Shown one piece after another: positions 1 to 34,226 of a DNA stretch of 34,226 nt; the stretch's first letter is position 1, and each line of letters opens with the position of its first letter. The position numbers and the translations under genes were made by a program. Below the pieces are notes generated by a model, which made no database searches, had not been told where the DNA came from, and saw nothing but the letters and a program-made list of their open reading frames with translations. Source of the DNA: Fusobacterium sp. DD2 (GTDB lineage: Bacteria > Fusobacteriota > Fusobacteriia > Fusobacteriales > Fusobacteriaceae); contig NZ_JADRHM010000020.1 of assembly GCF_018205345.1 (NCBI RefSeq), positions 1-34,226 on the forward strand. The letters are read 5' to 3'.

Positions 1-551
1 AAATGGAAGTGATCGTTTAACATATAAAGTCCGCCACCGATAATACCACTGAAAAACATTACTGTTATTGGACTTAATTTAAATCTCTTCAGCAGGAAGA
101 AACCTATTAACATAAGAACAAGTCCAATGATATTAAATCCTGTAGAGAAGACTAAAAGTTTAAATATTGAGATACCAGCTATAGTAATTAGAGCTACAAT
201 TACAGGTCTTAATACTGCAAGTATAATTTGAAGACAAGCTAGATTTTTATATTTAAAATATAGCCATCCAAGAGTAGATACAATAAAACATGCTGGTAAG
301 ATACATCCTGCTGTAGCTACAAGAGCTCCAGGTATACCATATAATCTCATTCCAACAAATGTTGAAGCATTTATAGCTATTGGTCCAGGAGTCATCTCAG
401 CAATACTTATAAGGTCTGTAAAGTCATTTAATGTAAGCCAACCGTGGTGTGTAACTACCTGGTCCTGAATAAGTGGGATAGCTCCCATACCTCCACCGAA
501 ACTGAAAAGTCCAATTTTAACAAAACTGATAAATAGATCTAAATACCCCAT
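1..551 (-). CDS. chrA: Chromate transporter family (CHR) protein, second subunit, 3' part missing
   Basis: The reading frame starts at the ATG at 551 and stays open to the window edge (183 codons), so the C-terminus is missing. The translation opens MGYLDLFISFVKIGLFSFGGG, the amphipathic start and FGGG motif of CHR-domain membrane proteins, followed by a PGP-containing segment (MTPGPIAINAST) and several hydrophobic spans. The ATG overlaps the last 13 bases of the upstream CHR gene, so the two are translationally coupled. Paired short CHR proteins are known to act together as anion (chromate/sulfate) transporters in the inner membrane. The true substrate in an anaerobe is uncertain. The pair diverges from a LysR gene that is the obvious candidate regulator. 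Confidence 0.85.
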   Translation of the reverse strand, partial: MGYLDLFISFVKIGLFSFGGGMGAIPLIQDQVVTHHGWLTLNDFTDLISIAEMTPGPIAINASTFVGMRLYGIPGALVATAGCILPACFIVSTLGWLYFKYKNLACLQIILAVLRPVIVALITIAGISIFKLLVFSTGFNIIGLVLMLIGFFLLKRFKLSPITVMFFSGIIGGGLYMLNDHFH

Positions 552-1105
552 TTCTTCCTCCCTTCTAATATCAGGAATTTTGCAAGTCCAATACCAATAC
601 AAACAAGAATAACTATAATAATATTAACTTTGAAGAAGTAGATAATCAATACTACTGCTAAGAAGAAAAGTAAAGATCTTATTCCTGATTCTTTATACAT
701 ACTTGATCCAAGGTTTGTTGAAACATCTAATATTACTGCAACAACACCTGACTGCATTCCTTTTAAAACATTTGCAAATAGAGCATTGTCACGGACAGAT
801 GCATAAAATACAGATAGGATTGAAATTATAGTAAAAGGTGGAATAATTGTTGCCAGTATAGAAACAAGCATTCCTCTGATACCTGCTATTTTATATCCAA
901 TAAGAATAGAAGCATTTACTGCTACTGCCCCTGGAGCAGATTGAGCTATTGAAGCAAGGTTAAGCATTTCATTTTCTGAAATCCATTGTAATTCATCTGC
1001 AAATTTCTTTTTTAATAAAGAGATTATTACATATCCCCCACCAAAAGTAAATGCACTTATTATAAACGTAGAAATAAAAAGTGTTACATATTTATTTTTT
1101 TTCAT
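539..1105 (-). CDS. chrA: Chromate transporter family (CHR) protein, first subunit
   Basis: This 188-aa membrane protein has one CHR domain. Near the N-terminus it shows FISTFIISAFTFGGGYVI, and around residue 55 it has the family's APGAVAVNASILIGY segment. About five to six hydrophobic spans follow. It is the first gene of a two-gene operon and overlaps the next CHR gene by 13 bases. A strong Shine-Dalgarno (GGGAGG) precedes the ATG at 1105. Two-component short CHR transporters are thought to work as a heteromer of oppositely oriented halves, so this gene and its neighbour probably form one transporter. The substrate is an inference from family name only. Confidence 0.87.
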   Translation of the reverse strand: MKKNKYVTLFISTFIISAFTFGGGYVIISLLKKKFADELQWISENEMLNLASIAQSAPGAVAVNASILIGYKIAGIRGMLVSILATIIPPFTIISILSVFYASVRDNALFANVLKGMQSGVVAVILDVSTNLGSSMYKESGIRSLLFFLAVVLIIYFFKVNIIIVILVCIGIGLAKFLILEGRKKWGI

Positions 1106-1136
1106 ACTGTCGCCTCCCTATTTAATAGAATACCAC

Positions 1137-1165
1137 TTGAATTATTATTTGTAAAATATTATAAT
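1137..1165 (+). promoter_or_regulatory. lysR promoter
   Basis: TTGAAT (1137-1142) and TATAAT (1160-1165) are separated by exactly 17 bases and point toward the LysR gene. The -10 box overlaps the -10 of the divergent chr promoter. Confidence 0.7.
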
Positions 1166-1185
1166 TTAATAAAATTAATAGTCAA
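1158..1185 (-). promoter_or_regulatory. chr operon promoter
   Basis: On the minus strand TTGACT (1180-1185) and TATAAT (1158-1163) are 16 bases apart and point toward the chromate transporter pair. The -10 shares four bases with the lysR -10, so the two promoters cannot both be fully occupied by polymerase. Confidence 0.68.
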
Positions 1186-1193
1186 TAGACTAT
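1178..1193. promoter_or_regulatory. Inverted repeat, candidate LysR-type operator
   Basis: ATAGTC-AATA-GACTAT is a perfect 6-bp inverted repeat with a 4-base spacer. It covers the -35 box of the chr promoter and lies just downstream of the expected lysR transcription start. A protein bound here would be placed to control chr and repress lysR. Assignment to the adjacent LysR protein is an inference. Confidence 0.5.
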
Positions 1194-1214
1194 AATATAA
1201 AAAGGAGAATATTT

Positions 1215-2093
1215 ATGACAATACGGCACCTTAAGATTTTTTTAGCTCTTTATCAGACTAAGAGCACGACTTTAGCAAGTAAAAAATTACTTGTTGCACA
1301 GCCAACAGTGAGTATTGCATTAAAAGAACTTGAGGATTATTATAATGTAAAATTTTTTGACAGATTTTCTCAGAGACTGCATTTAACGCAGGCAGGAGAG
1401 GAGTTTTATCAATATGCAAAACATATAATTGACCTTTTAGATGAGACAGATCAGCGGATGAAAGAGATTGGAGAAAATGGAGATCTCCGTGTAGGGACAA
1501 GTATTACAATAGGAAATTACTTTTTGCCTAAGTATATCAAGGCATTTGAAAAGGAGTATCCTTCAGCTAAGATAAAAGTATTTATAGACAATAGTAATAA
1601 TATCGTAAAACTTTTATTGGAGAATAAGATAGATATTGGACTTATTGAGGGACAGACAGATAACTCTTTTATTTTAGTAGAGCCATATTTTGATGATACT
1701 CTCTGTATGGTATGCAGTCCAGAGCATAGTTATGCTAAGAAAAAAGAGGTAAATCCAGAAGATATTTTAAATGAAAAATTTATTTTGAGAGAAAAGGGAA
1801 GTGCTGTAAGAGAACTTTTCGATATTCAAATGGCAAATGTAGGCCTTCATGTAGTGCCAATATGGCAGAGTATAAGTTCCAATGCAATAATAAGGGCAGT
1901 TAAGGAAAATATAGGTATTTCAGTACTTCCATATTTTCTAGTGAAGGATCATATTGAAAAAGGTGAGCTTTGTACAGTTAAAGTAAAAAAAATTAATTTT
2001 TCTAGAACTTTTAATATTATATGCCACCGTAATAAATTTCATACACTGTTTTTGGATAGATTCATTGAGATATGTAAGAAAATAATGGAATAA
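1215..2093 (+). CDS. LysR-family transcriptional regulator
   Basis: The 292-aa protein has an N-terminal winged helix-turn-helix (residues 1-60, with the typical TLASKKLLVAQPTVSIALKELE recognition region) and a periplasmic-binding-like effector domain (about 90-290, starting LRVGTSITIGNYFLP). Length is normal for the family. The ATG follows an AAAGGAG ribosome site. It diverges from the chromate transporter pair, and LysR proteins usually control the gene they diverge from, so it probably regulates those genes and itself. The effector is unknown. The effector domain resembles CysL/CbbR-type anion-sensing members only in general form. Confidence 0.88.
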   Translation: MTIRHLKIFLALYQTKSTTLASKKLLVAQPTVSIALKELEDYYNVKFFDRFSQRLHLTQAGEEFYQYAKHIIDLLDETDQRMKEIGENGDLRVGTSITIGNYFLPKYIKAFEKEYPSAKIKVFIDNSNNIVKLLLENKIDIGLIEGQTDNSFILVEPYFDDTLCMVCSPEHSYAKKKEVNPEDILNEKFILREKGSAVRELFDIQMANVGLHVVPIWQSISSNAIIRAVKENIGISVLPYFLVKDHIEKGELCTVKVKKINFSRTFNIICHRNKFHTLFLDRFIEICKKIME

Positions 2094-2125
2094 AAAAAGG
2101 TCAGTTTTTACTGGCCTCTTTTTTT
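2093..2125. terminator. Bidirectional terminator between lysR and lacI
   Basis: GGTCAG-TTTTTA-CTGGCC forms a 6-bp stem (one G-T pair), with an A tract on the left and a T tract on the right. It can end both the lysR transcript and the convergent lacI transcript. The lacI stop codon (2108-2110) lies inside the hairpin. Confidence 0.7.
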
Positions 2126-3133
2126 GCAGCTCTCTCTTTCAACAATAGTGTGTGGCACAATGATTTTATTAGCCATGACATCTGGACTTTGAAGATGCTT
2201 TATAATCTGATCACACACCTGAAATCCAAGCTGGTAGTTATTAATATCCACACATGTAAGTTGTGGAGTAGTAAGTCTTGTGATAATTGAGTTGTTAAAA
2301 CATATTATAGATATATCTTCAGGAACTTTTATCCCTATTCCTAAAAATATTTTCTCAAGGTTCAAAGCTGTAATATCATCTATTGCAATAATAGCAGTAG
2401 GTGGATTTGGCAGTGAAAACAGCCCTTTAAAAAACTGTTCTTCATTTCCAGCTATAGTTTTTTCCTCTATTACCAATTTTTCATCAAAAGGTATTGAATT
2501 ATCATTTAATGCTGAGATATATCCAAGCTTTCTATCCTGTACAAAGACTCTATGCCCTTTATTATAATAAAATGCTATTCTATCATGTCCAAGCTTAATA
2601 AGATAAGATGCAGCATCTTTTCCAGCTGTAATATTATCATTATCCACATATATTGTAGAATTTTCTTTAGAGGCAGGTTTACCAATTATTGCATAAGGAA
2701 ATCTGTTTTCTTCAAGATATTTTACAACTGGGTCATTAGATTTTGAATACATAAGAATAAAACCATCAGCTTTTCCACTTTTTACAACTGAAGTAATTGT
2801 TTCAAAGAGTTCCTCATTGCTGTTTCCTGAGATAATAGTATTCATATATCCGTTGTTATTGCAACATTGAGAAAGACCATGTATTACCTCAAGGAAAAAG
2901 GTGTTCTGATATGTATTCTTTTCCATAATGGGGAGAACTACACCAATGGTTTTTGAGTTTTTAGTAACCAGATTACTTGCCTGAAAATTTGGTGTATACC
3001 CTAACTCTTTCATAGCTTTTCTAACTTTTTCTTTAGTTTTTTCACTTATTTTAGGATTATTATTACAGGTACGAGAAACAGTGGATGGAGAAACCCCTGC
3101 AAGTTTTGCCACCTCTTTTATTGTAATAGCCAT
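2108..3133 (-). CDS. malR: LacI-family repressor, probable maltose operon regulator (MalR-like)
   Basis: The 341-aa protein begins with a textbook LacI helix-turn-helix (residues 3-50: ITIKEVAKLAGVSPSTVSR, then the hinge GYTPNFQASNL). A sugar-binding core follows, including the C-terminal segments that start ISIICFNNS and LTTPQLTCV. The ATG has an AAGGAG site six bases upstream. It diverges from the maltose PTS operon, whose promoter carries a perfect 12-bp palindrome of the kind LacI proteins bind, so it is most likely the maltose-responsive repressor. The symbol is given by analogy with MalR of Firmicutes and rests on context. Confidence 0.85.
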   Translation of the reverse strand: MAITIKEVAKLAGVSPSTVSRTCNNNPKISEKTKEKVRKAMKELGYTPNFQASNLVTKNSKTIGVVLPIMEKNTYQNTFFLEVIHGLSQCCNNNGYMNTIISGNSNEELFETITSVVKSGKADGFILMYSKSNDPVVKYLEENRFPYAIIGKPASKENSTIYVDNDNITAGKDAASYLIKLGHDRIAFYYNKGHRVFVQDRKLGYISALNDNSIPFDEKLVIEEKTIAGNEEQFFKGLFSLPNPPTAIIAIDDITALNLEKIFLGIGIKVPEDISIICFNNSIITRLTTPQLTCVDINNYQLGFQVCDQIIKHLQSPDVMANKIIVPHTIVERESCKKRGQ

Positions 3134-3169
3134 ATTAACTCCTTGCCTAAATATTTTCTATATATATTA

Positions 3170-3198
3170 ATTGTACAAATGAAAAAGAGGTAAGTCAA
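3170..3198 (-). promoter_or_regulatory. lacI-type regulator promoter
   Basis: On the minus strand TTGACT (3193-3198) and TACAAT (3170-3175) are 17 bases apart. They direct transcription into the LacI gene at 3133. Confidence 0.65.
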
Positions 3199-3217
3199 TA
3201 GCAAAATGAAAATTTGT

Positions 3218-3229
3218 GCAAAAAGTTGC
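3218..3229. promoter_or_regulatory. Degenerate upstream operator (GCAA-N4-TTGC)
   Basis: GCAAAAAGTTGC keeps the outer GCAA/TTGC arms of the perfect operator at 3350-3361 at the same spacing. It lies just upstream of the lacI -35 box. It is a candidate auxiliary site for repression of lacI or for looping. The match is short in AT-rich DNA, so it is tentative. Confidence 0.35.
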
Positions 3230-3305
3230 ATAAAAATTTTATAATTGTGTAATAGCAGAATATAGATATGTTCTGAAATAGTTTAAATAAAAGATAAAAA
3301 AAACA

Positions 3306-3334
3306 TTGCATTTTTTAATAATATATCCTATAAT
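3306..3334 (+). promoter_or_regulatory. Maltose operon promoter
   Basis: TTGCAT (3306-3311) and TATAAT (3329-3334) are separated by 17 bases, and transcription would start near 3341. The operator palindrome lies about ten bases further downstream. Confidence 0.72.
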
Positions 3335-3349
3335 GTTATTAAGATTAAA

Positions 3350-3361
3350 GCAAACGTTTGC
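3350..3361. promoter_or_regulatory. LacI-type operator
   Basis: GCAAACGTTTGC is a perfect 12-bp palindrome with the central CG typical of LacI/GalR-family operators. It sits immediately after the expected start of transcription of the maltose operon, so bound repressor would block initiation or early elongation. A looser copy (GCATAAAGTTGC, 3360-3371) overlaps its right edge. Confidence 0.72.
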
Positions 3362-3390
3362 ATAAAGTTGCAAACAAAAAAGGAGGAGAC

Positions 3391-5037
3391 ATGACAAATA
3401 AAGTGAATTTCGACTTTTTACAAAAGTTGGGTAAAGTATTAATGGTTGTTATAGCAGTAATGCCAGCTGCTGGACTTATGATAAGTATTGGGAAACTTAT
3501 ACAGATATCTGGTGGAGATATAACAGCTGTTTTGAGAATTGGTGGGATTATGGAAACTATAGGTTGGGGAATTATTACCAATCTGAATATTTTATTTGCA
3601 ATTGCAATTGGTGGTTCTTGGGCTAAAGAAAGAGCTGGAGGAGCATTTGCAGCACTTATAGCTTTTATTCTTGTAAATGTAATTACAGGTTCTATATTTG
3701 GAGTATCTGGTGGAATGCTTGGAGATCCAAATGCAGTAGTGCATACACTATTTGGAAGAGAGATTCCTGTAAATGGATATTTTACCTCAGTACTTGGAGC
3801 ACCTGCTCTTAATATGGGAGTATTTGTAGGAATAATTGCTGGATTCATGGGTGGAGCAATATATAATAAGTATTATAACTTTAGAAAACTTCCTGCTGCA
3901 CTTGAATTTTTCAACGGAAAAAGATTTGTACCAATGGTTGTAATATTCTGGTCAGTTATAGTTTCAGTAATACTATCAATTATCTGGCCTGCTATCCAAG
4001 GTGGAATCAATAGTTTTGGAGTATGGATAGCAAATTCAGCTCAGACATCTCCTATACTAGCACCATTTGTTTATGGAACTTTGGAACGTTTGCTTTTACC
4101 ATTTGGACTTCATCATATGCTTACAATTCCTATGAACTATACAGCATTTGGAGGAACTTATACAATACTTACTGGAGCAAAAGCTGGAGCACAGGTATTT
4201 GGACAGGACCCTCTATGGCTTGCATGGGTTACAGACCTTGTAAATATGAAAGGTGCTGGAGATATAGCTGGATACAATAATCTACTTGCAACAGTTACAC
4301 CTGCACGTTTTAAAGTAGGGCAAATGATTGGTTCAACTGGGCTTTTAATAGGTATCGCAGTAGCTATATATAGAAGAGTGGATATGGACAAGAAAGAAAA
4401 ATATAAATCAATGATAATTTCAACAGTTTTAGCTGTTTTATTAACAGGGGTTACAGAACCTATTGAATTTATGTTTATGTTTGTTGCACTTCCTCTATAT
4501 CTTTTATACTCAGTATTACAAGGAGTTGCATTTGCAGCAGCTGGAGTATTTCATCTTCGTCTTCATTCATTTGGAAACCTGGAGTTCTTAACAAGACTTC
4601 CAATGTCAATAAAAGCAGGTCTTTTAGGAGATGTAATAAACTTTGTAATAATCACATTGATATTTGGAATAGTTGGATATTTCGTAGCTTACTATATGAT
4701 TGGTAAATTTAACTATGCAACAGTAGGAAGAAATGGAAACTATATGGATGATGGAAAAGATGAAGAAAAGCAAAGTGCAGATAATAAAGCACCTGGAAAT
4801 ACACAGGGAGATAGAATAATTGCTCTTTTAGGTGGAAAAGATAATATTAAAGATATAGATGCCTGCATGACAAGACTTCGTGTAACTGTAAAAGATATTA
4901 ATAAAGTTGCAGATTTAGATGCTTGGAAAAAAGAGGGAGCTTTGGGACTTGTTAAAAAAGATAGTGGAATTCAGGCTATTTATGGTCCAAAGGCTGATGT
5001 TTTGAAAAGCGATATCCTGGATATTTTAGGAAGATAG
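3391..5037 (+). CDS. malX: PTS maltose/glucose-type EIICB permease
   Basis: The 548-aa protein joins a membrane EIIC domain (about residues 10-435) to a cytoplasmic EIIB domain (about 473-548). EIIC shows the family's GTLERLLLPFGLHHMLTIPMNYTAFGG segment and the substrate-site motif GVTEPIEFMF. EIIB has the phosphorylated cysteine in IDACMTRLRV (Cys492). No EIIA domain is present, so a separate EIIA must donate phosphate. I chose the ATG at 3391 because AAGGAGG lies just upstream; an in-frame TTG at 3358 falls within the operator. It is the first gene of a four-gene operon with gaps of 8-11 bases. MalX, MalB and MalP are names used for relatives, so the symbol is approximate. Maltose as substrate is inferred from the neighbours. 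Confidence 0.87.
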   Translation: MTNKVNFDFLQKLGKVLMVVIAVMPAAGLMISIGKLIQISGGDITAVLRIGGIMETIGWGIITNLNILFAIAIGGSWAKERAGGAFAALIAFILVNVITGSIFGVSGGMLGDPNAVVHTLFGREIPVNGYFTSVLGAPALNMGVFVGIIAGFMGGAIYNKYYNFRKLPAALEFFNGKRFVPMVVIFWSVIVSVILSIIWPAIQGGINSFGVWIANSAQTSPILAPFVYGTLERLLLPFGLHHMLTIPMNYTAFGGTYTILTGAKAGAQVFGQDPLWLAWVTDLVNMKGAGDIAGYNNLLATVTPARFKVGQMIGSTGLLIGIAVAIYRRVDMDKKEKYKSMIISTVLAVLLTGVTEPIEFMFMFVALPLYLLYSVLQGVAFAAAGVFHLRLHSFGNLEFLTRLPMSIKAGLLGDVINFVIITLIFGIVGYFVAYYMIGKFNYATVGRNGNYMDDGKDEEKQSADNKAPGNTQGDRIIALLGGKDNIKDIDACMTRLRVTVKDINKVADLDAWKKEGALGLVKKDSGIQAIYGPKADVLKSDILDILGR

Positions 5038-5046
5038 GAAGGTAAA

Positions 5047-5880
5047 ATGAAATTACTTACTTTAAATACCCATAGTCTTGTAGAAAAAGATTATGAGAAG
5101 AAATTGGCTTATTTTATAGAATGGGTAGATAGAAATGATTATGATGTGATATCCCTGCAAGAGGTAAATCAGAGTATAAGTGCTGAAAAAGTAACTGCTG
5201 ATAATTACTTTATTGGAGCTAATGAAAATGTAAAAATTAAAGAGGATAATCACATTTTAAGAGTGGTCAATGGGTTGAAATTAAAAGGAAAAAATTACTA
5301 TTGGGTATGGACTCCTATAAAAGTAGGTTATGACATTTATGATGAAGGGATTGGAATAATATCAAAATATAGACCAATAGATGTTAAAGAGTTTTATATT
5401 ACACAGAGTGATGATTATTTCAACTGGAAAGTAAGAAAAGTAATTGGGATAAAATGTGAAATAGAAAATAAGAAAAAATGGTTTTTCTCTGTACACTTGG
5501 GTTGGTGGAAAGATGAAAGTGAAAAATTTAACTATCAATTTGAAAAACTAAAGTCACAGCTGAAAAATATAGTAGCTGAAGATGAAGAGATATTTTTAAT
5601 GGGAGACTTTAATAATCCTGCAGATGTAAGAGATGAGGGATATGACTATATTTTAAAAGAAGGATGGTTAGATACTTACACTCTTGCAAGGGAAAAAGAT
5701 GATGGAATAACAGTTGCAGGGCTTATTGATGGATGGAAAGATCATAAAGATATAACAAGTATGAGAATAGATTTTATTTTTACTAATAAAAATCAAGAGA
5801 TAGCAAAATCAAATGTAGTATTTAATGGAAAAAATGGAGAGATAATTTCAGACCATTTTGGTGTAGAGATAATAAGATAA
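5047..5880 (+). CDS. mapP: Endonuclease/exonuclease/phosphatase-family protein, probable maltose 6'-phosphate phosphatase (MapP)
   Basis: The 277-aa protein has all the metal and catalytic motifs of the EEP (DNase I-like) fold: LTLNTH (Asn7), SLQEVN (Glu39), SVHLGWW (His150), MGDFNNP (Asp187, Asn189), RIDFIF (Asp242) and ISDHFGV (Asp269-His270). It has no signal peptide. It lies between the maltose PTS permease and malQ, with an AGGAAGG ribosome site after the 9-base gap. MapP of Enterococcus and Lactobacillus belongs to this family and removes phosphate from maltose 6'-phosphate delivered by a PTS, so the position fits that role well. The exact substrate is inferred from context. A generic sugar-phosphate or nucleic-acid hydrolase is the alternative. 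Confidence 0.75.
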   Translation: MKLLTLNTHSLVEKDYEKKLAYFIEWVDRNDYDVISLQEVNQSISAEKVTADNYFIGANENVKIKEDNHILRVVNGLKLKGKNYYWVWTPIKVGYDIYDEGIGIISKYRPIDVKEFYITQSDDYFNWKVRKVIGIKCEIENKKKWFFSVHLGWWKDESEKFNYQFEKLKSQLKNIVAEDEEIFLMGDFNNPADVRDEGYDYILKEGWLDTYTLAREKDDGITVAGLIDGWKDHKDITSMRIDFIFTNKNQEIAKSNVVFNGKNGEIISDHFGVEIIR

Positions 5881-5891
5881 CAGGAGTAAAT

Positions 5892-7382
5892 ATGGGAATG
5901 AAAACAAATAGAGGTAGCGGAATATTGATGCATATATCTTCTCTACCAGGAAAACATGGGATAGGAACATTTGGAGAGGAAGCTTATAGATTTGTAGATT
6001 TTTTAAAAGCAGCTGGGCAAAAATACTGGCAGATACTTCCTTTAGGGCAGACAAGTTATGGAGATTCTCCATATCAATCATTTTCAATAGATGCAGGAAA
6101 TCCTTACTTTATAGATCTTGATATATTAAATCAGGAAGGGATACTTGAAAAAGATGAATATGAGGCAATCTGCTGGGGAGAAAGTGATACTTCAATAGAT
6201 TACGAACTTATGTATCAGGTAAGATATGGAGTATTAGGTAAGGCTTTTGAGAGATTTAAAGTAAATTCAGAGTACCTAGAGTTTCTAGAAAAAGAAAAAA
6301 ACTGGCTTGATGACTACGCTCTTTTCATGGCTCTAAAGAAAGACAATGGAGATCTTTCTTGGGATAACTGGGATGAGAAATATAGAAAAAAAGATCCAGA
6401 AGCTTTGGAAAATTTTAGAAAACTTAATGAAAAAAAGATAGAGTTTTGGAAATTTGTTCAGTTTAAATTTTATGAGCAATGGGGAAAACTGAAAAAATAT
6501 GCTGGAGAAAATGGGATAAAAATAATTGGAGATATACCAATCTATGTAGCATATGACAGTGCTGATGTATGGAAAAATCCTGAGTATTTTCAACTTGATG
6601 AAAATCTAAAGATGACTTCAGTTGCAGGTTGTCCACCAGATGCTTTTTCACCAACAGGACAATTGTGGGGAAATCCACTATATAACTGGGAATATATGAA
6701 AGAAACAGGATATAGATGGTGGATAGGAAGACTTGAAGGAGCAGCAAGACTTTATGATGTAGTAAGAGTTGACCATTTTAGAGGATTTGCTGGATACTAT
6801 TCGATACCTGCTGGGGAGACTACTGCTATCAATGGTGAATGGAAAAAAGGACCTGGAATTGAACTTTTCAAAAAAGTTAAAGAGGCATTAGGTCATCAAA
6901 ATATTATTGCTGAAGACCTTGGATTTTTAACAGAGGATGTTATCTCAATGCTTAAAGAGAGCGGATATCCTGGAATGAAACTTCTTCAATTTGGATTTGA
7001 TTCAAGAGATGGAGGAGATTATCTTCCACATAGCTACACACCTAACAGTGTTGCATATATAGGAACTCACGATAATGATACTGCTGTTGGATGGCTTGGA
7101 AGTGCAAAAGAAGAGGATATTCAGTATATGAGAGAATATCTTGATATAGATTGTGAAGATAAAAAAGAAACTGTATGGAAACTTATAAAGAGAACTATGG
7201 GAACTGTAAGTGATACTGCTATTATTCAAATGCAGGATTACTTAGGATTGGGAAATGAAGCAAGAATGAACAAACCTTCAACTCTTGGAGGAAACTGGTG
7301 CTGGAGAATGAAAAAAGGTGCAGATACCAGAGAACTTGCAGAAAAAATCTATGAAATAACAGAGCTTTATAAGAGAGTTTAG
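5892..7382 (+). CDS. malQ: 4-alpha-glucanotransferase (amylomaltase)
   Basis: The 496-aa cytoplasmic enzyme belongs to glycoside hydrolase family 77. It moves glucan chains from one maltodextrin to another and releases glucose. The three catalytic acids are visible: the nucleophile Asp294 in VRVDHFRGF, the acid/base Glu341 in IIAEDLG, and the stabilising Asp394 in GTHDNDT. The N-terminal [22 protein letters not shown] and the motif [11 protein letters not shown] are diagnostic. CAGGAG precedes the ATG. It follows mapP by 11 bases and precedes glgP by 8. With maltose freed inside the cell, MalQ would build longer dextrins from it for the phosphorylase. Confidence 0.96.
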
Positions 7383-7390
7383 GAGGAGAA

Positions 7391-9646
7391 ATGAAACTAC
7401 TTGAAAATATTCTAGCTGAAAAATATGGAAAAACTGTTAAAGAGTGTTCAGATAAAGAGATTTATTATGGTCTTCTACAGATGGTTAAAGAGCTTGCAAA
7501 GGAAAAGAAAACAATTGCAGGAGAGAGAAAAGTATACTATGTATCTGCAGAGTTTTTAATAGGGAAGCTTCTTTCAAATAACCTTATTAACCTTGGTATA
7601 TTTGATGAAGTGGCTAAATATCTTGAAAAAAATGGAAAATCAATATCTGAAATTGAGGATATGGAACCAGAACCATCTCTTGGAAATGGAGGACTTGGAA
7701 GACTTGCAGCATGTTTTCTTGATTCTATAGCAACTTTAGGATTACCTGGAGATGGAATAGGACTTAATTATCACTATGGACTTTTCAAGCAGGTTTTAGA
7801 TGACAACCTTCAAAAAGAGGAAAAAAATCCATGGATTGAAAAAGAGAGTTGGCTATGTGATACAGGAATTGGATTTGATGTAGAATTTGGTAAGTTTAAA
7901 GTTAAATCTAAACTTTATGATATTGATATTATAGGTTACGAAAATGGAGTAAATAAGCTTCACCTATTTGATATTGAAAGTGTAGATGAGAGCATTGTCA
8001 AATCTGGAATAAAATTTGATAAAGAGGATATAATGAAAAACTTAACACTTTTCCTATATCCAGATGACAGTGATAAAGCAGGACATCTACTAAGAATATA
8101 TCAGCAGTACTTCATGGTAAGCAATGGAGCACAATATATTTTAAAAGATATAAAGTCAAGAGGACTTGATATAAGAGACCTTGATAAATATGTTGCAATT
8201 CAGATAAATGATACACACCCAACTATGATAATTCCTGAACTTATAAGACTTATGATGAAAGAGGGAATTCACTTAAGTGAGGCTATTAAAATAGTAACTA
8301 AAACTTGTGCTTATACAAATCATACAATTCTTGCTGAAGCACTTGAAAAGTGGCCAATTGAGTATTTACGTGAAGTTGTACCTCAACTTATCCCTATAAT
8401 TGAAGCATTAAATGCTGTTATAAGTGAAAAATATACAGATGAAAAAGTTCAGATAATTGATAAAAATGACAATGTACATATGGCTCACATTGACATTCAC
8501 TTTGGATACAGTACAAATGGAGTGGCAGCTCTTCATACTGAGATTCTAAAAAATAGTGAATTGAAACATTTTTACAATATCTATCCTGAAAAATTTAATA
8601 ACAAAACTAATGGAATAACATTTAGAAGATGGCTAATGCATTGTAACCATGAGCTTACATCATTTATCACATCACTTATTGGAGATGGATTTAAGAAAAA
8701 TGCCATGGAGCTTGAAAAACTTTCTAAATTTACAGAGGATAAAAAAGTTTTAGCAGAGCTTGAAAATATTAAAAAGATAAAGAAAATAGAGCTTAAAAGG
8801 TTCTTAAAAGATAGACAGAATGTGGATATTGATGAAAATTCAGTGTTTGATATTCAGATCAAAAGACTTCATGAGTACAAACGTCAACAGATGAATGCTC
8901 TATATATGATTTATAAATATCTTGAAATCAAAAAAGGAAATTATCCAGCAAGACCTATCACATTTATATTTGGAGCAAAAGCAGCTCCAGCATATGTAAT
9001 TGCAAAGGACATAATCCATTTAATCTTAGCTTTACAGGAGCTTGTAAACAGTGATGAAGTTGCAAGCAAGTATATGAAGATAGTTATGGTTGAAAACTAC
9101 AATGTAACAAAGGCTGAAAAACTTATTCCAGCATGTGATATTTCTGAGCAGATATCTCTTGCAAGTAAAGAGGCATCAGGAACTGGAAATATGAAATTTA
9201 TGCTAAATGGTGCATTGACTCTTGGAACATTAGATGGTGCAAACCTTGAAATAGCTGACCTTGTAGGAAGAGAAAATATCTATATCTTCGGAGAAAGTAG
9301 TGATGAGGTAATTGCTCACTATGAAAAGGGAGATTATGTAGCTAAAGATTACTATAAGAAACCTCAAATAAAAGAACTTGTAGATTTTATAACAGGTAAA
9401 GAATTAAAAGCTATCGGACATAAAGAAAATCTTGAAAGACTTAAAAAAGAGCTGGTTGAAAAAGACTGGTTTATGACTTTACTGGATATTGAAAACTATA
9501 TTAAAGTTAAAGATAAGATGTTTGCTGATTATGAAAATAGAGAAAAATGGCTTAAGAAATCACTTATAAATATTTCAAAAGCTGGTTTCTTCTCATCAGA
9601 CAGAACTATAGCTGAATATAATAAAAATATCTGGAAATTGAAATAA
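7391..9646 (+). CDS. glgP: Glycogen/maltodextrin phosphorylase
   Basis: The 751-aa enzyme releases glucose-1-phosphate from the non-reducing ends of alpha-1,4-glucans. The pyridoxal-phosphate lysine is Lys602 in [14 protein letters not shown]. Other family blocks are [19 protein letters not shown] near residue 94, QINDTHPT near 271, [11 protein letters not shown] near 404 and [15 protein letters not shown] near 486. It is slightly shorter than typical bacterial enzymes (about 790-830 aa). It is the last gene of the maltose operon, with an AGGAGG site upstream, and the MalQ-phosphorylase pairing matches the maltodextrin route of enterobacteria. It could also act on stored glycogen; sequence alone does not separate the two. 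Confidence 0.95.
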
Positions 9647-9649
9647 TAG

Positions 9650-9856
9650 AAAGAGGCTGTTGCATTTCTAAAAGTATAAAAATAAAATTCTCTCCGGGTT
9701 TAATAGTTTCTATTTATATTGCTTACAGAAAGAAAATCCGAAACTCACTGCGTTCAGACAGTCGAATTTTAAGTATTCTGTTTCGCTGCATAAATTACGA
9801 AACTATTTCTAATATCGAGAATTTTAATTTTTATAAATTTGCAACAGCCTTTTTTT
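9650..9856. repeat. Palindromic intergenic repeat, copy 1 (also a terminator)
   Basis: This ~200-bp element has perfect 11-bp outer arms, AGGCTGTTGCA (9654-9664) and TGCAACAGCCT (9840-9850). The pairing continues imperfectly inward for tens of bases, and a run of T follows the right arm. It carries no ORF. A 91-base core (9727-9817) is repeated in inverse orientation at 11573-11663 with six differences. It fills the gap between the convergent glgP and aroA genes and can act as a terminator for either strand. It looks like a MITE or a dispersed terminator-type repeat. No transposase is present. Confidence 0.8.
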
Positions 9857-9858
9857 CT

Positions 9859-11124
9859 TTATATATGTTCCAGTTTTACTCCAAGACTCATTAAATCTTT
9901 GAAAAAGTCTGGATACGACTTTTCTATTACATGGGCCTCAGTTATTACTGTAGGGGTTTTGAGCTTTGTAGCAGCTACTGACAGACTCATTACTATTCTA
10001 TGGTCAAGATGGTTAAATAAAGGGGCCATAGATGTATATTCCCCATTGCCACTGATATAGATGTCGTCTTCATCGCTTTTTATATCAACTCCAAGCTTTT
10101 TCAGTTCACTTTCCATAGCTTCAATTCTATCGCTCTCTTTGTATCTTAAACGTTTGGCATTGTAAATATGTGTTTTCCCAGAAGAAAACATTCCCATAAC
10201 CATTAAAATAGGACCCAGATCAGGACAATCTTCAAGGTTTATCTCTGTTCCCTTAAGTGGTGCTGGTAAAAATCTATAGCCATCTGAAAGCTCTTCCACA
10301 ATACCACCTGCAGATTTTATTATATCTATAATCTGCTTGTCTCCCTGAGATGAAGATTTACGAAGTCCACGGCACTCAAGAGGGCCATTTATACTTCCTA
10401 ATACTGCAAAAAAACCAAGCTGAGAAAAATCTCCTTCAACCTTGTGGTTACAAGGTTGATATTTCTGGTTTCCAGGAATATATATTGTCAATTCATCTCT
10501 AAATTTGGCTATTACTCCAAACTCCTTTAACATCTCTATTGTGAGATTTACATAGGATTTAGATTCAAAAGGTGGGTTTATTTTAATTGTTGAATCTCCG
10601 TCTAAAAGTGGAAGTGTAAAAAGTAGACCACTTATAAATTGAGAACTTACATTCCCATCTATTTCATAGGTATCACTTGATAGTTTTCCACAGATTTCTA
10701 TTGCGTCATCTCTATGAAGATATCTTAAATTTTGTTCTTTAAAAATTGTTTCGTATATTTTTTGTGGTCTTTGAAGAAGTCTGTTTCTTCCTTGAAATCT
10801 TATGTTTTCTCCAGTAAGTGAAAAAATAGGAATGAAAAATCTAAGTGTAGAACCAGATTCATTACAATCTATAACCCTATCTTTTATATTTGTAAAATCC
10901 TTTATCCCTTGAATAGTGAGAGTATCACCATTTTCTTCAATTTTAGCTCCCAGTTTTTTCATACCTTCAATAGTTGCAATTATATCTTTTGAATAGGCAA
11001 TATTTGATATTTTACTTATTCCATCAGCTAGGGATGCACAGATTATTGCTCTATGTGCCATGCTTTTTGATGGGGGAATGACAACCTCTCCCTGAGGTGT
11101 TGAAGGGTAGATTTTTATATCCAT
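9859..11124 (-). CDS. aroA: 3-phosphoshikimate 1-carboxyvinyltransferase (EPSP synthase)
   Basis: This is the shikimate-pathway enzyme that joins phosphoenolpyruvate to shikimate-3-phosphate. The 421-aa protein has the N-terminal substrate loop PPSKSMAHRA (Lys20), NESGSTLRFF near residue 88, the catalytic region CPDLGPILMVMGMF, the signature LRYKESDRIEAM, and DHRIVMSLSVAA near the C-terminus. Length is normal. The ATG at 11124 is the only plausible start, because an in-frame TAG lies about 36 bases upstream. The strong AAAGGAGG is 44 bases away, with a long hairpin between it and the start (separate entry). It diverges from a chorismate mutase gene, which acts two steps later in the same pathway. 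Confidence 0.95.
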   Translation of the reverse strand: MDIKIYPSTPQGEVVIPPSKSMAHRAIICASLADGISKISNIAYSKDIIATIEGMKKLGAKIEENGDTLTIQGIKDFTNIKDRVIDCNESGSTLRFFIPIFSLTGENIRFQGRNRLLQRPQKIYETIFKEQNLRYLHRDDAIEICGKLSSDTYEIDGNVSSQFISGLLFTLPLLDGDSTIKINPPFESKSYVNLTIEMLKEFGVIAKFRDELTIYIPGNQKYQPCNHKVEGDFSQLGFFAVLGSINGPLECRGLRKSSSQGDKQIIDIIKSAGGIVEELSDGYRFLPAPLKGTEINLEDCPDLGPILMVMGMFSSGKTHIYNAKRLRYKESDRIEAMESELKKLGVDIKSDEDDIYISGNGEYTSMAPLFNHLDHRIVMSLSVAATKLKTPTVITEAHVIEKSYPDFFKDLMSLGVKLEHI

Positions 11125-11131
11125 AACTCTC

Positions 11132-11176
11132 TTGTATGATAAATATGTGAAAATATTTATCTATACAACCTCCTTT
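11132..11176 (-). promoter_or_regulatory. Shine-Dalgarno plus intervening hairpin of aroA
   Basis: In the aroA leader AAAGGAGG (11169-11176) is followed directly by a hairpin (11132-11168). TTGTAT pairs with ATACAA and GATAAATA with TATTTATC, with one bulged A and an 8-base loop. Seven bases (GAGAGTT) then lead to the ATG. If the hairpin folds, the effective Shine-Dalgarno spacing becomes about 7, which is ideal. Confidence 0.65.
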
Positions 11177-11223
11177 ATTTTTTATTACTATATATTCTAC
11201 AACTTTTTTTAATTAATTAAAAG

Positions 11224-11232
11224 TGTTATAAT
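11224..11232 (+). promoter_or_regulatory. Extended -10 promoter of chorismate mutase gene
   Basis: TG-T-TATAAT is a perfect extended -10 element. No good -35 is visible. The expected start lies only about a dozen bases before the ATG, so the leader is little more than the ribosome site. Confidence 0.55.
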
Positions 11233-11251
11233 TTGAGAAAAAGGAGGAGCT

Positions 11252-11524
11252 ATGAATAAACTTGAAGAGGCTAGAAAAAATATCAATAGAATAGATAAAG
11301 AGATGGCACATCTTTTTGAAGAGAGAATGAGATGTGTAGAGGATGTAATAGCATATAAAATGGAAAATGGGATGAAGGTACTGGATACTGCAAGGGAAAA
11401 AGAGGTCATAGAAAAGAATCTTAAACTTATTGAAAACAATGAGTATAAAGAGTATTACAGGGAGTTTATTCAGGATATGATGGATATCTCAAAGAAGTAT
11501 CAGGAAAAAATAATAAAAAAATAG
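11252..11524 (+). CDS. Chorismate mutase (AroQ class), stand-alone
   Basis: The 90-aa, all-helical protein matches the monofunctional AroQ fold that converts chorismate to prephenate. Visible family features are the N-terminal EARKNINRIDKEMAHLFEERM with its Arg and Asp positions, the middle VIAYKMENGMKVLDTAREKEVIE containing the active-site Lys and the Asp-x-x-Arg-Glu motif, and a C-terminal helix ending near YREFIQDMMDISKKYQ. AAGGAGG lies just upstream. It is not fused to prephenate dehydratase or dehydrogenase. It diverges from aroA, so the pair may be co-controlled. I leave the symbol blank because aroQ and aroH are used inconsistently for this protein. Confidence 0.88.
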   Translation: MNKLEEARKNINRIDKEMAHLFEERMRCVEDVIAYKMENGMKVLDTAREKEVIEKNLKLIENNEYKEYYREFIQDMMDISKKYQEKIIKK

Positions 11525-11532
11525 ATAAAAAA

Positions 11533-11733
11533 TGAGGGTGTTGTATTTTTAAAAATGTAAAAATAAAATTCGCGATATTAGAAATAGTTTTGTAATTTAT
11601 GCAGTGAAACAGAATACTGAAAATCCGACTGTTTGAACGTAGTGAGTTTCGGATTTTCTTTCTGTGAGCAAAATAAATAGAAACTATTGATACCAGAGTG
11701 AATTTTATTATTTACTGATTTACAACACCCTCA
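11533..11733. repeat. Palindromic intergenic repeat, copy 2 (inverted relative to copy 1)
   Basis: The element has perfect 13-bp outer arms, TGAGGGTGTTGTA (11533-11545) and TACAACACCCTCA (11721-11733). Its 91-base core (11573-11663) is the reverse complement of the core of copy 1 with six differences. It fills the gap between the convergent chorismate mutase and brnQ genes. Two arm positions differ from copy 1 and both keep base pairing. No ORF is present. Confidence 0.8.
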
Positions 11734-11747
11734 GTTTAAATTTAAGG

Positions 11748-13028
11748 TTAATTATTTTTTTTACAAGGAATAAATTTAAATATTATTCCACCAATAATAG
11801 CAGGAACAACCCATGCAAGTCCAAGATCTTGGAATGGAAGTGCAAGGTATACATTTTGAACTGCATCTATATTGAATCCCATAGCTTGAAAGGCTTCAAA
11901 AGAACTTACAATTCCTGTACCAATAACAGTTCCTACAAATACATTGTCATTTTTAATTGCATTCTTCATAAGGTTTAAGAAGATTAAAGCTATTGCAATT
12001 GGATATAAGAATACTAAGATAGGTACAGATATTTTTACAATAATATCTACACCAAACATTGCAAATATTATACTTATAACTGTTGTAATAATTGCTAAAA
12101 CTTGATAAGAAACCTTTAAAAGATTGCTGAAATAATCTGCAACTGTAGCAATAAGTCCAATAGCTGTAGTGATACAAGCTCCAGTAACACAGATAGCTAA
12201 AATTATCTTTCCTGCATTTCCTAAAAGCATGTCAACTGATGAAACTAAAATACCAACTTTATCAATCCCTGCTGGAAGTATTCCAGATACAGTAGAACCT
12301 ATATATCCAAGTCCACCATATACAAGAGCAAGTCCTCCAAGAGCTATAATACTTGTCTGAATAAGGAAAGAGATTTCCTGTTTTTGAGATAGCTCTTTAT
12401 CTTTTCTGATAGATTTTAGAATTATTTCAGAAAATACTATTGCAGCAAGTGTATCCATAGTTTGATATCCATCTATAAATCCTTGCTTAAAAGGAGTGGG
12501 TACATTAAGATTAATACCAGTTCCAAGTGGTGTAAATACCCCTTTTAAAATTATAATAGCTAAAACTACTAAAAGTGTAGGAGTAAGAATTGCTCCAACT
12601 CTATCTATAACTTTACTTGGTTTCAATGAGAATAAAAGTGCAATTCCAAAGAAAGCAAATATAAATATTATTTTTTCCATCATATAGCTAGGGCTATTTT
12701 TATCAAAAATCAGTTCAAAAGCAACTGCTCCAGTTCTTGGGAGCGCTAATAGAGGCCCAATAGATAGTATTAAAACAACATTGAATACCTTACTGAAGAT
12801 TGGGGATACCCTAATAGCAAAACTGTCCAGATTCTTTCCCGCAAATGCTGAAGTAAAAATTGCTATGAGAGGAAATCCAACTCCAGTTAAAATGAAAGCG
12901 ATGATTCCAGTAGCCCACCTGTCTCCATTGGCAAATCCAACAAGAGGTGGGAATATTAAGTTTCCTGCTCCGAAAAGCATAGCAAAAAGTGCAAAACCGG
13001 TGATGATAACATCTTTCTTTTTAAACAT
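11748..13028 (-). CDS. brnQ: Branched-chain amino-acid:cation symporter (LIVCS family)
   Basis: The 426-aa integral membrane protein has about 12 hydrophobic spans. It begins with the family signature FALFAMLFGAGNLIFPPLVGFANGDRW and carries TGVGFPLIAIF shortly after. BrnQ proteins import leucine, isoleucine and valine with Na+ or H+. Length is typical. The ATG has AGGAGG upstream, and a near-consensus promoter lies 40-70 bases before it, so it is a single-gene unit. Repeat copy 2 lies just past its 3' end. Nothing unusual was seen in the coding sequence. Confidence 0.95.
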   Translation of the reverse strand: MFKKKDVIITGFALFAMLFGAGNLIFPPLVGFANGDRWATGIIAFILTGVGFPLIAIFTSAFAGKNLDSFAIRVSPIFSKVFNVVLILSIGPLLALPRTGAVAFELIFDKNSPSYMMEKIIFIFAFFGIALLFSLKPSKVIDRVGAILTPTLLVVLAIIILKGVFTPLGTGINLNVPTPFKQGFIDGYQTMDTLAAIVFSEIILKSIRKDKELSQKQEISFLIQTSIIALGGLALVYGGLGYIGSTVSGILPAGIDKVGILVSSVDMLLGNAGKIILAICVTGACITTAIGLIATVADYFSNLLKVSYQVLAIITTVISIIFAMFGVDIIVKISVPILVFLYPIAIALIFLNLMKNAIKNDNVFVGTVIGTGIVSSFEAFQAMGFNIDAVQNVYLALPFQDLGLAWVVPAIIGGIIFKFIPCKKNN

Positions 13029-13069
13029 AATTTCCTCCTGATATTCTATATATTTTTGTATTGTCTTAC

Positions 13070-13098
13070 ATTGTATAAAAATATTTTATTATTGTCAA
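13070..13098 (-). promoter_or_regulatory. brnQ promoter
   Basis: On the minus strand a consensus TTGACA (13093-13098) and TACAAT (13070-13075) are 17 bases apart, upstream of brnQ. Confidence 0.72.
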
Positions 13099-13167
13099 TT
13101 TAAATAAAAAAAAATAGCCATTTTTGTAAAAAAAAAGACTATTTTAATACAAAAGATACAAATATAA

Positions 13168-13224
13168 ACAAAAAATAAAAACTCTTTGAAACCACATTTT
13201 ATTTGAGGTTCTGAGAGTTTTTAT
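13168..13224 (-). terminator. Terminator downstream of the ROK regulator
   Basis: ATAAAAACTCT (13175-13185) pairs perfectly with AGAGTTTTTAT (13214-13224), with a further AACC/GGTT pairing inside. On the minus strand the stem is followed by TTTTTTG. It separates the ROK transcript from the brnQ promoter. The rest of the 295-base brnQ-ROK gap is A/T-rich and holds only the brnQ promoter and the inverted repeat at 13280-13302. Confidence 0.6.
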
Positions 13225-13279
13225 CATTTTTTGATATAAAAAAACAGCTATTTTTTCCATTTTAGGAATTAATATTTAA

Positions 13280-13302
13280 ATTATTAAAACCACTTTAATA
13301 AT
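13280..13302. promoter_or_regulatory. Inverted repeat matching the hut-side operator (ROK 3' end)
   Basis: ATTATTAAA-N5-TTTAATAAT lies 21 bases past the ROK stop codon. Both nine-base arms and the five-base spacing are identical to the element at 14664-14686 in front of the hut operon; only the centre differs (ACCAC here, ATGAT there). It is a candidate second binding site for the ROK protein. A hairpin role at the mRNA end is the alternative. Confidence 0.5.
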
Positions 13303-13323
13303 TCAGAATAATAAAATTAATAT

Positions 13324-14460
13324 CTAGAAAAGTGAATCTACAATTGGGAAAATAGCAGCCCCAATAATGCCAGTTTTTTCGTCAAATTGTGAAAAAACTA
13401 TTGTATCTTCACCACGGTAAAATATATGATTTGGTACATAAATTGTTTTTAAAAGTTTAGATTTTACAAGGTCTTTATATCTGCATATATCTCCAGTGAT
13501 TATCAATTTTTCAGGGTTTGAAAAGAAGATAAGATTTTTAATTCCTACAGCCATATGCTTTATGTAGTTATCCAAAAGAAGCTGACCAAAATGTGTTTTC
13601 AGATATTTTTCAGAGAAGATATCACTGAAGGTTTCAATTTCAGGAAAGAATTTTTGAAATTCATAAATAAGTGCACGATTAGAAATATAGGCACCTAAAC
13701 ATCCTTGTGAACCACATTCACAGAGATTTCCATCAGGATTGATGTTCATATGATGTATTCTTCCAGCCTTAAAGGAGAAACTGTCATTTTGTTCTTTTTG
13801 AAATGTACTGCAACTTATAGTATCTGAAACAGTAAGGCAGACAAAATGATTTAGTTGCTGTCCGTGACCTAGCATAGCTTCAGCAACTACTGCAAGGTTG
13901 CTCTCATTTTCTATAAGTACAGGAACACCTAATTTTTCTCCTATAATATCTAATGCTTTTAGAGGAAATGATGTTGTGCTTGAAAATTCAACAAAGTTAT
14001 TTTCATGATTAACTATTCCTCTTGTAGCAATACCCACTCCAACAAGATGTTTTTGCTCCTCTGCACTTAATCCCTCAACAAAATCAAAAGTAGACTTTAT
14101 AATCATTTCTACTATATTTGCCAGGCTTAAAGTGAGATAGTAGGAGTGTTGTTTTTGGATTTCACAGCATCCATTAATTAAAATAAAATGTAAAGAATCC
14201 TGGTTTATTTTAATTCCAATAGAATAGCAGAAATCCCGATTAAACCCATATTCTGTAGCTTTCCGTCCAACTCCATCACCTATTTTATTTTTTTCATAGA
14301 TGACATTCTTTTTGAGAAGTATATTTACTACTCTTTTAACAGTTGGAAAACTGATGTCCAAGGCAGTTGCGATATCGTTAATAACAAAGTCTTGTTTTGA
14401 CTTAAAAAGATACTGAAATATCTTATTCTCATTGTTCTCTTTAATGATTTTCTGATACAT
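13324..14460 (-). CDS. ROK-family transcriptional regulator (NagC/XylR type)
   Basis: The 378-aa protein has a MarR-like winged helix (residues 10-55, with VINDIATALDISFPTVKRVVNILLKK) joined to a ROK sugar-kinase-like domain. The ROK zinc site is present: an HH pair near 236 and CECGSQGC (Cys247, Cys249, Cys254). The catalytic Asp position of ROK kinases reads ENESN, with Glu instead of Asp, as suits a non-catalytic repressor. The frame extends upstream to 14550, but the ATG at 14460 has AAGGGAG at proper spacing, and the upstream part falls on the promoter. It diverges from the hut operon. A sugar-type regulator beside histidine genes is unusual. Its effector is unknown. Confidence 0.87.
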   Translation of the reverse strand: MYQKIIKENNENKIFQYLFKSKQDFVINDIATALDISFPTVKRVVNILLKKNVIYEKNKIGDGVGRKATEYGFNRDFCYSIGIKINQDSLHFILINGCCEIQKQHSYYLTLSLANIVEMIIKSTFDFVEGLSAEEQKHLVGVGIATRGIVNHENNFVEFSSTTSFPLKALDIIGEKLGVPVLIENESNLAVVAEAMLGHGQQLNHFVCLTVSDTISCSTFQKEQNDSFSFKAGRIHHMNINPDGNLCECGSQGCLGAYISNRALIYEFQKFFPEIETFSDIFSEKYLKTHFGQLLLDNYIKHMAVGIKNLIFFSNPEKLIITGDICRYKDLVKSKLLKTIYVPNHIFYRGEDTIVFSQFDEKTGIIGAAIFPIVDSLF

Positions 14461-14521
14461 ACCCATTCTCCCTTTTTCATTTTGTAATCTATTATTATGT
14501 AACCAGGATAGATTCTCTATA

Positions 14522-14550
14522 ATTATATAATAAAACAAAAAATAATTCAA
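14522..14550 (-). promoter_or_regulatory. ROK regulator promoter
   Basis: On the minus strand TTGAAT (14545-14550) and TATAAT (14522-14527) are 17 bases apart. Transcription would begin near 14515, which excludes a translation start at 14550. Confidence 0.65.
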
Positions 14551-14663
14551 TAATTGTTCTTTTATAGTATAAACAAGTCAATAAAAATACAATTTATTAA
14601 TAAAATGAATTGAGTTATATATTTAATATATTAGACATATTTATAAAAACATGTTTTAATCTA

Positions 14664-14686
14664 ATTATTAAAATGATTTTAATAAT
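14664..14686. promoter_or_regulatory. 23-bp perfect palindrome upstream of hut operon, candidate ROK operator
   Basis: ATTATTAAA-ATGAT-TTTAATAAT is fully symmetric around G14675. It lies about 45 bases before the start of the first hut gene. Length and A/T-rich arms resemble NagC/Mlc-type operators. I could not define a confident promoter for the hut operon in 14551-14700, where several -10-like A/T runs exist without a clear -35. Confidence 0.6.
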
Positions 14687-14693
14687 ACAACGC

Positions 14694-14707
14694 GCAAAAA
14701 TTTTTGC
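14694..14707. promoter_or_regulatory. 14-bp palindrome in the hut leader
   Basis: GCAAAAATTTTTGC is a perfect palindrome starting eight bases after the 23-bp palindrome and ending nine bases before the GGGAGGAAG ribosome site. It may be a second operator. As RNA it could form only a small loop-less hairpin. Confidence 0.4.
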
Positions 14708-14730
14708 AAACTCGGGAGGAAGAAGAGTGC

Positions 14731-16029
14731 ATGATATTTAATCCTGTAATCATATCAGTAGTAGTAATGATTGTTTTATGTTTGTGTAAGTTGAATGTTA
14801 TTTTTTCAATGTTAATTGCGGCGATAGTTGCTGGGGTATCTGCTAATATGGGAGTATGTCACACCATGAAGGTATTGATCTCTGGTATGGGCGGAAATGC
14901 TGAAACAGCACTTAGCTATATTTTGCTAGGAACATTAGCAGTAGCAATTAACAGTACTGGAATTGCTAGTATTGTATCAAATAGGATTGCAAAGTTGGTT
15001 GGAGATAAAAAAGTTTATCTACTTCTAATAATTGCAGCACTAGCATGTTGTTCACAAAACTTGATCCCAGTACATATTGCTTTTATACCTATCTTAATAC
15101 CACCTTTACTAAAACTTATGAACTCATTAAAGATGGATAGAAGAGCAATGGCCTGCTGTTTAACATTTGGATTAAAAACACCATACGTTGTTTTACCAGT
15201 AGGATTTGGGCTTATCTTTCATACAATAGTGAAAGATCAAATTTCAGCAAATGGATATATTATAGAACTTGGACATGTATGGAGATCAACTTGGCTTTTA
15301 GGGGTTGCCATGGTGATAGGTCTTCTAACAGCAATATTTATATCTTATAGAAAAGATAGGAACTATGAAGATCTTCCATTAAAAGGGATAAAAGATGTAC
15401 AGTGTGATAAAATGGAAAAACAGCACTGGATTACATTAGGAGCTGCAGTAGTTGCATTTGGAATACAACTTACAACGGGTTCACTTCCTTTAGGGGCAAT
15501 TTCTGCTTTAGGAGTTTTAGTAATATTCAGAGTTGTTAAATGGAAAGAATTAGATCAAATGTTAAATGATGGTTTCCTTATAATGGGAGTAATTGCTTTC
15601 ATAATGCTAATAGCAGCTGGATATGGAAGAGTTATAAGAGAAACAGGAGCTATAGAGAGTCTTGTTAACGGAGTAATCAATCTAAGTGGAGGAAGTCGGG
15701 CAGTTACTTCACTGATAATGCTAGTAGTAGGACTTTTTATAACAATAGGAATTGGAACATCATTTGGAACAGTACCAATACTTGCAACAATATATGTTCC
15801 GCTTGCTTTAAAATTAGGTTATTCAGTACCAGCAATGGTAATACTTATAACAGCAGCTTCAATAATTGGAGATGCAGGGTCACCAGCTTCAGACTCAACA
15901 TTAGGACCAACATCAGGACTTAGTGTAGACGGTCAACATGATCACATAAGAGATACTTGTATAGCAACATTTACACATTTCTGTGTGCCACTATTTATAG
16001 CTGGATTTATAGGAAGTTTAATATTTTAA
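14731..16029 (+). CDS. Putative histidine permease, NhaC/YuiF-type Na+/H+ antiporter family
   Basis: The 432-aa membrane protein has about 11-12 hydrophobic spans. Its sequence, including LNVIFSMLIAAIVAG near the start and the C-terminal GDAGSPASDSTLGPTSGLSVDGQHDHIRDTC, places it with Na+/H+ antiporter-like transporters such as B. subtilis YuiF, a family proposed to import histidine. It is the first gene of the hut operon, 29 bases before hutH, which supports histidine import. I chose the ATG at 14731; the in-frame TTG at 14704 lies in the leader palindrome, and GGGAGG sits between them. Transport of imidazolepropionate, urocanate or another ring compound is possible. Function is inferred from family and context. 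Confidence 0.75.
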   Translation: MIFNPVIISVVVMIVLCLCKLNVIFSMLIAAIVAGVSANMGVCHTMKVLISGMGGNAETALSYILLGTLAVAINSTGIASIVSNRIAKLVGDKKVYLLLIIAALACCSQNLIPVHIAFIPILIPPLLKLMNSLKMDRRAMACCLTFGLKTPYVVLPVGFGLIFHTIVKDQISANGYIIELGHVWRSTWLLGVAMVIGLLTAIFISYRKDRNYEDLPLKGIKDVQCDKMEKQHWITLGAAVVAFGIQLTTGSLPLGAISALGVLVIFRVVKWKELDQMLNDGFLIMGVIAFIMLIAAGYGRVIRETGAIESLVNGVINLSGGSRAVTSLIMLVVGLFITIGIGTSFGTVPILATIYVPLALKLGYSVPAMVILITAASIIGDAGSPASDSTLGPTSGLSVDGQHDHIRDTCIATFTHFCVPLFIAGFIGSLIF

Positions 16030-16058
16030 TTTAAAATATACTAGGAGGGACTATTAAA

Positions 16059-17594
16059 ATGAACAAATTAGTAATTGGAGCAAAAAAAATAAGATTGGAA
16101 GATTTAATCAATGTAACAAGAAACGGGTACAAGGTAGAAATTTCACCAGAAGCGTACAAAAAAGTTGATGAAGCAAGAGCTCTTGTAGACAGATATGTTA
16201 AAGAAAAAAGAGTATCTTACGGAATAACAACAGGTTTTGGTAAATTCTCTGATACTGTTATTTCTGAAGAAGAAACAAGCGCATTACAAAGAAACCTTAT
16301 AATGAGCCACTCATGTGGTGTAGGAAACCCAATAGCACTAGATGCTGCTAGAGGAATTATGCTACTTAGACTTATCAACATGACTAAAGGACACTCAGGA
16401 GTTAGAAGAGTAGTACTAGAAACATTAGTAGAAATGTTAAACAAAGGGGTAACACCATTCATTCCAGAAAAAGGTTCATTAGGAGCATCTGGAGACTTAG
16501 CTCCACTAGCTCACATGGTACTTGTAATGTTAGGTATGGGAAAAGCTTTCTATAATGGAGAACTTTTAGATGGTAAAGTTGCAATGGAAAGAGCAGGAGT
16601 AAAAATATTAGATAATTTATCTTCTAAAGAAGGTCTTGCACTTATAAACGGAACTCAAGTTATGACTTCAATAGGAGCTCACGTAACTTACGACGCAATT
16701 AACTTAATGAAACACTTAGATATTGCTGGAGCTTTAACTCTTGAAACTCAAAATGGAATAACTTGTGCATTTGATCCAAAAATCCACGAAGTAAGAGGAC
16801 ACAAAGGACAAATAGATACAGCTGAAAACTACAGAAAAATATTAGAAAATAGTAAAAATACAACAAAACAAGGAGAGGTTCGTACTCAAGATCCATATAC
16901 ATTAAGATGTATACCTCAAATCCACGGAGCAAGTAAAGATGCGTTAGAATATGTAAAAAATAAAGTTGAAACTGAAATGGAAGCAGTTACAGATAACCCA
17001 ATTATCTTCTGTGAAACTGACCAAGTTATATCAGGAGGAAATTTCCACGGACAACCTATGGCACTTCCATTTGACTTCTTAGGAATTGCAATCTCTGAAA
17101 TGGCTAACGTATCTGAAAGAAGAATTGAAAGATTAGTTAACCCAGCATTAAATAATGGATTACCAGCATTCCTAGTTAAAAAAGGTGGAGTAAACTCAGG
17201 ATTCATGATCGTTCAATACAGTGCTGCATCACTTGTATCAGAAAATAAAGTACTTGCACATCCAGCATCAGTTGACTCAATCCCATCTTCAGCTAACCAA
17301 GAAGACCACGTATCAATGGGTACAATAGCTGCAAGAAAAGCTGGAGAAATCTTAAAGAACGCAAGAAATGTAATAGCTATGGAACTTCTATCAGCTTGTC
17401 AAGGTGTTGACTTAAGAGAAAATGCTGACAAATTAGGAAACGGAACTAAAAAAGCTTATGAAGAAATAAGAAAAGTAGTTTCTTACTATGATAAAGATAG
17501 AGTAATGCACATAGATATCAATGCTGTTGAAGAACTAATTAAGAGCAACAAAATAGTTGAAGCTGTTGAAAAAGAATTAGGAAAATTAAAATAG
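16059..17594 (+). CDS. hutH: Histidine ammonia-lyase
   Basis: The 511-aa cytoplasmic enzyme removes ammonia from histidine to give urocanate. The self-forming MIO cofactor comes from Ala143-Ser144-Gly145 in GSLGASGDLAPLAHM. Other family blocks are SYGITTGFGKFSD near 53, QDPYTLRCIPQIHGA and TDNPIIF. The ATG follows TAGGAGGGA. Length is normal. Codon choice differs from most neighbours: 11 of 12 histidines use CAC, which suggests selection for efficient translation. It is second in the hut operon, with the urocanate hydratase gene 50 bases downstream. Confidence 0.97.
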   Translation: MNKLVIGAKKIRLEDLINVTRNGYKVEISPEAYKKVDEARALVDRYVKEKRVSYGITTGFGKFSDTVISEEETSALQRNLIMSHSCGVGNPIALDAARGIMLLRLINMTKGHSGVRRVVLETLVEMLNKGVTPFIPEKGSLGASGDLAPLAHMVLVMLGMGKAFYNGELLDGKVAMERAGVKILDNLSSKEGLALINGTQVMTSIGAHVTYDAINLMKHLDIAGALTLETQNGITCAFDPKIHEVRGHKGQIDTAENYRKILENSKNTTKQGEVRTQDPYTLRCIPQIHGASKDALEYVKNKVETEMEAVTDNPIIFCETDQVISGGNFHGQPMALPFDFLGIAISEMANVSERRIERLVNPALNNGLPAFLVKKGGVNSGFMIVQYSAASLVSENKVLAHPASVDSIPSSANQEDHVSMGTIAARKAGEILKNARNVIAMELLSACQGVDLRENADKLGNGTKKAYEEIRKVVSYYDKDRVMHIDINAVEELIKSNKIVEAVEKELGKLK

Positions 17595-17644
17595 TATTTA
17601 ATTAAAATTAATAATAAAAAGTGAAAAAATTAGGAGGAAGACAT

Positions 17645-19675
17645 ATGAATAATAACAAAGATATATTCGAAGCTATGACAATTAAATTAACAAAAGAAGA
17701 TATACCACCAGTAATACCAAAGATGGACCCAAAATTAAGAAGAGCTCCAAAAAGAGTTGTACACCTAGAAAAAGATGAAATAGAATTAGCACTTAAAAAT
17801 GCATTAAGATATATTCCTAAAGAATTCCACGAACAATTAGCACCTGAATTTTTAGATGAATTAATGGAACACGGAAGAATTTACGGATACAGATTTAGAC
17901 CTGAAGGAAGAATTTACGGTAAACCAATAGATGAATACAAAGGAAAATGCGTTGAAGCAAAAGCAATGCAAGTAATGATTGATAATAACCTTGACTTTGA
18001 TATTGCACTATATCCATATGAATTAGTAACTTATGGAGAAACTGGACAAGTTTGTCAAAACTGGATGCAATATAGATTAATAAAGAAATATCTTGAAAAC
18101 ATGACTCAAGACCAAACTCTAGTAGTAGCATCAGGACACCCAACAGGATTATTCAGATCAAAACCAGAAGCACCAAGAGCAATAATAACAAATGCTTTAA
18201 TGGTTGGAGCTTTTGATGACTATGACAACTGGGCAAGAGCTGCTGCAATAGGAGTAGCTAACTATGGACAAATGACTGCAGGTGGATGGATGTACATCGG
18301 ACCACAAGGAATCGTACATGGTACTTACTCTACAATATTAAATGCTGCTAGATTATTCTGCGGTGTACCAAAAGATGGAGACTTAACTGGAAAATTATTC
18401 GTTACTTCAGGACTTGGAGGAATGAGTGGTGCTCAAGGTAAAGCAACAGTTATCGCAAATGGTGTTGGAATAGTTGCAGAAGTTGATATCTCAAGAATCA
18501 ATACAAGATTAGAACAAGGATGGATCAACAAAATAGCTAGAACTCCAGAAGAAGCATTTGCATTAGCTAAAGAAAAAATTGCATCAAAAACTCCATATGC
18601 AATAGCTTTCCATGGTAATATCGTTGACTTACTAGAATATGCAGTAGAACACAATGAACATATTGACTTACTATCTGACCAAACTTCTTGTCATGCTGTA
18701 TATGACGGTGGATATTGTCCAGTAGGAATCTCTTTCGAAGAAAGAACAAGATTACTTGCTGAAGATAGAAAAACATTTAATGAACTTGTAGATAAAACTT
18801 TAAGAAGACACTATGAAGTAATTAAGAAATTAACTTCTAAAGGAGTTTACTTCTTTGACTATGGAAACAGCTTCTTAAAAGCTATATATGATATTGGTGT
18901 AAAAGAAATTTCTAAAAATGGTAGAGACGATAAAGGTGGATTTATATTCCCTTCATATGTTGAAGATATATTAGGACCTGAATTATTTGACTATGGATAT
19001 GGACCATTCAGATGGGTATGCTTATCAGGTAAAAAAGAAGACCTTCTAAAAACTGACAAAGCTGCACTTGAATTAGTTGATCCAACTAGAAGATATCAAG
19101 ATAGAGACAACTACATGTGGATAAAAGACGCTGACAAAAATGGACTTGTTGTTGGTACACAAGCTAGAATCTTCTATCAAGATGCTATGAGTAGAACAAA
19201 TATAGCTCTTAAATTTAATGAAATGGTAAGAAACGGAGAAATCGGACCAGTAATGCTTGGAAGAGACCACCACGACGTATCTGGTACAGACTCTCCATTC
19301 AGAGAAACTTCAAATATTAAAGACGGAAGTAACATAATGGCAGATATGGCAACTCAATGTTTCGCAGGAAACGCTGCAAGAGGAATGACTATGATTGCAC
19401 TTCACAATGGTGGAGGAGTTGGAATTAGTAAATCTGTAAATGGTGGATTTGGAATGGTTCTTGATGGAAGCCACAGAGTTGATGAAATCTTAATGCAAGC
19501 AATGCCTTGGGACGTTATGGGTGGAGTTGCTAGAAGAGCTTGGGCTAGAAATCCTCATTCAATAGAAACAGTTATTGAATACAACAAAAACAATAAAGGA
19601 ACTGACCACATCACATTACCATACATTGCAGATGATGAGTTAATTAAAAAAGTTATTGACGAAAAAATAAAATAG
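17645..19675 (+). CDS. hutU: Urocanate hydratase, long form
   Basis: The 676-aa protein adds water to urocanate to give imidazolonepropionate, using tightly bound NAD+. Visible blocks are SGHPTGLF, QMTAGGWMYIGPQGIVHGTY near 208, the glycine-rich GLGGMSGAQGKA near 256, DQTSCHAVYDGGYCPVG near 345 and LGRDHHDVSGTDSPFRET. It is longer than the common bacterial enzyme (about 550-560 aa) and close to the animal form (about 676). I chose the ATG at 17645, which has TAGGAGGAA at good spacing; an in-frame GTG eight codons earlier lies ahead of that site. Eleven of 16 histidines use CAC. The hutI start follows eight bases after its stop. Confidence 0.96.
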   Translation: MNNNKDIFEAMTIKLTKEDIPPVIPKMDPKLRRAPKRVVHLEKDEIELALKNALRYIPKEFHEQLAPEFLDELMEHGRIYGYRFRPEGRIYGKPIDEYKGKCVEAKAMQVMIDNNLDFDIALYPYELVTYGETGQVCQNWMQYRLIKKYLENMTQDQTLVVASGHPTGLFRSKPEAPRAIITNALMVGAFDDYDNWARAAAIGVANYGQMTAGGWMYIGPQGIVHGTYSTILNAARLFCGVPKDGDLTGKLFVTSGLGGMSGAQGKATVIANGVGIVAEVDISRINTRLEQGWINKIARTPEEAFALAKEKIASKTPYAIAFHGNIVDLLEYAVEHNEHIDLLSDQTSCHAVYDGGYCPVGISFEERTRLLAEDRKTFNELVDKTLRRHYEVIKKLTSKGVYFFDYGNSFLKAIYDIGVKEISKNGRDDKGGFIFPSYVEDILGPELFDYGYGPFRWVCLSGKKEDLLKTDKAALELVDPTRRYQDRDNYMWIKDADKNGLVVGTQARIFYQDAMSRTNIALKFNEMVRNGEIGPVMLGRDHHDVSGTDSPFRETSNIKDGSNIMADMATQCFAGNAARGMTMIALHNGGGVGISKSVNGGFGMVLDGSHRVDEILMQAMPWDVMGGVARRAWARNPHSIETVIEYNKNNKGTDHITLPYIADDELIKKVIDEKIK

Positions 19676-19683
19676 GTGATTTG

Positions 19684-20946
19684 ATGAAAGCTGATTTAAT
19701 CGTATATAATATCGGTAGTTTAGTTACATCAAGAGAGATAGAAAAAACTCAAGATATGACTAACATGGAGAATATTGAGATCATTGATAATGCCTATCTG
19801 GCAGTTAAAGATGATAAAGTGCTACAAGTTGGTGCTGGGGAATTTCCTAAAGACCTAGTTGATGCCAGCACCAATCTGGTTGATGCACAAGGAAAAGTAG
19901 TCACTCCTGGTATAGTAGATTCTCATACTCATTTGGTGTTTTATGGGTCTAGAGAGAATGAACTCCCTTTAAAAATAAAGGGGGTTCCATACCTGGAAAT
20001 CTTAAGAAATGGTGGTGGAATACTAAGTACAGTAAGAGCTACCAGAAAGGCTACTAAGGAAGAACTTGTTAAAAAAGCTATGGACACATTGGATAGAATG
20101 CTATGTTTCGGTGTTACCACAGTTGAATCAAAAAGTGGGTACGGGCTTACTCTTGATCAGGAGATAAAACAACTTGAAGTAAACCAGGAACTAAATGCAA
20201 AACATCCAATTGATGTGGTATCAACATTTATGGGAGCACATGCAGTTCCAGAAGAGTATAAGGATAAACCACATGAGTACATAGATGAGATTATAAAAAT
20301 GTTACCAGAAATCAAGAAAAGAAATCTGGCAGAGTTCTGTGATATTTTCTGTGAAGATGAAGTATTCTCAGTAGATGAGAGCAGAAAGATACTTACAGAA
20401 GCAAAAAAAGAGGGGTATAAATTAAAAATACATGCTGATGAAATAGTTTCATTAGGTGGAGCAGAGCTTGCTGGAGAGATGCATGCAGTATCTGCTGAAC
20501 ACTTAATGGCAGTAAGTGATGAAGGAATAAAAGAATTAAAGAAAAACAACGTTATAGCTAATATTCTACCTGCAACATCATTTAACCTTGGAAAAAATTA
20601 CGCTCCAGTGAGAAAAATGATAAATGAAGGGGTTAATGTAGCCATATCAAGTGACTATAACCCTGGATCATGTCCAACAGAAAATATGCAGTTGGTTATG
20701 CAGATATGTTCTTCACAACTTAAAATGACACCAGCAGAGATATTTAAGGGAACTACACTAAATGGTGCAAGAGCACTGACAAAAGAAACTACTATTGGAA
20801 GCTTGGAAAAAGGTAAAAAGGCAGACTTTGTAGTTTATGATACAGATAATTTAAACTATATTTTCTATAACTTTGGAATAAATCATGTAAAAGATGTTTA
20901 TAAGAATGGAAAAATAGTTGTAAAGAATAAACATAAAGTTTATTAA
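19684..20946 (+). CDS. hutI: Imidazolonepropionase
   Basis: The 420-aa amidohydrolase opens the ring of imidazolonepropionate to give N-formiminoglutamate. The metal-binding HxH is in VDSHTHLVFYGSRENE (about residues 79-94). Further ligands and substrate residues are in FMGAHAVPEEY, KIHADE, SAEHLMA and SSDYNPGSCPTENM. The ribosome site AGGTGA overlaps the hutU stop codon, so the two genes are probably coupled. Codon use differs from hutH: nine of ten histidines use CAT. It ends the operon. No formiminoglutamase or formiminotransferase gene follows, so the last step must be encoded elsewhere. Confidence 0.96.
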   Translation: MKADLIVYNIGSLVTSREIEKTQDMTNMENIEIIDNAYLAVKDDKVLQVGAGEFPKDLVDASTNLVDAQGKVVTPGIVDSHTHLVFYGSRENELPLKIKGVPYLEILRNGGGILSTVRATRKATKEELVKKAMDTLDRMLCFGVTTVESKSGYGLTLDQEIKQLEVNQELNAKHPIDVVSTFMGAHAVPEEYKDKPHEYIDEIIKMLPEIKKRNLAEFCDIFCEDEVFSVDESRKILTEAKKEGYKLKIHADEIVSLGGAELAGEMHAVSAEHLMAVSDEGIKELKKNNVIANILPATSFNLGKNYAPVRKMINEGVNVAISSDYNPGSCPTENMQLVMQICSSQLKMTPAEIFKGTTLNGARALTKETTIGSLEKGKKADFVVYDTDNLNYIFYNFGINHVKDVYKNGKIVVKNKHKVY

Positions 20947-20985
20947 ATTTTTAGGGAAAGAATAATGCCATAAATTTATCATACT

Positions 20986-21022
20986 AAAAAAGTGAGGAGA
21001 GTTAATCTCCTCACACTTTTTT
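20986..21022. terminator. Bidirectional terminator between hutI and gltS
   Basis: GTGAGGAGA (20992-21000) pairs perfectly with TCTCCTCAC (21006-21014) across a 5-base loop, with A6 on the left and T8 on the right. It serves the convergent hut and gltS transcripts. The gltS stop codon lies inside the stem. Confidence 0.9.
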
Positions 21023-22372
21023 TTGGTTAATATATCTAAGTAAAAATAAAGATATTATAGTTAAAAAAATAAAAAGAAGTACTGGGGTTAATGGATCATA
21101 CTTAAGACCAAGATTTATGGAACTTAAAATAAGTAGAGGCCCAATAAGTGCAGTAAGTGAAAATCCCAAAGAATAATCTCCAAGTACAGGGAGTTTAAAC
21201 TCAGGGTCACAGATTCTTAAAAGAAGCATTCCAGTAAAAAATACTCCAAAACTTGTTCCCATCATTGATATAGCTCTTTCAAAAGGATAGTTATTTTTAA
21301 AGTATTTTTTGCAAAGGGTATCAATTATCCACCATGTTACAATAAAACCTGTAATAATCATAGTAAGAAGTGGAAAAATATAGGTAAATACCGCTTTTAA
21401 TGGCAGAGCGGTAATTGCACTTACAACAGCAAATTCAGTAAATAGAGCTGAAATCTTTCCTTTTATTTTTGTATCAATTATCCATTGTAATTTTTTTCTT
21501 TTCATAAAATTCCATACAAAGAACATCACAATCATTGAAAATGCCCAAACAGAAAGAGATGAAAGAAGTGGAATACGTAATTTTTTTATAATGCCAAGTA
21601 TGATATATGAGATTCCGCACACTGAAAAAATTATAGCTACATGAAATGCAAGAACATCAACAGATGAAGAAACTGTTGTTTCATGACCAAAAATTGGCTG
21701 TTTATCTGTATCTTTAATAAATCCTTTTCTCATCTCTACAGGTATATTTTTAGGATTTTTAAGAAGAGAGGTATTTCCTTTTTTACAATTGTGGTTAATT
21801 AGGAATACTCCTATAATAATACCGCCAATAAGACCAAAGGTAGCCACAGTAGTAGCTATTCCCTGTGAGATAGCCCAGTAATTGAGCTTCATATCCTGAA
21901 GAACTCTACCAATGAGACCGGCAGTTCCATGTCCTCCTGCAAATCCAGTATTAAGTTCTGCACCAAAAGTTGGATAAAGAGGTATATTTAAAAGTTTTGT
22001 AAAGATAAAATTTATCACAAATCCAAGTGCAAGCTGTATAAAAGTAACAATATATAAAATAAGAGTGGTATTCAGTATATTTTTAATCCCCTGTTTTTTA
22101 TTTTTAAGATTAAAATTCATTCCAAGGGGAACAGAAGCAATTACTGGAATAATAAGTATTCCAGGGATTTTTCCAATCTCCTTTGACCATATAGATGGAA
22201 TGATTGAAAGATATTGTCCCAGGATTTCAGGACCTATTATAAGGCCAATAAATCCTCCTATTACAGATGCTGGTATAAAAAGATTCTGAAAAATCTTTAC
22301 TCTTCCTCTGATTACTGTTCCTAAAATAAGGAGAAAAGAAAGATAGCAAAATATTTGAAAATAAAGTTCCAT
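21011..22372 (-). CDS. gltS: Sodium/glutamate symporter (GltS/ESS family)
   Basis: The 453-aa membrane protein has about 12 hydrophobic spans. It carries the family motif GFAGGHGTAGLIGRVLQD near residue 145 and the matching C-terminal half with MMGTSFGVFFTGMLLLRICDPE. GltS proteins carry glutamate with Na+. The frame runs on to 22456, but the ATG at 22372 follows a clear AGGAGG and starts directly with a membrane helix. It is slightly longer than E. coli GltS (401 aa). It converges on the hut operon, whose end product is glutamate, so a link in amino-acid use is plausible. A terminator lies between ispF and this gene with little room for a promoter (see findings). Confidence 0.86.
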   Translation of the reverse strand: MELYFQIFCYLSFLLILGTVIRGRVKIFQNLFIPASVIGGFIGLIIGPEILGQYLSIIPSIWSKEIGKIPGILIIPVIASVPLGMNFNLKNKKQGIKNILNTTLILYIVTFIQLALGFVINFIFTKLLNIPLYPTFGAELNTGFAGGHGTAGLIGRVLQDMKLNYWAISQGIATTVATFGLIGGIIIGVFLINHNCKKGNTSLLKNPKNIPVEMRKGFIKDTDKQPIFGHETTVSSSVDVLAFHVAIIFSVCGISYIILGIIKKLRIPLLSSLSVWAFSMIVMFFVWNFMKRKKLQWIIDTKIKGKISALFTEFAVVSAITALPLKAVFTYIFPLLTMIITGFIVTWWIIDTLCKKYFKNNYPFERAISMMGTSFGVFFTGMLLLRICDPEFKLPVLGDYSLGFSLTALIGPLLILSSINLGLKYDPLTPVLLFIFLTIISLFLLRYINQKKV

Positions 22373-22404
22373 GTTACCTCCTGATGTTCTATTTCTATTT
22401 TCAT

Positions 22405-22434
22405 AAAAAAAGTGAATCTTATACAAAGATTCAC
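22405..22434 (-). terminator. Terminator after ispF
   Basis: GTGAATCTT (22412-22420) pairs with AAGATTCAC (22426-22434) around a 5-base loop. On the minus strand the stem is followed by seven T. It ends the long secretion-rfaE1-ispF transcript and lies only 32 bases before the gltS start codon. Confidence 0.88.
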
Positions 22435-22442
22435 CCCTGATT

Positions 22443-22919
22443 TTATTTTTTCTCAAGTAAAACTACACAGTATGATTTTACTCCTGATTCATCACCAGTA
22501 AAACCAAGCTTCTCTTCTGTTGTAGCTTTTACACTGACCTGATCAATATCAATTTTTAAGATATTTGAAATTCTTTCTCTCATTGACTGAATATAAGGTT
22601 TAACTTTTGGTTTTTGAAGTACAATTATTGAATCCAGATTTACTATCTGATATTCTTTTTCATCTATTAACTCTTTTACTCTACTTAAAAGAATTGTACT
22701 GTCAATATTTTTATACTGCATATCATTGTCAGGAAAATGTTGACCAATATCTCCAAGAGCAAGAGCTCCAAGAATGGCATCCATTATAGCATGGATTAGA
22801 ACATCTCCATCAGAATGACCTAAAACTCCCTTAGTATGAGGAATCTCTATACCACCTAATACTAATTTTCTTCCTTCAACAAGTTTGTGCACATCATAAC
22901 CATTTCCAATTCTAATCAT
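22443..22919 (-). CDS. ispF: 2-C-methyl-D-erythritol 2,4-cyclodiphosphate synthase
   Basis: The 158-aa enzyme of the MEP isoprenoid pathway forms the cyclic diphosphate from CDP-ME-2-phosphate. The zinc ligands are visible in GNGYDVHKL (Asp8, His10) and in GVLGHSDGDVLIHAIMDAILGALALGDIGQHFPD. The C-terminal region KATTEEKLGFTGDESG is characteristic. The ATG at 22919 matches the usual IspF start and follows the rfaE1 stop by two bases. An in-frame ATG five codons earlier overlaps rfaE1 and is less likely. It is the last gene of the minus-strand run. Confidence 0.96.
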   Translation of the reverse strand: MIRIGNGYDVHKLVEGRKLVLGGIEIPHTKGVLGHSDGDVLIHAIMDAILGALALGDIGQHFPDNDMQYKNIDSTILLSRVKELIDEKEYQIVNLDSIIVLQKPKVKPYIQSMRERISNILKIDIDQVSVKATTEEKLGFTGDESGVKSYCVVLLEKK

Positions 22920-22921
22920 GA

Positions 22922-23908
22922 TTACACTTCCCATCTATCATATATTTTTTCATAAAATTCAAGTATTTCATCTTTTGTTGCTGTAGAAGTTCCAACTTTA
23001 CCAACTACTACTCCAGCAGCTGTATTTGCAATTTTAGCAGCTTCATGCCATGATACTCCTGAAGCTCCAGCTAAGGTATATACAGATATTACAGTATCTC
23101 CAGCACCAGTAACATCATATACCTCTTGAGCAAATGTAGGAATATTAACTACTCTATCCATAAATAAACTCATTCCCTCTTCACTTCTAGTCAGAAGAAG
23201 GTTATTAAGATTCAATTTTTCTTTAAGTGCTTTACCAAGTGCTTCAAAATCCTTTGTTTTAACTCCCATACACTCCATAGCTTCTTTTTTATTAGGAGTC
23301 ATAGATGTAGCACCATAGTAGTTCATTGCATTTTTAGGTTTAGGATCCACATTTACTATGATATTTTTTTCTCTGCAAAGTTTTACAATCTCTTTTGCAA
23401 CTCTTGGAGTAAGTACTCCTTTATCATAGTCAGATAGGATAACAGCATCCAGTTTATCAATATTTGCTTTAAATTTTTCAAGCAGTGCATCTTCTAAAGT
23501 TTTTGATATAGGTGATGCATCTTCCCAATCTATTCTTAAAAGTTGCTGATTTCCAGCAAGTACTCTTTTTTTAACTATTGTTGGTAACTCATTTGTTCTT
23601 ATAATAGCTTTAGTGTCAATATTTTTTTCATCAAATGCTTTTAAAAGTCTATCACCATTAGTATCACTTCCAATGACTCCAAAACAAACTGTTTTAGCTT
23701 CTAAAGCATTAAGGTTATTTACAACGTTAGCAGCTCCTCCAAGAGAGAATCTTTCCTCTTTTACAGTAACTACAGGAACAGGAGCTTCAGGGGATATTCT
23801 TTCAACTATTCCAATGATATAGTCATCAAGCATTAAATCTCCCACTACCCCAATTGTGATGTTTTTAAAATTATCCAATATCGTTTTCAGATTTAATTGA
23901 TTTGTCAT
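22922..23908 (-). CDS. rfaE1: D-glycero-beta-D-manno-heptose-7-phosphate kinase
   Basis: The 328-aa PfkB-family kinase phosphorylates heptose-7-phosphate for LPS inner-core heptose synthesis. The N-terminal VVGDLMLDDYIIGIVERISPEAPVPVV is the HldE/RfaE domain-1 signature, and VTGAGDTVISVYTLA near residue 262 holds the catalytic Asp and anion hole. The adenylyltransferase half present in E. coli HldE (477 aa) is absent, so a separate enzyme must supply it. AGAGGT precedes the ATG. It lies 20 bases after the secretin gene and 2 before ispF. It supports a Gram-negative host with heptose-containing LPS. Confidence 0.93.
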   Translation of the reverse strand: MTNQLNLKTILDNFKNITIGVVGDLMLDDYIIGIVERISPEAPVPVVTVKEERFSLGGAANVVNNLNALEAKTVCFGVIGSDTNGDRLLKAFDEKNIDTKAIIRTNELPTIVKKRVLAGNQQLLRIDWEDASPISKTLEDALLEKFKANIDKLDAVILSDYDKGVLTPRVAKEIVKLCREKNIIVNVDPKPKNAMNYYGATSMTPNKKEAMECMGVKTKDFEALGKALKEKLNLNNLLLTRSEEGMSLFMDRVVNIPTFAQEVYDVTGAGDTVISVYTLAGASGVSWHEAAKIANTAAGVVVGKVGTSTATKDEILEFYEKIYDRWEV

Positions 23909-23928
23909 ATTTAGACCTCTTTCTTATT

Positions 23929-25596
23929 TTAAAATATTCTTTTATCTTTAATATCATTTATTTTTTCATGTATCTCATTGTTTTCAAATGGTGTATCTTC
24001 ATTTTCAACTATATCAAGTTTTAATCTGATATAGATATCACTCATTTCATGCTCTATATTTTCATTTTTAAATAGATGGCCAAATAATGGTAGAGTACCA
24101 AAAAAAGGAATTTTACTGTTGGCATTATGAATAGTAGCCCGTTTAAGCCCACCAATTAAAACAGTCTGTCCATCCTTCATCTTAATGGTAGTTTTTATAC
24201 TTCTACCTATTTTAGACCCACCTTCAGAGTTAAAAGTACCTACATCTGCACTGTCGTCTTTTTTATACTTCAGTTTAAAATTACTTACTTCAATAAGGAC
24301 ATCTAAAACAATATATCCATTCTCCTTAATATGTGGAGTTACCTTTAAGATTATTCCAGCCTCTTTAAATATAGGTGTACTGGTAATTCTGTCATTATTG
24401 GTATTTTCATCCTTTTTTTCTCCAACAATTACCTCTTCAGTAATTTTAAATTCTCCCTCCTGTCCATTTGTAACAAGAATGGAAGGACGGGCACTGACAA
24501 TAAGGTCCTGAGTTGCTTCAAGCATATTTATTTGAAAATCTAAAACATCTGTTGCACTGTGGAAATGTTTTTTTATATTGAGAGAAGATCCATAAATAGT
24601 GTTAATACCAGCAATTTTTCCTGAACTCAAAACCTTGCTGTGTACTCCCTTATCACCATTTTGGATATTTGAATTGTTTCTATTGTAGTCCCATTGGACA
24701 CCAAGATTTTCAAAGAGATTATTAGAAACATCAAGAATTTGAGAAGAAATCCGTATCTGCTGTATATTATTGTCTATTTCACTGATAAGCATAAGAGCAT
24801 TATCTACAATTTTTCTTTCACCTGAAAGGATGAGTACACTTTGCTTTTCAATAGATGAAATAGTGATACTGTCTCCAAAATTTTCTTCTACCACATGTTT
24901 TATCTCTTTAGTATTACCATTATTTAGAATAATTTTTTTAGTAATTATTCCTCTGTCTTCAGTAATAGCATTGTGAGAATCTGTAATTTTAGTTTTTTCA
25001 GACCTTCCAATTCTATTATCTTTTTCAAGGGCAACCTTAAGAGATGTAATTTTATCCTTGGTATTTATAATATCCCCTTTTGTAATATATCCTTTTTTTT
25101 CAAATTTTATTATATAAACCCCAGGATCTACATCAGGAAATATAAATTTTCCACCATATCCTGAGTAAATAGCTGGATAATTGCTATTTGACAGTGTAAT
25201 TTTAACATTATCAATACCTGACTTATAGATGCTGTCATTAACTGACCCATAGATAGAGTAATCTCCTGGCAATTTTGTACTTTTAGAGACTACAAAAATC
25301 TCACCTATTGATGAGACGTTGAGATGATAGATTTCAAGTATTGTATTTACAAGAGTTTCCATGTTTTCTCCTGCTGGAAAAGAGATATCCATAGGGATAT
25401 CCTTAACATCACTGTCAGGAATGAAATTTACTCCTGTATCTTTAGCTATAACACTAAAAGCATCTCCAATTGAAAGATTTTGAAAGTTGATTTCTGAAGT
25501 GACATTCTGCCTTCGCAACTTATCATTATTAACTCTTCCATAACTATTATAGCAAATAACCATCATTATTAAAAGCACAAGATATTTTTTTATCAT
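23929..25596 (-). CDS. Secretin (GspD/PilQ-like) with an inserted beta-sandwich domain
   Basis: The 555-aa outer-membrane channel protein starts with a signal peptide (about 1-20). Domains in order are: an STN/N0 domain (about 32-105, LSIGDAFSVIAKDTGVNFIPD), a carboxypeptidase-regulatory-like beta-sandwich (about 112-190, IYGSVNDSIYKSGIDNVKI, GGKFIFPDVDPGVYIIKF), an N1-type ring domain (about 217-275), and the secretin barrel (about 285-535, with DGQTVLIGGLKRAT and SKIPFFGTLPLFGHLF). It closes the assembly-gene block, with AAGGAG before the ATG. The second domain is unusual in secretins. Whether it serves secretion, pilus extrusion or DNA uptake cannot be told from sequence. Confidence 0.87.
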   Translation of the reverse strand: MIKKYLVLLIMMVICYNSYGRVNNDKLRRQNVTSEINFQNLSIGDAFSVIAKDTGVNFIPDSDVKDIPMDISFPAGENMETLVNTILEIYHLNVSSIGEIFVVSKSTKLPGDYSIYGSVNDSIYKSGIDNVKITLSNSNYPAIYSGYGGKFIFPDVDPGVYIIKFEKKGYITKGDIINTKDKITSLKVALEKDNRIGRSEKTKITDSHNAITEDRGIITKKIILNNGNTKEIKHVVEENFGDSITISSIEKQSVLILSGERKIVDNALMLISEIDNNIQQIRISSQILDVSNNLFENLGVQWDYNRNNSNIQNGDKGVHSKVLSSGKIAGINTIYGSSLNIKKHFHSATDVLDFQINMLEATQDLIVSARPSILVTNGQEGEFKITEEVIVGEKKDENTNNDRITSTPIFKEAGIILKVTPHIKENGYIVLDVLIEVSNFKLKYKKDDSADVGTFNSEGGSKIGRSIKTTIKMKDGQTVLIGGLKRATIHNANSKIPFFGTLPLFGHLFKNENIEHEMSDIYIRLKLDIVENEDTPFENNEIHEKINDIKDKRIF

Positions 25597-25613
25597 CTCT
25601 TTCTCCTTTTGAA

Positions 25614-26390
25614 CTATTTTTCTAGAAACACGTTGTTATTGATGATTTTAATTCTGTATTTTTCACCTTTGCAGGTGATTTTATCTGATTCTGATAGATA
25701 TTTAGATGTTCCATCTGCAAATTTTAAAATAGCATATTTTTTGTTATTAAATAAAAAGACAGTGATTCCTGCAATTTTTTTTATTGAAACCTTATTATAA
25801 GTTAATTTGCTATCTTCAGGAACTGCACAAACACTTTGCTGGTTTAGAATATTAGTAGCAAGTTTTCCATTGAAGATCCAGTTTTCTTTCTTTTGCAGCT
25901 TAAAGGGAGTGTCTGAAAAGGTTATTGTTTTTGAACTGTTTTCTAGCTCTTCAATAAAGCTTTCAATATTTTTATATGTTCCATTAAAAGCATATGGAAC
26001 ATATACCTTATCACTGCCTTTTATACTTTCAGCTCTTGCAATAGTTATTAAGGTTATATAATTATTTGCCATCTCCTCACTGATAAAGGACTCAAATTCC
26101 CCTAAGTTTGCAAAGCTGTTCATCTTTTTTCTCTTAGCATTTTCCACTTGTTCCTGTTTTTTTTCTATATATTCCTCTTCCAGCTCTTTAAGGTTTCTTT
26201 TCAGCACTGTGATGGATTTTTCCATTTTTTTCTTTTTGAATCTTGCTTTTTCAGTATCATCTTTAAGAGTAGAAATATCTATAATCTTTATAATTATCAG
26301 AAAATATAGGCTAATTCCCCAAAAAATTAGAAAGAGGGAATATATAAGCGGAGCTTTGTATTTTGTTAAACTGATTCCATTAAGTCTCAT
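25614..26390 (-). CDS. PilO/GspM-like inner-membrane assembly protein
   Basis: The 258-aa protein has one membrane span (about 14-35), a Lys/Glu-rich coiled coil (about 40-90), and a ferredoxin-like periplasmic part with YNKIESFIEEL-type spacing (the segment reads GTYKNIESFIEELENSSKTITF). That layout is typical of PilO/GspM. The C-terminal 90 residues form predicted short beta strands and could be a PilP-like appendage; this is a guess. Two adjacent ATG codons exist, and the second (26390) has the better spacing from GAGG. The gene overlaps the end of the GspL-like gene, which matches the usual L-M or N-O order. Homology was judged by layout only. Confidence 0.65.
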   Translation of the reverse strand: MRLNGISLTKYKAPLIYSLFLIFWGISLYFLIIIKIIDISTLKDDTEKARFKKKKMEKSITVLKRNLKELEEEYIEKKQEQVENAKRKKMNSFANLGEFESFISEEMANNYITLITIARAESIKGSDKVYVPYAFNGTYKNIESFIEELENSSKTITFSDTPFKLQKKENWIFNGKLATNILNQQSVCAVPEDSKLTYNKVSIKKIAGITVFLFNNKKYAILKFADGTSKYLSESDKITCKGEKYRIKIINNNVFLEK

Positions 26391-27549
26391 CATTCACCTC
26401 GATTTCTAATTTAAAGTTAAATGAGTTGTCATTTAAAGTAAAAAAGTCATGGTTTATTTTTCTAAAGATTTTATAGGTTAAAATATTTTTTTCAAAGTCG
26501 TAGAAATTCTCTTCATCTGATGTAATCCCTGATATTTTCAAAATCTTTTTATCAGTAAATTCAATAGAATCAATTGTAATGGCATGTTTAGAATCCATAA
26601 TATTTTTAAGAAGAGTTGAAATTTTTAAACCACTAAAACTTCCCTCTTTGTTTTCAAAATTTAAAAGAGAGAGCTTTTTTTCAATATCAACTATTTTCAG
26701 TTTTTCCACATTAACAGCTTCTTGCAGTGTTCCTATCCTGTTTTCAATTGTATGAAGATAATTCTTTTTATTTGATATGTATACGTTCAATAATAAAGAT
26801 GAAATACTTTGTATTATTATAAAAACAGATAGAACTGCAGTTAATATTTTTACTCTGCTTTTAAGGTGCAAACTCTCCTGGTATGCAGGTGGAAGGAAGT
26901 CTAAATCCCTGTTGTAAAAGAGTTTATATTTATGCCAGTCTCTGAAATTAATAAAATAAAAATTAGAATATATCTCTTTATCTGTATTACTATATGTAAA
27001 CACATAACTATCTTCAATATAATCCTGTAAATACTCATCATCTTCCATAAGATCTTCTAAACTGAATTCAACCTGGTTAAAGTTGTTGAGTCTTTCATCT
27101 TTAAAATAGTATAATCTGAATCCCTCTTCATTGATTTCAATATAGGTTTTTGCCTCTTCTTCTTTATTAAAAAATTCCAATAAAAAAAGTGGATAAATTC
27201 CTGAAAGTGTAATACCTTTCTCTTTAAGTTGAGCTATTATACTTTCAATTTTTCCACGTTCTAATAAAATTATAAGGATTTTTTCCTGCTCATCCTCTAT
27301 CTTTAAATGTATCTCTTTTGAGATAAAATCAATTGGAGAGTAGTCTTCAATAACCTCTTCAATTTTATCATCAACTTCCATTTCTCTTTCTCTTGGATCA
27401 TCTATTATATCTATTGTAATAGGAAGAATTATAAAAAATGAGCTATCCAGTATCAATACCCCGTTTTTATTTTGCACATTTTCAATCTCTTCAAGTGTAA
27501 AAAAGTTATTTTCTTTTCTTTTAGTAAAATCAGTTATTTTCAAATGCAA
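26380..27549 (-). CDS. GspL-like (fused PilM/PilN-type) assembly protein
   Basis: The 389-aa protein has a degenerate actin-like cytoplasmic half (about 1-215), one membrane span (about 233-255), a coiled coil (about 260-300) and a small periplasmic domain ending NHDFFTLNDNSFNFKLEIEV. This is the arrangement of GspL, equal to PilM plus PilN in one chain. The nucleotide-binding motifs of PilM are not recognisable. Translation appears to begin at a non-ATG codon: TTG at 27549, or TTG at 27543, which is better spaced from GGTGA. It overlaps the upstream pseudopilin gene by 20 bases. In such machines it links the ATPase to the periplasmic components. Confidence 0.66.
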   Translation of the reverse strand: MHLKITDFTKRKENNFFTLEEIENVQNKNGVLILDSSFFIILPITIDIIDDPREREMEVDDKIEEVIEDYSPIDFISKEIHLKIEDEQEKILIILLERGKIESIIAQLKEKGITLSGIYPLFLLEFFNKEEEAKTYIEINEEGFRLYYFKDERLNNFNQVEFSLEDLMEDDEYLQDYIEDSYVFTYSNTDKEIYSNFYFINFRDWHKYKLFYNRDLDFLPPAYQESLHLKSRVKILTAVLSVFIIIQSISSLLLNVYISNKKNYLHTIENRIGTLQEAVNVEKLKIVDIEKKLSLLNFENKEGSFSGLKISTLLKNIMDSKHAITIDSIEFTDKKILKISGITSDEENFYDFEKNILTYKIFRKINHDFFTLNDNSFNFKLEIEVNDET

Positions 27550-28138
27550 TCACCATCTTTTTTAAATATTCATTTTTTATTTCATAGGGATTTCTTTCTC
27601 CTTTTAAGTATTCAAGTCTTACTATAGCTGTAATGATAATAGGCTTATCAAGGTTGCTTACTCTGAACCTTTGTATAAGTTCTATATCAAGGTAATTGAC
27701 AGGTTTTAAGGTAAGATATAATTGCATACGTATCTCTTTTAGAAATGAGATATTTTTATCTCTTTCTCTTTTGTAGAAGATGCTGTTATTAAATCTCATT
27801 TTATTAATAGTAAAGTTTTCAATTCCAGTACTCTCATTGGAATTTTTAAACCATATTCTTTTTTCATCACTGCTCCTTCCAAGATAATCAATTATATTTT
27901 TATAAACTCCATCTGAAATTTTTTTATCTATTCTATAAAATTCATCTATTGAAAAAGTGTCAAGAAATTGCAGTTTATCCTGGTAAGTTTGAGCAGTGGT
28001 ACAATATGATAATCTTTTCTGTCTATTTATAATTATTCTATAACTTATTAGAAAAGTTGAAAGAACTAAAATAATTGTGACACTTACAGCAATTAATAAG
28101 TACCCTTTATTGTTTAAACTATTTTTTGTAATTTTCAT
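27530..28138 (-). CDS. Minor pseudopilin, GspK/PilX-like, lacking Glu5
   Basis: The 202-aa protein has a short basic leader and a hydrophobic helix, NNKGYLLIAVSVTIILVLSTFLI. Cleavage after Gly would leave Tyr1 and put Ala where canonical pilins have Glu5. Absence of Glu5 is a hallmark of GspK-type tip subunits. The body is shorter than typical GspK (about 300 aa). The ATG lies within the 3' end of the GspJ-like gene (20-base overlap). It fits the I-J-K gene order seen here. The assignment rests on leader, order and size. Confidence 0.7.
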   Translation of the reverse strand: MKITKNSLNNKGYLLIAVSVTIILVLSTFLISYRIIINRQKRLSYCTTAQTYQDKLQFLDTFSIDEFYRIDKKISDGVYKNIIDYLGRSSDEKRIWFKNSNESTGIENFTINKMRFNNSIFYKRERDKNISFLKEIRMQLYLTLKPVNYLDIELIQRFRVSNLDKPIIITAIVRLEYLKGERNPYEIKNEYLKKMVIAFENN

Positions 28139-28715
28139 AACCTCTAAACTCCATATGTTGTTTATTGCATAAATTGTTTACAGAAAAATTAATAAGAATG
28201 CCATTTTTTGTTTCAGTGAAACTTCCTGTAACAGGGTGCAAAATAGAGTGTTCTTTATCAAGATAAAATCTTTTTGCTGAAATTGTTCCTTCATGGACAA
28301 GAAGAAATCTGAAACGGAATTGGAAAACAATAAAATGTTGAACTGCTTTATCTCCTTCAACTTTTGGCATTTCAAGAAGTAAAACATTGCCTTTTTTACT
28401 TTTACTATGAAATAAATCTGCACATGAGTCTATAGTTATCAGTTTTTCAAAGTTTCCAATAAAAAAAGAGTGATCAACATATTTTTTCTCTTTATAATAT
28501 TCTCCAGTACTTCCACTGCATTTAATAGCGTTTTCAATAATTTCTAAAATACGTCGGGCATTTTTTTCTGCTTTACTTTGAGCTATGAGATGCCTGTTAG
28601 TTTTCTCATTTATTTTGATAACTGAAAACAGTACAGTTGAAAAAATTGATGCTAAAGTAATATAAATTATTATCTCTATTAAAGAAAATCCTTTCTCTTT
28701 GTAGTTGTAATTCAC
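28119..28715 (-). CDS. Minor pseudopilin, GspJ-like
   Basis: The 198-aa protein begins with a canonical type IV prepilin leader, KEKGFSLIEIIIYITLASI, with cleavage expected after Gly and Glu5 present. The start codon is GTG at 28715, supported by GGAGGAG nine bases upstream inside the end of the GspI-like gene. Size and position between I- and K-like genes suggest GspJ. It would sit in the tip complex of the pseudopilus. Confidence 0.75.
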   Translation of the reverse strand: MNYNYKEKGFSLIEIIIYITLASIFSTVLFSVIKINEKTNRHLIAQSKAEKNARRILEIIENAIKCSGSTGEYYKEKKYVDHSFFIGNFEKLITIDSCADLFHSKSKKGNVLLLEMPKVEGDKAVQHFIVFQFRFRFLLVHEGTISAKRFYLDKEHSILHPVTGSFTETKNGILINFSVNNLCNKQHMEFRGYENYKK

Positions 28716-28716
28716 T

Positions 28717-29151
28717 TTAAATCTCCTCCTTATTTGATATAAGAGAAGATGAAATAAAAGTTTTATTATTGACCATATACATAATTTTCATGTACAGATA
28801 GTCATATTTTTTTACTGTGGAAGAGATGGTAATTGGAGATATATCTATAGTTATAGTAACGTTAGATACTGGATATGGAAAAATGATATCCTTAAAGATA
28901 TTTTCCTTTGTAATATTTCCATCTCTATTATTAAATGTTTCAGATCCTATAAATTTTTTTAGATATCTGTTATCTAAGTTTTCTAGCTGTGTTTTTAATG
29001 CGAGGAAATTTTTATTTTCTCTTTCAAATAGTGTTATGCTGTTGTTAATAGATAATAATCTGTTATTAAAATTTAAAAGAGGATAAAGAGCAATAAAAAA
29101 TATAGTTATGGAGATGAGAATCTCTATAAGTACCATCCCTTTCCTCTTCAT
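28717..29151 (-). CDS. Minor pseudopilin, GspI-like
   Basis: The 144-aa protein carries the prepilin leader KRKGMVLIEILISITIFFIALYPLL. Cleavage after Gly would give N-terminal Met rather than Phe, with Glu5 kept. Its ATG overlaps the prepilin peptidase stop (ATGA), and its stop is one base before the next GTG start. Short length and gene order suit GspI. The C-terminal part gives no further recognisable motif. Confidence 0.75.
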   Translation of the reverse strand: MKRKGMVLIEILISITIFFIALYPLLNFNNRLLSINNSITLFERENKNFLALKTQLENLDNRYLKKFIGSETFNNRDGNITKENIFKDIIFPYPVSNVTITIDISPITISSTVKKYDYLYMKIMYMVNNKTFISSSLISNKEEI

Positions 29152-29591
29152 ATAAAGTCACTGCTCCAATAATAGAGAAATGTAATTATAATAAAGGGTG
29201 AGAAAGGAAGAGCAAGGGAAAAGTTCCTTTTAGAAATTCCCACAATAACTCCAATAACTGTTGATATGAGGAATGATAATACGAAAAAAAAGTATACTTC
29301 TGAACAATTGGAATAGCCCATTATATATCCTAAAGGGAGCACAAGCTTAATGTCACCGAAACCAAGTACCTCTTTTTTCATAAAATCAGAAAGATAGCCA
29401 TATATCAGTACGAATGGGATACAGTAGACTCCCATTCCAATAATACCATTTTCAATACTCTCTAAATCAGTACCTCTATATAAAAATGCCAAAAATAATA
29501 GCAGCAAGTTGAGATAATTTGGGATAATCATTTTTTTTACATCAACATATGCAATGGCAAGGAGAGTTAGAAGAATTAATATTCTGACCAT
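29148..29591 (-). CDS. Prepilin peptidase, short form (A24 family)
   Basis: The 147-aa membrane protease has the two catalytic aspartates of the family: Asp17 in AYVDVKKMIIPN and Asp80 in the GxGD motif GFGDIKLVLPLGY. It would cleave the leaders of the pseudopilins encoded around it. The N-terminal methyltransferase half with its cysteine pairs, found in PilD/GspO, is missing, so N-methylation must be absent or done elsewhere. The start overlaps the major pseudopilin gene by 16 bases. Confidence 0.9.
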   Translation of the reverse strand: MVRILILLTLLAIAYVDVKKMIIPNYLNLLLLFLAFLYRGTDLESIENGIIGMGVYCIPFVLIYGYLSDFMKKEVLGFGDIKLVLPLGYIMGYSNCSEVYFFFVLSFLISTVIGVIVGISKRNFSLALPFSPFIIITFLYYWSSDFI

Positions 29592-30037
29592 TTATTTCCT
29601 TTCATATCATATTCCTGACCCTCTGTTGGAGCAAACCAGATATTCACTCCATCTCCTTTTTCAGAAGTGTTGGGGTCAACGAAAGTAAAAGACATTTCTC
29701 CTCCATATTTTACAGTGTGTTCTTCTCCCATATATCCGCCTATCTCAATTTTTCCATCTTTTATATTGTTAAATGTTTTAGGGTCAATATATTCTTCAAG
29801 TTTTTTTAGAGAAGCAACAATATCTGTTCCCTCTTCTTTTATAGTAGCTGGAGAGCTACCATGCTCACTGTAATAAAGTTCACTTGCAGTACGTAGAGCA
29901 CCAAGAGTAGCTATAGCTTTAGTGTCTTTTCCACTGGCAATAAATCTTCTAACCTTAGGTCCCCCTATTCCAATCATAATTCCTACAAGTGCGATACCTA
30001 TACAAACTTCTATTAAACTAAAACCTTTATTTTTCAT
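29576..30037 (-). CDS. Major pseudopilin, GspG/PilA-like
   Basis: The 153-aa protein has a canonical leader and helix, KNKGFSLIEVCIGIALVGIMIGI, with Glu5, then a globular part with ALRTASELYYSEHGSSPATI. The C-terminal region YMGEEHTVKYGGE...DGVNIWFAPTEG resembles the end of GspG-type subunits. It is the most canonical pilin here and has its own strong AGGAGG site after the platform-protein gene, consistent with high expression. It probably forms the body of the pseudopilus. A true type IV pilin cannot be excluded. Confidence 0.84.
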   Translation of the reverse strand: MKNKGFSLIEVCIGIALVGIMIGIGGPKVRRFIASGKDTKAIATLGALRTASELYYSEHGSSPATIKEEGTDIVASLKKLEEYIDPKTFNNIKDGKIEIGGYMGEEHTVKYGGEMSFTFVDPNTSEKGDGVNIWFAPTEGQEYDMKGNKWSEY

Positions 30038-30046
30038 TTTTTCCTC

Positions 30047-31210
30047 CTATAAAATCATACTTGAAATGTTGAATATTGGCAGGTAAACAGCAAGTATTAC
30101 AGCTCCAATAATGATTCCAAGTATTGAAAGCAAAAGAGGTTGCAAAAGAGTAGTCAGCTTAAAAAGCTGATTTTCCATCTCCTTTTGCATAGCTGTTGTT
30201 ATAGTTGTAAAGGTTTGAGGCAGTGCATCTGCACGCTCGCCAATATTTATTAATTTCAATTGCTGGTCGCTAAAAAAGTTAACTGAGTCAAAGGCATCAA
30301 AGATGCAATGACCATGCTGAATTTGAAGATGTATTTCCTTTAGTTTGTTTTTAAAAAATATATATTTGCAATTTGCCTCTATAGAGTGTAAAGCATCTAA
30401 GATATCTATATCTGATTCAAGCATAATATAAAGATTTTGTGAGAAATCTATTATGATATTCTTTTTTATGAATTTTCCAAGAATAGGAAAATTGAGTTTA
30501 ATATGTTCCTTTTTTTCCTGTGAAAGCATTTTAAAAAAAAGTGTAGATATTGAAACAATAATGATAAAGAAAATGAAGATAAGTGAAAAATTGTTGCTTA
30601 TTTCAAGAAGAAATTTAGTTATCCAGGGAAGGTTTTCCTCTGAACCTCTAAAAAAGTCTTCAAAATTTGGAAGTACGCTTGAAAAAATGAAGATGAGTAA
30701 AATTAAAATGAATGAACCTACAATAGCTGGATAAAATAGTGCGTGTTTTATTTTTTCATTGAGTGAAGTGATGAGGTTAAGGTTTTCAAAGGCTTTTTCC
30801 AAATTGCTAATTATATTTCCAGTTTTCTCTCCAGCATTGAGTAGGTTCAAATATGTGTCCCCAAAAAGCTCTCTATACTGATTAAATGAGTTATAGACGC
30901 CCTCACCATTGATAATTGATTTTTTTATAGTGGTAATTATATGTGAAAATGCTTTTTTTTCTTGTGAAGCAATAATCTCAAGAGCTAAAGTAATTTCAAT
31001 ACCACTTTTTAGAAGAGAAAGAAGATACTCTGTAAATATCAGGAGCTCTTTTTTTCTCAAAATAAATTTTTTATGAGTTGCTTTATAAGAAATAATCTTT
31101 AAGTTATTTATTTTTAAATATTTAAAGAACATCTGAGCATTTGAAAAAGGAAGTGAATCCTCAAATGTTTTATGTCTGTTATATACTTTAAAATGGTAAA
31201 ATTTTAACAT
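30047..31210 (-). CDS. Inner-membrane platform protein GspF/PilC-like
   Basis: The 387-aa protein has two repeated T2SSF domains, each starting with a cytoplasmic helical bundle (about 50-170 and 255-375), and three membrane spans (about 160-185, 210-232, 360-382). The motif LLNAGEKTGNIISNLEKAFE and its second-repeat partner KLINIGERADALPQTF are diagnostic. It anchors the ATPase and drives pilin polymerisation. The ATG lies within the end of the ATPase gene (7-base overlap). Confidence 0.92.
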   Translation of the reverse strand: MLKFYHFKVYNRHKTFEDSLPFSNAQMFFKYLKINNLKIISYKATHKKFILRKKELLIFTEYLLSLLKSGIEITLALEIIASQEKKAFSHIITTIKKSIINGEGVYNSFNQYRELFGDTYLNLLNAGEKTGNIISNLEKAFENLNLITSLNEKIKHALFYPAIVGSFILILLIFIFSSVLPNFEDFFRGSEENLPWITKFLLEISNNFSLIFIFFIIIVSISTLFFKMLSQEKKEHIKLNFPILGKFIKKNIIIDFSQNLYIMLESDIDILDALHSIEANCKYIFFKNKLKEIHLQIQHGHCIFDAFDSVNFFSDQQLKLINIGERADALPQTFTTITTAMQKEMENQLFKLTTLLQPLLLSILGIIIGAVILAVYLPIFNISSMIL

Positions 31211-32469
31211 TCTCTTATTATCTCCTCAAGAGATGTAATACCATTTTTAGCTTTATCTATTCCTTTTTCAATTAAATCTTTCATATTATTCTCTTTAGCA
31301 TATGCTGTTATCTTTTGGATACTTTCTCTTTTATCAATCATGGATTTTATATTTTCATCAAAAACAAAAATCTGAAATAGAGGAACTCTTCCAATATATC
31401 CAGAATTATTGCATTTAGGACATCCCATATGGGTATAAAAGATATTTTCAGAATAACTGCTGGGATCTTCACCTAGAAAAGCAAGTTTTCCACGATATGT
31501 GTTGTCTATTTTTTTACAATGTGGGCAGAGCTTTCTAACCAGCCGTTGTGCTATTATTCCAACCACTGAAGCTGATATCATATAGGGTTCAATTCCAATA
31601 TTTAAAAGTCGAAATATTCCACTTACAGCATCATTAGTATGTATTGTTGAAAGTACAAGATGTCCAGTGAGTGCTGATTTTATAGCAATTTCTGCAGTTT
31701 CTCTATCCCTTATCTCTCCAATCATCAGGATGTCAGGATCCTGTCTTAAATATGATTTTAAGATAGTGGAAAAATCAAGTTTTTCACTGTGTTGTACCTG
31801 GTTGATTCCTGCAATCTCATATTCAACTGGATCTTCTACAGTTGAAATATTAACCTCTGAAGTATTTAATTGTTTTAGTATTGAATATATAAGACTTGTT
31901 TTACCAGATCCAGTTGGACCACTTGCAAGGATGATTCCATTTTTTCGATTTATCATTTTTGAAATCTCTTTATATTCAATTTTGTTGAATCCTATATTTT
32001 CAAGATCGAAATTTACAATATCTTTATTTAGAATTCTGATAACAGCTTTTTCTCCAGTAATAAGAGGGACAATTGAGACTCTAAAATCAATTGTTTTATC
32101 CTCAATTTGAAATTTAAACTTTCCATCTTGTGGCATTCTATGTTCTGTAATATTGAGTTTTGAGATGATTTTTAATCTTGAAATTAAACTTGGATGAAGA
32201 GAGATATCAAGAGTATTTTCACTGTGCAGAATACCATCTATACGATATCTTATTCTTGTTTTATCTCTTTGAGGTTCAATGTGAATGTCACTTGCACGAT
32301 ATTTTACCCCCTGGAGAATTATTGCACTTAGCCCCTTGACTACAATTGGATTATTAGAATCAAGAGATGTTTCGATTTTGATATTTTCATAATCTTTTTT
32401 CCTTGTAGCAGTTGATATCTTCATTTCATCTAGTATGGATTTTAACTTATGTGAATTTTTTCCTATCAT
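31204..32469 (-). CDS. Assembly ATPase GspE/PilB-like
   Basis: The 421-aa hexameric motor ATPase has the Walker A motif GPTGSGKT (184-191), the Asp box STVEDPVEYE (about 209-218), Walker B ILMIGEIRD (247-255), the His box GHLVLSTIHTNDA, and a zinc-binding tetracysteine (Cys315, Cys318, Cys350, Cys353). It is about 130 residues shorter than typical PilB/GspE because the N-terminal N1 domain that docks to GspL is absent. The ATG overlaps the preceding small gene by four bases and has GGGAGGAG upstream. Confidence 0.94.
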   Translation of the reverse strand: MIGKNSHKLKSILDEMKISTATRKKDYENIKIETSLDSNNPIVVKGLSAIILQGVKYRASDIHIEPQRDKTRIRYRIDGILHSENTLDISLHPSLISRLKIISKLNITEHRMPQDGKFKFQIEDKTIDFRVSIVPLITGEKAVIRILNKDIVNFDLENIGFNKIEYKEISKMINRKNGIILASGPTGSGKTSLIYSILKQLNTSEVNISTVEDPVEYEIAGINQVQHSEKLDFSTILKSYLRQDPDILMIGEIRDRETAEIAIKSALTGHLVLSTIHTNDAVSGIFRLLNIGIEPYMISASVVGIIAQRLVRKLCPHCKKIDNTYRGKLAFLGEDPSSYSENIFYTHMGCPKCNNSGYIGRVPLFQIFVFDENIKSMIDKRESIQKITAYAKENNMKDLIEKGIDKAKNGITSLEEIIREC

Positions 32470-32645
32470 ATCTCCTCCCTGATAATATAAAAAGTATTGG
32501 GAGTAGCACTTGTTGAAAAGTGAATGTAATTAGTGAAAAAAATTCCTTTTACAGTAATTGAAAAAGGTGTTAATCTTTGAGAATCATAAACTCCATAGGA
32601 TAAACTGTTAAGAAAATAAAAGAGTATTATAAGATATTTTTTCAT
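32466..32645 (-). CDS. Small exported protein of unknown function in the secretion operon
   Basis: The 59-aa protein starts with a clear signal sequence (MKKYLIILFYFLNSLSYG, about 18 aa) and then has about 40 residues rich in beta-type sequence (FSITVKGIFFTNYIHFST). I do not recognise it. The ATG at 32645 has GGAGGAA upstream, one base after the preceding stop, and its stop overlaps the ATPase start, so it is tightly built into the operon. Position next to the ATPase and the absence of a GspC gene make a reduced GspC/PilP-like periplasmic link conceivable. That is only a suggestion. Confidence 0.65.
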   Translation of the reverse strand: MKKYLIILFYFLNSLSYGVYDSQRLTPFSITVKGIFFTNYIHFSTSATPNTFYIIREEI

Positions 32646-32646
32646 A

Positions 32647-33198
32647 TTATTCCTCCACCCAAGACAGAGAATTTCCATCCCATTTTTTATGAAAATTATG
32701 TATATTTACATAGGTTGCATTTTTATCATTTTTGTTTTTATATATGTTTATTTTCATATATTTGATAATATCAAATCCATAGAAAGAAATACGATATCTG
32801 GCGATATTGTTATACCCAAATATATAAATACTGAAAGATGGAGTAATATTTCCATATCTCGTTATCTTTGCTAAATGCTCTGTCTGTACCTTTTTATCAA
32901 ATATTGTTACATAATTGAGTTTTTCAGGTAGCTGAATAACTTCAAGAGGAACATACATGTATTTAAGGACGTATAGCTTTTTAGTTGTGTAATCCAATCT
33001 TATGTAATAATGTTCCTTATTGTAAAATGCCTTGGTGGCATAAGTGGAAAATGTTTCATAGATTAATATTTTTGCAGTATTAATCTCCCTTTCTTCTTTT
33101 ATTTTTCTAATACAAATAAATCCAATGTTTGTAACAAGTAAAAATATGCTGATACCAATTAAAATATCTGTCAAATAAAAAGCTTTTTTATTTTTCAT
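32647..33198 (-). CDS. Divergent pseudopilin (GspH-like), first gene of the secretion operon
   Basis: The 183-aa protein begins KNKKAFYLTDILIGISIFLLVTNIGFICI, a prepilin-like leader in which Ala replaces Gly at the cleavage site and Asp replaces Glu5. The body is about the size of GspH/FimT-type minor pilins and has many Tyr and Ile residues but no motif I recognise. It starts at an ATG (33198) with no visible Shine-Dalgarno. It is one base upstream of the small exported protein gene. Pilin identity is inferred from the leader and context. Confidence 0.68.
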   Translation of the reverse strand: MKNKKAFYLTDILIGISIFLLVTNIGFICIRKIKEEREINTAKILIYETFSTYATKAFYNKEHYYIRLDYTTKKLYVLKYMYVPLEVIQLPEKLNYVTIFDKKVQTEHLAKITRYGNITPSFSIYIFGYNNIARYRISFYGFDIIKYMKINIYKNKNDKNATYVNIHNFHKKWDGNSLSWVEE

Positions 33199-33218
33199 AC
33201 GAATTATATAATAATTAG

Positions 33219-33248
33219 ATTATATAACTTGTTGATATTAAATACCAA
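33219..33248 (-). promoter_or_regulatory. Candidate promoter of the secretion operon
   Basis: On the minus strand TTGGTA (33243-33248) and TATAAT (33219-33224) are 18 bases apart. Transcription would begin near 33212, giving a leader of about 14 bases without a ribosome site. A second TATAAT at 33203-33208 is too close to the ATG to serve easily. Confidence 0.45.
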
Positions 33249-33340
33249 CCAATCTAGGAATGATAATTAAAGAAAAATAATGGTAAAAAATTTGAATTTA
33301 CTGTATAATTTAAGTATTAGAAAGGTTATTGGAGGAAATT

Positions 33341-33781
33341 ATGATTTTAGCAAGAAATAAAAAAGCATTTTTTGATTATTTTATAGAAGATAAATTTGAA
33401 GCAGGAATTGAACTTGTAGGAAGTGAAGTAAAATCAGCAAAAGCTGGGAAGTTAAGTATAAAAGAGGCATTTGTAAGAATAATAAATGGAGAAATCTTTA
33501 TTATGGGGATGTCTATAGTACCTTGGGCTTTTGGAAGTGTATATAATCCAGAAGAAAGAAGAGTAAGAAAACTTCTTTTACATAAAAAAGAGATAAAAAA
33601 ACTTCATGAAAAAGTAAGTCAAAAGGGATATACTATTGTTCCTTTAGATGTTCATCTTTCAAGAGGATATGTAAAAATTACCATTGCAGCTGCTAGAGGT
33701 AAGAAAAATTATGATAAGAGAGAAGCTATAGCAGCAAGGGATAGTAAGAGAAATATAGATAGAATGATGAAATATAACTAG
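33341..33781 (+). CDS. smpB: SsrA-binding protein SmpB
   Basis: The 146-aa RNA-binding protein partners tmRNA in rescuing stalled ribosomes. Family blocks include NKKAFFDYFIEDKFEAGIELVGSEVKSAK near the N-terminus, PWAFGSVYNPEERRVRKLLLHK in the middle and SRGYVKITIAAARGKKNYDKREAIAARD near the end, followed by the basic tail. The ATG at 33341 has GGAGGAA upstream; the in-frame TTG at 33329 lies on that site. A TATAAT at 33304-33309 is a likely -10. The tmRNA gene follows 45 bases after the stop. Confidence 0.97.
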   Translation: MILARNKKAFFDYFIEDKFEAGIELVGSEVKSAKAGKLSIKEAFVRIINGEIFIMGMSIVPWAFGSVYNPEERRVRKLLLHKKEIKKLHEKVSQKGYTIVPLDVHLSRGYVKITIAAARGKKNYDKREAIAARDSKRNIDRMMKYN

Positions 33782-33806
33782 AAAAAATTATCTTTTTGTG
33801 ATATAC

Positions 33807-33812
33807 TATAAT
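33807..33812 (+). promoter_or_regulatory. Candidate -10 box of ssrA
   Basis: TATAAT lies about 14 bases before the mature 5' end of tmRNA, so transcription would begin a few bases upstream of it and the short leader would be removed by RNase P. No convincing -35 is visible, and read-through from smpB is also possible. Confidence 0.45.
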
Positions 33813-33826
33813 ACACAATTAAATAT

Positions 33827-34176
33827 GGGGATGTCTAGGTCTCGACGGGATTATGAGGTTATAGGTAGCAGGCCAGGGTGACCGCTGTGAGAGGTCAACT
33901 CATCGTTTAGATGGAAATAGAAATTACGCTTTAGCTGCTTAATTAAGTCAGCTCACTTCTGATTGCTCTCTTCTGTAGGAGCATTCAACCGAAGTGTCAT
34001 TTATTTACAGATTACTTTCAGTGATTTCTCTAAGCTGAAAGGACATTCTAGAGGATAGCTTTAATCAGCCCTGTCTGTGGGAGTGGTTATTGCGAAATTC
34101 AATAGCAGACTAAGCTTGTAGAAGCTTATGGCGCTTATGGTTTCGGACACGGGTTCAAGTCCCGTCATCTCCACCA
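33827..34176 (+). ncRNA. ssrA: tmRNA (SsrA)
   Basis: This is a 350-nt one-piece tmRNA. The 5' GGGGATG pairs with CATCTCC before an encoded CCA, and the 3' part has a T-arm with GGTTCAAGTCCC. The 5' end carries the conserved GGTCTCGACGGG segment. The tag frame follows TAGAT at 33913-33942 and reads GGA AAT AGA AAT TAC GCT TTA GCT GCT TAA, giving GNRNYALAA, with the ALAA end recognised by ClpXP-type proteases. The segments between tag and T-arm contain several paired runs as expected for pseudoknots. It lies next to smpB, its protein partner. Confidence 0.96.
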
Positions 34177-34202
34177 AATTTAATAAATATACTTTTATAT
34201 AG

Positions 34203-34226
34203 AGTCAGCTTAAAGGCTGACTTTTT
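34203..34226 (+). terminator. Terminator of ssrA
   Basis: AGTCAGC (34203-34209) pairs with GCTGACT (34216-34222) around a 6-base loop and is followed by T, cut by the window edge. Confidence 0.88.

Follow-up and report, generated by a model that had tools for sequence, protein, structure and literature searches.

How could a ribosome initiate at a start codon when the only strong Shine-Dalgarno (SD) sequence ahead of it lies 44 nt away? The question is raised by aroA of Fusobacterium sp. DD2, which we studied within a stretch of 34,226 nt analysed as a whole (the window).

The aroA leader and its stem-loop

aroA (9859–11124, minus strand) encodes a 3-phosphoshikimate 1-carboxyvinyltransferase of 421 aa and was identified by its match to TIGR01356 (334 bits against a cut-off of 287). 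The start codon is conserved in relatives: MDIKIYPS aligns with their MKVKIYPS and fits the conserved AroA N-terminus. The frame is free of ATG, GTG and TTG from the upstream stop down to this ATG, and an upstream in-frame start was rejected, as the open extension INIFTYLSYKRV offers only ATA and ATT as first codons and is not conserved.

Read on the minus strand, the leader consists of the SD AAAGGAGG (11176–11169), a spacer TTGTATAGATAAATATTTTCACATATTTATCATACAA (11168–11132), GAGAGTT (11131–11125), which contains a weak proximal site, and the ATG (11124–11122). A sequence-only reading of this DNA had described a strong ribosome site 44 bases from the ATG, followed by 37 bases folded into a 14-bp stem with one bulge. 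The distance, the 37 nt and the single bulge (an A) were borne out; the predicted stem is one pair longer, with 15 bp (6 + 9) closed by the loop UUUCAC, so that the leader runs AAAGGAGG - TTGTATAGATAAATAT - TTTCAC - ATATTTATCATACAA - GAGAGTT - ATG. With this stem-loop folded, 7 nt would remain between SD and ATG, as that reading had also proposed. Folded alone, the minus-strand spacer gave -11.0 kcal/mol, and the 101 nt around it were more stable than all but one of 200 dinucleotide shuffles (z = -2.54; the test used the plus strand, which is nearly equivalent because the sequence is palindromic). The window contains the inverted repeat a single time, against an expectation of none. Two possible sources of the hairpin were rejected: a mobile or repeated element, since the genome holds no further copy and the only similar sequence is a borderline case ahead of a MerR gene (see below), and a tandem duplication of the start region, for which there was visual resemblance only.

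Upstream of the SD lies a promoter-like stretch, AAAAAAAGTTGTAGAATATATAGT (11189–11212, minus strand), whose putative function is suggested by its alignment with the leaders of five relatives (G005 and G008–G011); it was not among the hits of a generic sigma-70 scan. Beyond it is a divergently oriented gene for chorismate mutase (11252–11524, plus strand; TIGR01805, 94 bits, cut-off 71), whose SD is of the ordinary kind. The two genes are flanked by a 154-nt inverted repeat (9678–9831 and 11559–11712, 90% complementary); a 20-mer from it recurs elsewhere in the genome sample, which suggests a dispersed repeat family. An Rfam search of the window gave no match at the aroA leader, the sole family found being the tmRNA (RF00023, 158.6 bits; 33827–34176, plus strand).

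Related aroA leaders and the choice of ribosome site

The sequence-only reading had called for a comparison of aroA leaders in related species. Among the 12 species of the genus compared, all of which carry aroA, the stem was found in this one and was absent from the other 11, so that it is not conserved. In G005, G008, G009, G010 and G011 the leader is alignable, has AAGGAG 5–6 nt from the aroA ATG and lacks a hairpin; the remaining species have different contexts upstream of aroA, likewise without such a hairpin. In the alignment the distant SD coincides with the ordinary SD of these five relatives, downstream of a common promoter-like stretch, AAAAAAAGTTGTARAATAT. Judged from these alignments, the hairpin is a species-specific insertion among the 12 species. 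A relative that kept the distant site without the stem would have spoken against a role for the fold; since the hairpin-less relatives have their SD at 5–6 nt, none retains it.

We then compared the two candidate sites by the energy of their predicted duplex with the anti-SD of 16S rRNA. The distant site gave -12.9 kcal/mol, versus -4.0 kcal/mol for the 16 nt before the ATG. The aroA start thus combines an SD that is too distant with the lack of a good proximal one. Our results are computational throughout; we infer that the ribosome uses the distant SD, and that the stem forms in the cell and initiation depends on it.

The same layout at seven further genes

We scanned 1.535 Mb of the same genome, including the window, and 0.8 Mb from five relatives for ATG starts that lack an ordinary SD and have a strong one 19–62 nt upstream, using script-called open frames and start codons. 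Because thresholds were refined after first looks, the counts are indicative. In the same genome, 6 of the 74 distant-SD spacers were compact stem-loops of -4.9 kcal/mol or lower adjoining the SD (0.28 expected from shuffles), and 4 reached -9 kcal/mol (0.023 predicted by shuffled spacers). None of the 62 such spacers in the five relatives (0.8 Mb) was a compact stem-loop. One of the six (L188 +16957) lies inside an open frame and was discounted; a further hit, ahead of a pepV-type gene (L057 -8312), was rejected as an upstream terminator. When the search was reversed, AGGAG or GGAGG abutted the 5' side of 5 of the 19 near-start hairpins lacking an ordinary SD, against a background of 1.6%. 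When control cores were substituted for the SD, the counts were near those of their own shuffles, except for hits that were the ArsA-type case (L053) again.

In total, aroA and seven further genes of the sampled genome show the layout. From protein-sequence reading we take four of these to be a dppB/oppB-type ABC permease gene (L201 17438, minus strand), gyrA (L109 14903, plus strand; a short 5-bp stem), a MerR regulator (L190 1724, minus strand) and a MaoC-type protein (L124 462, minus strand; 13 nt left outside the stem). The others have NCBIfam matches: an M42 peptidase (L080 10582, plus strand), whose start has in addition a proximal site of fair strength (-9.4 kcal/mol), a ChuW/HutW-type radical SAM protein (L057 16457, minus strand) and an ArsA/Get3-type ATPase (L053 8755, minus strand), the M42 and radical SAM matches falling below the curated equivalog cut-offs. 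Proximal duplexes are weak at the ArsA-type (-1.5 kcal/mol), radical SAM (+0.8 kcal/mol) and dppB (-1.9 kcal/mol) genes. Orthologues of the M42 peptidase and radical SAM genes show the usual spacing, and the MaoC-type orthologue of G008 is without the layout; for the ArsA-type and MerR genes the genus holds no close orthologue. The hairpins share no motif and are mostly unrelated in sequence. Among 15 comparisons only the MerR leader hairpin (L190, about 1730–1780, minus strand; GGAGGTTG...GATA-ATATTTT...TTTATCA) resembled that of aroA, a borderline likeness that 2 of 500 shuffles equalled or came close to. We found no paper on structured spacers in Fusobacterium in a literature search with limited coverage of subscription journals.

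At dppB (L201 16512–17438, minus strand; relatives' leaders L204–L214 and L217), GAAAGGAGA and the ATG are 31–37 nt apart and enclose a hairpin in all 12 species and in a further genome, G087, so that here, and not at aroA, the stem is kept in close relatives; the layout was not seen at dppB in the other genera of the family examined. The distant SD is identical in all 13 aligned leaders and the stem core CAC/GTG is invariant, while the loops vary. In the alignment 87% of the stem cells pair, falling to 42% when it is slid by one column; covariation is not clearly above that of shuffles, 64–144 of 500 reaching each measure. On this alignment the dppB leader is a conserved hairpin in which covariation is not proven, and a candidate conserved leader element; the genus-wide layout may be retained for some reason.

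At gyrA (L109 14903, plus strand, compared with L253–L257), the hairpin and a spacing of 26–27 nt are present in this species (G000) and in G008. In G005 and G009 there is no hairpin and 10 nt separate AAGAGGAG from the ATG between matching flanks, the ATAATCGTATG end being common to G008. In G010 and G011 the stem is degraded while a spacing of 27 nt is kept. A tree built from three proteins requires more than one change to account for these states. With the exception of G010 and G011, hairpin and long spacing thus appear to have been gained or lost together between matching flanks.

Structured spacer or regulatory element

The most likely mechanism, and the one we favour for aroA, is a structured spacer that is looped out. 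A short self-complementary sequence would have been inserted between an ordinary SD and the aroA start in this species' lineage. Within the mRNA the insert would fold to a stem-loop starting at the base next to GGAGG, and the 30S subunit would find the SD about 7 nt from the AUG and initiate with the hairpin looped out. Comparable insertions would have arisen repeatedly in the genus. Such stems are known from phage T4, where they shorten the distance from 22 to 5 nt in gene 38 and from 27 to 11 nt in gene 25, and where destabilising them lowers initiation (PMC3014915). The aroA leader resembles both in its distant SD and in a spacer-filling RNA stem that gives a working distance (PMC3014915), the 7 nt predicted lying within the range of about 5–11 nt; it differs in belonging to a cellular biosynthetic gene, in its longer stem (15 bp), in its presence in one species and in that its function is predicted. 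We consider it likely that it is a spacer of the gene 38/25 type, inserted in this species' lineage and tolerated by keeping the effective spacing. The change from 44 to 7 nt, the difference in duplex energy, the SD of relatives at 5–6 nt and the recurrence of the layout argue for this reading; we count against it the restriction of the aroA hairpin to one species, a predicted pairing of the SD with coding sequence (see below), the dppB covariation result and the state of gyrA in G010 and G011. To our knowledge, the T4 arrangement is limited to close T-even phages, so that conservation of the stem in relatives is no strict requirement. In E. coli thrS, a hairpin lies between the SD-AUG unit and a single-stranded region upstream of it, whereas the aroA hairpin parts the SD from the AUG. 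In its split ribosome-binding site, too, the ribosome accommodates the hairpin and does not unfold it (PMC3936740).

The sequence-only reading had proposed that folding restores ordinary spacing, which our analysis upholds, and that AroA synthesis might in this way depend on temperature, a ligand or a protein, which it does not support. Like RNA thermometers (ROSE, FourU), the aroA leader has a hairpin beside the start codon. Unlike in these, its stem does not include the SD and is predicted to stay folded up to 60 °C, so that an SD paired and then released in the physiological range was not found. A ligand is argued against by the lack of a match to any known RNA family such as a riboswitch or T-box, and a protein by the lack of a second copy or shared motif. 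We infer that no regulator is involved.

A protein could also act on the DNA. If the inverted repeat were an operator behind the aroA promoter, a repressor would block transcription and the RNA hairpin would be a by-product. A long, near-perfect palindrome shortly after a promoter-like stretch is indeed in the usual position of a repressor site, but the genome has no second copy of it, and no related sites were found ahead of co-regulated genes, the loose matches lying in unrelated contexts. The arms are moreover unequal (the bulged A), and seven other hairpins of mostly different sequence hold the same position after an SD, which fits an RNA role better. We therefore regard an operator as unlikely. 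The pairing mentioned above would allow a translational switch: folding predicts that the SD (11169–11173) pairs with the CCUUC of codons 6–7 (about 11102–11108), and stem and pairing together might mask the SD until a factor or condition opens it. Predicted access to the SD falls from 0.99 to 0.04–0.24 once at least 20 nt of coding sequence are added (about 4% at +40 nt), near the 2nd percentile among 629 genes of the genome sample. The hairpin is however unnecessary for this, since the pairing is still predicted when it is deleted in silico (access 0.004), and the pairing is thus separate from it. The cost of the pairing is only about 2.4 kcal/mol, the prediction is steady between 20 and 55 °C and shows no switch point, and the leader matches no Rfam family; a switch is, in our judgement, quite improbable.

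It could finally be that the hairpin is inert, that aroA initiates at the weak GAGAG or without an SD, and that AAAGGAGG is a relic. An evolutionarily recent insertion, seen in one species, need not have kept function, and little SD pairing suffices at some start sites; yet the proximal duplex of aroA is weak, those of the ArsA-type, radical SAM and dppB genes are weaker still, and the distant SD of dppB is invariant in its 13 aligned leaders, unlike what is expected of a relic. We give this reading very little credence. The structured spacer remains our preferred explanation, and such hairpin insertions are probably mostly tolerated, not regulatory, because folding restores the normal SD-AUG distance.

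As far as we know, structured spacers are on record chiefly for a handful of phage genes, and what is new here is seven further genes with the SD-hairpin-ATG layout in 1.5 Mb of one genome. Gene finders and translation-rate models that seek an SD 4–13 nt from the start would miss such sites. gyrA, whose hairpin is present in some sister species and missing from others, offers natural pairs for setting folded against linear distance, and a genome with several structured spacers bears on how such insertions arise and persist.
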